Made by a program: the position numbers and the translations under genes. 64,000 nucleotides of DNA, from the NCBI GenBank assembly GCA_020444175.1, contig JAHLLM010000009.1:1-64000 (forward strand). The letters run 5' to 3'. Positions 1 to 64,000 of the stretch are shown piece after piece; positions within the stretch are counted from its first letter, which is position 1, and each line of letters opens with the position of its first letter. The DNA is from Desulfobulbaceae bacterium. Its GTDB lineage: Bacteria > Desulfobacterota > Desulfobulbia > Desulfobulbales > SURF-16. Under the pieces are notes generated by a model. That model was not told the origin of the DNA. It searched no databases and saw nothing but the letters and a program-made list of their open reading frames with translations.

Positions 1-76
1 GCCCTACACTAATTTTTCAAGGGGTAGATGTCTCACTTACATTGACACAGAGGGTGCGAGCCACCAAAGTTTATAT

Positions 77-108
77 GAGGCAGGTAATTTTTGAAAATTG
101 CCTGCCTC
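77..108. terminator. Stable intergenic hairpin near the left edge
   Basis: An 8-bp perfect stem (77-84 pairs with 101-108, GAGGCAGG/CCTGCCTC) continues through a T-G wobble into six A/T pairs and closes on a tiny loop. It lies beyond the 3' end of the leftward Crp/Fnr gene. Neither strand shows a clear run of T after the stem, so it is either an imperfect terminator or a processing hairpin. The rest of 1-245 shows no gene. Confidence 0.4.
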
Positions 109-245
109 TCTGCTTTGGACTTACATCTGCCAATCTCAACCGGCACAACGCCTTTCCAAACTTAGCAGATCTACTTTATACCTTGCGGAAAAGTCAGCCC
201 ACGCTGTCCCTTTATTGAGACTTTTCGGATCAATTCTGCGTTTCT

Positions 246-932
246 CTACAGCCGCATTTCACCCTCTGCCAGAGCTTCGAGTCCATCCATATCCAAAATG
301 GTGATCATTGCCCCTTCCGATTGAATCAGTCCCTGTTTGACCATCTTGCCGAATATTCGCGACAGTGTTTCCGGAATTGTGCCTAAAAGGCTGGCCAACA
401 GAGTTTTGGACATGGGCAGTTGAATTTCATGGCTTTCGCCGTTTTGCCTGCTTGTTAGGAGGATATATTCGGCCAGCCGCCCAGGCACCTCTTTCAGGGA
501 AAGAGCCTCAATCATATGGGTAAACTGCTTGAGTCGGAAAGAAAGTGTGGCCAGCATGTTCATGGCCAGTGAAGGGTATTGCGCAATTAAATCAGCAAAG
601 GACTCTTTGGGGAAAAAAAATATCCTGCTTTTTTCCAGGGTCATGGCATTTGCAGGGAAGGATGATCCTGTAAAAACAGCCACTTCGGCAAAGGGCTCAC
701 CCGGGCCCAGGATGTGAAGAATCTGCTCTTTTCCATCGAGAGATAGTTTAAATATTTTCACCTTTCCGGAGATAACGACATAAAAACCGCGGCCCTCATC
801 GCCTTCGGAAAAAATAAGTTTGCCTCGGTTAAATTCCTGATCTACCACGATCATTGCCAGCTTTTCATGATTTTCTGCTGTCATCCCTTTAAAAAGCTGG
901 ATTGAAGCTATGCAATCGGTAATTTTTTTCAT
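246..932 (-). CDS. Crp/Fnr family transcriptional regulator
   Basis: A 228-residue one-component regulator: an N-terminal cyclic-nucleotide-binding-type beta barrel (about residues 10-125, with the family's glycine-rich turns such as EGDEGRGFYVV and GPGEPFAEVAV), a dimerisation helix, and a C-terminal winged helix (recognition helix near TIPETLSRIFGKM). It lacks the N-terminal cysteine cluster of FNR, so it should not sense oxygen through an Fe-S cluster; Dnr-like or cAMP-independent sensing is possible but the ligand is unknown. It starts 3 nt after the stop of the phosphopantetheinyl transferase gene, so the two probably share a transcript. Family is clear; regulon is not. Confidence 0.9.
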   Translation of the reverse strand: MKKITDCIASIQLFKGMTAENHEKLAMIVVDQEFNRGKLIFSEGDEGRGFYVVISGKVKIFKLSLDGKEQILHILGPGEPFAEVAVFTGSSFPANAMTLEKSRIFFFPKESFADLIAQYPSLAMNMLATLSFRLKQFTHMIEALSLKEVPGRLAEYILLTSRQNGESHEIQLPMSKTLLASLLGTIPETLSRIFGKMVKQGLIQSEGAMITILDMDGLEALAEGEMRL

Positions 933-935
933 TTT

Positions 936-1712
936 TTATCCCTCAAGGACTGTCATTGCAAATGAATATCCATCAATAAATCCTGCCCAGACAGTTTGCT
1001 CGCCCATACTTATCCCATTTTTTTGAGTAATGATGCGAAACCGTCTCCCCTGGCCCTGCTTCTCCCATCCACAAAGCGTAATATCCATAAAGCCGGGCAG
1101 CACATCGCAACTTTGTGCTTTTTTCACAGCCTCCTTAGCGGACCAGAGCAGCGACAAAGCATTCTGCACACCAAGGGACTGACTCATTTCCTCCACTTTT
1201 TCTCTCTCTTCCTCAGTTATAAAACGAGTTTGAATTCGTTCCAGTGCCGAGGTTATCTGTTGTATATCCACACCGCACTTTGTTCTGGCCGCAAGCCCCA
1301 CGGCAATTCCTTTGCTGTGGGATATTGATATCTGCGGCGCATTCTTTATTTCCTCCGCAGCTCCATAAAAAAAAGGCTTGCCCCTTTCATCGGCCACAAT
1401 CTCTTTCTCATGCCAGTTCAGACTCTGCCAATCTTCTTTATTTATCCTTTTTGCATCGCAATGCATTAAACCAGCGTATTTTGCAGCTATTCTCCCCCCC
1501 AACCATTCAATTTTTCTTTTGGGGTAGCGGAACTCAAGAAGCTTTTCTCTTTCTTTTCTGCACAGAAAATGGTTTCCGCCCTGCAGGAGAGGCATGCTTT
1601 CCAATTTTTCCTGTAAATCCAGAAGATTTACTGTTACTATTTTTACCTGAACAGGAAAATCTTCTGCTGAACCAAAACTTTCTTCAACCGGCCCGGTCAG
1701 ATCAGTGAGCAT
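936..1712 (-). CDS. 4'-phosphopantetheinyl transferase superfamily protein
   Basis: Predicted to move the phosphopantetheine arm of CoA onto a serine of acyl or peptidyl carrier proteins. The Sfp-type signature is visible: a SISHSKG block, then GVDIQQI carrying the Mg-binding aspartate, then LWSAKEAVKKA with the conserved W/KEA motif. I chose the ATG at 1712 (258 residues) because an AGGA box sits 7 nt before it; an upstream in-frame ATG at 1793 would overlap the putative cvpA promoter and adds residues that do not look conserved. No polyketide or fatty-acid genes lie nearby, so the carrier-protein partner is unknown. It is followed after 3 nt by the Crp/Fnr gene. Confidence 0.85.
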   Translation of the reverse strand: MLTDLTGPVEESFGSAEDFPVQVKIVTVNLLDLQEKLESMPLLQGGNHFLCRKEREKLLEFRYPKRKIEWLGGRIAAKYAGLMHCDAKRINKEDWQSLNWHEKEIVADERGKPFFYGAAEEIKNAPQISISHSKGIAVGLAARTKCGVDIQQITSALERIQTRFITEEEREKVEEMSQSLGVQNALSLLWSAKEAVKKAQSCDVLPGFMDITLCGWEKQGQGRRFRIITQKNGISMGEQTVWAGFIDGYSFAMTVLEG

Positions 1713-1808
1713 GTAAATGTCCTTTGGCTTTGCGATTTTAAGATCTCTGATTTGCCATTTTGAACAATCTGATTGACGGATAACATTGACCAAAGAACCG
1801 AATTGAAC

Positions 1809-2381
1809 ATGTCGATATTAGATATTATCATACTCATTGTCATTGCCCTCTTTTTGGCACGCGGTCTCTGGGCAGGTTTTGTCAAACAAATTGCCGGGCT
1901 TGCTGCTCTTATTATAGGTTTTGTGGTGGCCGGGCGCTTTTATGGTCAATCTTCCAGTCTCGACATACCATTTATACAAAACCCTCAGGTCGGTTTTTTT
2001 GCGTCCTATATTCTTATTTTTCTTGTCACTTTTTTTTCAGTAATCTGCCTTGGCATGCTGCTTAAAAAAGTTGTCCAACTCTCTCTTCTCGGGTGGTTCG
2101 ACAGACTATTAGGCGGCATACTTGGACTTGCCAAAGGGTCTTTTGTCTCTTGTCTCCTTTTTATGGGACTCGCCCTTTTTATCTCCGCAGCAAATCCCTT
2201 TTTCAATAAATCTTTTTTCTATCCTTACCTGGAAAAAAGTTCGGCTTTTATTATATCGGTGGTTAAAGACGAAAATCTTCGCAAGGGTCTCCTTCCCCAG
2301 AAACCAGCGATTTCATCCTTTCTTCCCCAAACGGTAAAGCTTGGCAAGAAAATCGGGGTGAAAGCCGAGGAAAAACCCTAA
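1809..2381 (+). CDS. cvpA: CvpA family inner-membrane protein
   Basis: A 190-residue membrane protein of the CvpA (colicin V production) family. The N-terminus MSILDIIILIVIALFLARG begins the first of about four hydrophobic segments, followed by the typical GFVKQIAGLAALIIG block. CvpA proteins are linked to envelope homeostasis, but no biochemical role is established. An ATG at 1773 is also in frame, but family members begin directly with this hydrophobic helix, so 1809 is preferred. The last 69 nt overlap, tail to tail, the end of the glycosyltransferase gene on the other strand, and both C-termini look genuine. Confidence 0.85.
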   Translation: MSILDIIILIVIALFLARGLWAGFVKQIAGLAALIIGFVVAGRFYGQSSSLDIPFIQNPQVGFFASYILIFLVTFFSVICLGMLLKKVVQLSLLGWFDRLLGGILGLAKGSFVSCLLFMGLALFISAANPFFNKSFFYPYLEKSSAFIISVVKDENLRKGLLPQKPAISSFLPQTVKLGKKIGVKAEEKP

Positions 2382-3020
2382 AACGATCAGCTGATTCAAT
2401 GCACTTACCCGCAGGGTTCCATGTCGTTCCCATCTTCTGGCCGAACTAACGACCCAATGATCAAGGATCAGTATCTTCCCCCTTTTTTTCAATTCACGTA
2501 CAAGGCTGAAATCTTCCATAATCGATATTTCCGGAAAACCTCCGATTTCGTTAAAACGCGAGGCTTTCATGAAGAGGGCCTGGTCACCATAGGGCATTTG
2601 AAAAATTTTTGATCTGACATTTGCTCCCCAGGAAATGAATTTCATTTTTTTCAGTGGTGAATCAAAGCTGAGTTGAAAGGCCCCTGCTGCAATATTTTCC
2701 TCTGCCAGAGATTTCCTGACGAGTTCAGCAAAACCTTCAGGTAAAGTGGTATCGCCATGCAGGAAAAGATAGATTTCTCCCTTTGCCTCAGCGGCGCCTG
2801 CATTTAACTGCCTGGCCCGCCCACTGCGACAGAACAGAATTTTAACCCCATATTTTTCTGCTATCTGCGGTGTGCGATCAGTACTTCCCCCATCGACAAC
2901 AATGACCTCTACAAAATCCCCACTGCCTATGGAATCAAGTACCAACGAAAGATGTTGTTCTTCATTCAAAACAGGAATAATAACTGATACAACCTTTTTC
3001 TCCGATTCTGTTTTCATCAA
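2313..3020 (-). CDS. GT2 glycosyltransferase, TIGR04283 (arsenosugar) type
   Basis: A 235-residue GT-A fold glycosyltransferase. It shows the nucleotide-sugar core VEVIVVDGGSTDRT, the subfamily signature GRARQLNAGA, and HGDTTLP in place of the metal-binding DxD. Members of this subfamily are named for co-occurrence with arsenosugar biosynthesis genes but are also widespread elsewhere, so the acceptor is not proven. It overlaps the upstream TIGR04282-type gene by 4 nt (ATGA), so the pair is translationally coupled, as is common for these two families. No ArsM or ArsS gene is adjacent; an ArsM-like domain is present at 27-30 kb in this window. Confidence 0.85.
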   Translation of the reverse strand: MMKTESEKKVVSVIIPVLNEEQHLSLVLDSIGSGDFVEVIVVDGGSTDRTPQIAEKYGVKILFCRSGRARQLNAGAAEAKGEIYLFLHGDTTLPEGFAELVRKSLAEENIAAGAFQLSFDSPLKKMKFISWGANVRSKIFQMPYGDQALFMKASRFNEIGGFPEISIMEDFSLVRELKKRGKILILDHWVVSSARRWERHGTLRVSALNQLIVLGFFLGFHPDFLAKLYRLGKKG

Positions 3021-3715
3021 TTCATGAAAAATTCGGCAAATGGTTTGCCAAAATTTCTCAACTGCGGCAAATCATCTGCCTTATCGATATCTGTCAAAGT
3101 CGGAAGAGTTCCCCAGGTGAGACCTTCCCTCTCAGCCTGGACAATTGTCTGATCAAGTACGCGTTCAGTTCCCCATTCTATGTTTTCAAAAAGAAACGAA
3201 GCAGGCCTTTTCAGGCCGATTAAATAATATCCTCCATCAGAAGCAGGCCCCAAAACGAGATCTCTTTCCTGCAGCATGTCATAACCCTGATTTAATATTT
3301 CTGGTGTTATGTGCGGGCAATCTGCTCCTACAAGAAGTATCCTTTCAACGTTACAACGAAAAAAATTATCATGTAATGCATTCTTCATCCGTTCACCCAG
3401 GTCCTCTCCTCTTTGCTGGAAACATCCCATATTCCCGGGCACCCACCCTCTCACCTCATTTTGTTCGCCGCCTTCAAAATAGACGTCAATTTGAGAGGAA
3501 CGATTTTCATGTAATTTGAGACACTGCCCAAAAATATATTCAGCCATGGCACGCTGAAGCTCAGCCGCCTTTTTTGCCCCCAAGAAGGGAATCAGTCTTG
3601 TCTTCGTCTTTCCGATTTTGGGATACCTTGTGAAAATGATGAGTAACTCATTGCTTTTTTTTGACTGCACCACACTTACTTCAATATCTTTCTTGTCAGA
3701 ACTTCTCTTTATCAT
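3017..3715 (-). CDS. TIGR04282-type (DUF2064) glycosyltransferase-like protein
   Basis: A 232-residue protein with a GT-A/nucleotidyltransferase-like fold. Its markers are FTRYPKIGKTKTRLIPFLG at the start of the conserved domain, VGADCPHITPEIL, and LGPASDGGYYLIGL. Family members are annotated as arsenosugar-associated glycosyltransferases and nearly always travel with a TIGR04283 protein, as here. About 20 poorly conserved residues precede the domain, so a later start is possible, but no strong ribosome binding site decides it. It is transcribed away from the UPF0280 gene across an 80-nt divergent gap that must hold both promoters. Confidence 0.83.
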   Translation of the reverse strand: MIKRSSDKKDIEVSVVQSKKSNELLIIFTRYPKIGKTKTRLIPFLGAKKAAELQRAMAEYIFGQCLKLHENRSSQIDVYFEGGEQNEVRGWVPGNMGCFQQRGEDLGERMKNALHDNFFRCNVERILLVGADCPHITPEILNQGYDMLQERDLVLGPASDGGYYLIGLKRPASFLFENIEWGTERVLDQTIVQAEREGLTWGTLPTLTDIDKADDLPQLRNFGKPFAEFFMN

Positions 3716-3795
3716 GTATTTTTACCCTTGCTCCCAAACATCGCTATAGCGGCAAATGTATTTTTTAACCCTTGTCCAAGAGAAAAGACTGAACC

Positions 3796-4569
3796 ATGAA
3801 AAAAAAATCTTCCCAGGTCCCCAAGGCTGACCCTCTTTCCTACAAAGAGCGAAATTACCGGCGTTCCATGAATTCCGATGGTTTAGTTCCCAGCCAGATA
3901 ACCATTCAGCAGACAGATCTTTTTATTCTCGCCAATAAGGATGTTTCCGCTCCGGCAACCGATTTTGCGCTGCAATACCGCAATCAACTGGAAAACTTCA
4001 TTCACAAGCATCCTGATTTTCTTACATCCCTTTCTCCGCTCAGCTTTGACGGCATAGCTCCTCCTGTAGTCAAAGCAATGCTTGAGGCTTCATGCATTGC
4101 CGGTGTAGGCCCCATGGCTGCTGTTGCCGGTGTTATTGCTGAATTTGTTGGTCGTGACCTTATCAGAAAAAAACATACACAAGAAGTTATTGTAGAAAAC
4201 GGAGGGGATATTTTTATGTGGAGAAATAAAGATTGCCTTGCCGCCATTTTCGCCGGCACCTCCAGGCTCAGCAATAAAATAGCTGTGACGATACCGCAAC
4301 TCATCATGCCCGTCGGCATTTGTACATCTTCAGGAACAATCGGCCACTCGTTGAGTTTCGGGCTGGCTGATTCAGTAACAGTTCTCTCCCCCTCTGTTGC
4401 CCTGGCAGATGCGGTGGCCACCCGCCTTGGCAATGAGCTAAAAGAAGAATCCGATATGAATCACACCCTGGAAATAGCTCAATCATTTCCAGACTTGTCT
4501 GGAGTTGTAATTGTAAAGAATGATCAGCTGGGTATCTGGGGGGATCTGGAGATTGTCCCCCTTGGCTGA
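3796..4569 (+). CDS. UPF0280 family protein (ApbE-like fold)
   Basis: A 257-residue protein of the uncharacterised UPF0280 family, distantly related to the flavin transferase ApbE. Recognisable blocks are PPVVKAMLEAS, GVGPMAAVAGVIAEFVG, VIVENGGDIFMW and TSSGTIGHSLSFG. In methanogens and sulfate reducers the family occurs near redox genes, but no reaction is established. It stands alone on the plus strand, facing the yrfG-type gene with only 20 nt between their stop codons. Confidence 0.85.
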   Translation: MKKKSSQVPKADPLSYKERNYRRSMNSDGLVPSQITIQQTDLFILANKDVSAPATDFALQYRNQLENFIHKHPDFLTSLSPLSFDGIAPPVVKAMLEASCIAGVGPMAAVAGVIAEFVGRDLIRKKHTQEVIVENGGDIFMWRNKDCLAAIFAGTSRLSNKIAVTIPQLIMPVGICTSSGTIGHSLSFGLADSVTVLSPSVALADAVATRLGNELKEESDMNHTLEIAQSFPDLSGVVIVKNDQLGIWGDLEIVPLG

Positions 4570-4589
4570 GCTGCCCTTATTACTCGTGC

Positions 4590-5267
4590 TTATTCGTTCA
4601 TCAGTTCTTTAAAAAAAATAATTGACGGATATTTGCCTGAAAACTGAACAGGTTTTGTGGAGCTTGATTTCGCAACAAAGATAAGATTCCGTAATCCATA
4701 CTCTTCCGCGCTTTGCAGCACCCCCTCGTTGTCATCAGCAAGCATGCATTTATCTCTTGCTAAACCCAGCCTTTCTTCGAGTCGTTCCCAGAATACCGGC
4801 TCTTCCTTGGCGATACCAATCTCTTCGGAGCAGACGATAGTGTCAAAGTAGGATTCAATTTCGGTTTTCGCCATTTTTATTGCCAAAGTTTTGCTGTGGG
4901 CATTGGTCACCAGGACAATTTTCTTGCCCTGCTTTCTGCACCACTTCAAGAAATCAAGAACATAAGGATGCACTTGAATGAGATGGTTCATTTTTTCTTT
5001 CATATGGACGATATCCAATCCTAATTGCCCTGACCAGTAATCAAGATCAGTCCATTGCAAAGTTCCTTCCCTGCTCTTGTACTTTTCCATGAGTTTGTCA
5101 TGGGCATCAAAAAAATTCAGCTTATTTTCTTTGGCATAAACCTCAGGAACATGCTCTTCCCAGAAATAATCATCAAAGTGTTTGTCAAGCAATGTTCCAT
5201 CCATATCAAGCAGGACGGTATCAATCTCATTCCAATCTATTTGCGGTTCTATTTTTTTACCTTTCAT
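4590..5267 (-). CDS. yrfG: HAD hydrolase, YrfG-like GMP/IMP nucleotidase
   Basis: A 225-residue haloacid-dehalogenase-fold phosphatase. Motif I is DTVLLDMDGTLLD with the nucleophile and acid aspartates, motif II is VTNAH, the lysine lies near IGIAKEEPVFWE, and the metal aspartates are in MLADDNEG. The N-terminal reading WNEIDTVLLDMDGTLLD followed by YFWEEHVP closely resembles E. coli YrfG, which hydrolyses GMP and IMP; substrate transfer to this protein is inference. It is the last gene of the leftward par-pyr run, 7 nt after the YkgJ gene. Confidence 0.8.
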   Translation of the reverse strand: MKGKKIEPQIDWNEIDTVLLDMDGTLLDKHFDDYFWEEHVPEVYAKENKLNFFDAHDKLMEKYKSREGTLQWTDLDYWSGQLGLDIVHMKEKMNHLIQVHPYVLDFLKWCRKQGKKIVLVTNAHSKTLAIKMAKTEIESYFDTIVCSEEIGIAKEEPVFWERLEERLGLARDKCMLADDNEGVLQSAEEYGLRNLIFVAKSSSTKPVQFSGKYPSIIFFKELMNE

Positions 5268-5274
5268 AACTCAG

Positions 5275-6009
5275 TTACCTGTTATTAAAAATCTGATCAA
5301 TGGTTCTTTCACCCACTTTCTGCTGCAGTATGCTTTGCATATACTTATTCACCTCTTCCTCTTCTTCCGGAAGGAGAAGAAAACCGGTTAGAGGTTCCGC
5401 TTTCAGCAGCCTTGCCCCGGCCTGGGCGATGATCTCATTCGCACCAATATTTTTTCTCACCTCATCATTCTCAGGCAGATCTGCCATGGCAAGCAGCACA
5501 TCGAGCATATTGCCCCAATATTCCTTTTGTCCAAGGTGTTCAATAATCTGCATTGTAACTGTGTTAATAACCAGCAACCCTTCTGGAAATTCCGCTTCAC
5601 CCGTCTCAATGCAGTTACTCAGTGATGCCAGGCTCCGGCAGGAGAATGGGCGCGCGGGATATATACTGCAACAGCCATTTTCAACAAAAGGACAGACCTC
5701 ATCAAAGGAAACATTTTCAAACATTTCCGAATCAACGTTTCGCTCCAGACAAAGGCGGGCATGTTGGTTCATGGTGAGCAAATAGCGCGCACCCTGTCTG
5801 TTACTAGCCGTTAAGCGTTCAGCAAACCATTTCTCCCGGTTTCCTTGCCTGATGAAATCATAGATACAATCACCTTCAACCGCTGTTATTATCACATTTT
5901 GGGTGCAGCATGAAGAGCAGCCCTTATGGCAGACGACTGTATCTTTTCGGGTCCACTCCTCATATTTTTTGAAAATTTGCAGAAGAATCCCTTTTTTTAA
6001 ATCACTCAT
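5275..6009 (-). CDS. YkgJ family cysteine-cluster protein
   Basis: A 244-residue protein of the CxxxCxxCC family (UPF0153/YkgJ), predicted to bind Zn or Fe through clustered cysteines: CHKGCSSCC near residue 28, then CPFVENGCCSIYPARPFSCR near residues 125-145. The function of the family is unknown. The C-terminal third is acidic and lacks known motifs. It lies between the DUF1232 and yrfG genes on one strand and probably belongs to the same transcript. Confidence 0.8.
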   Translation of the reverse strand: MSDLKKGILLQIFKKYEEWTRKDTVVCHKGCSSCCTQNVIITAVEGDCIYDFIRQGNREKWFAERLTASNRQGARYLLTMNQHARLCLERNVDSEMFENVSFDEVCPFVENGCCSIYPARPFSCRSLASLSNCIETGEAEFPEGLLVINTVTMQIIEHLGQKEYWGNMLDVLLAMADLPENDEVRKNIGANEIIAQAGARLLKAEPLTGFLLLPEEEEEVNKYMQSILQQKVGERTIDQIFNNR

Positions 6010-6037
6010 TTTAATTTTTTCAATTTTCTCTATACAG

Positions 6038-6271
6038 CTACTTGTTGCGCCGCATTGATTCAGGAAGCAGCCTGATGGCCAATGAGATAAGGATCGTGCC
6101 GATGGTCACATCGTCCACAAATCCAAACCAAGGGACATAATCAGGAATAAAATCCGTGGGAACGAAGAGATAGATTAATCCCAAGGCGAGAAGCAACCGA
6201 ACATACCACGGGGTCCTGCGATTAAAGAGCAGCTTAATATAGTAGAGCACTTTTGCCGCTACGGCATTCAC
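6038..6271 (-). CDS. Small DUF1232 (YkvA-like) membrane protein
   Basis: A 77-residue protein with the DUF1232 core: a basic N-terminus, a hydrophobic helix (LLLALGLIYLFVPTDFIPD) with the near-invariant PxDxIPD element, and GFVDDVTI. The family is found as single small membrane proteins and its role is unknown. Its start lies 1 nt beyond the pyrD stop, so expression with the pyrimidine genes is likely. Confidence 0.82.
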   Translation of the reverse strand: MNAVAAKVLYYIKLLFNRRTPWYVRLLLALGLIYLFVPTDFIPDYVPWFGFVDDVTIGTILISLAIRLLPESMRRNK

Positions 6272-6272
6272 C

Positions 6273-7193
6273 CTAGACCTCCATCGCGCCTATCAGTTCA
6301 TGGACACTCGCCATATTATTGCTTTTGAGATAGTCGGCAAGCTCCTCGACTAGCTGTCCCGAGGTTTGAGGGTTTACCAGATTTGCAGTTCCAACCTGTA
6401 CGGCAGACGCACCAGCCAACAAAAACTCAACCACATCCTCAACAGTTGTTATGCCACCGATACCAATGACAGGAATGGATACCTTCCGGGCAACCTGCCA
6501 CACCATGCGCAAGGCCACCGGCTTGATGGCCGGTCCGGATAATCCGCCCACCGTGTTTGCCAAACGCGGTCTTCTGGTCTTTACATCTATAGCCATGCCG
6601 AGCAAGGTATTGATAAGAGAAACGGCATCTGCCCCCCCCTCCTCAACAGCTTGAGCTATGGCAGCGATATCCGTCACATTAGGCGTCAGCTTCATAATTA
6701 CCGGCTTAGAACAGCTTTGCCGCACAACCCGCGTAACCTCATAGGCCATTTTATGATCCGTACCAAAGGCGACTCCTCCTTTTTTCACGTTTGGACAGGA
6801 AATGTTTACCTCAATGGCATCAATATCCGTATCATTAAGTCGCTGGGCCAGCTCTCTATATTCATCAATGGAATCGCCAAGAATATTGACAACAATTGCA
6901 CTTTTGTACCTGCTGACACGAGGCAGCTTTTCATTTATAAATTTATCAATTCCAACATTTTCTAGGCCTATGGCATTCAACATCCCGCAAGACGTCTCAA
7001 CCACTCTTGGGGGTGGGTTGCCATTTTTGGGGAACAGGGAAATACCCTTGAGAACCATGCCCCCGAGTGAGTCCAGATCAACGAAATCGGCAAATTCCTC
7101 GCCATAGCCAAATGTGCCGGAGGCTGTCATTATCGGGTTCTGCAGTTGCCAGTTTCCTATTGACACACTGAGTTCAGGTGAATCTAAAGCCAT
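6273..7193 (-). CDS. pyrD: Dihydroorotate dehydrogenase, class 1B catalytic subunit
   Basis: Oxidises dihydroorotate to orotate, the fourth step of pyrimidine synthesis, in the cytoplasm. The 306-residue FMN-binding TIM barrel shows TASGTFGYGEE, KGISLFPKNGNPPPR, the catalytic cysteine in NISCPNVKKGG that marks class 1, and the phosphate-binding IPVIGIGGI. Class 1B assignment rests on the partner pyrK, whose stop overlaps this start by 10 nt; together they form the NAD-linked PyrDK complex with FMN, FAD and 2Fe-2S. Confidence 0.95.
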   Translation of the reverse strand: MALDSPELSVSIGNWQLQNPIMTASGTFGYGEEFADFVDLDSLGGMVLKGISLFPKNGNPPPRVVETSCGMLNAIGLENVGIDKFINEKLPRVSRYKSAIVVNILGDSIDEYRELAQRLNDTDIDAIEVNISCPNVKKGGVAFGTDHKMAYEVTRVVRQSCSKPVIMKLTPNVTDIAAIAQAVEEGGADAVSLINTLLGMAIDVKTRRPRLANTVGGLSGPAIKPVALRMVWQVARKVSIPVIGIGGITTVEDVVEFLLAGASAVQVGTANLVNPQTSGQLVEELADYLKSNNMASVHELIGAMEV

Positions 7194-7978
7194 ATCTTTT
7201 CTGCCTCAAATATAGGGCCGTCCTTGCACACATGCAGGTAGCCGTTTTCTATAAAATCAACCCCCTGAATGGCACAGCCAACACATGCTCCCATCCCGCA
7301 GGCCATCATTGTTTCGAGTGAGACCTGGCAGGCTGCCCCCCGTTGCCGGCTGATTGCCGCAACAGCCTTCATCATTGGCCAGGGACCGCAGCAATAAACA
7401 GTGCCGTTAATTTTGCCGGGAAGCAGGTCGGGAACCAGGCCGTGATAGCCAACCGAGCCATCATCAGTGGCGCATGCCACCGTTATATTGTCGATTTCCT
7501 CAAAATCATCCAAACATATCAGCTCATCCCGGTTTCTCGCTCCGAGAAGAACGGCAATGGGATCATCAGGAAATTTTTCACGAAGAGTTGCGGCGAGAAA
7601 CGGGAGCGGCGCTATTCCCATACCGCCTCCAACAAGATAATGTTTTTTCTGAGAATGAAGTTTAAAACCTTTTCCAAGTGGACCGACCAGATTTACTTTC
7701 TGCCCTGCTGTCATCTTTGACAGCAATTTGGTACCCCGTCCTACAACCTTATAAACCAGGCCTATAGTCCCGTTTGCACATTGACTGATCGAAAAAGGCC
7801 TGCGCAACAGCGGATCATGACTTTTTTCATCTCCGGTTGCAACCATAATAAATTGTCCGCTAACGGCAGTTCTGGCAATTTCCGGTGCCTGAAGAACCAG
7901 TGTACAAATGTCATTTGCACACTGGCTGTCAACAATATGCGCATCAATTTGAAACTGTATTTTTTGCGCTTTACTCAT
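7184..7978 (-). CDS. pyrK: Dihydroorotate dehydrogenase electron transfer subunit
   Basis: The 264-residue partner that passes electrons from PyrD to NAD. It has an N-terminal ferredoxin-reductase FAD domain (DPLLRRPFSIS is the RxxS flavin motif), an NAD-binding domain (LVGGGMGIAPLPFLA) and a C-terminal 2Fe-2S site (CGMGACVGCAIQG, with the last cysteine in HVCKDGP). The ATG overlaps the parB stop as ATGA, so pyrK is translationally coupled to parB, an unusual partner for a metabolic gene. Confidence 0.94.
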   Translation of the reverse strand: MSKAQKIQFQIDAHIVDSQCANDICTLVLQAPEIARTAVSGQFIMVATGDEKSHDPLLRRPFSISQCANGTIGLVYKVVGRGTKLLSKMTAGQKVNLVGPLGKGFKLHSQKKHYLVGGGMGIAPLPFLAATLREKFPDDPIAVLLGARNRDELICLDDFEEIDNITVACATDDGSVGYHGLVPDLLPGKINGTVYCCGPWPMMKAVAAISRQRGAACQVSLETMMACGMGACVGCAIQGVDFIENGYLHVCKDGPIFEAEKIWL

Positions 7979-8883
7979 GTTCTTTCATCCTGAAGTTTAG
8001 ATATAACGCTATGAATTCGCTCCAGGTCATCCAGTGATTTATACTCAATTTCAAGCTTCCCCTTTATGCCATTTTGGATAATTTTACTTTTTGTGCCCAG
8101 AACACGCGCAACACTCTCGGCCATTGTTTTACAATAGGATGCTGGAATCGGCTTCTTTTCACCCGGAGTTTGCGTCTTTTGTCTTTTGCCTTTTGATTTT
8201 TTCAAGGCAGCTACATTCTTTTCAACCTGCCTTACTGATAAACCTTTTTGAACGATTTCATCACGGAGCGCCTGCACATCAGCCGGATCACTCACCGAGA
8301 GAAGGACACGTGCATGGCCCATTGAAAGACGACCCTGAACAATATCTTCTTTGACAAATTCGGGCAACTGCAGCAACCTCATGATATTAGCCACTGTTGA
8401 CCTGTCTTTTCCCACCTTTTGAGAAACATCTTCCTGGGTAAGATTGAACTCATCCATTAATCGTCGATAGGCTAATGCCTCTTCTACCGGATTAAGATTC
8501 TGCCTCTGTATGTTTTCAATGAGCGCCAACTCAAGCCGGTCTTCTGCCGTTGCCTCTTTAACAATAACCGGCACTTCGTCAAGCCCCACTCTTTTAGCCG
8601 CTCGCAGCCGTCTTTCGCCTGCTATAAGCTCATAGGCACCCGCATCATCAATTTTTCGAACGACAAGTGGCTGCAGAATTCCCTTTTCTTTTATCGACTC
8701 GGCCAACTCGGTTAGTCCGGCGTCGTCCATAGCCTTTCGAGGCTGATACGGATTCGGACTGATTGCGTCAATGGGACATCGGAAGAATTCTGCATTTCCT
8801 CCTGGACTGGCAGCCTCATCAAGGTCCAGCGAATCGGACAAAAGAGACTGTAAGCCCCGGCCTAATCGATCTCCATTTCTCAT
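7975..8883 (-). CDS. parB: Chromosome partitioning protein ParB (CTP-dependent clamp)
   Basis: ParB loads at parS and slides along DNA as a CTP-dependent clamp. The 302-residue protein has the CTP-binding core (IAGERRLRAAKRVGL, with NPYQPRK and LIENIQRQNLNPVEEA), a central HTH (LTQEDVSQKVGKDRSTVAN), a basic low-complexity linker and a C-terminal dimerisation segment. An in-frame ATG at 8949 exists, but the family begins with a GRGLQSLL-type ParA-activating peptide, which here follows MRNGDR from the ATG at 8883. It lies 128 nt downstream of parA. Confidence 0.93.
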   Translation of the reverse strand: MRNGDRLGRGLQSLLSDSLDLDEAASPGGNAEFFRCPIDAISPNPYQPRKAMDDAGLTELAESIKEKGILQPLVVRKIDDAGAYELIAGERRLRAAKRVGLDEVPVIVKEATAEDRLELALIENIQRQNLNPVEEALAYRRLMDEFNLTQEDVSQKVGKDRSTVANIMRLLQLPEFVKEDIVQGRLSMGHARVLLSVSDPADVQALRDEIVQKGLSVRQVEKNVAALKKSKGKRQKTQTPGEKKPIPASYCKTMAESVARVLGTKSKIIQNGIKGKLEIEYKSLDDLERIHSVISKLQDERT

Positions 8884-9011
8884 GACAGCTCCTTGATCTT
8901 CATATTTATAGTATCGCCAATAAGCTTCCGTCGCCGGCAAGCTTGCCACTTGTTGCCATTTTCCGGGCAGGTTGCCGAAGTCTTATCTTTTTCATTGCGC
9001 GTCCATCATTC

Positions 9012-9788
9012 TCAGGCAACTTGCCTTTTAATGAATTCTTTGCCCAGATTCATATACCCCAAGGCCCCGGGCGATTTTTTATCATACTCAATGACAGGTT
9101 TCCCATAACTTGGGCATTCGCTCAATCGTACATTTCGGGGAATCACTGTCCGGTAAACTTTTTCTTTAAAATGCTGCTTCACTTCCTTTGCCACCTGAAA
9201 TGTCAACCTGTTTCTTCTGTCATACATGGTCAACACCAGCCCCTCAATTTTCAATTTCTTGTTGTAGGATCGTTTAACAAGACGAATTGTCCGAATTAAC
9301 TGACTCAATCCCTCCAGAGCAAAATATTCACACTGAAGAGGAATCATGACCGAATCTGCCGCAGAAAGGGCATTCAGGGTAAGCAAGCCAAGGGAGGGAG
9401 GGCAATCGACAAAGACATACTCATAATCCTCAAGAAGTGGCTGGAGCATTTGGGACAAATACTTCTCCCTTCTCTGTGCTCCCATAAGTTCGACTTCAAC
9501 ACCAATTAAATCGATGTGTGTCGGCAGAACATAGAGACTCGGCAGGTATTCTGTTTGGCGGACGCTTTTTGTGACATGCTCATTGTCAAGATAGCAATGA
9601 TATAAGTGTTTTTCCATGTCGGCAATATTTATCCCCAATCCACTTGAGGCATTACCCTGCGGATCTGAATCAACGACTAACACCTTGTGCCCCAGCTTGG
9701 CCAGAGAGGCGGCGAGATTTATTGTGGTCGTCGTTTTTCCAACTCCGCCTTTCTGGTTTGCCAAAGCAATAATTTTTCCCTTATTCAT
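9012..9788 (-). CDS. parA: Chromosome partitioning ATPase ParA/Soj
   Basis: A 258-residue ParA-type ATPase that binds DNA non-specifically as an ATP dimer and drives origin segregation with ParB. The deviant Walker A is NQKGGVGKTTTT (residues 11-22), switch I is DSDPQGNASSGLG, and Walker B is YVFVDCPPSLG. There is no N-terminal HTH, as expected for a chromosomal Soj rather than a plasmid type Ia ParA. A perfect parS lies about 355 bp upstream. The flanking rsmG/mnmG genes common to chromosomal par loci are not present here. Confidence 0.94.
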   Translation of the reverse strand: MNKGKIIALANQKGGVGKTTTTINLAASLAKLGHKVLVVDSDPQGNASSGLGINIADMEKHLYHCYLDNEHVTKSVRQTEYLPSLYVLPTHIDLIGVEVELMGAQRREKYLSQMLQPLLEDYEYVFVDCPPSLGLLTLNALSAADSVMIPLQCEYFALEGLSQLIRTIRLVKRSYNKKLKIEGLVLTMYDRRNRLTFQVAKEVKQHFKEKVYRTVIPRNVRLSECPSYGKPVIEYDKKSPGALGYMNLGKEFIKRQVA

Positions 9789-10181
9789 AAAACCTCAGCT
9801 TTCTCTGTTCCCATTATTTACTTCAGAGTAACCATCCAACTGCACCTACTCCTTGAACGACCCGGTCCCCCACTTAAGGCGATAGTCCCACAGGCCTGCT
9901 TGCTCAAATTCAAGGCACATCTAAACAGTTACGACCTGGAGTGGAGGCTCATTGTGTGCCCCTGCAGAATAAAACGTATCGTACAGGCAACATTGCCATC
10001 CACCCACATAAAATTTACCAACCTTCTTTTACAGAATTCCGTGAACGATGACAAGCATCTAATAAAAAAAGAGTGCTTCCCCGGCACACATCTCTGTTGG
10101 GCCATGTCCCACATCACCATGGAGACAAGAGACACCGGCCACATGTTCCACGTGGAACATGTGGCGTTTTTCACTAACATA
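9789..10181. other. 393-nt intergenic region upstream of parA, containing parS
   Basis: No convincing gene is present. Short open frames cross parS itself and do not resemble proteins. The region must hold the parA promoter and the 3' end of the peptidase transcript. I found no DnaA-box cluster (TTATCCACA-type), so I do not call an origin here. Confidence 0.6.
10144..10159. promoter_or_regulatory. parS centromere site
   Basis: The 16-mer TGTTCCACGTGGAACA is a perfect palindrome and matches the chromosomal parS consensus (TGTTtCACGTGaAACA) with the common CC/GG variant. The symmetry extends outwards to 28 bp (10138-10165), well beyond the ParB footprint core. It is the only such site I saw in the window, and it sits close to parA and parB. 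Confidence 0.93.
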
Positions 10182-11321
10182 TCAAGGTGTTAAAATGGAT
10201 TGAACAAGCTCTGCGGTACGAAGCATGTCAGCCAGCGAAATGCATTCTGCAGTTGAGTGAACGTGCTCCATACCAATACCCAGAATGGCAGAAGGGAGCC
10301 CTACGGAATTAAAAATATTGGCATCACTGCCTCCGCCAGCCTTGATGTAATCAAGAGACCGCCCCAGCTTTAATGAAGCATGTTCAACGCGGGACAAAAC
10401 AGGAGCCCCTTTCGGCAGAAGCATAAGGGGATATTGCTCAGGAGCTGAAAACTTCAAATGAGGCCTTACTGAAACACAGGCCAAAGGGTCATGCCAGTCA
10501 TCAACAACGTGTTGAAAAGTTGACCGGACAAGATCAATATTACGAAGAAGCTTGCGAAGCGAATGGCTGCGCACTTCCCCTTTTATTTCAACAAAATCCG
10601 GAATAATATTGGTGGCTGTGCCTCCGGAAATAAGACCGATGTTTGCAGTAGTGTCTTCGTCAATCTGTCCAAGTTTGAGTCGAGAGATGACTTGTGAGGC
10701 AAGCTGAATAGCGCTTATGCCATGCCGAGGACGAAGACCGGCATGGGAGGCAAGGCCATGAACTTCGACAAAAAGATAATACGCTGCCGGAGCACCGACA
10801 ATTACATTATCAACACCAGTTGAATCCAGACAGTACCCATAGTGGGCACATAAAAGAGACGGGTCAAAGGCCTTTGCTCCAAGTAATCCTATCTCTTCGC
10901 AAGTCGTAAAGAGGAACTCCACCGGACCATAATCAGACTTGTCCTCAAGAATGGAAGAGAGAACCTCGATCAGGATAGCAATCCCAGCCTTGTCATCTGC
11001 TCCAAGAACGGTTGACCCTGAACTGTAAAAAAAGCCATCCACCATTCTTACCTTTACCCCGAGACAGGGGCCGATAACGTCAAGGTGACAGTTAAAAAAA
11101 ACAGGGGGAAGGTCTGAACGAGTACCGTTAAAACGAACAAGAACATTGCCGCAATCAGACCCTGTCACAGACGAGGAATTATCCTCAATAACGGCGTCAG
11201 GACGAAAGTCGGAAAAAAGATCGGACAAATAGACGGCAAGTTTGCCTTCGCCCCGGGAAGGGCTATCTATTTCACACAATGTAGTAAAATGGTGTGTAAG
11301 TCGTTCGGCGTTTAAGGCCAT
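10182..11321 (-). CDS. M20-family metallopeptidase (peptidase T-like)
   Basis: A 379-residue two-zinc aminopeptidase or deacylase of the M20 family. Candidate ligands and catalytic residues are His79 and Asp81 (FNCHLDVIG), Asp109/Asp110 (GADDKAG), the general base pair Glu142-Glu143 (CEEIG), Asp166 (CLDSTG) and a C-terminal His in EHVHSTAE. The dimerisation lid domain starts near GLASHAGLRP. Sequence style is closest to the peptidase T-like branch of M20, but the substrate cannot be told. It follows the NIL ferredoxin gene after 30 nt on the same strand. The start is preceded by a G-rich stretch (AGGGGGG) that can serve as ribosome binding site. Confidence 0.87.
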   Translation of the reverse strand: MALNAERLTHHFTTLCEIDSPSRGEGKLAVYLSDLFSDFRPDAVIEDNSSSVTGSDCGNVLVRFNGTRSDLPPVFFNCHLDVIGPCLGVKVRMVDGFFYSSGSTVLGADDKAGIAILIEVLSSILEDKSDYGPVEFLFTTCEEIGLLGAKAFDPSLLCAHYGYCLDSTGVDNVIVGAPAAYYLFVEVHGLASHAGLRPRHGISAIQLASQVISRLKLGQIDEDTTANIGLISGGTATNIIPDFVEIKGEVRSHSLRKLLRNIDLVRSTFQHVVDDWHDPLACVSVRPHLKFSAPEQYPLMLLPKGAPVLSRVEHASLKLGRSLDYIKAGGGSDANIFNSVGLPSAILGIGMEHVHSTAECISLADMLRTAELVQSILTP

Positions 11322-11351
11322 GCACCCCCCCTTAGGGAAAAGAAAAACAGA

Positions 11352-11783
11352 TCAACCAAACGAATTAACCGTCTGCAGCAGAGAAACCTCCATGGCCCTC
11401 ACAGGACACGTCGTAACACAAAGACCGCATCCCGTACACTTATCCGGCTCAAAAAGCACAGCCATGGTCTCTCGTTCAATATAGAGGGCATGGGTGGGAC
11501 AGATACCTGTACAAGCACCACATTGAAAACATCTATTCTCATCACGACGGATTATAGTGGATAGCGCCTCTGTGACAACGCCGAGCCCCTTAAGGTAGTC
11601 AAGGGAAGCACGAACATTTTTCTTGTGACCAATGAGCTCTATGACCATTATCCCCTCACACTGAGGAAGAATAGTAGCCTTTAAAATATTAAACTCCACA
11701 TCATACTCTTTAACCAACTTACAAATCATCGGTTTGTCACTCGTTTCCTTGGGAAACCGCAATACATAAATGCGAGAATACAT
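11352..11783 (-). CDS. NIL-domain ferredoxin, two 4Fe-4S clusters
   Basis: A 143-residue protein with an N-terminal NIL domain (about residues 3-75, beginning YSRIYVLRFP) and two 4Fe-4S binding motifs: Cys85/88/91/95 and Cys116/119/122/126. NIL domains are otherwise found on methionine ABC transporters as amino-acid sensors. NIL-ferredoxin fusions are known in sulfate reducers and methanogens, some linked to homocysteine or sulfur transfer; the role here is not determinable. The start at 11783 fits the domain border better than the ATG at 11813. Confidence 0.87.
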   Translation of the reverse strand: MYSRIYVLRFPKETSDKPMICKLVKEYDVEFNILKATILPQCEGIMVIELIGHKKNVRASLDYLKGLGVVTEALSTIIRRDENRCFQCGACTGICPTHALYIERETMAVLFEPDKCTGCGLCVTTCPVRAMEVSLLQTVNSFG

Positions 11784-11889
11784 AAAAAACCTCATCAAAA
11801 TAATTAGAACCAATCTTCTTTGCCGGCAGACTCCATACCCAATAGCTTCATGCCGACTCCGCCAGCGAACAATCGTAAAAAAAGCAGGA

Positions 11890-12729
11890 TCATTTTAGGG
11901 GCCGGAACCTGGAAATAAAAAGGAAATACCCCCCGCTCAAAACCAGGAAAGCTCCTGCAAAAACGGGCGCTGTAGGAATTTCATCCCAAAATAAATAACC
12001 ATAAATAACAGAAAGAACAATAGAAGAATAACTTGCCGCAGCGACAACAGGTGCCTTATCAAGGCGGTAGGCAATCGTCATAAGAAATTGACCCAGTGTG
12101 GCAAAGAGGGCTATTCCGGTAATAAACAGCCATTGCCCTGCAGTTGGAATAATAAAATGCCACCCGAAACACCAACCGCTGAAAAATGCCGTAAGCAGAA
12201 AAAAATTAAAAACAATGACTATAGGATCATCTGTACGATTAAGACGCCGGATCATTAAATGAGCGCACGCTGCTGAACCGGCAGCAACAAAAGCAACAAG
12301 GGCCGGAAAAGACACAGCAACAGACGCAGAGGGACGCATTATCACCATAACGCCCGCCATACCGAGTGCAATTGCAAGCCAAGCAATTCTCGGCACTTTT
12401 TCACCAACAACAAAAGGTGCCAGAAGCGCCAACAGAAGAGGCTGCGCCCGACCTATAAAAATGCAGTTCGCAAATGGCATATGGGTAAGAGCGTAATAAA
12501 AGCCGGACATAGCAAGAAAGCCGAAAAAAGACCTGAGCAAAACAGTCCCCTTGGCCTTAACAATAACAGACTTGCGTTGATAGAGAATCAAACCCAGGAA
12601 AAAAGGCAGAGGCAAAATGCACCTGAAAAAGATCAATTGACTGAGAGGCATACTGGTGCCGAGCGCTTTAACCATGGCAGACATGGTTGCAAAAGAAGCT
12701 GACGAAAGAAGCATCAAAACAAGAGCCAT
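11890..12729 (-). CDS. EamA/DMT family transporter
   Basis: An inner-membrane drug/metabolite transporter of about 279 residues with two EamA repeats and ten predicted hydrophobic helices (for example ILPLPFFLGLILYQ and ALATLGQFLMTIAYRLDKAP, the second being a repeat hallmark). The substrate is not predictable from sequence. A start at 12750 is possible; MALVLMLLSSASFATMSA from 12729 fits the first helix of the family. It is divergent from the HEAT-like gene. Confidence 0.87.
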   Translation of the reverse strand: MALVLMLLSSASFATMSAMVKALGTSMPLSQLIFFRCILPLPFFLGLILYQRKSVIVKAKGTVLLRSFFGFLAMSGFYYALTHMPFANCIFIGRAQPLLLALLAPFVVGEKVPRIAWLAIALGMAGVMVIMRPSASVAVSFPALVAFVAAGSAACAHLMIRRLNRTDDPIVIVFNFFLLTAFFSGWCFGWHFIIPTAGQWLFITGIALFATLGQFLMTIAYRLDKAPVVAAASYSSIVLSVIYGYLFWDEIPTAPVFAGAFLVLSGGYFLFISRFRPLK

Positions 12730-12917
12730 AAAACAACACTCAAAAAACAAGACTACACAAATGAAGAGAGACTATTTGCATGCAGGCTGCAAACAATAAC
12801 AAAGCAACAAATCTTTGCTCAACAAGGCAACTTACCTTTTGTCTTCTTCGCAGCTTTGTGGTTAACTTGAAGTCCAGCAGAAGAAAAAAGCCAGAGGATC
12901 TGAAATTGACAGAAAAC

Positions 12918-13304
12918 ATGAACCCAATTAGCGATAAAGAACTGATAAAAACAATAGCCGATTTTATTGAAATGGGCCACATAGAAAATATTGTGGCAAT
13001 GTTCAAGCAGGAGCCTGACTATTACAGGCTAACCGGCGAACTTATACGAGACGAAAGATTCATGGTCAGAATGGGTATGGCTGTCTTATTCGAGGAGCTT
13101 GTTACCACGAACCGGGAAGAGACAATCCTGGCAATCCCTTCCCTCCTCCCAGTGCTCGAAGAAGATACACCATACATGAGAGGGGATGCAGCAACTCTTC
13201 TCGGTATAATCGGCACTGCAGATGCCAAAAAAGCCCTCGAAAAACTGGCCCACGACAAAAACGATCAAGTATCTGAAATAGCAAGAGATTTTCTTGAATT
13301 ATAA
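12918..13304 (+). CDS. Small HEAT-like repeat protein
   Basis: A 128-residue, mostly helical acidic protein. The segment near MRGDAATLLGIIGTADAKKALEKL is a typical HEAT/PBS-lyase repeat, with an earlier degenerate copy near RDERFMVRMGMAVLFEEL. Such proteins usually act as adaptors. The open frame begins at 12780, but the first 46 codons are basic and not repeat-like, so the ATG at 12918 is preferred; no strong ribosome binding site decides between them. Confidence 0.7.
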   Translation: MNPISDKELIKTIADFIEMGHIENIVAMFKQEPDYYRLTGELIRDERFMVRMGMAVLFEELVTTNREETILAIPSLLPVLEEDTPYMRGDAATLLGIIGTADAKKALEKLAHDKNDQVSEIARDFLEL

Positions 13305-13467
13305 AGAAATAAAGTCGTTGTCAGCCCATTACTCGCGCAAAGGATTAACCCTCCCACCAGATAAGTCACTGACAAAAACATTTTTTTACAACTCAATACA
13401 TTGACAACCAGGCTCACGGAGACCGTGAATGAAAAAAATGAGCAAATTTAATTCTGGTCATTTTTCA

Positions 13468-13476
13468 TGTTATAAT
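13468..13476 (+). promoter_or_regulatory. Putative extended -10 promoter for yciO
   Basis: TGTTATAAT is a perfect extended -10 (TGnTATAAT). No good -35 is seen at 17 bp, as expected for extended -10 promoters. A transcript would start near 13483, giving a leader of about 65 nt before the gene at 13549. Sequence match only. Confidence 0.45.
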
Positions 13477-13548
13477 AATGACTGTTGACCGGAGAGAAAA
13501 CTGTATGCGCATCGTCTTTTTTTCAGCCTTATGGAAAACAAATAAATT

Positions 13549-14154
13549 ATGCTCACAATAAACCAAGACAACCCCCAACAACGACTCATTGATAAAGCAG
13601 TCGATTGCCTGAAACAGGGAGGCGTCATTGCCTACCCAACAGACACAGTGTACGGTATTGGCTGTGATATCTACAACCAGAAGGCAGTTAAACGAATATA
13701 CCAGATCAAGAAAAGAGACAAAAAGAAACCCTTCAGCTTTATATGCAGCAGCCTCAAAAACGTAAGCCTTTATTGTTACATTTCAAACTCTTCATACCGA
13801 ATTATGAAAATGAAGCTTCCGGGTCCATATACATTCGTACTGCAGTCAATGAAAATTGTTCCCAAGGTAATGATGACCAAACAAAAAACTGTTGGAATCA
13901 GGGTCCCTGACAATTTGATATGCCAGATGCTGGTGAACACACTTGGAAATCCGATACTGACAACCAGCGCTCGAATTGAAGGCGATGAACCTCTTGCAGA
14001 AGCTTATGAAGTAGAGGAAAGGCTGGGAAGCCGGATTGACCTGATCATTGACGGCGGAACAGTGTTCCCTAGTCCATCGAGTGTCATCTCTCTGGTGAAT
14101 GACACTCCGGAAGTATTGAGGGAGGGAAAAGGAGATACAGATATCTTTCTTTAA
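13549..14154 (+). CDS. yciO: YciO-type Sua5/YrdC family protein
   Basis: A 201-residue protein of the Sua5/YrdC/YciO fold, which makes threonylcarbamoyl-AMP for the t6A37 tRNA modification in the TsaC branch. The N-terminal DNPQQRLI and overall spacing match E. coli YciO as I recall it, whereas the ATP/threonine site reads YPTDTVYGIGCD, closer to functional TsaC enzymes. YciO's role in E. coli is unclear, so this may be the cell's threonylcarbamoyl-AMP synthase or a paralogue. No C-terminal Sua5 domain is present. Single-gene unit with its own promoter. Confidence 0.87.
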   Translation: MLTINQDNPQQRLIDKAVDCLKQGGVIAYPTDTVYGIGCDIYNQKAVKRIYQIKKRDKKKPFSFICSSLKNVSLYCYISNSSYRIMKMKLPGPYTFVLQSMKIVPKVMMTKQKTVGIRVPDNLICQMLVNTLGNPILTTSARIEGDEPLAEAYEVEERLGSRIDLIIDGGTVFPSPSSVISLVNDTPEVLREGKGDTDIFL

Positions 14155-14299
14155 GAAAAATCAGGGGACCCAAACAGCAAGACGTATAACCGGCAAGTTA
14201 ACACTTTATCGGAACCTGTTCAGCGTGCCCATTCAAACGAGCCTGACCGAACAACAGTTGGGGTGCTGCCGATAGGTATAATAGAAAAGCAGGGATTCC

Positions 14300-14599
14300 T
14301 TATTCTCCTGAGCCGTTTCCACCTTTTACCAAGGGCTCTTTCAAGGATTTACTCATGGTAAAATGAATCGTTTTCCTTGCCGGAATGTTCATTATCTGTG
14401 AGGTTCTTGGATTTTTAGTTGAACGTGCCTTGCGCTGACGAACGCTGAAGCTGCCAAAACCCCTTATTTCAACCCTCCTGCCTTCGGATAATGCATCAGC
14501 TATAGTATTCAGAATAATATCAACTGCATGACCAACATCTTTCTTGAGATAGCCATCCATTTCACCTGCAACTTCATTTATAAGATCACGCTTTAACAT
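14300..14599 (-). CDS. ihfB: IHF/HU family DNA-bending protein (IHF beta-like)
   Basis: A 99-residue architectural protein of the HU/IHF family: helical dimerisation half (KRDLINEVAGEMDGYLKKDV), saddle strand EIRGFGSFSVRQRKAR, and a beta-ribbon arm with tip NIPARKTIHF. The RGFGSF form and gene order rpsA-sppA-this gene resemble ihfB loci, but HU cannot be excluded. The second of two adjacent ATGs (14599) lies 7 nt from an AGGA box and is chosen. The C-terminal extension after the fold is short and glycine-rich. Confidence 0.85.
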   Translation of the reverse strand: MLKRDLINEVAGEMDGYLKKDVGHAVDIILNTIADALSEGRRVEIRGFGSFSVRQRKARSTKNPRTSQIMNIPARKTIHFTMSKSLKEPLVKGGNGSGE

Positions 14600-14674
14600 C
14601 ATTTAGTCCTATATATTTTACTGTAACTCAATTTAAATATTGTTTTTAACCATGTACACTTCTATTCCCAAACA

Positions 14675-15595
14675 TCAGATATCCCATTCAAAGGAAAGAA
14701 CAGGCTTCGTCTCTGACACAAGGTTACGAAGCAACAAAGCAAGTTTTTGTTCAGCAAGAATTTTCAAAAAAGCAAACTGATTCTCTTCCGGATAAATTAA
14801 TTTTGGAGTATCCGTTTCCATACCCGACAACTTGGCCACAAAGGCAACAGCATCATTAAAATTGCCAAGGTCATCAACGAGACCGAGTTCCTGGGCCTGC
14901 TCTCCGGAAAAAATCCGGCCATCTGCCATGGGGCGAACGTCTTCCACAGGAAGATTGCGAGAGCGAGAAATATCCGCGATAAACTGCTCATGAACCACGT
15001 CAATAAGTGACTGCAGAAGCTCCCGCTCCTCAGTGGTGAGTGAACGATTGGGCGACCCAATATCTTTTAGCTTTCCACTTTTGACAACCTGATCTTTATA
15101 GCCGATCTTTTCAAAAATCTCTTCAAGATTTGGAAATTTTAAAATAACTCCCATGCTGCCGGTAAGAGTACCGGGGTTAGCAAAAATCTTCCCTGCGCCA
15201 AGGGCAGCATAATATCCGCCGGAAGCGGCTACGGAGCCCATAGACGCAACTACAGGCTTAAAGGTATTTGTACGCTCTATTTCACGAAAAACCTCCTGAG
15301 AAGCCCCTACAGCGCCCCCAGGACTATCAATACGCACGACAACGCCTTTCACATGAGCAGATTGACGAAATTTAACCAGCTGGGCAAGTACATCCTTGGC
15401 ATCTGTAATAACACCTTTAATTTCAACAACACCGATACCATTCTTTGCAACAAAAAGATCCGACTGATTGCGATGACTGCCAAGGGTAGCAACAAAAAAG
15501 GCTATTCCTGCCCAAAAGAGTAAAAACATAATCCCAAGTATAAAAAAACCTGTAAAAATGGGATGCTTTTGGCGGAATAACCTTTCTTGTGTCAT
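14675..15595 (-). CDS. sppA: Signal peptide peptidase SppA, short (36 kDa) type
   Basis: A 306-residue membrane-bound serine protease that degrades cleaved signal peptides. One N-terminal transmembrane helix (GFFILGIMFLLFWAGIAFFV) precedes a single Clp/crotonase-like protease domain with SPGGAVGASQEV, the catalytic serine in GSVAASGGYYAA and a lysine downstream. The single domain marks the short, oligomeric type rather than the tandem E. coli enzyme. The ATG at 15595 is preferred over 15628. It lies 126 nt downstream of rpsA and 75 nt upstream of the IHF gene. Confidence 0.92.
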   Translation of the reverse strand: MTQERLFRQKHPIFTGFFILGIMFLLFWAGIAFFVATLGSHRNQSDLFVAKNGIGVVEIKGVITDAKDVLAQLVKFRQSAHVKGVVVRIDSPGGAVGASQEVFREIERTNTFKPVVASMGSVAASGGYYAALGAGKIFANPGTLTGSMGVILKFPNLEEIFEKIGYKDQVVKSGKLKDIGSPNRSLTTEERELLQSLIDVVHEQFIADISRSRNLPVEDVRPMADGRIFSGEQAQELGLVDDLGNFNDAVAFVAKLSGMETDTPKLIYPEENQFAFLKILAEQKLALLLRNLVSETKPVLSFEWDI

Positions 15596-15721
15596 TTTAA
15601 AAATTCGACCCGTTTCCTGATGTAACATTAACAGTTAGGCGTAAATCCTGGATGTGACAATCGTGATTCACGCTATTCAGTCACCATCGGGTCTTTTCCA
15701 GCTCTGCAGGATTGAGATAAA

Positions 15722-17458
15722 TTATTCTCCTGAATCTTCCTGTTTTTCTTGATTACTAAGCTCAGACTTGAGCAAATCACCAAGCGTGGAAGGACCTGCA
15801 GCAGCCTGCTCCTTCTGGTATTCTTCTATGGTCGAATCACTATCATCAGTAAGAGCCTTGATAGAAAGACCTATTTTCCTATCCTTGGCAGAAACACTGA
15901 TAACCTTTGTTTCGATAGCATCGCCGACATTATACATGCCAACTGGAGTATTGATTTTGTCCTTACTGATTTCAGAAACATGGACAAGACCTTCAATACC
16001 CTCTTCCACCTCTACAAAAATACCAAAGTCGGTAACGTTGGTAATAGAGCCTTGAACAGATGCACCAACAGGATATTTTTCCACTGTCTGCTGCCAAGGA
16101 TCAGGAGTAAGCTGTTTGATACCTAAAGAGAAACGCTCATGTTCACGATCAATCTTCAGAACTACAGCCTGAATTGTCTGTCCTTTAGAATATTTCTCAG
16201 AAGGATGTTTAATACGTTCGGTCCACGATAAATCGGATACATGAATTAGACCGTCAATACCTTCCTCAATTCCGATAAAAATACCAAAATCAGTAATATT
16301 TTTAATCTTGCCTTCAATGATTGATCCGACAGGATAATTTTCAGTAACAAGATCCCATGGGTTAGGCTGTAATTGCTTCATGCCGAGAGAAATACGCTTG
16401 GCATCAACATCAATATTAAGTACTGACACCTCAATTTCATCGCCAACAGAAACGATTTTAGAAGGATGCCTGGTCTTCTTGGACCAAGACATTTCAGAAA
16501 CATGGACAAGACCTTCAACGCCTTCTTCCAGTTCTGCAAAAACGCCATAATCAGTAATACTGACAACCTTGCCCACAGTGCGTGATCCAACAGGATATTT
16601 TTCTTCAACTATTGACCAAGGATCAGATTTGAGCTGTTTGACACCGAGTGAAACTTTATCGGTTTCTTTGTCATATTTGAGAACCTTTACTTCTATCTCC
16701 TGGCCAACTTTAAAAAGTTTGGAAGGATGTGAAACACGTCCCCAGGAAAGATCGGTTATATGACACAATCCGTCAAGACCACCGAGGTCTATAAATACAC
16801 CATAATCTGTAATATTTGTAATGGAACCCGAGACAACAGATCCCTCTTCCAAACTTGTACGCATGGCTTCACGGAGTTTCTGACGTTCTGCTTCAAGTAT
16901 TGCACGACGCGAAATGACAACATTATTGCGTTTACGATTATATTTTAAAATCTTGAAGTCGAAAGTCTCACCAATCATACTGTCAAGATCTTTAACTGGA
17001 CGTAGGTCAATTTGTGAATAAGGAAGAAAAGCAGGCACTCCAATATCAACGGAAAGACCACCTTTAACGCGGTTATCAATTCTTCCCTGTATAGTACCGT
17101 CAGCTTCCTGAATACTGGCAATATCTTCCCATACTTTGATGCCTATCGCTTTTTCACGTGACAGTCGAAGGCCTCCTTCGGCTTCACGCTTTTCGACAAA
17201 AACATCAAAAACATCACCAACTTTTACTTCAATTTTTTCGCCTTCACTTTTAAATTCACTTAAAGAAATTTCGCTTTCTGACTTGTCGCCTATATCAATA
17301 ACAGCAAAATTATCACTTAAGTCAATTATTGTTCCCTCAACGACATCTCCGACATTTGCAACATTTAATTGCTCATCATTAAAGAGCTCTGCAAAGCTCA
17401 TTCCTTCTTCGACAGCTTCAAAGCTGTCCTGTTTAGTTTCTGTTTCATTGTTACCCAT
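15722..17458 (-). CDS. rpsA: 30S ribosomal protein S1
   Basis: A 578-residue mRNA-binding ribosomal protein with six S1 (OB-fold) repeats. Repeats 3-6 are the regular ones, each ending in an ISLGMKQLQPNPW-like joint and containing TDYGVFIDLGGLDGL or TDFGIFV motifs; the first two are the divergent ribosome-docking repeats. The ATG at 17458 follows a GGAGGA ribosome binding site, whereas the longer frame to 17524 has none. A TTGACG-like element lies about 125 nt upstream (17580-17585, minus strand), but no convincing -10 goes with it. The cmk gene that often precedes rpsA is absent. Confidence 0.96.
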   Translation of the reverse strand: MGNNETETKQDSFEAVEEGMSFAELFNDEQLNVANVGDVVEGTIIDLSDNFAVIDIGDKSESEISLSEFKSEGEKIEVKVGDVFDVFVEKREAEGGLRLSREKAIGIKVWEDIASIQEADGTIQGRIDNRVKGGLSVDIGVPAFLPYSQIDLRPVKDLDSMIGETFDFKILKYNRKRNNVVISRRAILEAERQKLREAMRTSLEEGSVVSGSITNITDYGVFIDLGGLDGLCHITDLSWGRVSHPSKLFKVGQEIEVKVLKYDKETDKVSLGVKQLKSDPWSIVEEKYPVGSRTVGKVVSITDYGVFAELEEGVEGLVHVSEMSWSKKTRHPSKIVSVGDEIEVSVLNIDVDAKRISLGMKQLQPNPWDLVTENYPVGSIIEGKIKNITDFGIFIGIEEGIDGLIHVSDLSWTERIKHPSEKYSKGQTIQAVVLKIDREHERFSLGIKQLTPDPWQQTVEKYPVGASVQGSITNVTDFGIFVEVEEGIEGLVHVSEISKDKINTPVGMYNVGDAIETKVISVSAKDRKIGLSIKALTDDSDSTIEEYQKEQAAAGPSTLGDLLKSELSNQEKQEDSGE

Positions 17459-17684
17459 TAAACTAGTTCCTCCTTGGCCGATTTTGAAAAAAAACTTTAT
17501 ACCAGAGACAGGGAGGAAAAACAACTTTAAATAAAAGAATTAACGAAAAAAAAGAATAAAAAAGAGCCAATTCGACAAACGTCAAATCAATGAGTTATGA
17601 ACCAAAGCAAACGACAAGGGAGAAGGGTACCGCCCCGACAGCCTCCAACTCCCTTAATATGTTAAAAAAATAAAATAAGAAAGT

Positions 17685-18107
17685 TCACGATAAAGAAAAA
17701 TAATCACGAACAATGTCTGAATGATCAAAGACCAGGACAGGAAGAGTATCTGAAGTAAATATTCCTGCATCAAGAGCATCGTCGGCAGGGAGCAATTGGC
17801 CACGTCCTGAAGCGATAAAAACGGTAGTTATTGTATGCAGGCGGGAATCGCGACTCGGGTCAGAGTAAGTATGCAATTGACGGATTAGAGTAACATCAAG
17901 ACCGGTTTCTTCCTTGGCCTCACGCACAGCTGCCTGCTCAAGGGACTCTCCATAATCAACAAATCCTCCGGGCAAGGCCCATCCTAATGGTGGATTTTTC
18001 CTGGAAATAAGCACAATGCCACCATCAATCTCGATAATGATATCAACAGTTGGCACTGGATTCCTGTATACATTTATAGATTTACGGCAATGTGGGCAGT
18101 GCATCAA
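17685..18107 (-). CDS. NUDIX hydrolase
   Basis: A 140-residue NUDIX hydrolase. The Nudix box is complete: [12 protein letters not shown] running into REAKEETGL, positions about 46-68, with the metal-binding glutamates REAKEE. An N-terminal CPHC pair (residues 4-7) hints at a half zinc ribbon, as in NADH pyrophosphatase-like or ADP-ribose pyrophosphatase-like members; the substrate is not assignable. It overlaps the upstream HAD gene by 4 nt (ATGA). Confidence 0.87.
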
Positions 18108-18685
18108 AGATCAATCCTTTTTCTAAGTTCTTGCCAACAATCTACGGCAAGAAAACTATGACGGCCCTGATTCCAGGGGTGACTAAACACAACAGGAGAA
18201 AATCCTGCCAGGGCAAGCTGCTTGCAGGTATGCACCCTGTCATCAACAAAATACTGAAGACCAAGATTTGCGACATGCTGAACCTTACAATCATGGTCGC
18301 CCATGGCCACAAGGTGAGACTTAGCATATGTAGCGGAAGGCAGAATATCACGCAACCAGTTATCAATCGGCTCCTCAAAGGGCCGAGCAGTTATAAAGGT
18401 TAAGGGAGCGTGATTCGCAAGCTCCGTGAGGACCGTTACGGAATGGGGCATAGGCTTGAGTTTATTTTCAAGTGGAAATTTAAGAAGACGGTCAAATATT
18501 TCAGTAATAATTGAGGAATCAACAGACAAACATTTCTCAACCTCAAACGAAGTAATGTATTCGGGCAGTACGCGGACATTGTAATCTTCAAGAGCCAGGC
18601 GGATGAAAGCTTCCATCGTGTCGGCAACGACACAGTCAATGTCGAAACCGATAAGCTCTGGTTTTATTGTAAAATTATTTCTCAT
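18104..18685 (-). CDS. HAD-type 5'-nucleotidase-like hydrolase
   Basis: A 193-residue haloacid-dehalogenase-fold protein. Motif I is [10 protein letters not shown] (DxD nucleophile pair), motif II is TFITARP, and the metal site is FVDDRVHTC. The layout resembles the 5'(3')-deoxyribonucleotidase/NT5C group more than phosphoglycolate phosphatases. The overlap with the NUDIX gene suggests a joint role in nucleotide clean-up, which is inference. Confidence 0.78.
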
Positions 18686-19253
18686 CCCACTCCAAAATGC
18701 TTAATGGAATCGTAAAAAATACGACTTCACCAGGTTCAGGCCTTCTTAAATATTAGATTTGTCACGTTGTTCAGATTCGTTTAGAGACTACTTGCAAGAC
18801 AATCAATGTCTGGAAAATGTGCCCAAAATACTGAAGCTGCCCTTTTACCAACGGAAGAGCAACTAGCTCCTTGCAAGTCGACAAAGGTTGAATGTTTCAA
18901 CACGAACCCTTGAAAAGGTTCACAACTAAAAAATGAAAAAATACCACAATTACAGTCAAGAGAGCAATGCTTCTCTTGACAAACTGGGGCAAGCCGGGCA
19001 TAGTCGCAAAACACATTGATAAATTTTAAAGCTTCAATATGAAATTAACACAGCACGTTTTTCATTGTTGATTAAAAAACATACTAAGTCTTAAAAACTC
19101 ACATCCCAGCCCAGCAAGTTGCTATTGACGAATTCCCGTAAGCTGAGACTACAACGGCTCATCTCCCCAAGCGAAACGTTAAGCACAAATAAGGTATGGA
19201 GTAGTTTTTTGAAAAGACATATAACAAATACGCTCTTACTATAAATATAAAAA
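18686..19253. other. 568-nt intergenic stretch with several hairpins, no recognised gene
   Basis: No protein gene is convincing. Between 18790 and 18980 there are four inverted repeats: 18790-18798 with 18870-18878 (9 bp), 18887-18892 with 18896-18901 (6 bp, 3-nt loop), 18904-18908 with 18917-18921 (5 bp plus inner pairs), and 18955-18963 with 18972-18980 (9 bp perfect). The density suggests a structured RNA or a degraded mobile element; I could not match it to tmRNA, RNase P, SRP or 6S RNA. The remaining 19000-19253 is AT-rich with nothing recognisable. Confidence 0.45.
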
Positions 19254-20219
19254 ATGAAATTGCCCCCTCTGACCATAGGCCCCTATACGGCTCCCATTCC
19301 ACTCCTACAAGGTGGAATGTCAATTCGTGTTTCAACATCATCACTTTCCGCTCCTGTTGCTGAATGCGGAGGCATTGGAATAATCGGCGGCTCCGCTCTT
19401 CCTGTCGATGAACTGAAAGCAGATATACTGAAAGCCAAAAGCATGACCAAAGGAATTATTGCGGTAAACATCATGTTTGCCATGAAAAATTTCTATAACT
19501 TGGTTAAGGGCTCCATCGATGCCGGTGTTGACATGATCGTCACCGGAGCGGGATTTTCAAGAGATATTTTTAAAATCGGCAAAGAAAGCAACACACCTAT
19601 CGTGTCAATTGTTTCCTCGCCGGCATTTGCCAGACTGGCAGAAAAACTCGGCGCTGCCGCAATTATTGTGGAGGCAAAAGAAGCAGGCGGCCACCTGGGA
19701 ACCGATATTTCCCTGCGCGACCTCTTTCCTGAGATACGCAAGGTGGTAAAAAAAGTCCCGCTTATTGCGGCAGGCGGTATAACAAATGGCTATGAAATGG
19801 CTGAGTTGATGGACAAGTACGGAGCTGATGGCGTCCAGATTGCCACCCGATTTGTTCTCACCAAAGAATGCGCTGTTTCAGATGAATTCAAGCAGGCCCT
19901 CCTCAATGCCAAAAAAGAAGACGTTGTACTGACAAGCTCACCTGTTGGTATGCCGGGAAGGGCAATCAATACCCCTTTTGTACAAAAACTGGCAAAAGGA
20001 GAGGTTGATAAAACCAAAGAGTGCCTGTACAAATGTCTGAAAAAATGCGACCATCATTACTGCATCAGCGAACGACTGATGAAGGCCCATGACGGAAACT
20101 ATGAAGACGGTCTCTTTTTTTCAGGGGAAAACGTCTACAAAATGAAAGATATTTTGTCAGTGCAAGAGGTTTTTGATCAATTTGTGTCCCAGGCAGAATC
20201 TGTATATAAAGAATCCTGA
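19254..20219 (+). CDS. NAD(P)H-dependent flavin oxidoreductase (nitronate monooxygenase-like)
   Basis: A 321-residue FMN-binding TIM barrel of the 2-nitropropane dioxygenase/FabK family. Seen are the N-terminal PIPLLQGGMSIRVS, AGGHLGTD, and the phosphate-binding PLIAAGGITNG and ADGVQIATRFVLT. A Cys-rich C-terminal element (CLYKCLKKCDHHYCIS) is typical of a subgroup in anaerobes and may bind metal or an Fe-S cluster; its role is unknown. The reaction could be nitronate oxidation, enoyl-ACP reduction or another flavin-dependent step. Confidence 0.85.
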   Translation: MKLPPLTIGPYTAPIPLLQGGMSIRVSTSSLSAPVAECGGIGIIGGSALPVDELKADILKAKSMTKGIIAVNIMFAMKNFYNLVKGSIDAGVDMIVTGAGFSRDIFKIGKESNTPIVSIVSSPAFARLAEKLGAAAIIVEAKEAGGHLGTDISLRDLFPEIRKVVKKVPLIAAGGITNGYEMAELMDKYGADGVQIATRFVLTKECAVSDEFKQALLNAKKEDVVLTSSPVGMPGRAINTPFVQKLAKGEVDKTKECLYKCLKKCDHHYCISERLMKAHDGNYEDGLFFSGENVYKMKDILSVQEVFDQFVSQAESVYKES

Positions 20220-20349
20220 TTCTTCTGCTTCACGGCGAATCTTCTTCTTGGCCGCTTTGTCTTTCGTCACGAAGCTGCAGTTTGTAATATGTCCTTTACC
20301 AGCCTGGTTGAAACGTAATCCCCTGCCTGCTTCACCAATTTTCTAGTCT

Positions 20350-21675
20350 ATGACACACAATACAGCTGAATGCACCCGTTCTACAAATGACCCCGAACCA
20401 CGCATTGTCAATGCTTCAAATCATCCTCTTTCCTCGAAAGATATAGACAGAGATGCCTTAAAGGTTCTTTCCAAGCTCCACAAGGCCGGACACGCGGCAT
20501 ATCTTGTCGGCGGCGGTGTCCGTGATCTTTATCTGGGGAAAACTCCCAAAGATTTTGACATCAGCACAGATGCCAGACCTGGACAACTTCGTAAACTTTT
20601 CCGTAACAGTCGAACCATTGGTCGCCGTTTCCGCCTTGTCCAGGTCTTTTTTCCCGGGGATAAAATAATCGAGGTGTCCACCTTTCGATGCCGCAGCGAA
20701 TACGATCTGAATGGCGAAGATGCGGTTCTTGCCGCCAATAATACCTTCGGCAGCCTGGCAGACGACGCATTTCGGCGTGACCTGACCATTAACTCCCTTT
20801 TTTTTGATATTCAGGATGAAACAATAATTGATTACACCGGTGGAGTAGCTGACCTGGATAATGAAATTATTCGCATTGTCGGGGACCCTGAGAGGAGGAT
20901 AACCAGGGACCCTGTACGCATGATGCGCGCCATACGGCATGCCGCACGCAGTAAATTCACCATCGAAGAGACAACCTGGCAGGCCATTGTCCACAATCAG
21001 GAGAAACTGCACCTCTGCCCGGTATCAAGAATCAGGGATGAACTCATGAAAGACCTGCGTGGCGGGGCATGTGCTCAGTGGCTCGAACTTACTCTTAAAA
21101 GCAGGCTTTTTTTCGTGCCCTTCCCTTTTTATGCTGAAGTTATTGAAGAAAGTGATGACGCACGAAAACTTCTTATACATATTTTCGAGGTTATTGACCG
21201 GCTGCACAATGCAAAGCAGTATATACCGGACTCCCTGCTTCTTGGCCTTCTGCTCATTCCCTGGGCTCAAAAAAACTACCCGGAAATGACCGGCAAAGTT
21301 AAATCAGGAGACTTTTACACCCTGTCACGCACGATAAAAAATGAACTGGGTACAATTCTCAGTCACCTGAATATTAAAAGAGCAACCAAGGAAAATATAG
21401 CCTCTTTTATTTCCCGCCTCAATCTTTTTGCAGTAAACGACAAAGACGGTCACTGGCCCAAATGGCTTATTAAAAAAAGTTATTACAAAGAAAGCTCACA
21501 ATTTTATATGATTTATCGTGAAGCGACCGGCGGCAAGCCGGTCTCTGGCCTGAAACTCTCTCTGCCTCACAAGAAAAAAGCAAGACCACAAAAACGCTCG
21601 GCTCGAAAAAAGGGGCGCGGTCCCTCTTTTGCCCAAAAAGGACAAAAGGGCGGCGTCTTCGGATTGAGGAAATAA
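20350..21675 (+). CDS. pcnB: Poly(A) polymerase / tRNA nucleotidyltransferase family, PcnB type
   Basis: A 441-residue class II nucleotidyltransferase. The head shows AYLVGGGVRDLYLGKTPKDF with the catalytic DFD, then GRRFRLVQVFF, and RRDLTINSLFFD; the PcnB-like neck reads RITRDPVRMMRAIRHAAR. A strongly basic tail (GPHKKKARPQK-like, RSARKKGRG) matches bacterial poly(A) polymerases that promote RNA decay rather than CCA-adding enzymes. It is followed after 2 nt by bioB. Confidence 0.9.
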   Translation: MTHNTAECTRSTNDPEPRIVNASNHPLSSKDIDRDALKVLSKLHKAGHAAYLVGGGVRDLYLGKTPKDFDISTDARPGQLRKLFRNSRTIGRRFRLVQVFFPGDKIIEVSTFRCRSEYDLNGEDAVLAANNTFGSLADDAFRRDLTINSLFFDIQDETIIDYTGGVADLDNEIIRIVGDPERRITRDPVRMMRAIRHAARSKFTIEETTWQAIVHNQEKLHLCPVSRIRDELMKDLRGGACAQWLELTLKSRLFFVPFPFYAEVIEESDDARKLLIHIFEVIDRLHNAKQYIPDSLLLGLLLIPWAQKNYPEMTGKVKSGDFYTLSRTIKNELGTILSHLNIKRATKENIASFISRLNLFAVNDKDGHWPKWLIKKSYYKESSQFYMIYREATGGKPVSGLKLSLPHKKKARPQKRSARKKGRGPSFAQKGQKGGVFGLRK

Positions 21676-21677
21676 GA

Positions 21678-22598
21678 GTGGTATTATCTCAAAGTCAACT
21701 CACTGGTTTGCGAAATCTTTCCTGCCGCCAGCTTATGGCTCAAGCCCTGGAGGTCAAACTGGCAAGCAGAGGAAAAAAATTCTCTCTTTGCTCCATCATT
21801 AACGCCAAATCAGGGAAATGCAGTGAGGACTGCAGGTTCTGCACCCAGTCAGCCCATTACAAAACAGACACTCCAGTTTATCCTTTACAAAAAACAGATG
21901 AAATTGTAGCTGCGGCTAAACAGGCTAAAGACGACGGTGCCAGTCATTTTTCCATTGTCGCAAGCGGCAGAGGAATTGAGAAAAAAAGCCTGGCCAAACT
22001 GGCGGAAATTATCTCCTCAATCATCGAAAAAGCCGACATTCAAGTATGCGCTTCCCTCGGAATAGGCACATTGAGCGACTTCGAGGAACTGAAAAAAGCC
22101 GGGTTAAGCCGCTATCACCACAACCTTGAGACATCCAAGGAATTTTTCCCTAAAGTAGTTTCCACCCACAGTTTCCATGAAAGAGAAGAAACCATTAAGG
22201 CAGCCCAACAAGCGGGTCTTGAGGTTTGCGCAGGCGGGATAATAGGTCTTGGCGAAAGCGAAGAAGACAGAATTTCCATGGCATTAACCCTTGCAGACCT
22301 TCAGGTGGATTCCGTGCCTTTAAATATTCTCGTGCCTCTTCCCGGCACTCCGTTTGAAAAAATTCCGCGCCTGCAAAGCAACGAAATTCTCCGCACCATA
22401 GCTCTTTTTCGCATCATACTTCCCAATATCCCTTTACGTCTGGCTGCAGGCAGGGAATCTGCACTCTCCGACTTTCTCAGCTCGGCTTTTCTGGCTGGAG
22501 CTGACGGCATGATGATAGGTGGCTACCTGACCCAGCGCGGCCGAAGTGCTGCCGCAGATCGCCAGTTTGTTCAACAAATTGTCAAGTTATGGGAATGA
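21678..22598 (+). CDS. bioB: Biotin synthase
   Basis: The radical SAM enzyme that inserts sulfur into dethiobiotin. The 4Fe-4S motif is Cys48-Cys52-Cys55 (CSEDCRFC), and ETSKEFF, GGIIGLGESEEDR and VPLNILVPLPGTPF are typical. The start is GTG at 21678, with GAGGAA about 9 nt upstream inside the end of pcnB. At 306 residues it is slightly short but complete. It is followed 4 nt later by bioF; bioA, bioD, bioC and bioH are not in the window. Confidence 0.95.
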   Translation: MVLSQSQLTGLRNLSCRQLMAQALEVKLASRGKKFSLCSIINAKSGKCSEDCRFCTQSAHYKTDTPVYPLQKTDEIVAAAKQAKDDGASHFSIVASGRGIEKKSLAKLAEIISSIIEKADIQVCASLGIGTLSDFEELKKAGLSRYHHNLETSKEFFPKVVSTHSFHEREETIKAAQQAGLEVCAGGIIGLGESEEDRISMALTLADLQVDSVPLNILVPLPGTPFEKIPRLQSNEILRTIALFRIILPNIPLRLAAGRESALSDFLSSAFLAGADGMMIGGYLTQRGRSAAADRQFVQQIVKLWE

Positions 22599-22602
22599 AA
22601 CC

Positions 22603-23760
22603 ATGGACGATCTTAGCTGGCTCACTGCGCAGCAGATAAAGGGCAATTTACGCCGCCTCATACCAGTGGAAAGAAACCCCGGCGGCCTCCTTTCACTTTC
22701 AGGCAAAAAAGCCTCCCCACTTCTTGATTTTTCTTCCAATGATTACCTGGCACTGTCCACCCATCACGAGGTCATCAGCTCCAGTCGACGCTACCTGGAG
22801 CTTGCCGGCAGCGGTGCCGGAGCAGCCAGGCTTATGAGTGGCAATCTGGCCATGTATGACAAACTGGAAAAAAAAGTGGCAGAACTGAAAGGACAGGAAT
22901 CGGCCCTTCTTTTCGGCAGTGGCTACATGGCAAACTGCGGGGTCATTCCGGCCCTTGTCGGCAGAGGCGATGTCATTTTCACTGACCGCTTAAACCACGC
23001 CAGCATCTATGACGGTTGCCTTCTTTCCCGAGCCAAACTTGTCCGCTTTCACCATAATGACATGAATCACCTTGAAGAGCAGCTTGGCAAACACCGAGGA
23101 CATGGGAAAGCTCTCATAATTGTTGAATCACTCTATTCCATGGACGGCGATCGCTGTCCGTTAAGAGACGTTGTGCAGCTCAAAGAAAAGTACCAATGCC
23201 TTCTCATGGTGGATGAAGCACATGCCACTGGAGTTTTTGGAAAAAACGGAGGTGGCATCATTGAAGAGGAAGGAGTGGCGGACAAGGTGGACATAGCCAT
23301 GGGCACCTTTGGCAAAGCACTGGGAAGCTATGGAGCATACATCGCGGCATCGGAAAAACGGGTCCAGTATCTTATCAACAGGGCCAGAACCTTTATCTAC
23401 TCCACAGGACTGCCTCCCTCGGTGATAGGCGCCTCGCTTGCCGGCATCAAGATCACACAGGAGCAACCGCAATTGCGAAGAGAACTCCATGAAAAGGTCG
23501 CCCTTTTTAAAGCAGCTCTGCAGCAAGCTGGAGTTACAGATACGGGGCCGTCCCAGATAATCCCCATTCTCATAGGCGAAAGTGCAAAGGCCGTGGATCT
23601 TGCTGAAAAACTCCGGGAAATGGGAATTTTTGCCACTGCTGTACGCCCCCCTACCGTGCCAGATGGAACGGCCCGCTTACGCTTTTCAATAACCCGTCAT
23701 TTGAGCGACGAAGCACTGGAACAGACTGCCGCATCCTTAGTGAGCGCTCTGGGGATGTGA
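22603..23760 (+). CDS. bioF: 8-amino-7-oxononanoate synthase
   Basis: A PLP-dependent alpha-oxoamine synthase of about 385 residues that condenses pimeloyl-ACP/CoA with alanine in biotin synthesis. Seen are FSSNDYLALS, GSGAGAARLMSG, VDEAHATGVFG with the PLP-contacting aspartate, and the Schiff-base lysine in GTFGKALGSYG. The ATG at 22603 is preferred; the open frame reaches back to 22546 inside bioB. The last 24 nt overlap the end of the convergent histidine kinase gene. Confidence 0.94.
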   Translation: MDDLSWLTAQQIKGNLRRLIPVERNPGGLLSLSGKKASPLLDFSSNDYLALSTHHEVISSSRRYLELAGSGAGAARLMSGNLAMYDKLEKKVAELKGQESALLFGSGYMANCGVIPALVGRGDVIFTDRLNHASIYDGCLLSRAKLVRFHHNDMNHLEEQLGKHRGHGKALIIVESLYSMDGDRCPLRDVVQLKEKYQCLLMVDEAHATGVFGKNGGGIIEEEGVADKVDIAMGTFGKALGSYGAYIAASEKRVQYLINRARTFIYSTGLPPSVIGASLAGIKITQEQPQLRRELHEKVALFKAALQQAGVTDTGPSQIIPILIGESAKAVDLAEKLREMGIFATAVRPPTVPDGTARLRFSITRHLSDEALEQTAASLVSALGM

Positions 23761-26040
23761 GTGCCCATCCAAAACGTCTCTGATCCCTCTGGCTATTTCA
23801 TAAAGAGAAACGGGTTTCATGTAGAATTTTTTAATTCCTGCGGCCAGCGCCTTTTCCTCGGAGACCTTGGAGCTGTACCCCGTACACATGATAATCGGCA
23901 TATCAGGCCGCAATCGCATAAGCTCAGCGGCCAGTGCTAGACCTGTCATTTCAGGCATCGTGTAATCCGTTATTACCAGGTCAAAATCCGGTTGCTGCTC
24001 AAAAAGCTGCAAGGCGGCGACAGCACTCAAACTACTGACAACCTCATAACCAATACTGCTGAGCAGGGTTTGGATCGGGCCGATGACCTCTTTCTCATCA
24101 TCAACGAGTAATATTTTTTCCGTACCTCCGGGAAGAGCGGATCTGACTTCTTCTTCTACATAATCAGTGACCGATTTACACTGAGGCAGAAAAACATGAA
24201 AGCTGCTGCCCTTCCCTGCCGTACTTTCCACAGTAAGTCCACCTGACATGGACTGAACAATGCCATGAACAACGGAAAGCCCCATACCGGTCCCTTCTCC
24301 AACACCTTTGGTTGTGAAAAACGGATCAAAAATCCTGTTCACGATATCAGGTTCCATGCCGACCCCAGTATCAGAAACGGTAAGGATCACATAGGAGCCC
24401 GGCTCAATGTGGCAGTGTTGCGCCTCCTTTACAGAAACAACTCTTGACTTGACACAGACAGACAGCTCACCTGTTGCTCCGGACATGGCATGAGCGGCAT
24501 TGGCGCAAAGATTCATAACAACCTGATGAAGGTGGATAGGGTCAGCCATAACACAGGTCTTCTGATCTTCTATTTCCTGCAGAATGGTTATGGTGGATGG
24601 CAGGGAGGAGCGCAACAGTTTCAACGCCTCTTTGACAATCAGGCTGAGCTGAAGTGGTTGCGGCTTTGTTTTTGCCTGACGACTGAAGGTGAGAATCTGA
24701 GACACCAGATCCTTTGCCCGGCGGCCTGCCTTGGCAATATGCTTGAGGTTGTTTTCAATTTCAGTTTTTTCCTCGCCATGGAGCAGGGAGAGTTCGGCAT
24801 AACCGAGTATAGCGCTTAAAATATTGTTAAAGTCATGTGCTATACCTCCGGCCAGAGTACCGATTGCCTCCATTTTTTGACTCTGGACAAGACGCTTTTC
24901 AAGGTCTGATTTTTCCTGTTCAGCTTTTACCCTCTCTGCAATCTCGTTGTGAAGTTCTCGATTGGCAGACAAAAGCTCTGCCGTCCGCTCGGCAACCTGG
25001 GCCTCCACTTTCTGTTTTGCCCCGATTAGCTTCTTATTGCTCAACTCAAGATTCTCGTTCAGGGAAAAAATTCTCTGGAGCATTTTGCCGAAACTGAGAT
25101 ACAGAAGCAGGAAAGCAAGGAAAAGCAAACCGCAGGTGGCGAGAATTGAATAAAAGACAAAGTCTTTTGTCTGCTGCACTTCCGAAGTAATATCCAGCGG
25201 CACAATTATTTTCCCTATTGGCTGCTGCTTATAGTCTCGCAAGACAAGGGCAGTAATGAGGATAAATTCCTTATTGCCTGTGGAAAAAAACTGTTTATCC
25301 AAAGTCAAATCGAGCTTCCCGCAATGCTCTTTAATCAACGACACATCTTTTCCTCTGGCAACAAAATCACTGCAATCAACCGTTTCTTGTGAGAAAAACT
25401 TTGCTTTCTGACGTTTTTCCCTGCTTATTACAAGCAAGGGGAGAACTGATAATTTCTGTTCCAGGGTATCGAGAAGAAGGTTGCTGTTAATACCGAACTG
25501 CACAACCCCGGCAAATTTTCCTTCAAAAAATACAGGTTCAATGACCCTGAACTGCATACCGCGAAGGCCAACTTCAAATCCGGTGACCTGCTTTTGGGTG
25601 TCAAGCGCCTGCCCTACATCCGGTCTGAAGCTGGAGATTTCGTCTCCATAAAGGTCAGGTTCATGAACCCTGAGAAAAACTCTTTTTTCAGGAAGAACCC
25701 ACCCTATTGTCGAAAAATATTCATTTTCCCGCTGCAGCACGCTGAAAAGAGGCTTGGACAGGGCAAGCAATGTTTGCCTGTCCTGCCTGGCAAAGGCACG
25801 CACCATATCAGCCCGACTCTTCGAAGCCTTCGCATTGATAAAACTCCTGATCCTTGACCTATACTGCTGGGAAGTATAGCCCAATACACTCTCAAGCAGC
25901 AAACGAGCACTCTCCTCCTTCCCTTCAATGATCCGGTTCAGATTCTGTCGCTGCATGCGGATAGAAAAAAAGAGGAAAAGGCCTGCCAGACAAAGCATAA
26001 CCATCAAAACCGAAAGAATGGCTTTCCATCGTGTACCCAT
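23737..26040 (-). CDS. Cache-type hybrid histidine kinase with receiver domain
   Basis: A 767-residue membrane sensor: TM1 at about 8-28, an extracytoplasmic Cache-like domain (30-290, with GFEVGLRGMQFRVIEPVF), TM2 at 294-316, a coiled coil to about 388, a HisKA domain with phospho-accepting His402 in GGIAHDFNNILSA, an HATPase domain (DTGVGMEPD, GEGTGMGLS) and a C-terminal receiver with the acidic pair Asp647-Asp648 and phospho-acceptor Asp692 (TDYTMPEMTG). There is no output domain, so the phosphate must go to another protein. No partner regulator is adjacent. The signal is unknown. Confidence 0.9.
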   Translation of the reverse strand: MGTRWKAILSVLMVMLCLAGLFLFFSIRMQRQNLNRIIEGKEESARLLLESVLGYTSQQYRSRIRSFINAKASKSRADMVRAFARQDRQTLLALSKPLFSVLQRENEYFSTIGWVLPEKRVFLRVHEPDLYGDEISSFRPDVGQALDTQKQVTGFEVGLRGMQFRVIEPVFFEGKFAGVVQFGINSNLLLDTLEQKLSVLPLLVISREKRQKAKFFSQETVDCSDFVARGKDVSLIKEHCGKLDLTLDKQFFSTGNKEFILITALVLRDYKQQPIGKIIVPLDITSEVQQTKDFVFYSILATCGLLFLAFLLLYLSFGKMLQRIFSLNENLELSNKKLIGAKQKVEAQVAERTAELLSANRELHNEIAERVKAEQEKSDLEKRLVQSQKMEAIGTLAGGIAHDFNNILSAILGYAELSLLHGEEKTEIENNLKHIAKAGRRAKDLVSQILTFSRQAKTKPQPLQLSLIVKEALKLLRSSLPSTITILQEIEDQKTCVMADPIHLHQVVMNLCANAAHAMSGATGELSVCVKSRVVSVKEAQHCHIEPGSYVILTVSDTGVGMEPDIVNRIFDPFFTTKGVGEGTGMGLSVVHGIVQSMSGGLTVESTAGKGSSFHVFLPQCKSVTDYVEEEVRSALPGGTEKILLVDDEKEVIGPIQTLLSSIGYEVVSSLSAVAALQLFEQQPDFDLVITDYTMPEMTGLALAAELMRLRPDMPIIMCTGYSSKVSEEKALAAGIKKFYMKPVSLYEIARGIRDVLDGHSHPQSAH

Positions 26041-26207
26041 TGAAACCTCAAAAACTATAATTTACTGCCATAACAAAAAGTCTAAAATTGACCGCCCACT
26101 CGTGTCATATCAAGGAATTACATACCCGTCAGCCGCGATTGATTTTTTTTAAGAAACCGGCAAATTTCGTGTCTTACTTTACACTTGAGGACACACATGC
26201 AGATTCA

Positions 26208-27032
26208 TCACGACTGGCACTTGGGGCAGAAAAAAGTGCTGCGCCCGGCCATAACAATTTTAGCAATCTTTTCAAAGCATTGCTTACAGGACTCTCCTGA
26301 TCGACCATACACCATCAATTCAAGCTGAAAATATCCCTTCTGACCGGAACTGTTAACAAAATCGCTGATCGTGCTGCCGCCACTTTCAATGGCCCGCCAA
26401 AGCACCTCTTGACTCTTTGCAGCGATAACCTCCCATTGAGCCAGGCTGATCGAGCCTATGGGGGTAGCTGGGTGCAAACCGGCATAAAAAAGAATTTCAT
26501 TGGCGTATATGTTGCCTATTCCGGCAACCATACGGCTATCCAGAAGAAAATTCTTTACAGGCTGCAGGCGACGGCCTGCTTTCTTCTTAAGGATGGCACC
26601 GGTAAATTTTTCATCAAGGGGTTCCGGACCAAGGGAGGCAAATGGGTCTCCTGCCGCAAATTCAGCCGGGCTCAAAACCCGGACAAAACCAAAGCGGCGG
26701 ATATCATTATAGCGCATCTGAGTGCCGTCATTAAACGTAAAGACGAGATGATCATGGAGGGCGGGTGGAGCGGCTGCCGGAAATACCCCAAGCTTTCCTG
26801 TCATGCCCAGATGAACAATCATGACGGCATGGTTATCAAAGGAAAAAAGAAGGTATTTACCACGACGGTCCACCGATACTATATTTCTCCATTTGACCCA
26901 TTTAAAGAGTTCTGAACGCGGAACAGGGAGGCGGAGTTTTTTCCCGGAACTGGAAATTGCCGTTATTTCTTTTTCTAGGACATGGACAATGAGCCCCTGG
27001 CGGATGACTTCAACTTCTGGAAGTTCAGGCAT
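26208..27032 (-). CDS. mutM: Formamidopyrimidine-DNA glycosylase
   Basis: Removes 8-oxoguanine and ring-opened purines from DNA. The N-terminal MPELPEVE carries the catalytic Pro/Glu, the lysine lies near RRGKYLLF, the helix-two-turn-helix includes GIGNIYANEILF, and a C-terminal zinc finger (CKQC ... CPKC) closes the 274-residue protein. It stands alone on the minus strand between the kinase and the radical SAM fusion gene. Confidence 0.95.
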   Translation of the reverse strand: MPELPEVEVIRQGLIVHVLEKEITAISSSGKKLRLPVPRSELFKWVKWRNIVSVDRRGKYLLFSFDNHAVMIVHLGMTGKLGVFPAAAPPALHDHLVFTFNDGTQMRYNDIRRFGFVRVLSPAEFAAGDPFASLGPEPLDEKFTGAILKKKAGRRLQPVKNFLLDSRMVAGIGNIYANEILFYAGLHPATPIGSISLAQWEVIAAKSQEVLWRAIESGGSTISDFVNSSGQKGYFQLELMVYGRSGESCKQCFEKIAKIVMAGRSTFFCPKCQS

Positions 27033-27191
27033 ATTTTTAGTAGTTACTTGTTCGTATTTATTGACTGCTGTTCCAAGTTCGAAATCACTCCCTTGAAGAC
27101 AATTCGCTTTGCGCGGTTAATTGGGCTAGGTGACAGAAGGCCAAGAAAACTTTGGTCCTCTGTCCCTTTGTGTCTCCTACGCAGCCTGGTC
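27033..27191. repeat. Intergenic stretch with a possible copy of the TTTGTGTC repeat
   Basis: Within this 159-nt gap, about 27152-27179 reads CCTCTGTCCCTTTGTGTCTC, resembling one arm of the repeat found upstream of alaS (45299-45361). It is one-sided and degenerate, so the relation is tentative. Confidence 0.3.
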
Positions 27192-30100
27192 TTATATGAC
27201 GAGAGCAAGAGGCTGTCCAGCAGCCACGTTCGTATCCCTGCTCTCCCAGAGAGGACAGGCCGCGCGGATGCATTCACGATTCAGATGATATTGCCTGCAG
27301 GCAACAGAATCCGCCGCCAAAAGAGATACTGGCAAAATTTCTTTTGACAGCTTCGCCGTCTCCTGCAAGGCGATCAATGTCTCCCGCTGGCAGCAGCGAC
27401 CGGCCTTCAAATCAGCAATTCTCTCCAGCACCTGAGCAGTGACCCCCTGGGCAAGCTGCCTGTTTTTTGGAGTAAGAGGGGTTGCTTCGAGAATAACGGA
27501 AAAAGCTATGCCAACCCCGACTGCGGCCCCACAACTTCCCCAGAAACCGCAAACGCCCCCTGGCACCCTGCTTCCCCGCTCAATGGCGGTAAGAATATCC
27601 TTTTTGCCGACTTTACCGCCCCTAGCCCGGTAGGTGGCAAGAATAATACCGGGCACCATGGCATGATGCTCCGGTCCATGCATGGCAATGGCTGGTTTTG
27701 ACCTTATTTTTTTCATCAAAGTCACCATGTCTTCTATGGCAGCTTCGGTGCAAAGTTTCTTTATCTGGGCAAGCCCCTTATCTTGGTGACAGGCGTCACA
27801 GACAAAATGACCGCTGTGGCAGGTGGCATTGGCGTTTTTTTCCTCCCCGCAATAATAGCAGTCCAAATTTCTTTCCTTTGTAAAATAGCGCAGCTCTCCG
27901 CCGCAAACCATGCAATCGGTCTTGCTCCTGGGTTCATCTTTTTTGGCTTTATTCTTCAGGGCAGCAGTAGTGTCCACGCCAAACTCCGACGGAGAAGAAG
28001 GACAGCACGATTGTCCCGCCGTATCCTGCTTTTCAGGGGGCAGCCCACAACAGTTGGAAGACTGGGAAATATTTGTCACTGCACCGGTGTCATCAATAAG
28101 GAAAACAGAATCATCCAGAGCATGAGCATCTGCCAGGGAAAGCCTCATTTTTTTGCCCTTTAAAAGAAGGATGCCGCTCTCTGTATAGACGGCGGCAAAC
28201 GGGCCGCGGTAAATCACCTCCACTGTTTGTACAGAAGCAGGCTTATAGGCCGCAAAGGTAAGCGAATAAAACGACGTTTCACCGATCTGGCGATATGGAA
28301 AACGCTTGACAAGTTTCATGCCGCTAAAACCGACAGCCCGAAGCATGGCAATGAGTTCTTCCTGCTGCATGGCCCCGCCAAGACACTCTCCCCGCAAGGT
28401 TTCATCGTTTTTGATATGAACTGGCACCGCTTCATCAGTCACGATATCCGACACCACCAGACGTCCTCCGGGTGCCAGGATGCGAAAGGCCTCATGGAGA
28501 GTGCGGCGCTTATCAGGACTCAGATTAATCACACAATTTGAAATCACCACATTGGCACAATCGTCAGCAAGGGGAATGGCTTCCAGAAAACCCTTCTTAA
28601 AGGAAACATTATCAAAGCCAAGTCTTTTCTTGACCTCGCCCTGGGAGGATGTGGCCAGGGCAAGCATCTCATCGGTCATGTCGATACCATAGACCTGACC
28701 CGTGGCGCCAACCATCTCAGCGGCCAGAAAACATTCAACCCCACTGCCGCTGCCCAGATCAACAAGAACCTCCCCCTCTTTAACCTTGGCGTCATGGACC
28801 GGACTACCGCAGCCATAGGATCTTTTCCGGGAAACGGCAGGAATAAAATCAGCCAAGGCCTGATCAGGGGCAAAGGGGTTGACAATATCCTCATTGGCCA
28901 GAGTGGCCGCCCTGCCGTAAAATTCTCGGACAGAACTATGGCCGTGGTCATCTGAAAGAGAGATGACACAGTTGCAATGGGTGAGGGCCACTTCCTGTCC
29001 GTCAGGGCAATCAAAACGCACATCACCCATTTTCAAAAGAAAGGATGCCCCTTCCCGCTCGGGATAGAGCCTGGCCTGCTGCGCAATGAGCCAGAGGGCC
29101 ATGTTGTTATAAAGTTCGACATAGGGATCATGGCCGACAAACTGGCCAAAGGCAATATAACTGTGATCAAGATCCCCACCGCCGACAAGAAATTTGAAGG
29201 CATTTTCTTCGCATTTACTGCCGGACAAAGTGGCCTCCCGCACCTCCCGCAATACCGGGCTGTTGCGCCACACATCCTCCAGGCCTTGATGAAGAGAACC
29301 GCAGAGCAGAGGTTCCACGCCGACAAGGGCCGGAGAGGGATAGACATTGCCGTCAGGCCCTATTGCAATAGATTCCCAGCCGCTGTTGCTCAGATCATAC
29401 CGGGTACCGGGAGTAGAAAAAACCTGGGACCTGATTGTTTCCAGGTTATCAATGGCGACCCCCTTTTCCGTGGCCAGGGCTAGAACGGGTTCCAGATGAG
29501 ACCAGATTTCTGCCGGGGAAACAAACTGCCCATCATTGCCTTTGCCCCGCACAAAGTGCCAGAGCAAATGGATATTTCTCACCTGCCGTGCAGCAGCAAA
29601 TTCGACGATTTGCGATAAATCTTCAATATTTTCACGATTAACGGCAACGGAGAGGGTTACCGAAAAGCCTTCCCTTTTTAATATGTCGAGATTGGTCACC
29701 AGCTTCTTGAAAGTTCCCTTGCCACGCAGAGCGTCATGACTGGATTCCATACCGTCAAGACTGATCTGAAGATGAAAACGGTCGGTTGGAAGTTTTTGAA
29801 GCAAATGCACCTTCTCTTCAATGAGCAACCCGTTTGTCAGCACCACCACATGGACAGCCGGATCGACCAGCAAGTCTGCCACAATATCCGCAAAATCAGG
29901 ATAAACGAATGGTTCGCCACCGGTAAAATAAAAGAGTGTGCAGCCAAGCCTTCCGGCCTCACTGATAGCGTTTTCAAGCTCGAGGCGGGTCAATGACCGG
30001 GACTTGCCCGGAGAGGCTGAGAAAAGGCAATGGCGGCAGGCAAGGTTACAGGCATCGGTAAGATGAAACCAGCACTCTTTGAGTTTTGCAAGGGTAAGAG

Positions 30101-30347
30101 AATTTTTTCTCCCCCCATATGCAATGCTTTTGCCTGTATTGATCAGAGAAAGAAGCTGAGCCCGCTCCAGAACATCATCACCCGTATCGTGACAAAGAGA
30201 TTTTCGGTCTTTCTGATCAATTGACTGCAGAAGCATTTCAGCTTTCCTGCTTGGCACGAACCAGTCCGGTTTCTGCGGATTGACATAAATTGGTTGTCCG
30301 TCATATTCGAATCGTTTCCAGTAATTTAATGATTGCATCGTTTTCAT
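27192..30347 (-). CDS. Radical SAM / ArsM-like methyltransferase / DUF5714-type fusion protein
   Basis: A 1051-residue cytoplasmic multidomain protein. Residues about 88-380 are a radical SAM barrel with Cys100, Cys104 and Cys107 (DACNLACRHC) and a partial SPASM-like region (Cys349, Cys379). Residues about 505-700 are a class I SAM methyltransferase (VDLGSGSGVECF, GIDMTDEM) carrying Cys513 (SYGCGS), Cys605 (SNCVINLSP) and Cys655 (RGECLGGA), which match the three conserved cysteines of arsenite methyltransferase ArsM; the last two are 50 residues apart, as in CmArsM. Residues 766-782 hold two CC pairs. Residues 812-1035 are Cys-rich and match DUF5714 (CxxC pairs at 812/815 and 830/833, HFVCDACH, GVCGFWGSCG). 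Arsenic methylation plus radical chemistry is inference; no ars operon is adjacent. Confidence 0.85.
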   Translation of the reverse strand: MKTMQSLNYWKRFEYDGQPIYVNPQKPDWFVPSRKAEMLLQSIDQKDRKSLCHDTGDDVLERAQLLSLINTGKSIAYGGRKNSLTLAKLKECWFHLTDACNLACRHCLFSASPGKSRSLTRLELENAISEAGRLGCTLFYFTGGEPFVYPDFADIVADLLVDPAVHVVVLTNGLLIEEKVHLLQKLPTDRFHLQISLDGMESSHDALRGKGTFKKLVTNLDILKREGFSVTLSVAVNRENIEDLSQIVEFAAARQVRNIHLLWHFVRGKGNDGQFVSPAEIWSHLEPVLALATEKGVAIDNLETIRSQVFSTPGTRYDLSNSGWESIAIGPDGNVYPSPALVGVEPLLCGSLHQGLEDVWRNSPVLREVREATLSGSKCEENAFKFLVGGGDLDHSYIAFGQFVGHDPYVELYNNMALWLIAQQARLYPEREGASFLLKMGDVRFDCPDGQEVALTHCNCVISLSDDHGHSSVREFYGRAATLANEDIVNPFAPDQALADFIPAVSRKRSYGCGSPVHDAKVKEGEVLVDLGSGSGVECFLAAEMVGATGQVYGIDMTDEMLALATSSQGEVKKRLGFDNVSFKKGFLEAIPLADDCANVVISNCVINLSPDKRRTLHEAFRILAPGGRLVVSDIVTDEAVPVHIKNDETLRGECLGGAMQQEELIAMLRAVGFSGMKLVKRFPYRQIGETSFYSLTFAAYKPASVQTVEVIYRGPFAAVYTESGILLLKGKKMRLSLADAHALDDSVFLIDDTGAVTNISQSSNCCGLPPEKQDTAGQSCCPSSPSEFGVDTTAALKNKAKKDEPRSKTDCMVCGGELRYFTKERNLDCYYCGEEKNANATCHSGHFVCDACHQDKGLAQIKKLCTEAAIEDMVTLMKKIRSKPAIAMHGPEHHAMVPGIILATYRARGGKVGKKDILTAIERGSRVPGGVCGFWGSCGAAVGVGIAFSVILEATPLTPKNRQLAQGVTAQVLERIADLKAGRCCQRETLIALQETAKLSKEILPVSLLAADSVACRQYHLNRECIRAACPLWESRDTNVAAGQPLALVI

Positions 30348-30657
30348 CTCAATAATAGGGTATATTCTCTGTCCGTCATGCCGAATGTGCTAAAAAAGCG
30401 ATACAAAAGCGCAGGTGTGACTAAAATCGCAAACCACACTATCATATAATATTCCAGGTTGGAAATGTTTTGGCTGAAAATTATGCCCCAAAACATGCTG
30501 TATCGATCCAGACTTGAAACCGCCGGCAGGAATTTGAAAGGAGTAGCTGGTACTGAAAAAATCTTTCTTTGTACGATTTGTACTCTTCAGTGGAAAGCAG
30601 TTTCCACACTGAGGCAATTTAAGTATACAATTATTAACTTCAATTATCAAAAAAACT
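30348..30657. promoter_or_regulatory. 310-nt divergent intergenic region with two inverted repeats
   Basis: It separates the leftward radical SAM fusion gene from rightward rph and has no gene. A 9-bp inverted repeat, ATGTTTTGG (30465-30473) with CCAAAACAT (30488-30496), could be an operator or hairpin. A second, GTGGAAA (30590-30596) with TTTCCAC (30601-30607), has a 4-nt loop. No clear sigma-70 pair was found. Confidence 0.4.
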
Positions 30658-32486
<1,829 letters not shown>

Positions 32487-32810
32487 CCCAATTCCCTTTT
32501 TTGCTCATATCCTTAATTTTGAAAGCAAACATACTTATCCAATCTATCCTTTCGGTTTGGATATAAAAAACTTTAATTATTGACGGTTTCGTATTTATGC
32601 ATCTCAGGGTATAAACCCACTCAGCAGCCGCCGGAACACATGTAACTTGTCGATATTGCATTGGCGGTGGTTAGCTCCAGGACTTTTGGCAAAATTGTCA
32701 AATTTTGTTTACAATCAGAAAAAAAAATGACATCAAGATTGTAATTCCCGGCGCACCAAACACAAATAAACAAAGTATTTTTTTACAAACTTATTTACAG
32801 GAGTAACACA
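32487..32810. other. 324-nt intergenic region between tgt and yajC
   Basis: AT-rich and without a gene. It holds a candidate yajC promoter at 32686-32714 and a good ribosome binding site (CAGGAG) 8 nt before the yajC start. Nothing else stands out. Confidence 0.5.
32686..32714 (+). promoter_or_regulatory. Putative sigma-70 promoter for yajC
   Basis: TTGGCA (32686-32691), a 17-nt spacer, then TTACAA (32709-32714). The -35 is a 5/6 match and the -10 is weak. The downstream leader would be about 90 nt. Confidence 0.35.
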
Positions 32811-33149
32811 ATGACATCTCTCGCATATGCTGCCGATGCAGCGGCAGCGCCTCCAGGCGGCCCGCTGGCAGGCTTTATCCCCATGATTCTTATTTTCGTA
32901 GTTTTTTATTTCCTGCTTATCCGTCCGCAGCAGAAAAAGGCAAAAGATCAGCAGGCATTTTTAAGCAACCTGAAGAAAGGCGATGAAGTTATCAGCGGCG
33001 GTGGACTGCATGGAAAGATCACCGGGTTGACAGATACCGTTGTCACCTTGGAAATTGCTGACAACATCCGCGTAAAAGTTGCCCGCCAATACATTATTTC
33101 CCCTGTATCAGCAAAAGGGGAAGGACAAGCATGCAGCACAGGCGGATGA
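32811..33149 (+). CDS. yajC: Preprotein translocase subunit YajC
   Basis: A 112-residue single-span inner-membrane accessory of SecDF. After a short Ala/Pro-rich N-terminus, the helix GFIPMILIFVVFYFLLI is followed by the signature RPQQKKAKDQQ and KKGDEVISGGGLHGKI. The genes secD and secF normally follow, but here a sensor-kinase gene comes next, so secDF must be elsewhere. Confidence 0.94.
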   Translation: MTSLAYAADAAAAPPGGPLAGFIPMILIFVVFYFLLIRPQQKKAKDQQAFLSNLKKGDEVISGGGLHGKITGLTDTVVTLEIADNIRVKVARQYIISPVSAKGEGQACSTGG

Positions 33150-33309
33150 GGAATTCGCCGTTAACTTCACCGTCGGTGAAAACGTCCAAGAAGAGTCGGT
33201 TTACGCTTCAGTGACCAGGAACGGGGTGACAAAATGATGCGTTACAGACCAAATAAACATTTTCCACCACGTGACTTCAATAAAAACTGAAAAGCGTTTT
33301 TGTTTATTC

Positions 33310-33336
33310 TTTGCCTGTCGTCTTTCGGCAGGCAAA
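33310..33336. other. Intergenic hairpin upstream of the HDOD-kinase gene
   Basis: TTTGCCTGTCG (33310-33320) pairs with CGGCAGGCAAA (33326-33336), 11 bp with one T/G-type mismatch and a 5-nt loop. It lies between yajC and the HDOD-kinase gene. No T-run follows on the plus strand, so it may be a terminator without a U-tract or part of the 5' leader. Confidence 0.45.
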
Positions 33337-33428
33337 TTGCGTCTATTTATAATTTTACAATGAAATCGCCTGCAGAGTGAGATTATTTTCCTCACCAGCA
33401 CTCTTCCATCCTCTGAAAGTGAGTCCGT

Positions 33429-36167
33429 ATGCCGGAAAAACTTTTTAAGCACGGTATTGATCTTAACAGTCTTCCCACCCTGCCGTCTGTTGCCATGGAG
33501 GCCATACGCCTCATGGAAGGGGAGAACTCGACATTTGATTCCATAGGAGAACTCCTGAAAAATGACCAGGTTCTCACTGGAAAAATTCTGCATTATGCAA
33601 ATTCAGCCCATGTAGGAGCCAGAAGAGAGATAGCAACCATTCCCCAGGCAATCTCCGCGACTGGTTTCAATGCAGTCCGGGCACTTATTTTGTCCGTTTC
33701 AATCTTTGACAGTTTTTCTGAAAAAAACGCTCCGGATCAAGACAAGCTCTCTCTCTTCTGGCTCCATTCCATCGGAGTGGCTGCCACGGCAGAGGCACTG
33801 GCTCAAGCCCTGAATTTTCCAGCCCCGGATGAAGCCTACCTTGGAGGGCTGCTCCACGACCTGGGCAAACTTGTCTGCTTCCAGCAGTTGCCGGATAAGT
33901 TTGCGCAAATCTGCCAGGAACTCACTGACCAGGGATTGAGCAGAGAGCTTCTGCCCTTGGATACAGAACAGGCCATTGCCTCTGTTAATCACATCGATCT
34001 TGGCAAATTTCTGGGTGAACGTTATGGTTTCCCGGACAGATTAACCAGAACCATGTGGCTCCACCATCAGCCTATCATTCATCCCATCGCTCCAGACATT
34101 GAGCAGCTTCCGCAACTTATCCGTTTTGCCGACGTACTCTGCGTCACCCATAATATTGGCTCAAGTTACTTTCTTACCGATGAACCGTTCTGCCATGAGC
34201 ACTTTCATTTTGCCCTGGAAAACCTTGTCAGAATCCACAATCTCAGCCCGGAAAAAATAGACGGGATAATGAAAGAGGTGCACCAGAAAGTTGAGAATGT
34301 CTGCCAGGTTCTCGGCGTCTGGGATGAAGAAAAATACCAGTCCCTTCTGAAATCAGCCAATGTCAGACTGGGCAAAATAAGCATACAGCTCGACGAGGAC
34401 AACAAAGACCTTTTTGCCAGCAATCAGGTGTTGTCCGCCACCTGTGAAATGCACATGAAACTCAATTCCGATCTGTCTCTGACAGAAGCGGCAGAAGTTG
34501 TAGCCAGTTCAATGTGCCAGGCCTTTCAAGTCAGCCGCTGCCTTTGCCTGATCCGCGATCCGGAACACAAACGGTTCGTAGGAACGATATGCGACGAACT
34601 GATCTTCCATGATGTTGACTTTCCAAGCCAACTCAGCGACATGGCAGCCAACCATAACTTTTCGACAAATGACATTGAGCTAGAAGCAGCCAACAGGCTC
34701 GAACAGGCCACACATGACCTTCTGCATGGCAGAATAGAAAAGTCAAAAATTTTCAGCATGATGACCGGCTCAAAATTTCTTGCCGCTTTTTTCATGGCAG
34801 ATGAAAATTCAAGATGGCGAAGGGAGCAGCTTCTGGGCCAACTTGTTATTGATTTCAGCAACGGACCGGACTTCATCCGCCAGGGTTTTACCGGTTTGCA
34901 GAAACAGTTCGAGGCAATGACATCGTCTGCCGGCAGTGCAATTGAACGTATCCTGCTCCAGAAAGACTTGAACCGACAGGCTATAAAACTTGCAGAGACC
35001 TCCCGTAAAATGGAGGAAAATCAACGCCAGCTCTTTTTATCACATCGACTGGCAACAGTAGGCCGTCTTGCCGCTGGTGCAGCCCATGAGATCAACAATC
35101 CACTGACTATTGTTTCACTTAACCTGCAAATCCTGAAACGCCTGATCAAACAAGTGCAGGACAACGAGCCTCTTCTCGAACGCCTTGATGTAATCTCGGA
35201 ACAAGAAAACAGGATTTCCCAAGTTATTCAGGACCTTATGGGGTTTGCCAAACCCACTGAACCCAAATTCTGTCCATCAAACATTGAAGAAATTGCAGGC
35301 AAAGCTCTCCACCTCCTTAAAAGTCGTGAACCGCTGGCAGACATTCAAATAAAAAACAAACTCTCCAAAAACCTCCCCCAGGTCATGGTGGACCCGCAGC
35401 AGATTGAGCAGGTTCTCCTCAACCTATTTGTCAATAGTTATCAGGCAATGCCCCAGGGTGGAACACTTTCCCTGGATGCTGCCGTTGTAAACGGTTTCCT
35501 TGAAATTGCAGTAAAAGACACGGGTACAGGTATCCAACCTACGGATCTGAATAAAATATTTGATCCCTTTTTCACGACAAAACTGGAAGGTGAGGGCACA
35601 GGTCTGGGACTTGCCGTCTGTCACTCTATTGTCGAACATAACGGCGGCAAACTTCGGGCTGAAAGTGACAAAAAGAAGGGAAGCACATTCAAATTGCGTC
35701 TGCCGATAGATAAAAGTGACCGTCTGCGGCAGATGAAAAATATTCTGAAGACCAAGAAAAAAAATTCGCACAGCAATGCTTCCCAGGAAAAATGTAAAAT
35801 CCTGGTCATTGACGACGAACGCATGCTGAATGATATACTTCAGGAGACCCTGCGTTCCGCCGGCTATTTTGCCGATGGAGCCTACGATGGTGTTGAAGGG
35901 CTCGAAAAACTCCGACACGACAAATTCCACCTGGTCCTCCTCGATATGCGGATGCCCAGAAAAGACGGTATGGAGGTCCTGAAATTTATCAAACAGGAAT
36001 ACCCGTCAACCAAAGTTATCATCATAACAGGACTGGCAAGTCTTGATGAAATAAAAGAAACCGTGAAACAGGGCGCATTTGCCTGCCTGAAAAAACCTTT
36101 TATGATTGACAAAACACTCGATACCATCGAACGGGCGCTGAAGAGTCAATCGTGCACAATTCCCTGA
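33429..36167 (+). CDS. HDOD-domain hybrid histidine kinase with receiver
   Basis: A 912-residue soluble signalling protein. An HDOD domain covers about residues 10-210 (LPTLPSVAMEAIRLM, LLKNDQVLTGKILHYANSA); it keeps an HD pair in GLLHDLGKLV, which many HDOD proteins have lost. A GAF-like region without clear motifs spans 310-520. A HisKA domain has His553 (GAAHEINNPL), then an HATPase (DTGTGIQPTD, GEGTGLGLAV) and a receiver with phospho-acceptor Asp839 (LLDMRMPRKDG). There is no membrane segment. Its stop overlaps the start of the MerR-MinD gene as TGATG, so the two are coupled. The input and the output partner are unknown. Confidence 0.9.
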   Translation: MPEKLFKHGIDLNSLPTLPSVAMEAIRLMEGENSTFDSIGELLKNDQVLTGKILHYANSAHVGARREIATIPQAISATGFNAVRALILSVSIFDSFSEKNAPDQDKLSLFWLHSIGVAATAEALAQALNFPAPDEAYLGGLLHDLGKLVCFQQLPDKFAQICQELTDQGLSRELLPLDTEQAIASVNHIDLGKFLGERYGFPDRLTRTMWLHHQPIIHPIAPDIEQLPQLIRFADVLCVTHNIGSSYFLTDEPFCHEHFHFALENLVRIHNLSPEKIDGIMKEVHQKVENVCQVLGVWDEEKYQSLLKSANVRLGKISIQLDEDNKDLFASNQVLSATCEMHMKLNSDLSLTEAAEVVASSMCQAFQVSRCLCLIRDPEHKRFVGTICDELIFHDVDFPSQLSDMAANHNFSTNDIELEAANRLEQATHDLLHGRIEKSKIFSMMTGSKFLAAFFMADENSRWRREQLLGQLVIDFSNGPDFIRQGFTGLQKQFEAMTSSAGSAIERILLQKDLNRQAIKLAETSRKMEENQRQLFLSHRLATVGRLAAGAAHEINNPLTIVSLNLQILKRLIKQVQDNEPLLERLDVISEQENRISQVIQDLMGFAKPTEPKFCPSNIEEIAGKALHLLKSREPLADIQIKNKLSKNLPQVMVDPQQIEQVLLNLFVNSYQAMPQGGTLSLDAAVVNGFLEIAVKDTGTGIQPTDLNKIFDPFFTTKLEGEGTGLGLAVCHSIVEHNGGKLRAESDKKKGSTFKLRLPIDKSDRLRQMKNILKTKKKNSHSNASQEKCKILVIDDERMLNDILQETLRSAGYFADGAYDGVEGLEKLRHDKFHLVLLDMRMPRKDGMEVLKFIKQEYPSTKVIIITGLASLDEIKETVKQGAFACLKKPFMIDKTLDTIERALKSQSCTIP

Positions 36168-37219
36168 TGCAGGAACCGCTGAACATCGAAGAAATTGTCC
36201 GCCGGACGGGGCTCGAAGAAAGCCTGCTCCGTTTTTACGAGTCGGAATACCCAGATGAATTTCCCAAAAAAATCCTACGGGGAGGCACCCTTTTTTTTGA
36301 TCCGGCCAGCATCCTGATTTTCCGCGACATCCATGAACGCCATCAATCCGGTGAGAAAAAAAAGCCAGGCCAGACCGAACGCTACGCTCGAGTTATAGCC
36401 GTCACTTCGGGAAAAGGAGGCGTGGGCAAGACAAACATTGCCCTTAATCTTGCCATTGAACTGCAACACCAGGGCAAGATGAGCGTTGTCCTTGATGCTG
36501 ACCTGGGGCTCGCTAATGTGCATCTGCTGTCTGGCATCACTCCGCGCCACAGTCTCATGGACTTAATTCAGAACAAAACAGATATAGCCGATCTCATTGA
36601 GGCCGGCCCCGAAGGCATCGGCGTCGTTGCAGGCGGCAACGGCATCCTGGCCATGGCAGACAGCCACAGACATGACAGGTACCGTATCATTGAATCACTT
36701 GTGGAGCTGGAAAAAGCAGCTGACATCATCCTTGTAGATACGGGGGCGGGTATGGGGCAGGGCGTTCGAGATTTTCTTATAGCAGCAGATGAGATAATTT
36801 TCGTCATCACGCCGGACATCACCTCCCTGGCCGACGCGTATGGACTCCTCAAGGCCCTTCATAAAGAAAGGATGGAGGCACGGCCAATCCATCTGGTAGT
36901 CAACATGGTGCAGACTTTAAAGCAGGCAGCCAATGTGAGCGTTCGTTTTACCAGCTGTGCAAGGGAATTTCTGGGACGGGAAATCAACAATGCCGGCTAT
37001 ATCCTGCGGGACAACACTGTTTCCCTGGCAACGGCCAGGCAAACTCCCTACACTGTCTATCGCCCCATGTCCAGGGTCAGCAAAAACACCCGGAGTGTTG
37101 CCCAGCATTTACTCAAAGAGGAAATTCCATCCAAACCGGGCAATTCCGCTTTCAGCCGGTATATGAACCTGATCCGAGGACATAATCAGATGAATCCCCC
37201 CAAGAGGAAATCAGCATGA
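36167..37219 (+). CDS. MerR-type HTH fused to a MinD/ParA-like ATPase
   Basis: A 350-residue protein. Residues about 5-58 resemble a MerR winged-helix DNA-binding domain (LNIEEIVRRTGLEESLLRFYE, with GGTLFFDPASI as the wing). Residues 74-330 are a MinD/FlhG-type ATPase: deviant Walker A SGKGGVGKTN (81-90), switch VVLDADLGLANVHLL, Walker B-like IILVDTGAGMG. FlhG-class ATPases place flagella, and related ones place pili or secretion systems. The C-terminal membrane-targeting helix of true MinD is not evident. The ATG at 36167 overlaps the kinase stop; a GTG at 36152 is the alternative. It overlaps the next gene by 4 nt. Confidence 0.87.
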   Translation: MQEPLNIEEIVRRTGLEESLLRFYESEYPDEFPKKILRGGTLFFDPASILIFRDIHERHQSGEKKKPGQTERYARVIAVTSGKGGVGKTNIALNLAIELQHQGKMSVVLDADLGLANVHLLSGITPRHSLMDLIQNKTDIADLIEAGPEGIGVVAGGNGILAMADSHRHDRYRIIESLVELEKAADIILVDTGAGMGQGVRDFLIAADEIIFVITPDITSLADAYGLLKALHKERMEARPIHLVVNMVQTLKQAANVSVRFTSCAREFLGREINNAGYILRDNTVSLATARQTPYTVYRPMSRVSKNTRSVAQHLLKEEIPSKPGNSAFSRYMNLIRGHNQMNPPKRKSA

Positions 37220-38076
37220 ACTCCTGCAGTTGGACGGAAAAATTCGGCCTGCAACAGAATCCCTTCAAGGACACCCTGAACACGGACCTGTTTTATCGGA
37301 CCAGCCAGCACGAAGAGGCACTGGTGAAAATTCGTATCGGCATGGATGATTCCCATGCCCTTATCCTGCTTACAGGAATGTCTGGCACAGGGAAAACTCT
37401 TGTCTCCCAGCTTGTCATCCGCAGCCTTGACCAAGAAAGCTATCTTCCGGTTTTTATTCCCGTCTATCCCGGTATGGGTAAAGGTATGCTGCTGCAACAG
37501 ATTCTTTCGGAAATGGGCTGCAAAGACATCGGACGCTATACCCATGACCGACTGAGTCGTCTGCAGGAAGAGGCCATGAACAGGCATGAAACAGGTCAGC
37601 GTCTTGTCGTCATTATCGACGAAGCACACTTTCTGAAGGCCGACGCCCTGCATATCCTGCGAACCCTTTCCAACCTGGAAACCGAGCATGAAAAACTGGT
37701 AACCGTGCTTCTTATTGCCGAAGAATCCCTTAAAAAAAGATTAAACAGTCCGTCTTATGCTTCTCTGCGGGGCAGAATCACCTTTGCAGTCAGCCTGAAA
37801 CCCTTGAACTGCGCAGAAACCGAGCAATTCATCAAATACCGGCTTCTTAAATGTGGGGGGCCGCCGCAACTCCTGACTGACAATGCCTACGAAACAGTTT
37901 TCAGAATGAGTAAAGGTATTCCCCGTGAGATAAACCGATTGCTTTACAATGGTTTTCTGGAAGCCCTGAGCTGTGATCTCCCATCGATAACAGCAGGCCT
38001 TCTTCAACAGATGAGCATAAAAACAGGAATATGCCATGGGAAAATTAAGCAGACTGCGTCTCAAGCCACGGCCTGA
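37216..38076 (+). CDS. ExeA/GspA-like AAA ATPase
   Basis: A 286-residue AAA ATPase of the ExeA/TniB-like family. It opens with the family block FGLQQNPFKDT, Walker A is GMSGTGKTLVS (about residues 54-64), Walker B is LVVIIDEAHFL, and GIPREINRLL is the sensor-2 element. In Aeromonas, ExeA helps the secretin pass through peptidoglycan; this protein lacks the peptidoglycan-binding C-terminal domain and membrane helix of true ExeA. The start overlaps the MerR-MinD gene by 4 nt. Its closest working partner is probably that ATPase; a link to the type II genes at 57-64 kb is inference. Confidence 0.87.
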   Translation: MNSCSWTEKFGLQQNPFKDTLNTDLFYRTSQHEEALVKIRIGMDDSHALILLTGMSGTGKTLVSQLVIRSLDQESYLPVFIPVYPGMGKGMLLQQILSEMGCKDIGRYTHDRLSRLQEEAMNRHETGQRLVVIIDEAHFLKADALHILRTLSNLETEHEKLVTVLLIAEESLKKRLNSPSYASLRGRITFAVSLKPLNCAETEQFIKYRLLKCGGPPQLLTDNAYETVFRMSKGIPREINRLLYNGFLEALSCDLPSITAGLLQQMSIKTGICHGKIKQTASQATA

Positions 38077-38230
38077 AAAAAAATGGCAACGGGAAGGAGT
38101 TACTGCGGGCGAACTTGCTCTGTTAACAGGCAACTCGCCTGACAGTCTCTCGAAAAATGGAGCAAGGGAAGCGGAGACAAGAAAAAATCAGTCACGTTCT
38201 TTTGGCAAAGAATCCAGAAATAAGAAGTAA
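38036..38230 (+). CDS. Possible small basic protein
   Basis: A 64-residue, Lys/Arg/Ser-rich frame that overlaps the end of the ExeA-like gene by 41 nt. An AGGA box lies 7 nt before its ATG, which supports translation. The C-terminal half looks disordered. I recognise no family. It could be a small partner of the upstream cassette or a chance frame. Confidence 0.35.
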   Translation: MGKLSRLRLKPRPEKKWQREGVTAGELALLTGNSPDSLSKNGAREAETRKNQSRSFGKESRNKK

Positions 38231-38263
38231 GTAAAAAAAACAGGTATCTCACTTCTTATTTCT
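38216..38263. terminator. 13-bp inverted repeat between convergent genes
   Basis: AGAAATAAGAAGT (38216-38228) pairs perfectly with ACTTCTTATTTCT (38251-38263) across a 22-nt loop. It lies between the rightward signalling cassette and the leftward secreted-protein gene, where a bidirectional terminator is expected. No long T-run follows the stem; the A-rich loop becomes a T-run on the minus strand. Confidence 0.45.
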
Positions 38264-38282
38264 ATTAATGGGTCCTGCCGAT

Positions 38283-38807
38283 TTAATAAACGCTTAATAC
38301 ATAGAGCAGAGGGTGGTGATATTCAAGCCACTTTCTGTCGGCTGCATCTTTGTCTGACTGCTCCACACCTACGCCTGAGGCCGCAATAAGTTTTTCAGGA
38401 TACGCGCCGGCAAGCAGCGCCTTTTTTTCTTCATCCGTTGCTGGAATTCTGGCAATAAAGCAATCTCCCTGCTCACCAAAATTACTTGTCACAGCCGAAA
38501 CAAAGGTACTTATCGTCTTCCAGCGTGACTTCGTGTCCAGGTTGGCAAATTCCTGCTCTGAAAGAAAAAGGAACCATTTCTTCGCGATTTTTTTCGCCTT
38601 GAACTCCTTTAAAAATTTGAGGGCCGTATCTTTGTCCAGAATGAGAGGTGCGCACTGAGGGCTTTTCCCTGGTTCTGTCCGCATCGAGGCTATGTCATCG
38701 TGGCAGCTCGGAAGCCCTGAGCCACTACGATAGGCCCATGATGGAGAACAGGGTAAAAAAAGAGACAGGGACAGGGTAAAAAACAGCAGGAGAGACAACT
38801 TTTTCAT
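38283..38807 (-). CDS. Secreted hypothetical protein
   Basis: A 174-residue protein with a clear Sec signal peptide: KK, a long Leu/Phe-rich core (LSLLLFFTLSLSLFLP) and a probable cleavage after PSWA near residue 26. The mature part is Lys/Asp-rich with Cys pairs near SCHDD and PQCAP and a later GDCFIARIPATDEEKKALLAG. I recognise no domain. It stands just downstream of the U32 gene on the same strand and may share its transcript. Confidence 0.7.
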   Translation of the reverse strand: MKKLSLLLFFTLSLSLFLPCSPSWAYRSGSGLPSCHDDIASMRTEPGKSPQCAPLILDKDTALKFLKEFKAKKIAKKWFLFLSEQEFANLDTKSRWKTISTFVSAVTSNFGEQGDCFIARIPATDEEKKALLAGAYPEKLIAASGVGVEQSDKDAADRKWLEYHHPLLYVLSVY

Positions 38808-38857
38808 AATATCACCTTTGTATGTGAATCTGAGTAAAATCTTATTGCGCTTATTTC

Positions 38858-40123
38858 TTATTTATCATTGGATTCCTGGACTCTTCTGATCAAGCCATAG
38901 CTCCTCCAGGAAATCTCCGGGTCCGTTGTCAACAGAACCTCATTCCCCGGATTGGCCTGCTCCAGAATTTTTCCTTGCGGTGTTTCAATGGAGCGAACAG
39001 TAAAAGTGCTATTATCCAAACCGCGGTCCATATACTCAAGCGTATCACCATGTCTGATCCTGTTTCTGGCCTCCACAAGGGGGCGTGGTCCGGGTTTCAT
39101 TATTATCCCGGCCGGAACATAGGTCTGATCAACACGAGCCCCTGTATACCGCATATCTTCAACATCAGGTGGTCCATTGAAAAAATTTTCAGTATAGCCC
39201 CGGGAACCAAGCTTGAGTATTTCGTCCATGAAATCATCGGGCATGGAGACAGACTGGCCGGGATTTGCCTCGCATTCTTTGTAAATGTAATCCAGGGCCG
39301 CCCGATAAATACGCACAATGCCACCAGCATAATAAATCCCTTTCATCCTGCCCTCTATCTTAATGGAATCCACCCCGATAGCCACCAGTTCAGGCAGCCG
39401 GTTAATAAGACAGAGGTCTTTGCTGTTAAACATATAGGTGCCGCGACCATCTTCCTCCACCGGGAAATACTGCCCCTTGCGTTTTTCTTCCTCAATACGG
39501 TAGCCATATCGGCAGGGGTGGGCGCATTTTCCCTGATTTGCATCTCTGCCGGTAAGATAAAGGCTGAGCATGCAGCGTCCGGAATAGGAAATACAGATTG
39601 CCCCATGCACAAAGACTTCAATTTTGGCCTTTATGTTGTCTTTTATCTCAAGCATCTCAGGAAAAGACAATTCCCGGGCCAGATTCAAACGTGTAACGCC
39701 AAGATCCTGCCAGAACAGAGCGCTTTCGACATTTGTTACATTGGCCTGGGTCGAAAGATGAACGGACATGGCCGGCACAACCCGCCGGGCAACGCGCAAG
39801 ATTCCCGGGTCAGAAATAATCAGACCGTCAACTCCGCATTCCTCAAGCCACAGAAGGTAGGGAGCAAGTTCAAGCAAATCCCGGTTATGGGCAAAAATAT
39901 TTACGGTTACAAAAACACGCACACCATGCTCGTGGGCAAAATGAACCGCTTTCAGCAAATCGTCCCTGGAAAAATTAGTGGCATGGGCCCGCAGGCTGAA
40001 CTCTTTGCCGCCCAAGTAAACGGCATCAGCCCCATAATTGATCGCAGTTCTTAATTTTTCCAGACTCCCGGCAGGCGCAAGAAGTTCGCAACGGTGCGTA
40101 TTTTTCTGATTCTTGTTTTTCAC
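38858..40123 (-). CDS. U32 family protein (TrhP/YegQ-like, tRNA hydroxylation type)
   Basis: A 421-residue protein of the U32 family. It has ELLAPAGSLEKLRTAINYGA, the active-site-like VFVHGAICISYSGRCMLS with the U32 signature, and GKCAHPCRYGYR, whose cysteines bind Fe-S in tRNA-hydroxylating members. E. coli YegQ (TrhP) acts with prephenate to form ho5U34; the resemblance supports that role, though other U32 proteins (RlhA, UbiU/V) differ. Protease activity, the old annotation, is unlikely. It carries the C-terminal U32 beta-barrel (from about residue 340). Confidence 0.86.
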   Translation of the reverse strand: MKNKNQKNTHRCELLAPAGSLEKLRTAINYGADAVYLGGKEFSLRAHATNFSRDDLLKAVHFAHEHGVRVFVTVNIFAHNRDLLELAPYLLWLEECGVDGLIISDPGILRVARRVVPAMSVHLSTQANVTNVESALFWQDLGVTRLNLARELSFPEMLEIKDNIKAKIEVFVHGAICISYSGRCMLSLYLTGRDANQGKCAHPCRYGYRIEEEKRKGQYFPVEEDGRGTYMFNSKDLCLINRLPELVAIGVDSIKIEGRMKGIYYAGGIVRIYRAALDYIYKECEANPGQSVSMPDDFMDEILKLGSRGYTENFFNGPPDVEDMRYTGARVDQTYVPAGIIMKPGPRPLVEARNRIRHGDTLEYMDRGLDNSTFTVRSIETPQGKILEQANPGNEVLLTTDPEISWRSYGLIRRVQESNDK

Positions 40124-40270
40124 AATATCCTTATCAAATCTATTGGGAAGGGCACGAAGTGAACCTTCACTGCAAGATGTAACTGCTCAGATGTGCCTCA
40201 GATGTGGACAGGTCAGCACAGAGTCCGTGGGGTGCAGCTGGATGGTTACGCCCCTTCTAGGAAAAAAATG

Positions 40271-40299
40271 TTGACTGCTGAAACATATACCTGTTCAAT
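40271..40299 (+). promoter_or_regulatory. Putative sigma-70 promoter for mnmA-mtaB-cinA
   Basis: TTGACT (40271-40276), 17-nt spacer, TTCAAT (40294-40299). The match is 5/6 and 4/6. Transcription would begin near 40306, 85 nt before the mnmA ATG. Confidence 0.4.
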
Positions 40300-40390
40300 G
40301 CATTTTTTCAGATTACCCTTTTTCCGGGAGGGCATCAACATCTCTCTCAGGCACCGGAGCGTTTAAAGACATCTTCCCCTTGCATTGCGA

Positions 40391-41437
40391 ATGACTGAAA
40401 AATCGATAAACTCCATAGCCGTTGCAATGAGCGGAGGCGTTGACAGCACGGTAAGCGCCGCTATGCTGCAAGAAGATCACGTGGTACATGGTTTTTTCAT
40501 GGATCTGGGTCTGCCTGATCGCGAAAAACACATCTCCCGGGTGCAGAAGGTGGCGCAGACACTGGGCATCGAGCTGCATGTCATTGACCTTGCCGACAAT
40601 TTCCAGAAAAATGTCGTTGATTATTTTTGCAGGAGTTACGCTTCCGGAATCACTCCCAATCCCTGCGTAATCTGTAACCCGACGATCAAATGCGGCCATC
40701 TTCTGCAGGCCGTCCGGGAGCGGGGCATTGAAAAAATAGCCACCGGACATTACGCCCGCATAAAACAAAGTCCCCAGGGCCGGCATCTCTTCAAAGGCAT
40801 TGATCCCCAAAAAGACCAATCCTACTTCTTATGCGGCCTCACCCAGGAGCAGCTTGGTCATATTACATTTCCCCTCGGGGAGTTGACGAAAACAAAGGTT
40901 TACGAGATGGCCAGGGAGCTTGGTTTTAGGCATTCCCCCGGCACGGAGAGCCAGGATATCTGCTTTCTGGCCAACCAGCGTGTCGGGGATTTCCTGAAAA
41001 AAAGGCTGAAAAGCTCAGCCGGCCCAATTGTGACAGCAGCCGGAGAAACTCTTGGCTTGCACAAGGGAATTTTCCACTATACCATCGGTCAACGCAAAGG
41101 CTTGGGCATCTGTGATGCCACTCCGTATTATGTTATTGGGATTTCTGCTGAAAAAAATCAGGTAATCGTGGGCAAAGAAAGTAATTTATGGCAAAATACA
41201 ATGCTTGTCCGCCCTCTGAACTGGATCAGGGGATCAATACCGGAAAAATCTGTAAGAATGCAGGTAAAAATACGCTATCGCCATAGGGCTGCCCAGGCAC
41301 GTGTCGCACGTTGCGGAGAGTTGCTAGAAGCTCTTTTTGATGAACCGCAACGTGCAGTAACTCCCGGCCAGTTTGCTGTTTTTTATGAAGGTGATGAGGT
41401 TCTTGGCGGTGGAGAAATAATCCCCCAGACAGAATAA
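40391..41437 (+). CDS. mnmA: tRNA-specific 2-thiouridylase
   Basis: Thiolates U34 of Lys, Glu and Gln tRNAs at the wobble position. From the ATG at 40391 (348 residues) the PP-loop is AMSGGVDST, the catalytic cysteines are Cys95 (NPCVICN) and Cys191 (SQDICF), and TGHYAR and GQRKGLG are conserved. A TTG two codons upstream is less likely. It is followed by mtaB after 17 nt: a run of tRNA anticodon-loop modification genes. Confidence 0.94.
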   Translation: MTEKSINSIAVAMSGGVDSTVSAAMLQEDHVVHGFFMDLGLPDREKHISRVQKVAQTLGIELHVIDLADNFQKNVVDYFCRSYASGITPNPCVICNPTIKCGHLLQAVRERGIEKIATGHYARIKQSPQGRHLFKGIDPQKDQSYFLCGLTQEQLGHITFPLGELTKTKVYEMARELGFRHSPGTESQDICFLANQRVGDFLKKRLKSSAGPIVTAAGETLGLHKGIFHYTIGQRKGLGICDATPYYVIGISAEKNQVIVGKESNLWQNTMLVRPLNWIRGSIPEKSVRMQVKIRYRHRAAQARVARCGELLEALFDEPQRAVTPGQFAVFYEGDEVLGGGEIIPQTE

Positions 41438-41454
41438 ACACAAAACAGGTAATT

Positions 41455-42780
41455 TTGTCCGACGAACAACCCAGCAAAAAGATGAAAGTTGCCCTCACCA
41501 CTCTTGGCTGTAAAGTCAACCAGTTCGAGTCAGCCTCTTTTCTTTCAGGACTTGAAGAACGTGGTGCGGAAATTGTTCCCTTTTCTCATAAGGCGGACGT
41601 TTATATCATCAACACCTGCGCCGTAACGGCCAAGGCCGGTGCCCAGTCACGTCAAATGATCAGAAGGGCACTCAAACTGAATCCGGATGCCCGCCTGGTG
41701 GTCACCGGCTGCTATTCCCAGGTGGCAAGCCAGGATGTTCTGGAAATAGGGGACTGGTCCCTCTGTATTGTCGGCAACGGCTACAAACACCGCCTTGTCG
41801 ATATTGCCCTTTCCGAAAAGCAATGCGACCTTGAAATGCACATGGGTGATATCGGCAGCCAGAAAGCCATCTGTCAGCTTCCGGTCCAGCGTTTCCCGGG
41901 GAGAACCAGGGCCTTTCTCAAAATCCAGGACGGCTGCAACAACTTCTGCACCTACTGCATTGTCCCTTACGCACGCGGACGCAGCCGCAGCCTGTCAGAA
42001 GAAGCGGCCCTGGAGCAGATTTCTGTTTTCGCTGATCACAATTACAGAGAAATTGTTATAACCGGCATCCATGTGGGCATGTACGGACTTGATCTTTCCC
42101 CTCCAACAGATCTTTTTGCCTTCATAAACAAGGCAACTGCTGCTTTTCCCCATATCCGCTTCCGTCTAAGCTCACTTGAACCTGGTGAGGTGCAGGATGA
42201 ATTGCTGGATTTAATGGCAGATCGCCCCAACTTCATGCCCCATTTTCATATCCCCCTGCAAAGTGGAGATAACAGGATATTGCAGGAGATGCACCGACGC
42301 TACAAGAGTGAGGATTTTGCGGATCTGGTCGGGAAAATAATAAAAAAAATACCCCATGCCGCCATAGGGGTGGATGTGCTGTGCGGATTTCCAGGCGAAG
42401 ACGAGGAGGCCTTTTCTACTACTTTCTCACTGCTCGAAGGCCTGCCGGTCACCTATCTTCATGTTTTCCCCTACTCAAAAAGACCGGGCACCATTGCTGC
42501 CGGGATGAGCCGTCATGTTCCCGGCAAAATGAAAGAGGAGAGGGTGGCATTGTTGCGCGCCCTTGATAAAAAGAAAAAAGTCGACTTTTACCGACAGCAT
42601 ATCGGCACCTCCCATCTGGTGCTCGCTGAAAACAAGAAAAATCGCTTCAAACTCATGCGCGGTTTTACTGAAAATTATATTCCCGTCTACTTTCAAGCCA
42701 CGGAATCAATGACAAATCAGATCATCGAAATCAGTCTTGAGCGCCTGGAAGACGGCATTGTTTTTGGAAAAATAAAATGA
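41455..42780 (+). CDS. mtaB: tRNA t6A37 methylthiotransferase MtaB
   Basis: A 441-residue radical SAM methylthiotransferase that converts t6A37 to ms2t6A37. The N-terminal UPF0004 domain has Cys19 (GCKVNQFES), Cys55 (NTCAVT) and Cys86 (TGCYSQ); the radical cluster is Cys161, Cys165, Cys168 (CNNFCTYC); a TRAM domain ends the protein. GCKVNQFES distinguishes MtaB from MiaB and RimO. The start is a TTG at 41455 or an ATG at 41482; neither has a strong ribosome binding site. The stop overlaps cinA by 4 nt. Confidence 0.92.
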   Translation: MSDEQPSKKMKVALTTLGCKVNQFESASFLSGLEERGAEIVPFSHKADVYIINTCAVTAKAGAQSRQMIRRALKLNPDARLVVTGCYSQVASQDVLEIGDWSLCIVGNGYKHRLVDIALSEKQCDLEMHMGDIGSQKAICQLPVQRFPGRTRAFLKIQDGCNNFCTYCIVPYARGRSRSLSEEAALEQISVFADHNYREIVITGIHVGMYGLDLSPPTDLFAFINKATAAFPHIRFRLSSLEPGEVQDELLDLMADRPNFMPHFHIPLQSGDNRILQEMHRRYKSEDFADLVGKIIKKIPHAAIGVDVLCGFPGEDEEAFSTTFSLLEGLPVTYLHVFPYSKRPGTIAAGMSRHVPGKMKEERVALLRALDKKKKVDFYRQHIGTSHLVLAENKKNRFKLMRGFTENYIPVYFQATESMTNQIIEISLERLEDGIVFGKIK

Positions 42781-44030
42781 TTGGAGAAATTATAGCCATT
42801 GGCGATGAGTTGACATCCGGCCGCATACTCAATTCGACAAGTTACTTTGCAGCCAGCCATCTTTACAGTGCAGGTCATGAAATTGCAGCCATGGCCACCA
42901 TTGGCGACCAACCTGCAACCATCGGCAGCGCCTTGAAAAGAAGCATTGAACGGGCCGATTTTGTCATTGTCACAGGGGGACTTGGGGCCACCACCGACGA
43001 CCTGACCAATGAGGCGGTGGCCCATGCCCTTGATCGTCCCACTATCCTTTATCCTGAAATATTTGAAAAGATCAAACAATCCAAATCATTTAAGGAGATG
43101 CCCTCTCTGGAAAAACTGGCCTGGTTACCATCAGGGGCTGAAATCCTCAAACCTGGTGAAAAAATCGCCGGATACATGCTGGTCTATCAGGGCAAGCCTA
43201 TCTTTTTCCTGCCTGGTGTCCCTCACCAGATGCGAGAGTTGATGCTGGACCGAGTCATTCCCCGCCTGGCGACCTGGGGTGATAATACTGTTTCCCTTGT
43301 CAAACAGAAAATATTTAAGGTTTTCGGTTTGCCGGAACCACTTATCCAGGAAATGCTCAGCTCTTTTGAAAAAAGCAACCAGGAGCTTCGCATCGGCTAC
43401 TACCCGAATGCCGCTGAGGTGCATGTCAGCCTTACGGTAAGGGGAGAGAGCCATGCTGAGACCGAAAAACAATTCCAGCAGGGTGAAAATACAATTAAAA
43501 ATATTCTGGGCTGCTGCATCTTTGATGAAGAGGGGCTGACCCTGGAAAATATTGTTGGCAACTCCCTCAGAGAGCAAAATATGACTGTGGCTCTGGCCGA
43601 ATCCTGCACCGGCGGACTGCTGTCCCATCACATAACAACAGTGAGCGGCAGTTCCGATTACTTTCTGGGCGGCATTGTTGCCTATTCCAATGGGCTGAAG
43701 AAAAAACTATTACAGGTAAAGCAACTGACCCTGGAGAAATATGGCGCGGTCAGCAGGGAGACTGCAAAAGAGATGGCCAGGGGCGCCAGAGATGCCTGCG
43801 GGGCAGACCTTGCTCTTTCAGTTACGGGCATTGCAGGGCCGGGAGGAGGAACACCTGAAAAGCCGGTGGGAACCGTCTGTTTTGCCATAGCAGACAAGGA
43901 GAAATGTGTTGCCATGCAATATCATTTTTCAGGCAACAGGAAAATCGTCCAGACAAAATCGGCAATGACCGGACTGGACCTGCTGCGTCGACACCTGCAT
44001 GGACTTGACTTTCTTGAAAGCGGCTGGTAG
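42777..44030 (+). CDS. cinA: CinA family protein (NMN deamidase / competence-damage)
   Basis: A 417-residue two-domain protein: an N-terminal MoCF/COG1058 domain (IAIGDELTSGRILNSTSYF, VTGGLGATTDDLTNEAVA; a pyrophosphatase in studied members) and a C-terminal CinA deamidase (ALAESCTGGLLSHHIT, VTGIAGPGGGTPEKPVGTV). It recycles NMN to nicotinic acid mononucleotide and often precedes recA, as here. Confidence 0.93.
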   Translation: MIGEIIAIGDELTSGRILNSTSYFAASHLYSAGHEIAAMATIGDQPATIGSALKRSIERADFVIVTGGLGATTDDLTNEAVAHALDRPTILYPEIFEKIKQSKSFKEMPSLEKLAWLPSGAEILKPGEKIAGYMLVYQGKPIFFLPGVPHQMRELMLDRVIPRLATWGDNTVSLVKQKIFKVFGLPEPLIQEMLSSFEKSNQELRIGYYPNAAEVHVSLTVRGESHAETEKQFQQGENTIKNILGCCIFDEEGLTLENIVGNSLREQNMTVALAESCTGGLLSHHITTVSGSSDYFLGGIVAYSNGLKKKLLQVKQLTLEKYGAVSRETAKEMARGARDACGADLALSVTGIAGPGGGTPEKPVGTVCFAIADKEKCVAMQYHFSGNRKIVQTKSAMTGLDLLRRHLHGLDFLESGW

Positions 44031-44239
44031 TGATGTAAGATTTATGAAATTTAAAAAATGGACAGTTTCGGCCTGGAGCAGAGACTCATTTCGATCCTTT
44101 GTTAAGCAGATTTACACTTATTCCCATTTCTTTCTAAGGAATCAAGCGGCATGCCCCGGAATTCGAAAAGGCGAACAGTCAATTATCCCTCTTTATATAC
44201 AATTCCCGGTATAACCGGCGCGGTGCAGGAGCATAAACC

Positions 44240-45277
44240 ATGACCATCTCCGATGGAAAAAGCAAAACACTCGATTCAGCGATTTTACAGATCCAGAAAC
44301 AATACGGCAAAGGTTCAATCATGCGCCTCGGCACGGATGAGGTTGAAGCTATTCCTGTCATTCCCACGGGAACGCTGAGCCTGGATATTGCCACTGGAGT
44401 CGGTGGCTTTCCCAGAGGGCGGATATCGGAAATCTATGGCCCGGAATCTTCAGGAAAGACAACCCTGGCCCTCCATGTGATTGCTGAAGCGCAAAAGGCC
44501 GGCGGCACAGCAGCCTTTATAGACGCGGAACACGCTCTGGACCTTCATTACGCCGAGCGGCTCGGTGTCAATGTCGATGACATGCTCGTCTCCCAGCCAG
44601 ATTTTGGGGAACAGGCCCTTGAAATAACAGAGATCCTGATCAGAAGCGGGGCGGTGGATGTTATTGTTATCGACTCCGTTGCCGCACTGGTACCCAAAGC
44701 TGAAATTGACGGCAACATAGGTGATTCGCACATGGGGCTCCAGGCCCGGCTCATGTCACAGGCCATGCGCAAACTCACCGGCGTCCTGAAAAAAACCAAT
44801 ACATCCCTGGTTTTTATCAATCAAATCCGTATGAAAATAGGCGTGATGTTCGGCAACCCGGAGACCACCACCGGCGGCAACGCCCTGAAATTTTATTCAT
44901 CCATGCGTTTCGACATCCGCAAGCAGACTCCCATCAAAGACGGGCAGGAAGTAGTGGGCAACCGAACCAAGGTGAAAATCGTCAAAAACAAGGTCGCTCC
45001 TCCCTTTAAAATAGCCGAATTCGACATCGTCTACGGGGAAGGCATTTCCAAAGCCGGAGACCTTCTTGACCTGGCGGTAACCCAGGACATTATAGAAAAA
45101 AGCGGAGCCTGGTATTCATACGGCAACGAAAGAATCGGCCAGGGCAGGGAAAATGCCAAGGATTTCCTGAAAGAGCATCCGGAAATGATGGTCGAAATTG
45201 ACCGCAAGGTGCGCCAGGGATTTGGATTGCCGTTGCCTGGAGAAGAAAACAAGGAAGCAGAGGCTCCCGCAAATTAA
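44240..45277 (+). CDS. recA: Recombinase RecA
   Basis: The strand-exchange and SOS co-protease ATPase, 345 residues. Walker A is GPESSGKTT (67-75), Walker B is [10 protein letters not shown], loop L1 [12 protein letters not shown] and L2 [20 protein letters not shown] are intact, and the acidic C-terminus is present. An AGGAG ribosome binding site precedes the ATG by 8 nt. I did not find a convincing LexA box in the 209-nt upstream gap. Confidence 0.98.
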
Positions 45278-45298
45278 TCCCCCCTCATACGAAAAAAA

Positions 45299-45361
45299 CA
45301 CAAGGACACAGAGACACAGAGGATTTCAGTAAAACCTCGTGCCTTTGTGTCTTTGTGGTTA
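45299..45361. repeat. Imperfect inverted repeat of the CACAAGGACACAGAG / CTTTGTGTCTTTGTGG type
   Basis: Left arm ACACAAGGACACAGAGACAC and right arm CCTTTGTGTCTTTGTGGTT are imperfect reverse complements around a short centre. I recall very similar strings scattered between genes in many Desulfobacterota and other genomes, so this is probably a dispersed intergenic repeat rather than a recA or alaS signal. Confidence 0.6.
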
Positions 45362-45401
45362 AGGCCCTATCCACATTAACTTTAAATCAGCAGACAAAAA
45401 G

Positions 45402-48047
45402 ATGACTGGAAACGAGATTCGAGAAAAATTTTTATCCTATTTTGCAGAAAGAGGCCATGAACTCATAGAAAGCTCAGCCTTGGTGCCCCAGGACGACCCG
45501 ACCCTGCTTTTCACCAATGCCGGAATGGTGCAGTTTAAAAGGCTGTTCACAGGCGAGGAAAAAAGAAATTACAGCCGTGCTACCACCTGTCAGCGTTGCG
45601 TTCGAGCCGGCGGCAAACATAATGATCTGGACAATGTCGGTTATACGGCACGGCATCATACTTTTTTTGAAATGCTGGGCAACTTTTCCTTTGGTGATTA
45701 CTTCAAGGAAGATGCCATCAGGTTCGGTTGGGAATTTCTGACAAAAATCATCGGTCTGCCCCCGGAAAAACTCTGGGTCTCCGTGTTTGAAGATGATGAC
45801 GAAGCCTTTACCATGTGGGAAAAAATTGAGGACCTGCCCAAAGGACGCATTATCAGACTCGGAGCCAAAGACAATTTCTGGGCCATGGGAGACACCGGTC
45901 CCTGTGGACCCTGCTCGGAAATCCATATAGATCAGGGGCCGGAAGTGGGCTGTGACAACCCGAATTGTGCCGTGGGCTGCGACTGTGATCGATATCTTGA
46001 ACTCTGGAACCTCGTTTTCATGCAGTTCGAACGCAGCGCTGACGGCTCCATGGCGCCGCTGCCCAAACCGAGTATCGACACGGGGATGGGACTTGAGCGC
46101 ATTGCGGCAGTTGTTCAGGGGGTGCAGAGCAATTACGATTCTGACCTTTTCACAGGGATTATAAATACCATCGCCGAAGTGGCAGGCACAAGCTATGGAA
46201 AAGACAGTGCCTCAGACACGGCTTTAAGGGTCATTGCCGACCACGCAAGGGCAACGGCATTTCTGGTAGCAGACGGAGTGCTTCCTTCAAACGAGGGCAG
46301 GGGATACGTCCTGCGGCGCGTTATGAGGCGCGCCATACGCTATGGTCGCACTCTGGGTCTGACCAAACCCTTTCTGAAGACAGTTACAGGCAAAGTGGTG
46401 AGTGAAATGTCTCACGCATACCCACACTTGAAAGACTGCACTGATCTGCTCGGCCAGGTTGTCACCAATGAAGAGGAACGATTTTTCGAAACCCTGGACA
46501 ATGGCCTGGAAATGCTGGCTGCAGAATTTCACCGCTTGAAAAAAGCCGGACAGCAATCCGTGCAGGGAGATTTCATCTTCAAACTTTACGACACCTATGG
46601 TTTTCCTGTGGACATTGTCCGCGACGCGGCTATTGAAGAAGGATACGACATTGATGAAGCGGGATACAACAAGGCAATGGAAGCCCAGCGGGCTCAATCC
46701 AGAAAATCCTGGAAAGCAGGCAGTCTTGCAGAAATCGGCGAAGGCATCAAAAAACTACTCAGTCAGGGTGAAAAGACAAAATTTGTCGGCTACACAAGCA
46801 AGTCACACACAGCAACACTGCGCGCTATCCTAAACGAAAAGGGAGAGAGTGTCGAAGAGGCAGGCAGCGGCACCAAGGTACTGCTGGTATGCGACGAAAC
46901 ACCCTTTTACGCAGAATCAGGCGGCCAGGCAGGGGATCAGGGAATAGTCAAGAGCAAAACCGGTATGGCCCATGTTTTTGATACGGTTAAAACCGGAGAC
47001 GGCATGATACTGCACAAGGCAGAAGTTACTGAGGGCAATTTAGTCTGCGGAAATGAGGTAGCGCTCAGCGTGAAGAACAAAAGACGCCAATCCATTGCCT
47101 GCAACCATACGGCAACGCACCTATTGCAGGCGGCCCTAAAAGAGGTTCTGGGTGACCATGTCAAACAGTCCGGTTCACTTGTCGAGGCAGAAAGACTGCG
47201 TTTTGATTTTACCCATTTCTCCCCCGTCACCCCTGAAGAAATGCAGCGCATTGAATCGATTGCCAACAGGGCTATCCGTGAAAACAAAGAAGTCACAGTT
47301 GACAATCTGACCAAGGAAGAGGCCATGCAATCAGGCGCAACTGCTCTTTTTGGAGAAAAATATGGTGATACGGTCCGTGTGGTGTCCATTGACGACTTCA
47401 GCAAGGAACTCTGCGGAGGCACCCACGTTGGCATGACAGGGGAAATCGGCCTGCTCAAGATCATTTCGGAATCCGGCATAGCGGCAGGAATTCGACGCAT
47501 AGAAGCGGTTACTTCCGACAAGGCCTTTTCCCTGTTCCAGGATGATGAAAAAAAACTGCATACAATCTCTGACCTTCTCCGTTGCAGCAGCGATGACGCT
47601 CAGGACCGCATCGAGAAACTTATGACCAGAGTCAAGGAACTCGAAAAAGAAATCGGACAGCTCAACGCCAAACTGTCACTGTCGAGCCTGGATACAATCA
47701 TTGATAAAGCGGAAACCATTGAGGGAATCAGGGTAATTGCCACTCAAATCCCCTTGGATTCTGCAAAAACAATGAGAGAGGTGGGCGATAAAGTTCGCGA
47801 CAAAATGGGGAGCGGTGTCGCTGTGCTGGGTGGCATCCTCAACGACAAGGTTTCACTCCTCGCTATCGTCAGCAAAGACCTGACCGGCAAAATCAGGGCG
47901 GGAGATATTGTCAAAGAAGTGGCCGCTACAGTTGGTGGTGGTGGAGGTGGCCGTCCTGATATGGCCCAAGCCGGCGGCACCATGCCTGACAAATTACCGG
48001 AAGCGCTTGCCAGCGTCAGCCTCATAGTTAAAAAGCGACTTTGCTGA
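45402..48047 (+). CDS. alaS: Alanyl-tRNA synthetase
   Basis: Charges tRNA-Ala; 881 residues, full length. The N-terminal catalytic domain shows FTNAGMVQFKRLFTGEE, ARHHTFFEMLGNFSFGDYF and GLERIAAVVQG; the editing domain zinc ligands are HTATH near residues 569-573 and CGGTH near 671-675; the C-Ala domain ends in GGGGGGRPDMAQAGG. It appears to be a single-gene unit. Confidence 0.97.
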   Translation: MTGNEIREKFLSYFAERGHELIESSALVPQDDPTLLFTNAGMVQFKRLFTGEEKRNYSRATTCQRCVRAGGKHNDLDNVGYTARHHTFFEMLGNFSFGDYFKEDAIRFGWEFLTKIIGLPPEKLWVSVFEDDDEAFTMWEKIEDLPKGRIIRLGAKDNFWAMGDTGPCGPCSEIHIDQGPEVGCDNPNCAVGCDCDRYLELWNLVFMQFERSADGSMAPLPKPSIDTGMGLERIAAVVQGVQSNYDSDLFTGIINTIAEVAGTSYGKDSASDTALRVIADHARATAFLVADGVLPSNEGRGYVLRRVMRRAIRYGRTLGLTKPFLKTVTGKVVSEMSHAYPHLKDCTDLLGQVVTNEEERFFETLDNGLEMLAAEFHRLKKAGQQSVQGDFIFKLYDTYGFPVDIVRDAAIEEGYDIDEAGYNKAMEAQRAQSRKSWKAGSLAEIGEGIKKLLSQGEKTKFVGYTSKSHTATLRAILNEKGESVEEAGSGTKVLLVCDETPFYAESGGQAGDQGIVKSKTGMAHVFDTVKTGDGMILHKAEVTEGNLVCGNEVALSVKNKRRQSIACNHTATHLLQAALKEVLGDHVKQSGSLVEAERLRFDFTHFSPVTPEEMQRIESIANRAIRENKEVTVDNLTKEEAMQSGATALFGEKYGDTVRVVSIDDFSKELCGGTHVGMTGEIGLLKIISESGIAAGIRRIEAVTSDKAFSLFQDDEKKLHTISDLLRCSSDDAQDRIEKLMTRVKELEKEIGQLNAKLSLSSLDTIIDKAETIEGIRVIATQIPLDSAKTMREVGDKVRDKMGSGVAVLGGILNDKVSLLAIVSKDLTGKIRAGDIVKEVAATVGGGGGGRPDMAQAGGTMPDKLPEALASVSLIVKKRLC

Positions 48048-48176
48048 TTTTGACCTAAAAATGAGCCTGATTGAACCGGAGACACAATGTGCCACAAACT
48101 TTTTTTACCTGTGGGATAACTAGGTAAACATACAGAATTCTACGCGAAATATAAGGCCATATATCCGTAAAAAAAG

Positions 48177-48205
48177 TTGACAGCCTATAAAGAATGTAGT
48201 AGACA
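48177..48205 (+). promoter_or_regulatory. Putative promoter of the ATP synthase operon
   Basis: A perfect -35 TTGACA (48177-48182) is followed at 17 nt by TAGACA (48200-48205), a weak -10. The leader would be about 70 nt, ending in a GGGGG ribosome binding site before the b' ATG at 48279. Confidence 0.4.
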
Positions 48206-48278
48206 AGCCATGTTTTCTGAGGGACTATTCATTTTTTTGTTTATTGATACTTAAGAATTAAATGTAAGGGGGCGCTTA

Positions 48279-48704
48279 ATGATTACAGTAGACCTGACCA
48301 TGCCGCTTCACATCCTGAACATCCTGTTCCTGATTGTGATACTCAACGCAGTACTTTATCGCCCTGTGAGGAAGATATTAGCAGAGCGCAAAGAAAAAAT
48401 CGCAGACATGAACAACGAGATTGACACATTTCACAAAAATGCAAAATTACGCGCTGAAGAGTTTGATCAGAAATTCAGAGATGCACGGAGTAAGGCAAAA
48501 GCTGAATTTGATGCTGCTCGAAATGAAGCTCAGGAAGCTGGTGCTGCAACGTTAAAACAGATTCGCGAAGAATCCGACAAAGCAAAGGCAGATCAGCTCA
48601 GCAAAATTGCTGGAGAAATTCAGGGGGCTGAACAAACTCTAAAGGGTCAAGTTGAAAATTTCGCTACAGAAATGGCTGGAAAGGTACTCGGGAGGGCACT
48701 GTAA
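48279..48704 (+). CDS. ATP synthase Fo subunit b' (short b)
   Basis: A 141-residue peripheral-stalk subunit: one N-terminal membrane helix (PLHILNILFLIVILNAVLY), then a long charged coiled coil (about 35-140). It pairs with the longer b encoded next to form a b-b' stalk, as in photosynthetic and several deltaproteobacterial enzymes. First gene of the atp operon. No atpI, a or c gene precedes it. Confidence 0.9.
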   Translation: MITVDLTMPLHILNILFLIVILNAVLYRPVRKILAERKEKIADMNNEIDTFHKNAKLRAEEFDQKFRDARSKAKAEFDAARNEAQEAGAATLKQIREESDKAKADQLSKIAGEIQGAEQTLKGQVENFATEMAGKVLGRAL

Positions 48705-48705
48705 G

Positions 48706-49326
48706 ATGAAAATGAAAAACAAGTGGTCAAAGATTGCCATAGGGGCTTTGGCTCTCACAGCTATTATCGCGGTAGCTGGTAACCTTTATGCCTCAGGTGG
48801 TGGAGAGGGGGGATCTATGACAGGACCCCATGGCTCTCTCTCCCCGGCAAAAATAAAAGATTTCGGATGGAGGGTGATGAACTTTGCCGCCCTTGTGGTC
48901 ATCCTCCTTAAGTTTCTCAAAAAACCCTTGGTTGATGCACTCAAAGGTCGCCAGCAGGGCATTGCTGCTGAATTTGAAGACCTTGAAACCCGCCGGGCAG
49001 ATGGAGAACGGGAATATAACGAATACGCAGGGAAACTGGCGGGCATCGATGATGAACTCAAAGCAATGGTCGAAAAAGCTATTGCCCAGGGCCAGGTGGA
49101 AAAAGAGCGTATAATTGAAGAAGCAAACAATGCTGCAGAAAACATCAAGCGTCAGGCGGAAATGGCTATCCAGAATGAAATCACAGAAGCCAAACGTCGC
49201 CTGAAGTCAGAAGTAACCGAGCAGGCAGCAATCATGGCAGAAGAAATCATTAAGAAAAATCTCCAGCCAACAGATCAGGACAAGCTGGTTGAGGATTACC
49301 TGACCAAGATAGGAGGTCTTAAATAA
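48706..49326 (+). CDS. atpF: ATP synthase Fo subunit b
   Basis: A 206-residue b subunit. It begins with a signal-like hydrophobic helix (IAIGALALTAIIAVAGNLYA), a Gly-rich segment, then the real membrane anchor (VMNFAALVVILLKFL) and a coiled coil. The extra N-terminal helix may be cleaved. A GGGAGG ribosome binding site upstream supports the ATG at 48706; the frame to 48652 lies within b'. Its stop overlaps the delta start by one base. Confidence 0.92.
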   Translation: MKMKNKWSKIAIGALALTAIIAVAGNLYASGGGEGGSMTGPHGSLSPAKIKDFGWRVMNFAALVVILLKFLKKPLVDALKGRQQGIAAEFEDLETRRADGEREYNEYAGKLAGIDDELKAMVEKAIAQGQVEKERIIEEANNAAENIKRQAEMAIQNEITEAKRRLKSEVTEQAAIMAEEIIKKNLQPTDQDKLVEDYLTKIGGLK

Positions 49327-49871
49327 TGAAGAATGATATCTTGGCCAGGCGTTACGCAAAGGCCTTATTCGTAGTAGGCAAAGAAGAAAATTCACTTGAT
49401 GATTTTGCCGAAACACTGCAGGGATTTGCTGAGCTTTATGCAACTACCCCGGAAGTAATTGACGGCTTGACCAACAGAATCTATCCCGCTGACGTCCGTA
49501 TCAAAGTTATGCAGGAAATTGTAAAAGCATCCGGCGTATCAAGTATTATGTCAAATTTTCTCAACCTGCTGGCTGAGAAAAACAGATCAGATGTCCTTCC
49601 TGAAATCACAAAATCTTTTCAGACGATGGTGGATGAGGAAAGAAACATCTGCCAGGGCACGGTTGTCAGTGCTGCGGAACTGAGTCCGGCATTACAGGCA
49701 AAAACAAAAGAAACGTTAGAAAAAATAACAGGCAAGCAGGTTGTTTTGAAAGCTGAAATTGATCCATCTATCATTGGCGGAATCGTTGCCAAGGTAGGGG
49801 ATTTGGTTATGGATGGCAGCATTAAAACGCAGCTTGAGGGTTTAAAAGAGTCCATTAAAGGGAGTGAATAG
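49326..49871 (+). CDS. atpH: ATP synthase F1 subunit delta
   Basis: A 181-residue OSCP/delta subunit that ties the b-b' stalk to the top of F1. N-terminal ARRYAKALFVVGKEE, then the C-terminal signature ITGKQVVLKAEIDPSIIGGI and a DGSIKTQLEGL end. It lies 3 nt before atpA. Confidence 0.95.
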   Translation: MKNDILARRYAKALFVVGKEENSLDDFAETLQGFAELYATTPEVIDGLTNRIYPADVRIKVMQEIVKASGVSSIMSNFLNLLAEKNRSDVLPEITKSFQTMVDEERNICQGTVVSAAELSPALQAKTKETLEKITGKQVVLKAEIDPSIIGGIVAKVGDLVMDGSIKTQLEGLKESIKGSE

Positions 49872-49874
49872 GCA

Positions 49875-51398
49875 ATGCAGATTAAAGCTGAAGAAATCAG
49901 TCAGATTATCAAGGGACAGATCAAAGACTATGAGACTAAAGTTGATCTGAGTGAAACTGGAACCGTAATTTCAGTTGGTGATGGTATTGCTCGTGTACAT
50001 GGAGTTGAAAACTGCATGGCTATGGAGCTCCTCGAATTCCCCGGTGGAATTCTCGGCCTCGCCCTGAACCTGGAGAGTGACAACGTTGGTTGCGCGGTTC
50101 TTGGTAATGTTTCCGGAATTAAGGAAGGCGATATTGTTAAACGTACCGGTAAAATCGCCGAGGTTCCAGTTGGACCGGAATTGGATGGTCGGGTTGTTGA
50201 CGGTGTGGGTTTCCCCATTGACGGACAGGGCCCGATCAACGCCAAACTGAGCTCCAAAATGGAAGTTCTGGCCCCCGGTGTTATCGCCAGAAAGGGTGTT
50301 CATGAGCCATGCTACACAGGAAGTAAAGCTGTTGACGCCATGACCCCTGTTGGCCGCGGACAGCGTGAGTTGGTTATCGGTGACCGCCAGATCGGCAAGA
50401 CTGCACTCTGCGTTGATGCCATTATCGCCCAGAAAGAGACGGATGTTCACTGCATATATGTAGCTATTGGTCAGAAAAAATCAACCGTTGCTCTGGTTGT
50501 TGAGGCGCTCCGTAAAAATGGTGCCATGGATTACACAACCGTTGTTGCCGCATGTGCCTCTGATCCTGCTCCAATGCAGTATGTTGCAGCATTTGCCGGT
50601 TGCGCCATGGGTGAGTATTACCGCGATAACGGCCAACATGCTTTGATCATTTACGATGATCTTTCCAAACAGGCTGTTTCCTATCGTGAGCTTTCACTTC
50701 TGCTTCGCCGTCCTCCTGGACGTGAGGCATTCCCTGGTGACATTTTCTTTAACCATTCCCGCCTGCTTGAGCGCGCCTCTAAAGTAAGTGATGAGCTAGG
50801 AGCCGGTTCTCTTACCGCTCTTCCAATCATTGAGACACAGGCTGGCGACGTTTCCGCCTTTATTCCGACAAACGTTATTTCCATTACCGACGGCCAGGTG
50901 TACCTTGAGCCGAACCTGTTCTTCTCAGGTGTTCGTCCCGCCATTAACGTTGGTCTTTCCGTATCAAGGGTTGGTGGTGCCGCCCAGGTAAAAGCCATGA
51001 AACAGGTCGCCGGTACGCTCCGTCTTGACCTTGCTCAGTATCGTGAGCTGGCAGCTTTTGCCGGTTTCGGTTCTGACCTTGATGCTGCTACCCAGGCACA
51101 GCTGACCCGCGGTGCCCGTCTTGTTGAAATCCTCAAGCAGCCACAGTATCAACCGCTGCCCATGGAAAAACAGGTATCAATCATTTTTGCCGGCACCAAA
51201 GGCTATCTTGATACTCTGCCGATAGACACACTGGCGGATTACGAACAGGATCTCTATACACATATCGCAAGCAGCGCACCTGACATCTTTGACACACTTA
51301 AAGAGAAAAAAGAGATTGACAGCGCGCTTGAAGAAAAAATGCACGCTACGATGAAGGCATTTACAGAGACCTTCAAGGCCTCCAAGGGAATTCAATAA
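49875..51398 (+). CDS. atpA: ATP synthase F1 subunit alpha
   Basis: The non-catalytic nucleotide-binding subunit, 507 residues. Walker A is GDRQIGKT (169-176), and the arginine finger lies in [18 protein letters not shown]-terminal beta barrel, central ATPase and C-terminal helical domains are complete. Codon use is richer in GTT/GCT than in flanking accessory genes, fitting high expression. Confidence 0.98.
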
Positions 51399-51416
51399 TT
51401 CAGGGAGTAAATTGTT

Positions 51417-52298
51417 ATGGCAAGTCTAAAAGATGTCAAAACCCAGATTACGGGTGTAAAGAAGACATCCCAGATTACCAAGGCCATGAACATGGTCTCT
51501 GCGGCAAAGCTTCGTGGTGCGCAACAGAAAATGGAAGACTTTCGGCCCTATGCCGGGAAATTCAACGAGGCGCTGGGCAGTATCAGCAGCAATATGCAGT
51601 CAAATGAATTCCCGCTGATGCAGGCCAGGGAAGTAAATACTGCAGAAATTATAGTTGTGACATCAGACCGTGGATTGTGCGGAAGTTTCAACAGCAACAT
51701 CATTAGCATGGCTGAGAAACTGATGAACAAATATGAAGCGGAAGGGAAAAAAGTCTCCTTTGTCTGTGTAGGTAAAAAGGGAAATCAATACTTTAAAAAA
51801 ACGGGTAAAGTCCGCAAAAACTTCCCTGATATCATGAGTCACTTCCAGATGTTCAATGCCCGTGAAATCGCCCAGGATGTTGCTGCTTCCTTTATCGGCG
51901 GTGAAACGGATGAAGTGCAGCTTGTATATGGCAGCTTTATTAGTGTTGCACGGCAGGTACCGAAAACACTGCATTTCCTTCCGGTACAACCAATTGAGGC
52001 TGAAGAAGCTTCTGAAACTGCTTCAGAAGGTCAGCAAGGTGCCTATACATATGAGCCGAGCCCGGAAGAAATCATGGACGTGCTTCTGCCGCTCTACATG
52101 AATGTCATGGTTTATAACGCCATGCTTGAAGTAGGGGCCAGTGAACATGCAGCCCGCATGACAGCCATGGATAATGCCACAAACGCCTGTAAAGATATCG
52201 TAGACAACCTGACAATGATTTACAACAAAGCAAGACAGGCAGCAATTACCGGCGATTTGATGGATATTGTCGGTGGTGCTGAGGCGTTGAAGGGATAA
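51417..52298 (+). CDS. atpG: ATP synthase F1 subunit gamma
   Basis: The 293-residue central rotor shaft. N-terminal helix SLKDVKTQITGVKKTSQITK with NMVSAAKLR, and C-terminal helix MTAMDNATNACKDIVDNL are diagnostic. An acidic Glu/Ser/Gln-rich insertion near residues 197-215 (EAEEASETASEGQQ) is longer than in E. coli. GGGAG ribosome binding site. Confidence 0.97.
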   Translation: MASLKDVKTQITGVKKTSQITKAMNMVSAAKLRGAQQKMEDFRPYAGKFNEALGSISSNMQSNEFPLMQAREVNTAEIIVVTSDRGLCGSFNSNIISMAEKLMNKYEAEGKKVSFVCVGKKGNQYFKKTGKVRKNFPDIMSHFQMFNAREIAQDVAASFIGGETDEVQLVYGSFISVARQVPKTLHFLPVQPIEAEEASETASEGQQGAYTYEPSPEEIMDVLLPLYMNVMVYNAMLEVGASEHAARMTAMDNATNACKDIVDNLTMIYNKARQAAITGDLMDIVGGAEALKG

Positions 52299-52369
52299 TA
52301 TAAATTAATTTCAAAGTACAGGTCTTTACCTGGTACTCGAGAATTTAAAGATACTGAGGAGGCATATAG

Positions 52370-53791
<1,422 letters not shown>

Positions 53792-53829
53792 TTTGTTTTG
53801 TAATTGAGTAGTGCTTTTTTTCCAAGGAA

Positions 53830-53861
53830 TGCAAAGCCGCTTCTTTAAATGCGGCTTTGCA
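53830..53861 (+). other. Strong hairpin between atpD and atpC
   Basis: An 11-bp perfect stem (53830-53840 with 53851-53861; core GCAAAGCCGC/GCGGCTTTGC) with a 10-nt loop. No T-run follows, so it is not a canonical terminator; it may stabilise the upstream mRNA or attenuate epsilon relative to beta. Confidence 0.7.
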
Positions 53862-53881
53862 CTAAGTCAAGGTAATGACCA

Positions 53882-54298
53882 ATGGCTACAATACATTTAG
53901 AAGTTGTTACACCATCCGGACCGGTTGTTAATGAGGACGTCGACATTGTCAGCGCACCAGGATATGGTGGTGATTTTGGTGTACTTGCCAACCATTCACT
54001 CTTTCTGAGTACTATTAAAATTGGTGGACTGGTTTACAAACAAGGCGGCAAAGAAAACCATCTGATGGTAAGTGGTGGTTTTTGTGAGGTGTCAAACAAT
54101 AAAATCACATTTCTCGTTGAATCCGCTGAAACCGGCCATGAAATAGATGTAGACCGTGCTCTCAGGGCAAAAGAAAGAGCAGAAAAACGTCTAGCTGAGG
54201 CCAAAACAAAACAGGAAAAAATCAATCTTACTCGTGCGGAGGCTGCTTTACAGCGCGCACTTGCCAGACTTAAGATTGCTGAAAGGAGCCCAAAATAA
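53882..54298 (+). CDS. atpC: ATP synthase F1 subunit epsilon
   Basis: The 138-residue rotor subunit and regulator. N-terminal beta sandwich ([36 protein letters not shown]) and a C-terminal helical hairpin of full length ([16 protein letters not shown] onward), so the inhibitory form is possible. Last gene of the operon. Confidence 0.96.
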
Positions 54299-54321
54299 TA
54301 TTGGGAACTCCTCATTTATAA

Positions 54322-54357
54322 AAAAAAAGGCCGCATATTACTATGCGGCCTTTTTTT
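54322..54357. terminator. Bidirectional rho-independent terminator
   Basis: An 8-bp stem GGCCGCAT (54329-54336) with ATGCGGCC (54343-54350), flanked by A7 on the left and T7 on the right, gives a complete terminator on both strands. It ends the atp operon and the convergent cheX transcript. Confidence 0.9.
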
Positions 54358-54390
54358 ATAGTCATAAGAAGCTGATCGAACTTTGTTTTA

Positions 54391-54867
54391 TTATTCTTTT
54401 TTTTCTCCAAGGTTTGCCTCGATAACGAAATCCCCATGCTCGGTTGAAAAAGGAATAACGATTGTTGGTGCCTCGGAATAATATGATATTTCAACATCCT
54501 TGCCGACAATCATTGTCGGTGTAGCCAGATCAAACTTGTAATCAAGTTTGGCCAGTTGGGCCTTTGCTCCACCGCAAATCATATTGGTAAGCTCACCTAC
54601 CGCATCAACGATCTCTTCATCAACCGCTTTTTTCGGTTCCTCCATCAACATACTGGCAACAACATTCAGGATACATGGTTCGGAAAAACTGAGGATCATG
54701 CAACCGGTAATATCTTTGGAAACCATCCCGATAATACCTGTTACATGCCCATAGGTCAGTGAATTATCCTTTAAGGTTGCCTTCTTGGCCTTTACCTGGG
54801 TCTGGCACATTGTCTCCAAAACGTTTTTGGTTGCATTGAGAAAAGGATTGATAAATTCAGCTTTCAT
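54391..54867 (-). CDS. cheX: Chemotaxis protein CheX (CheY-P phosphatase family)
   Basis: A 158-residue CheX/CheC-type protein. The phosphatase signature is EEIVDAVGELTNMICGGAK, with the Glu and Asn that hydrolyse CheY phosphate, after a GIIGMVSKDITGCMILSF sheet. No other chemotaxis genes are in the window; stand-alone CheX proteins can serve other CheY-like receivers, including those of hybrid kinases. It is transcribed leftwards towards the atp terminator. Confidence 0.88.
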   Translation of the reverse strand: MKAEFINPFLNATKNVLETMCQTQVKAKKATLKDNSLTYGHVTGIIGMVSKDITGCMILSFSEPCILNVVASMLMEEPKKAVDEEIVDAVGELTNMICGGAKAQLAKLDYKFDLATPTMIVGKDVEISYYSEAPTIVIPFSTEHGDFVIEANLGEKKE

Positions 54868-55287
54868 ATTGTTCTCGCTTTAATTGATTTCAAAGGGATA
54901 TCGATGTGAACATTGACGTTAGTAAAGATATGATGTGAATCAATACGCTTCATTCTAGTATTTATTTAAATTTTCGAAAAAAGAACTGACACGTTTTACA
55001 CGCAAACCAGAATTACAAAAATCGTTACATTCTACACTATTATCAAAAGCCTGGAACATGGGTGATGATGAAACGAATTAGTTAGGTTGATATTAGTATA
55101 GCATAACAATATTGAGTTTCAACTGTGTATTTTTTTCATAAGTCAGTTTATTTAATGGACACAAGGGCAATTTTTTTTGGGGTGAAATGATTTCACAAAC
55201 ATATTAAATAAGAGCTAATTCGTTAATTATTCAGGATAAAATAAGTAGTTATACCTAGTTTGTCGTGAGATTTTTCAGGAGGATACA
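54868..55287. other. 420-nt AT-rich divergent intergenic region
   Basis: It separates leftward cheX from the rightward oxidoreductase gene, without any gene. It contains a 15-bp palindrome at 55182-55196 and ends with an AGGAGG ribosome binding site at about 55278. No reliable -35/-10 pair was picked out of the AT-rich sequence. Confidence 0.5.
55182..55196. promoter_or_regulatory. Palindromic operator candidate
   Basis: GTGAAATGATTTCAC is a perfect 7+1+7 palindrome about 90 nt before the oxidoreductase start, directly after a T8 G4 run. The size suits a dimeric regulator; the protein is unknown. Confidence 0.3.
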
Positions 55288-56697
55288 ATGAAACCAAAAG
55301 AAAGACTGGCAATTGAAAGACAAAAAACAAAAGAGCTTGAAGTTGCCTACCGAATTACAAATTTTGAAGAAGTCGTCGCCGGCTATGATGAAAAAACAGC
55401 AATCATGGAAGCAAATCGATGCCTGCAATGCAAAAAGCCATTTTGCCGCGAAGGATGCCCGATTGGCAACAATATACCACTTTTTATCAAACTTCTTCGT
55501 GAAGAAAAATTTGAAGAAGCATATTGGACTATACGGGAAACAAGTTCACTTCCGGCTGTCTGTTCCCGAGTCTGCCCCCATGAATTTCAATGCGAAGGTT
55601 CATGTGTTCGCGGCAAAAAAGGTGAACCGGTTGCCATCGGCATGCTGGAACGATTCCTCGTTGACTGGATGGTGGCACATAACAAAAACATGGCCATTGA
55701 CTGTGCTCTTCCCAAAGACAAAAAAGTTGCCATTGTCGGATCCGGTCCTGCTGGAATGACAGCGGCCTATCATCTTGCCCATGAGGGCTACAATTGTACT
55801 ATCTTTGAGAGTCTGCCGATATTTGGCGGTATGCTTTCTGTCGGAATTCCAGCCTATAGACTCCCGCGGGACATTATAAATGCTGAATTTGATGCCCTGA
55901 AGAATTGTGGAGTTACGGTTAAAAACAATATTACAATTGGAAAAGACATCACCTTGGAGCAACTCAAGGAGGAGCAAGGGTTTGATGCAGTATTTGTTGG
56001 AATAGGTGCACACAACAGCCGTAAACTCGGAGTTGAAGGTGAGGATTTGCAAGGCGTTATGCATGGTGTAGATTATCTGCGTGAAGTTTGCCTTGGCAAA
56101 AAAATTAATCTTGGATCGAAAGTTGTTGTTGTAGGCGGAGGCAATGTCGCCATCGATGTTGCCCGTACAGCCCTGCGCACCGGCTCGGATAAAGTTTTCA
56201 TTCTGTATCGCCGCACAAAACAGGAGATGCCAGCCTCAATGGCCGAAATTCATCATCTTGAGGAAGAAGGCGTAAAAATAGAGTTTCTTGCCGCACCGGT
56301 AAAAATTCATGGTGAAAACGGCAAACTTACCAAGATTGAGTGCCTGAGGATGAAACTCGGTGAATGTGACGCCTCCGGAAGGTGCCGTCCAATTGTCATT
56401 GAAGGATCAAATTTCATGATTGAAGCAGATGCGATCATTCCGGCTATCAGCCAGAATGTCAACCATGCTTCAGATGAGGGTATTGACTTTGAACTGACAA
56501 GCTGGGGCACGTATAGAGTTGATCCACAGACATTGCAGACTTCGGTTCCCTGGATTTTTTCAGGTGGCGACTCTGTTCTCGGCCCCCAGACAGCGGCAAA
56601 AGCAGTTTATCAGGGAAAAGTTGCAGCAGAATCAATAAAACGATTCCTTGAGGGACAGGATTTGAAGGAAGGAAGAGAAGTCCGCGATTTATCTTAG
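55288..56697 (+). CDS. gltA: NADPH-dependent glutamate synthase small-subunit-type oxidoreductase
   Basis: A 469-residue flavoprotein of the GltA/GltD homotetramer type. The N-terminal Fe-S domain has CLQCKKPFCREGCPIG and SRVCPHEFQCEGSC; FAD binds at AIVGSGPAGMTAAYHL and NADPH at VVVGGGNVAIDVARTAL. It may work alone or as NfnB/SudA-like electron bifurcating partner; the NfnA partner that usually precedes nfnB is absent, so glutamate synthase is the default call. Excellent AGGAGG ribosome binding site. Confidence 0.88.
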   Translation: MKPKERLAIERQKTKELEVAYRITNFEEVVAGYDEKTAIMEANRCLQCKKPFCREGCPIGNNIPLFIKLLREEKFEEAYWTIRETSSLPAVCSRVCPHEFQCEGSCVRGKKGEPVAIGMLERFLVDWMVAHNKNMAIDCALPKDKKVAIVGSGPAGMTAAYHLAHEGYNCTIFESLPIFGGMLSVGIPAYRLPRDIINAEFDALKNCGVTVKNNITIGKDITLEQLKEEQGFDAVFVGIGAHNSRKLGVEGEDLQGVMHGVDYLREVCLGKKINLGSKVVVVGGGNVAIDVARTALRTGSDKVFILYRRTKQEMPASMAEIHHLEEEGVKIEFLAAPVKIHGENGKLTKIECLRMKLGECDASGRCRPIVIEGSNFMIEADAIIPAISQNVNHASDEGIDFELTSWGTYRVDPQTLQTSVPWIFSGGDSVLGPQTAAKAVYQGKVAAESIKRFLEGQDLKEGREVRDLS

Positions 56698-57166
56698 GCA
56701 AGCTGACTCGTATGTCACGAATGCGAAGGAGAGACAGTTGCAGCATCCTGAAATATGCCAACTTCTCCAACCCGCATTTCTCGCAATGATTGACGTGGGA
56801 AATGCGGGGGCGTTCGCACGCAACTTTCCAACTCTGCCAGAGAACCAGCCAGATAAGTTCATCCTGAACCCATATCCCATTATATTTCTGTAGATTTACT
56901 CCTTTTGCTTTAATTTTTTCAGCTCTGCCAATTGTATATTCATTAAAAATAGAGGATAATGTGCCGATGGTGAGTATAAGTTGCGTCTTATATACTCCCT
57001 GATTTACGCGAATCCCAGCAGAAATGGACATATTTTACTCCCCCTTGTGGGGTATAAAATCCTTTACAGTCCCGGTATTGCGACAATGGCCCGTCATATA
57101 CTGACGCCATCTACGCTTTTAGACTGCTGTTACTGATTAAAGGATCAAAGCTGACAAAGAGGCTGT
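56698..57166. repeat. 469-nt intergenic region, probably containing a dispersed repeat
   Basis: A 10-bp inverted repeat CCCGCATTTC (56771-56780) with GAAATGCGGG (56799-56808) lies in a segment (about 56700-56890) that stays open in more than one minus-strand frame, a pattern I associate with intergenic repeat or transposon debris in related genomes. No gene is called. The gspE promoter should lie in 56950-57150, but I could not fix it. Confidence 0.4.
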
Positions 57167-58840
57167 ATGACCGTATTCTTTCATAAAAAGGAAAAAATCG
57201 GCGACCTTCTGGTTCGCCAGGGAAAACTCCAGCCCAACCAGCTTGAAAGGGCCCTTACCCATCTTGAGTCTGTCCCCCAAGGCCTGGGAGAGATTCTTAT
57301 TTCCCTGGGCTTTGTCAGTGAGGAGGACATCCTCAGCGCCCTGTCCGAACAATACTCTCTGCCCATTTTCACCCCCCATGAGGATGATTCGTACCTTCCT
57401 CTTGAAATTTCAAAGATCTTCCACCGCACCCACCCCTTTGTGCTTGTCAGAAGAGGCGAGAAAAATATTCTTGTGACACATAATCCCCTGGATGGTGATA
57501 TTCTATCCAGTGTTGAAATCCAGACAAGCGAGCCATTTGAACTGCAAATCGCCCTGGAAAATGATGTAAAAAAAATTGCCGATGACGTCTATGACCTGGG
57601 GCTGGAAGATAAAGAGGCAGAACACTATATTGCCGATGAAGCGGACATTGATAAATTGAAAGACATGGCCTCCGAGGCCCCTGTCATCAAATATGTTAAC
57701 AATCTCATTGACACTGCAGTAAACAGACGAGCCAGCGATATCCATATCGAGTCCTATGAAGGCGGCCAGCTTATTCGATTCCGGATAGACGGCATCCTCC
57801 ACGACTACGAGATACCCCCTACATCGATGCAGGGGGCCATAATTTCACGGACAAAGCTGCTGGCAGCCCTGGACATTGCGGAACGCAGAATACCCCAGGA
57901 CGGCAAAATATCCATGCGTATCGGCGGCAAGGAGATAGACCTACGCGTTTCCACCATGCCGTCAATTTACGGGGAAGGGGTTGTCATTCGTATCCTGGAA
58001 AAAAGCTCTATCATTTTGGAAATGAGCAACTTGGGAATGAGTGGGGATATCGAGCATCAGTTTAGGAAGCTGATCTCCTATCCGAATGGCATAATCCTGG
58101 TCACAGGACCGACAGGAAGCGGTAAAACAACAACACTTTATTGCGCCTTAAACAAGATCAACTCCGGAAATAATAAAATAATCACCCTGGAAGATCCGGT
58201 TGAATACCAACTTAAGGGAATTAATCAGACACAGGTCAGACCGGAAATAGGGTTGACCTTTGCCAAGGGGCTCAGGTCCATTGTACGCCAGGATCCGGAT
58301 GTTATCATGGTGGGCGAGATCAGGGACCTGGACACTGCGGAAATTGCCGTACAGTCCTCCCTTACCGGCCATCTTGTTTTCAGTACCCTGCATACCAACG
58401 ACGCCCTTTCCGCTGTTATACGAATGATTGATATAGGAGTGGAGCATTTTCTGATATCCTCCGCCCTGCGAGGCGTTCTTGCCCAACGCCTGGTTCGCTG
58501 TATTTGCCCCCAGTGTCGAACGGAAAAAAACAATGTTTCCGAACATCTTGGCTATACGCCAGAGGTGGGAGACTTTCCCATGTTCACCGGGTCCGGTTGC
58601 AACCACTGTTCAGGTTCCGGCTACAGCGGTCGGATTGGAATTTATGAACTGCTCACCATGACTGATGCCATGTGCCGGGCCGTAGCCAAAGGCAAGAATC
58701 TTGGCGAACTCAAAGACGTTGCGACTTCGGAAGGTTTTCGGGAAATGTTCCAGGATGGTCTTTTAAAAATAAAGGAAGGCAAAACAACACTGGCGGAAGT
58801 GGTCAGAGTCTGCAGGGGAATAAGTAATGGCGCTCTTTAA
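57167..58840 (+). CDS. gspE: Type II secretion ATPase GspE
   Basis: The 557-residue cytoplasmic motor ATPase. An N1/MshEN-like domain (IGDLLVRQGKLQPNQLERAL) precedes the ATPase: Walker A GPTGSGKT (314-321), Asp box, Walker B VIMVGEIRDLDTAEIA, His box LHTNDA. The zinc site is CxCxxC at 445-450 and CNHC at 478-481. A GAGG box lies before the ATG. The stop overlaps gspF by 14 nt. PilB of type IV pili is the alternative, but the downstream pseudopilins support GspE. Confidence 0.94.
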   Translation: MTVFFHKKEKIGDLLVRQGKLQPNQLERALTHLESVPQGLGEILISLGFVSEEDILSALSEQYSLPIFTPHEDDSYLPLEISKIFHRTHPFVLVRRGEKNILVTHNPLDGDILSSVEIQTSEPFELQIALENDVKKIADDVYDLGLEDKEAEHYIADEADIDKLKDMASEAPVIKYVNNLIDTAVNRRASDIHIESYEGGQLIRFRIDGILHDYEIPPTSMQGAIISRTKLLAALDIAERRIPQDGKISMRIGGKEIDLRVSTMPSIYGEGVVIRILEKSSIILEMSNLGMSGDIEHQFRKLISYPNGIILVTGPTGSGKTTTLYCALNKINSGNNKIITLEDPVEYQLKGINQTQVRPEIGLTFAKGLRSIVRQDPDVIMVGEIRDLDTAEIAVQSSLTGHLVFSTLHTNDALSAVIRMIDIGVEHFLISSALRGVLAQRLVRCICPQCRTEKNNVSEHLGYTPEVGDFPMFTGSGCNHCSGSGYSGRIGIYELLTMTDAMCRAVAKGKNLGELKDVATSEGFREMFQDGLLKIKEGKTTLAEVVRVCRGISNGAL

Positions 58841-60050
58841 GTACACAGCGCTGGATGGGAAAAACGTTGTCACAAAGGGTATCCTGGAAGAACCTGACAA
58901 GACAGCTGCAGCCCAGAAGCTCATGGTACAAGGTTTACGTCCCCTGGAATTGAAGCCATACAGTGGAGAGTCTTCAAAAAAATTTACCCTCCCGGGGTTC
59001 ATGCAACGCAAAAGAAAAAAAATCTCACGGATAGAGATTGATTTTTTCACCAAACAAATCGCCATGCTGCTCAATGCCGGTCTCTCCCTGGACGGCGCCC
59101 TGAGGGTTATGAAGAATAACAGTCAGGAAGAAATCTTCAGAGAATTTTGCAGCTCCATGGAAAGAAAACTCAAAGAAGGAAAGTCCTTTTCAGAGGCCCT
59201 GGCAGATTATCCCCATTTTTCTCCGATGTACATAAACATCGCCAAAGCCGGAGAGGAAGGGGGTATCCTTCCCGCCATGCTGGATCGCATTTCAGAATAC
59301 CAGTCAACCTTCCAGGAACTGAGGCAATATATCATTTCAGCCTCCATTTATCCCTTGATTCTTCTCTGTGTTGGAGTCATTGCCATTGTCATTCTGATCA
59401 CTACGATCCTGCCGCGCTTTGAAGTACTTTTTCAAGGAATGGGCCAGCAACTGCCCGGTCATGTGGCTATCATGATGAGCGTTGCAGGTTTTATATCAAA
59501 TAATATCATAATTTCCTTGCTGCTGTTCTTTGGTCCCATTGCTTTTGTTGTCTGGTATATGAAGACGCCTGAAGGCAAAAGCCTGTATCACAGGCAATCC
59601 CTTAAAACACCTCTGCTTTCAACTTTTATTCGTGAACTGGAAACAACAAGAATTTTTCGCACCCTGGAAGTCCTGGTGAATAACGGAGTTCACCTGGCTA
59701 CTGCGCTGCGGATCTGCAGCGGTATTGCGGTGAACGAACAGTTTCAGTCTCTCTTGAACAAGGCAACCGAGGCACTGAAGGAAGGGCAGAGGGTCAGCAC
59801 GAAACTTAAAGGGGAGGGTCTGTTGCCGAGCCTGGCAGTGGACCTTCTTTCACTGGGAGAGGAGTCCGGTCGGGTAGGGGAAGTATGCGGACAGATTGCC
59901 GACCATTACGACCAGGAACTCCGAAACCGGATAAAAAAGATCATTTCACTTATTGAACCAGCCTTTATTCTGGGAATCGCCCTGATAGCTGGTTATGTGG
60001 TCGTTTCCATGCTGTCAGTCATTTTAAGCATTAATGATATTGCAGGATAA
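58827..60050 (+). CDS. gspF: Type II secretion inner-membrane platform GspF
   Basis: A 407-residue polytopic protein with two GspF repeats. Repeat one starts near DFFTKQIAMLLNAGLSLDGAL, with TM segments YPLILLCVGVIAIVILIT and IIISLLLFFGPIAFVVWYM; repeat two starts near ELETTRIFRTLEVLVNNG, ending in TM IEPAFILGIALIAGYVVVS. It anchors GspE to the membrane. Confidence 0.94.
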   Translation: MALFKYTALDGKNVVTKGILEEPDKTAAAQKLMVQGLRPLELKPYSGESSKKFTLPGFMQRKRKKISRIEIDFFTKQIAMLLNAGLSLDGALRVMKNNSQEEIFREFCSSMERKLKEGKSFSEALADYPHFSPMYINIAKAGEEGGILPAMLDRISEYQSTFQELRQYIISASIYPLILLCVGVIAIVILITTILPRFEVLFQGMGQQLPGHVAIMMSVAGFISNNIIISLLLFFGPIAFVVWYMKTPEGKSLYHRQSLKTPLLSTFIRELETTRIFRTLEVLVNNGVHLATALRICSGIAVNEQFQSLLNKATEALKEGQRVSTKLKGEGLLPSLAVDLLSLGEESGRVGEVCGQIADHYDQELRNRIKKIISLIEPAFILGIALIAGYVVVSMLSVILSINDIAG

Positions 60051-60063
60051 TAAACAGTTGGCC

Positions 60064-60501
60064 ATGACGGCAAATTCACTGTCTCCATCCACCCAAAAAG
60101 GATTCTCCCTGCTGGAACTGCTTACAGTCCTTGTGATGCTGGGTATCGTAGCCGGAATCTCGGCACCTGCCATCGGCAAACTCCTCTCAGGCCTTGACTT
60201 TCGCAAGCAGGTGCAAAACATAAGCGCTAACCTGCGGGCAGTCAGATTGCAGGCCATTGTCACCGGCAGGGACATTGTGGTCCGTCTGGATGAAGGAAAC
60301 CTCTTGCTGCAGTCAGGGAGAGATGAGCCACAAGTCAAAGAACTGGACTTAAATGAGGAAAGTGAAATCCTGATGGAACCGGAAGTGATCATCTTCACCC
60401 CGCAGTCAACAGCCACACCTGCAGTTCTGACCTATGCCAGAGGAGAGAGAAGCAGAGAAATCAAACTCGACCCCCTCACGGCATTACCGGTCATACAGTG
60501 A
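60064..60501 (+). CDS. gspH: Minor pseudopilin GspH
   Basis: A 145-residue prepilin-type protein. The cleavage site is KG/FSLLELLTVLVMLG with Glu at +5. The globular part has the GspH/FimT-type RAVRLQAIVTGRDIVVRLDEG. It follows gspF by 13 nt; the position is normally held by the major pseudopilin gspG, but GspG's C-terminal layout and Ca site are missing, so GspH is the better call. Confidence 0.82.
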   Translation: MTANSLSPSTQKGFSLLELLTVLVMLGIVAGISAPAIGKLLSGLDFRKQVQNISANLRAVRLQAIVTGRDIVVRLDEGNLLLQSGRDEPQVKELDLNEESEILMEPEVIIFTPQSTATPAVLTYARGERSREIKLDPLTALPVIQ

Positions 60502-61097
60502 TAAATATGGCCACAAAACCAGTGAAAAAAAGATACTCATTTGATACTGAATCCAGCCAGAGCGGCTTTACACTCTTTGAGGTGCTGATAGCAGTTTTAC
60601 TGCTTGCCATGATCTCCTCCATGATTTATTCAATTCTCAATGTAAGCATCAAATTTGCTGAAAAAGGAGAAAAAAAGATACTGCTCATGGAACGGGAGCA
60701 GGGCTTGCTTGGTCTTCTTCAGCGCCAGATAAAAAGCGCCTGGTATGACGACAAAAGCAAACAAGTGCTGATCAATGCGGACGAAGAGCGACTTAACGTC
60801 GTTACCCGCGCCCCGCTTCTTAATCCCCAGGTTGGGACGGTGCTCGCGCTTTACCGTTACGATCCAGGCAGTGCAACCCTCTACTATACTGAGAAACGGG
60901 ATTTTTATAACATTGAATATGCAGATGATTATGCCCCTGACTATGAAGACATGATGGTTCTTATGGACAATTGCCCCCCTCTGACTTTCTCATACCCGGA
61001 AGAGAGCAGTGACGTCACGGTAGAGTATGATGGAAGCGAATATGAATTCTGGCCCTGGTGCCAGGTGAGTTCTCGAGAAAATGACCAAATTCGCTAA
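60498..61097 (+). CDS. gspJ: Minor pseudopilin GspJ
   Basis: A 199-residue prepilin-type protein; processing site SG/FTLFEVLIAVLLLAMISS after a 20-residue leader. The size and the pattern LMEREQGLLGLLQRQIKSAWYDD fit GspJ (PulJ). The GTG start overlaps the gspH stop; ATG at 60507 is the alternative. It comes before gspI, the reverse of the usual order. Confidence 0.84.
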   Translation: MINMATKPVKKRYSFDTESSQSGFTLFEVLIAVLLLAMISSMIYSILNVSIKFAEKGEKKILLMEREQGLLGLLQRQIKSAWYDDKSKQVLINADEERLNVVTRAPLLNPQVGTVLALYRYDPGSATLYYTEKRDFYNIEYADDYAPDYEDMMVLMDNCPPLTFSYPEESSDVTVEYDGSEYEFWPWCQVSSRENDQIR

Positions 61098-61416
61098 TAC
61101 CATAAAGGCTGCCGGAGAAAGAGGCTTTACGTTGCTTGAAGTCCTGGCTGCCGTTGTGATCCTAAGCCTGGCCTATGTCGCTGTATTGCAGAGTTTTTCA
61201 GTCTCCTTGCGCAACATTGCCAAGGTTGAAAAATCAAGGACAACACAATTTGAGGAGCTTGAGCCCTTTATCCGAAAAAGCAAATTTACCGGAGAAGTCG
61301 ATCAGGAGGAAGCGCTGGAAGGGATTCCTTTTATTGAAGGCTCGAAATACAGACTGGTTGAAGTTGTCAGTGAAAATGAAGAACTGGCAACCCTTGTTAT
61401 GGAAAACGCCTTCTAG
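61081..61416 (+). CDS. gspI: Minor pseudopilin GspI
   Basis: A 111-residue prepilin-type protein: processing site RG/FTLLEVLAAVVILSLAYVAV with Glu at +5. Size and short acidic globular domain fit GspI. It overlaps gspJ by 17 nt. A 60-nt gap follows before gspK. Confidence 0.84.
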   Translation: MTKFANTIKAAGERGFTLLEVLAAVVILSLAYVAVLQSFSVSLRNIAKVEKSRTTQFEELEPFIRKSKFTGEVDQEEALEGIPFIEGSKYRLVEVVSENEELATLVMENAF

Positions 61417-61476
61417 CAGGCTGGAATGGTGCTGGAGCGAAACTTTAAACCATGAGCCGAACTACTACTTAAAGTC

Positions 61477-62502
61477 ATGCAGAGCAGTGCAGCAGAGACA
61501 GCCCAAATAAAACGGGCAACAAGGCAGAACAAGCTTGAAAATGACGAAAAGGGCTTTGCTCTGGTGGTGGTGATTGTCATCATGCTTCTGATTACCTTTC
61601 TTGCTGCCCAGCTGATTCTCAACGTACGCACTGAACTGCAGGTTGCCTTTAACGACAAATCAAGGGCAGGGGGGCTCGCTCTTGCCCATGCAGGCATTAA
61701 CCTGGGTCTCTTCAGGCTTATTGATAAACCGGTCGAGTACATCAATGAGGATTATGAGATGTTTGCAGAGGGTTATCAATATGAAGTCTTCCTGAAAACA
61801 GGGTATTTCTCCTATTCTGTTGTGAATGAATCTGGTAAAATGGATTTAAATAAATTAAATGAACCACTGTTGAAACTTTTCCTGGAGTACATGGGTCTGG
61901 AAGTAGAAGATCAGGATGTTATAATTGATTCCCTCAAGGATTGGCGGGACAGTGATAACCTGCACCGTGTTAACGGGGCAGAACTTGAGACTTACGAAGA
62001 ACTCACTGATCCCTATATTCCTCGAAATGGTGAAATAAAGGATCCTTCTGAGTTTTTTCTCATCCATGGAACGCAATCTTTGACCGGTCTTTTTAAGGCA
62101 AGTGATGTCTTCACCGTTTACAATAAGAGCGGACTTGTTAATTTCAACAGTCTGCCGCCTTTAATGCTTGATTTTCTGACCGAAGGTGACGAAGAGAAAA
62201 AAGAAGCCTATCGGGAGGCCAAATCCCTCTATGGCAACCTGTCGAGAGAACAGGCAAGTGTCATTCTTGGAGATGAAAGATTTGATCAATGCAAAACAGG
62301 CCTCACCTTCTCTTCCGGAAACAACCGGTTTTACTCCATCATTTCCAAGGGAGAGGCAGACCTTGACGAAGAGACCCTTAATGCCCGCAAAAACGGCGAG
62401 CAGGAAGCGGACAATGCCAGGAGAGCAATTGAGGTAAACGTGCTATTTGAACTACGGGGCAGAAATGTAAACTACTATTCCTGGCAAGAAGGTAGATCCT
62501 GA
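61477..62502 (+). CDS. gspK: Tip pseudopilin GspK
   Basis: A 341-residue large minor pseudopilin. The hydrophobic start KG/FALVVVIVIMLLITFLA lacks Glu at +5, as is usual for GspK, and sits after a 25-residue leader. The SAM-like saposin domains begin near DVIIDSLKDWRDSDNLHRVNGAE, the GspK hallmark. Its TGA overlaps the gspL ATG. Confidence 0.9.
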   Translation: MQSSAAETAQIKRATRQNKLENDEKGFALVVVIVIMLLITFLAAQLILNVRTELQVAFNDKSRAGGLALAHAGINLGLFRLIDKPVEYINEDYEMFAEGYQYEVFLKTGYFSYSVVNESGKMDLNKLNEPLLKLFLEYMGLEVEDQDVIIDSLKDWRDSDNLHRVNGAELETYEELTDPYIPRNGEIKDPSEFFLIHGTQSLTGLFKASDVFTVYNKSGLVNFNSLPPLMLDFLTEGDEEKKEAYREAKSLYGNLSREQASVILGDERFDQCKTGLTFSSGNNRFYSIISKGEADLDEETLNARKNGEQEADNARRAIEVNVLFELRGRNVNYYSWQEGRS

Positions 62503-63644
62503 TGGAAGGTATTGAAATACTTATACGTGAAGACGGCGTATTGGTTGGATCTCCTTTTACCGAAGAAAAAGGTGAGTTTATCCCAAGCCCGGTAACCGAC
62601 CTGGGCAGCAGGCTCGCCAAACTCGCGGCTCCCAAAAATCCATCATCAACATCCATACAGATCTACATCGCCGAAAATCTCCTTTTTTTTAAAAGCCTTA
62701 CGCTTCCACTGCAGACGCCGGATATCAAAGAAGCTGTCAATTTTCAGCTTTCCATGCTCGTTCCTTTTGAAGAGGAAATGCTGCACGGCTACACCACAAC
62801 GCGCACCAAGGAAGCCTACAACATCAGCCTGTATGCCGTGCCGTCCGAAAAAGTAGTGCCCTTTCTTGAGGAAATCGCCGCAGCAGGTTTTCAACTTTCA
62901 GGGCTTTTCCCGGAAAGCCAAAGGTTTGTCACCCAGGTAACCAAACAGCAGGATTGGGGATTGCTGTTGCCAGGTCCATTGCCCAAACTTCTTGTTTTTT
63001 CCGCTAACAGCATACGAGACCGCCTTCTGTGCTACAGTGAACCGTCCAAGGAAGGATTAGCGAGCCTGGGTGGCACTGACCTTATTTATTCTTCTTCTCC
63101 ACAGGAGGAGGATGAATTTGAAAACGCAACCGATCTTCTTGTCGAAAAACCTCTGCATAAAGAATTTAACCTGTTGCCCTCATCATACCGCAGGCCTGAC
63201 TATCTGCGGTATTTAATACTCGGACTGTGCATTCTCAATGTTTTTGCCCTTCTAGCTGTGGCAACGATAAAGGAATACAAGGTAAAATCCCTTTTGACAC
63301 ATCTCGATACCCAGGTTGCCGAAATTTATCCCAAAGTGAAAGAAGTAGAAAAACTGCGGATCGAAGAAAAAGAGCTTTCTGAATCCATTGAGCGCATTGA
63401 AGGTATTGGCCAGAATTTTGACATTATTCGCTTTCTGTCCAAAGTCACTAATGAGCTGCCGCAAAATTCATATCTTGATCAGGTCAGAATGGACAAAAGA
63501 ACAAAAAGTATAAACCTCCAGGGGTACACAGAAGACCTGACTGAGCTGACAAACAATCTGGACAACCTTGATCAGGCGAAATTGAAATCCACCCGACGCC
63601 GCAAAAACAAAACCTACTTCCATGTGGAGATCAGCACTCCATGA
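62502..63644 (+). CDS. gspL: Type II secretion protein GspL (PilM-like)
   Basis: A 380-residue assembly protein: an N-terminal actin-like cytoplasmic domain (about 1-210, with FKSLTLPLQTPDIKEAVNFQ), one membrane helix near YLRYLILGLCILNVFALLAV, and a periplasmic coiled coil and ferredoxin-like domain resembling PilN (LPQNSYLDQVRMDKRTKSIN). It links GspE to GspM. ATGA overlap with the next gene. Confidence 0.86.
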   Translation: MEGIEILIREDGVLVGSPFTEEKGEFIPSPVTDLGSRLAKLAAPKNPSSTSIQIYIAENLLFFKSLTLPLQTPDIKEAVNFQLSMLVPFEEEMLHGYTTTRTKEAYNISLYAVPSEKVVPFLEEIAAAGFQLSGLFPESQRFVTQVTKQQDWGLLLPGPLPKLLVFSANSIRDRLLCYSEPSKEGLASLGGTDLIYSSSPQEEDEFENATDLLVEKPLHKEFNLLPSSYRRPDYLRYLILGLCILNVFALLAVATIKEYKVKSLLTHLDTQVAEIYPKVKEVEKLRIEEKELSESIERIEGIGQNFDIIRFLSKVTNELPQNSYLDQVRMDKRTKSINLQGYTEDLTELTNNLDNLDQAKLKSTRRRKNKTYFHVEISTP

Positions 63645-64000
63645 ACCGGATTATCATGTTCATAAAGGGGCTTGACCGCAAAGTCCTGCTTCTTGCGGTA
63701 GGCGGTCTTCTCCTTGTCCTCAATTTGGGGCGCATGGCATGGGATGCCTATGGAAACCAGCTTGACGAGGCAGAGGCCCAACTTGCTCTGTTGGGCCAGT
63801 ACCAGCAGACGGTAAAAAAACTTCCAAATATCAAGAAAAAAGTAGCCCGCCAGAAACAGAGGGCAGCAAGGCTGAAAAAATTTCTGTTTACGGGGTCTTC
63901 CGAAGAGGAAGTATCCTCGGCCATGCAGATCATGCTCCAGGAGAGGGTGACCAAGGCGGGGCTTGAACCGGAATCCATACGCCCACTGATCAAAGGAGGA
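63641..64000 (+). CDS. gspM: Type II secretion protein GspM-like (partial, runs off the window)
   Basis: The first 120 codons of a gene that continues past the window edge. It starts with a short cytoplasmic stretch, one membrane helix (VLLLAVGGLLLVLNLG), and a coiled coil (QLDEAEAQLALLGQYQQTV and on), then the start of a fold near MQIMLQERVTKAGLEPE. Position after gspL and layout support GspM. The ATG overlaps the gspL stop by 4 nt. Confidence 0.8.
   Translation, partial: MNRIIMFIKGLDRKVLLLAVGGLLLVLNLGRMAWDAYGNQLDEAEAQLALLGQYQQTVKKLPNIKKKVARQKQRAARLKKFLFTGSSEEEVSSAMQIMLQERVTKAGLEPESIRPLIKGG

Follow-up and report, generated by a model that had tools for sequence, protein, structure and literature searches.

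A tripartite radical SAM, ArsM and DUF5714 protein as a probable organoarsenical synthase in place of ArsM and ArsS

Background

Can one polypeptide that joins a radical SAM domain, an arsenite methyltransferase (ArsM) module and a DUF5714 domain do the work for which other bacteria use ArsM and ArsS? ArsS is the usual marker of bacterial arsenosugar synthesis. According to a passage of PMC8552651, citing Xue 2019, ArsS together with ArsM starts this synthesis in Synechocystis, and a passage of PMC12159101, citing Cheng 2021, describes a radical SAM enzyme that adenosylates the arsenic in the Synechocystis pathway.

The gene studied here lies in a stretch of 64,000 nucleotides (the window, i.e. 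the whole stretch of DNA that was analysed) from a Desulfobulbaceae bacterium. An earlier note on this DNA had suggested that its product methylates arsenic and carries out an ArsS-like radical step on the product. Literature searches, which covered few subscription journals, brought up nothing on fusions of ArsM with radical SAM domains and no article containing the term 'DUF5714'. Our analysis indicates that the tripartite protein is probably a single-polypeptide organoarsenical synthase that opens an arsenosugar-type pathway as a non-homologous replacement for ArsM plus ArsS.

Results and discussion

Gene and domain layout

The gene is on the minus strand, which the earlier note had left unstated, and it adjoins mutM. 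Its features are given below with their positions in the window.

27192..30347, minus strand: coding sequence of the tripartite protein, ATG start, 1051 amino acids; full-length relatives share 40-72% identity
30108..30326, minus strand: RRE/PqqD-like N-terminal domain, residues ~8-80, by structure match to CteB 5wgg
29595..30062, minus strand: radical SAM core, residues 96-251, with TGGEP motif at 142-146 (PF04055, anSME/CteB fold)
30027..30050, minus strand: CX3CX2C motif, Cys100/104/107 (CNLACRHC), invariant in 72/72 relatives
29229..29381, minus strand: decayed SPASM domain, residues 323-373 (weak SPASM match and alignment)
28968..28979, minus strand: H-x-N-C motif, His457-Cys460; Cys460 invariant in the tripartite and two-part groups
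28044..28877, minus strand: ArsM module including the C-terminal segment, residues 491-768 (4fr0, 5evj and NF040538 matches)
28809..28811, minus strand: Cys513 (YGCGS), equivalent to CmArsM Cys72 and hAS3MT Cys61 (alignment; PMC3877260)
28533..28535, minus strand: Cys605 (SNCVINLS), equivalent to CmArsM Cys174 and hAS3MT Cys156 (alignment)
28383..28385, minus strand: Cys655 (RGECLGG), equivalent to CmArsM Cys224 and hAS3MT Cys206 (alignment)
28047..28052, minus strand: CC pair 766-767 in the ArsM tail; in the tripartite set C766 is kept in 52/52 and C767 in 51/52
28002..28007, minus strand: CC pair 781-782 directly ahead of DUF5714, where MbdU-like relatives have Cys-TGA (Sec)
27786..27914, minus strand: CxxC/CxxC/CxxxH/CxxC metal-ribbon-like segment, residues 812-854, conserved among the tripartite proteins and almost as well among stand-alone DUF5714 ones
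27246..27764, minus strand: DUF5714 helical core, residues 862-1034 (PF18978, alignment, AF2 pLDDT 94)

The radical SAM motif with Cys100/104/107 and the methyltransferase cysteines 513, 605 and 655 were found in the translation in the contexts that the earlier note had read there. Pfam searches assigned residues 96-251 to Radical_SAM (PF04055; 1.6e-27, 97.1 bits vs a cut-off of 29.5), residues 523-669 to Methyltransf_31 (2e-31) and residues 862-1034 to DUF5714 (PF18978; 1.1e-60, 204.6 bits vs a gathering cut-off of 26.2). An NCBIfam profile search yielded no model spanning the whole length. AlphaFold2 modelled the whole protein with a pLDDT of 85.9 and a pTM of 0.70.

Relatives of the tripartite protein

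The family set comprised 80 relatives, and the alignment used 52 tripartite and 20 two-part proteins. Tripartite proteins come from Desulfobulbales-type MAGs and other Desulfobacterota families, and in an unrooted tree a 100/100 branch has all of them on the same side. Alongside this clade there are two-part forms, comprising radical SAM and ArsM without DUF5714, in Scalindua/Anammoxibacter, other Planctomycetota, an Acidobacteria MAG, Nitrospirota and archaea. Their neighbours vary: a B12 radical SAM protein gene lies beside the two-part gene in 8/8 Nitrospirota loci, and a PHO4 permease gene in seven other loci. Among the 20 two-part genomes, TIGR04282 was found over its cut-off in 18 and ArsS in 2.

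ArsM module and arsenic-binding cysteines

The methyltransferase part resembles ArsM in sequence and in modelled structure. Its phmmer match to PDB 5evj has an E-value of 4e-41, and model residues ~491-705 superimpose on CmArsM 4fr0 with Z 26.6 and an rmsd of 2.2 over 215 aligned residues. In the phmmer alignment Cys513, Cys605 and Cys655 pair exactly with Cys72, Cys174 and Cys224 of CmArsM, including the identical spacing of 50 residues between the last two, as had been claimed. In profile searches, which the earlier note had proposed, DUF5714 was over its cut-off and ArsS far below; the best NCBIfam match of the methyltransferase was arsenite methyltransferase PRK11873, at 220.7 bits below the curated cut-off of 263, and another NCBI ArsM model reached 118 bits vs a cut-off of 400. 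The ArsM that adjoins ArsS in one locus (L096) is likewise below the cut-off of 263, with 195.9 bits.

Six cysteines, the three of the radical SAM motif and the three of the putative arsenic site, are invariant in the 52 tripartite and 20 two-part relatives; conservation in 72/72 aligned proteins means that they are not there by chance. We searched these 72 for homologues lacking the arsenic cysteines while conserved elsewhere, and there were none. Cys539 and Cys460 are invariant in the 72 proteins too. Since ArsM model NF040538 matches up to its final position, at residue 768, C766-C767 belongs to the Cys-rich tail of ArsM. The earlier note had listed CC pairs and a DUF5714-like tail after the methyltransferase: the domain itself was borne out, and an assignment of both pairs to DUF5714 only was rejected, C766-C767 lying in the ArsM tail and C781-C782 inside the MbdU-like match.

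The fusion shares with ArsM/AS3MT enzymes (CmArsM, CrArsM, hAS3MT) the fold, the SAM motif, the Cys triad, the C-terminal segment and the Cys-rich tail, but embeds the module in a larger protein and has no Cys at the place of hAS3MT Cys32 / CmArsM Cys44. The Cys32 position is occupied by an invariant Asn490-Pro491 in the 52 tripartite proteins and by Cys in the two-part proteins. In hAS3MT, the C32S and C61S mutants no longer methylate arsenite but still act on methylarsenite; both activities depend on Cys156 and Cys206 (PMC3877260). The module would methylate a trivalent arsenical, and with the Cys32 equivalent absent it may therefore favour methylarsenite over arsenite. The host genome has a separate ArsR-ACR3-ArsM-ArsC-like operon; with this operon present and the fusion gene next to mutM, an ordinary detoxification-operon ArsM was ruled out.

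Radical SAM part

Model residues 8-428 match CteB 5wgg (Z 29.4) and anSME (Z 28.4), and the N-terminal PqqD domain was detected by Pfam in a two-part relative (L085; 1.4e-10). This part is alike in overall fold to the SPASM/RRE maturases CteB, anSME, PqqE and MftC; it differs from them in having lost the auxiliary-cluster Cys, in being joined to ArsM and in having no precursor peptide gene that we could find beside it in 64 loci. In the alignment, Nitrospirota two-part proteins have the auxiliary-cluster Cys intact, Scalindua retains some of them and the tripartite proteins have lost them.

Membership of the ArsS family was rejected, as the window gene scored 57.3 bits with the ArsS model TIGR04167, far under its cut-off of 300. 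ArsS is also a radical SAM enzyme beside arsenic methylation, and it has in common with the fusion its TIGR04282/TIGR04283 partners and the TVP38, FAD oxidoreductase and DUF547 flanks; in contrast to ArsS, the fusion belongs to another family, with SPASM/RRE architecture, and has no TIGR04169 partner. The ArsL/ArsM arsinothricin system likewise brings a radical SAM enzyme and ArsM to one arsenic atom (PMC8552651), but, unlike the fusion, as separate proteins with other partners; the NCBI ArsL model was absent among the best 25 family matches of the tripartite protein.

Mutual exclusion with ArsS

ArsS was counted where TIGR04167 exceeded its cut-off. Among 116 genomes sampled at the order level, 66 had the fusion, 25 had ArsS and none had both (Fisher p 8e-12), counts that come from related genomes and hence not from phylogenetically independent samples. 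At the genus level 23 fusion genera and 16 ArsS genera were found with none in common (p 1.6e-6). Three families (f11, f12 and f14) each contain both types in different genera, so that a single phylogenetic split cannot account for the exclusion. A phylum sample of 148 genomes gave 11 with the fusion, 46 with ArsS and none with both. The ArsS-associated peroxidase TIGR04169 was present in 24/25 ArsS genomes of the order-level sample and in none of the fusion genomes; it follows ArsS and is missing where the fusion occurs, so that ArsS and TIGR04169 are replaced as a pair.

Arsenosugar glycosyltransferases and gene neighbourhoods

Two genes of the window encode enzymes that NCBI names arsenosugar biosynthesis glycosyltransferases; we found no assay behind these names, which are NCBI assignments.

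2313..3020, minus strand: TIGR04283 'arsenosugar biosynthesis glycosyltransferase' (NCBI name), 251 bits, cut-off 182
3017..3715, minus strand: TIGR04282 'arsenosugar biosynthesis glycosyltransferase' (NCBI name), 203.9 bits, cut-off 134

They are 23 kb from the fusion gene, outside any operon with it. Across genomes the association is close, almost every carrier of the fusion or of ArsS having TIGR04282/TIGR04283. TIGR04282 occurs in 63/66 fusion genomes, 25/25 ArsS genomes and 12/25 remaining genomes of the order-level sample, and in 11/11, 43/46 and 10/91 (others) of the phylum sample, in which 10/64 TIGR04282 carriers have neither ArsS nor the fusion.

Loci from several, distant families place these genes together. 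In L130, TIGR04283, TIGR04282, the fusion, TVP38 (VTT) and a MerA-like FAD oxidoreductase form an operon on one strand; in L125 and L128 the fusion is followed by a TIGR04282/04283 fusion protein, and in L126 a TVP38-FAD oxidoreductase fusion precedes the tripartite protein. ArsS loci of the same order have closely similar flanks: the FAD oxidoreductase of L094, a locus that also has a purine nucleoside phosphorylase gene, is 81% identical to the one flanking the fusion, the TVP38 of L102 is 71% and the DUF547 of L096 is 73% identical to the copies beside the fusion. Among the two-part loci, TVP38, FAD oxidoreductase and DUF547 lie upstream of the gene in a planctomycete one (L076), and in an archaeal one (L079) TIGR04282 follows the two-part gene.

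Proposed pathway and alternatives

The synthase reading draws on architecture, conservation, exclusion and gene company; substrate, radical product, order of steps and the role of DUF5714 are what we infer. The first methyl group may be added by the ArsM encoded separately in the ars operon, giving methylarsenite, which the fused ArsM module may convert to dimethylarsenite. The As(III) species would then move, perhaps through the CC-rich linker, to the radical SAM site, where reductive cleavage of SAM would form a second C-As bond, most likely to a 5'-deoxyadenosyl group as in ArsS; by analogy, the radical product is probably a 5'-deoxyadenosyl arsenical. TIGR04282/TIGR04283 enzymes would glycosylate the resulting arsenoribose. 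The central suggestion of arsenic methylation and an ArsS-like radical step in one polypeptide is well supported by the exclusion of ArsS, the shared glycosyltransferases with their operons, the shared flanks and the Cys triad in a confidently modelled ArsM fold; the earlier interpretation needed correcting as regards the ArsS family and the favoured arsenical, and as a whole was borne out in part. Counting against the synthase reading, the radical SAM part lies outside the ArsS family and is built like peptide-modifying RRE/SPASM enzymes with the auxiliary-cluster Cys lost; the window glycosyltransferases are 23 kb off, and two of the 20 two-part genomes also have ArsS.

That the radical SAM domain lies outside the ArsS family and comes with an RRE-like domain could also mean that the same arsenic pathway uses other radical chemistry. 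A different C-As bond (e.g. to a 3-amino-3-carboxypropyl group, as with ArsL) or an RRE-recognised, carrier-bound arsenical would then lead to an organoarsenical other than the adenosyl-derived arsenosugar. ArsL does set a precedent for a radical SAM enzyme making another C-As bond (PMC8552651), and the two-part relatives adjoin different genes (B12 radical SAM, PHO4 permease); yet the exclusion of ArsS, with glycosyltransferases and flanks in common, fits the same intermediate best, and the canonical CX3CX2C motif is retained, so that we regard this as rather unlikely. CteB and anSME, the top structural matches of residues 8-428, point instead to a peptide maturase of the RiPP or mycofactocin type, in which RRE and radical SAM/SPASM domains modify a precursor, a thiol or selenol is methylated and an MftF-like TIGR04283 glycosylates. 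Sequence matches of the tripartite protein include mycofactocin maturase, and TIGR04283 is weakly MftF-like. Against this, no conserved small ORF adjoins the gene in 64 loci, where recurrent ones resemble shadow frames of neighbour genes in close relatives; the intergenic gaps of L130, ~40-70 bases, leave scant space for a precursor; the arsenic-binding Cys triad is strictly conserved; and TIGR04282/TIGR04283 accompany ArsS too. A RiPP maturase is improbable and was set aside, as no precursor gene was found beside the fusion in the gene-flanking region of the 64 loci.

The methyltransferase might also have a thiophilic element other than arsenic (Sb, Se, Te or Hg) as its substrate, the link to arsenosugar genes being misleading and their names inferred. 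Selenoproteins are frequent among the ArsM-like and MbdU-like relatives, and the TIGR04282/TIGR04283 names are based on association. The Cys triad, however, maps one-to-one onto arsenic-binding ArsM structures, and the ArsS system that shares the pathway acts on arsenic according to the passage of PMC12159101, making a different element very improbable.

If the tripartite protein is indeed a synthase replacing ArsM plus ArsS, an ArsS search would miss 66/91 (about seven in ten) of the order-level genomes with either system, among them many sulfate-reducing and sulfur-disproportionating anaerobes, and may also overlook the relatives found in anammox bacteria, Nitrospirota and archaea. The protein would then represent a second, independent radical SAM solution to C-As bond formation; being a natural fusion, it may channel a trivalent intermediate that is toxic.

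DUF5714

Folded alone, DUF5714 reached a pLDDT of 94 (AF2). No sequence match was found in the PDB, and the best hits of the fold search were Foldseek E 0.9 and VIA Z 4.6, an absence that falls short of proof for a new fold. Within the core, seven Cys (933, 939, 985, 986, 1017, 1026 and 1031) are invariant in the alignment, stand-alone proteins included. Most likely the domain would hold or deliver the metalloid, or keep the metalloid and its own cysteines reduced. It is conceivable, and offered tentatively, that strict anaerobes among bacteria and archaea make an organoarsenical not known so far by means of this radical SAM domain, which is unrelated to ArsS and comes with an RRE-like recognition domain, and that DUF5714 is a metalloid carrier of new fold channelling As(III) between the two active sites via CC or Cys-Sec pairs.

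The DUF5714 end scored 138 bits with the model of MbdU (NF045648, metal-binding double selenoprotein), vs a cut-off of 600; MbdU has a DUF5714-type region in common with the fusion but is a stand-alone protein, and the fusion is far below the MbdU cut-off. In stand-alone MbdU-like proteins (L156-L159) a Cys-TGA pair directly precedes the domain (SGCU, KSCU, QSCU), with TGA assumed to encode Sec. C781-C782 stands at the place of this Cys-Sec pair, which suggests a reactive rather than a merely structural pair. If the synthase reading is true, the fusion gives DUF5714 a first functional setting.

Separate ArsM-like genes

The Desulfobulbaceae host carries two further loci, and a third lies in a genome that also has the fusion (G077).

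Contig C78, 27000-36000 (L154): ordinary arsenic resistance operon
Contig C6, 54500-59500 (L153): ArsM-like methyltransferase gene
G077, contig C7, 92500-96500 (L155): stand-alone four-Cys ArsM adjoining DUF547

The host operon comprises ArsR-like, ACR3, stand-alone ArsM and ArsC-like phosphatase genes, and its ArsM has an N-terminal Cys. The L155 enzyme, encoded approximately 8 kb away from the fusion gene, is a candidate source of methylarsenite. The L153 gene contains two in-frame TGA codons, one inside an N-terminal 'SSC-TGA-PP' motif and the other close to the position of the last As-binding Cys of ArsM, and the product looks like a double selenoprotein. Its middle As-binding Cys is substituted (SNGVINLS).

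Neighbours of two-part genes

A gene for a BchE/HpnJ-like B12-binding radical SAM protein lies immediately downstream of the radical SAM-ArsM gene lacking DUF5714 in all eight Nitrospirota loci (L081-L088). Near the planctomycete (mainly Scalindua) and acidobacterial two-part genes of L069, L071-L075 and L078 we found a PHO4-family (phosphate-type) permease, possibly connected with arsenate uptake. Several Scalindua loci additionally carry DUF3179 and a CelA-like glycosyltransferase.

Stand-alone DUF5714 genes

DUF5714 was also encoded separately.

L132, 6422-7033: stand-alone DUF5714 gene
L122, 6548-10660, same strand: tripartite gene and an adjoining second, stand-alone DUF5714 gene

Judged by eye from translations, the surroundings of the L132 gene resemble corrinoid methyltransferase/activase genes.
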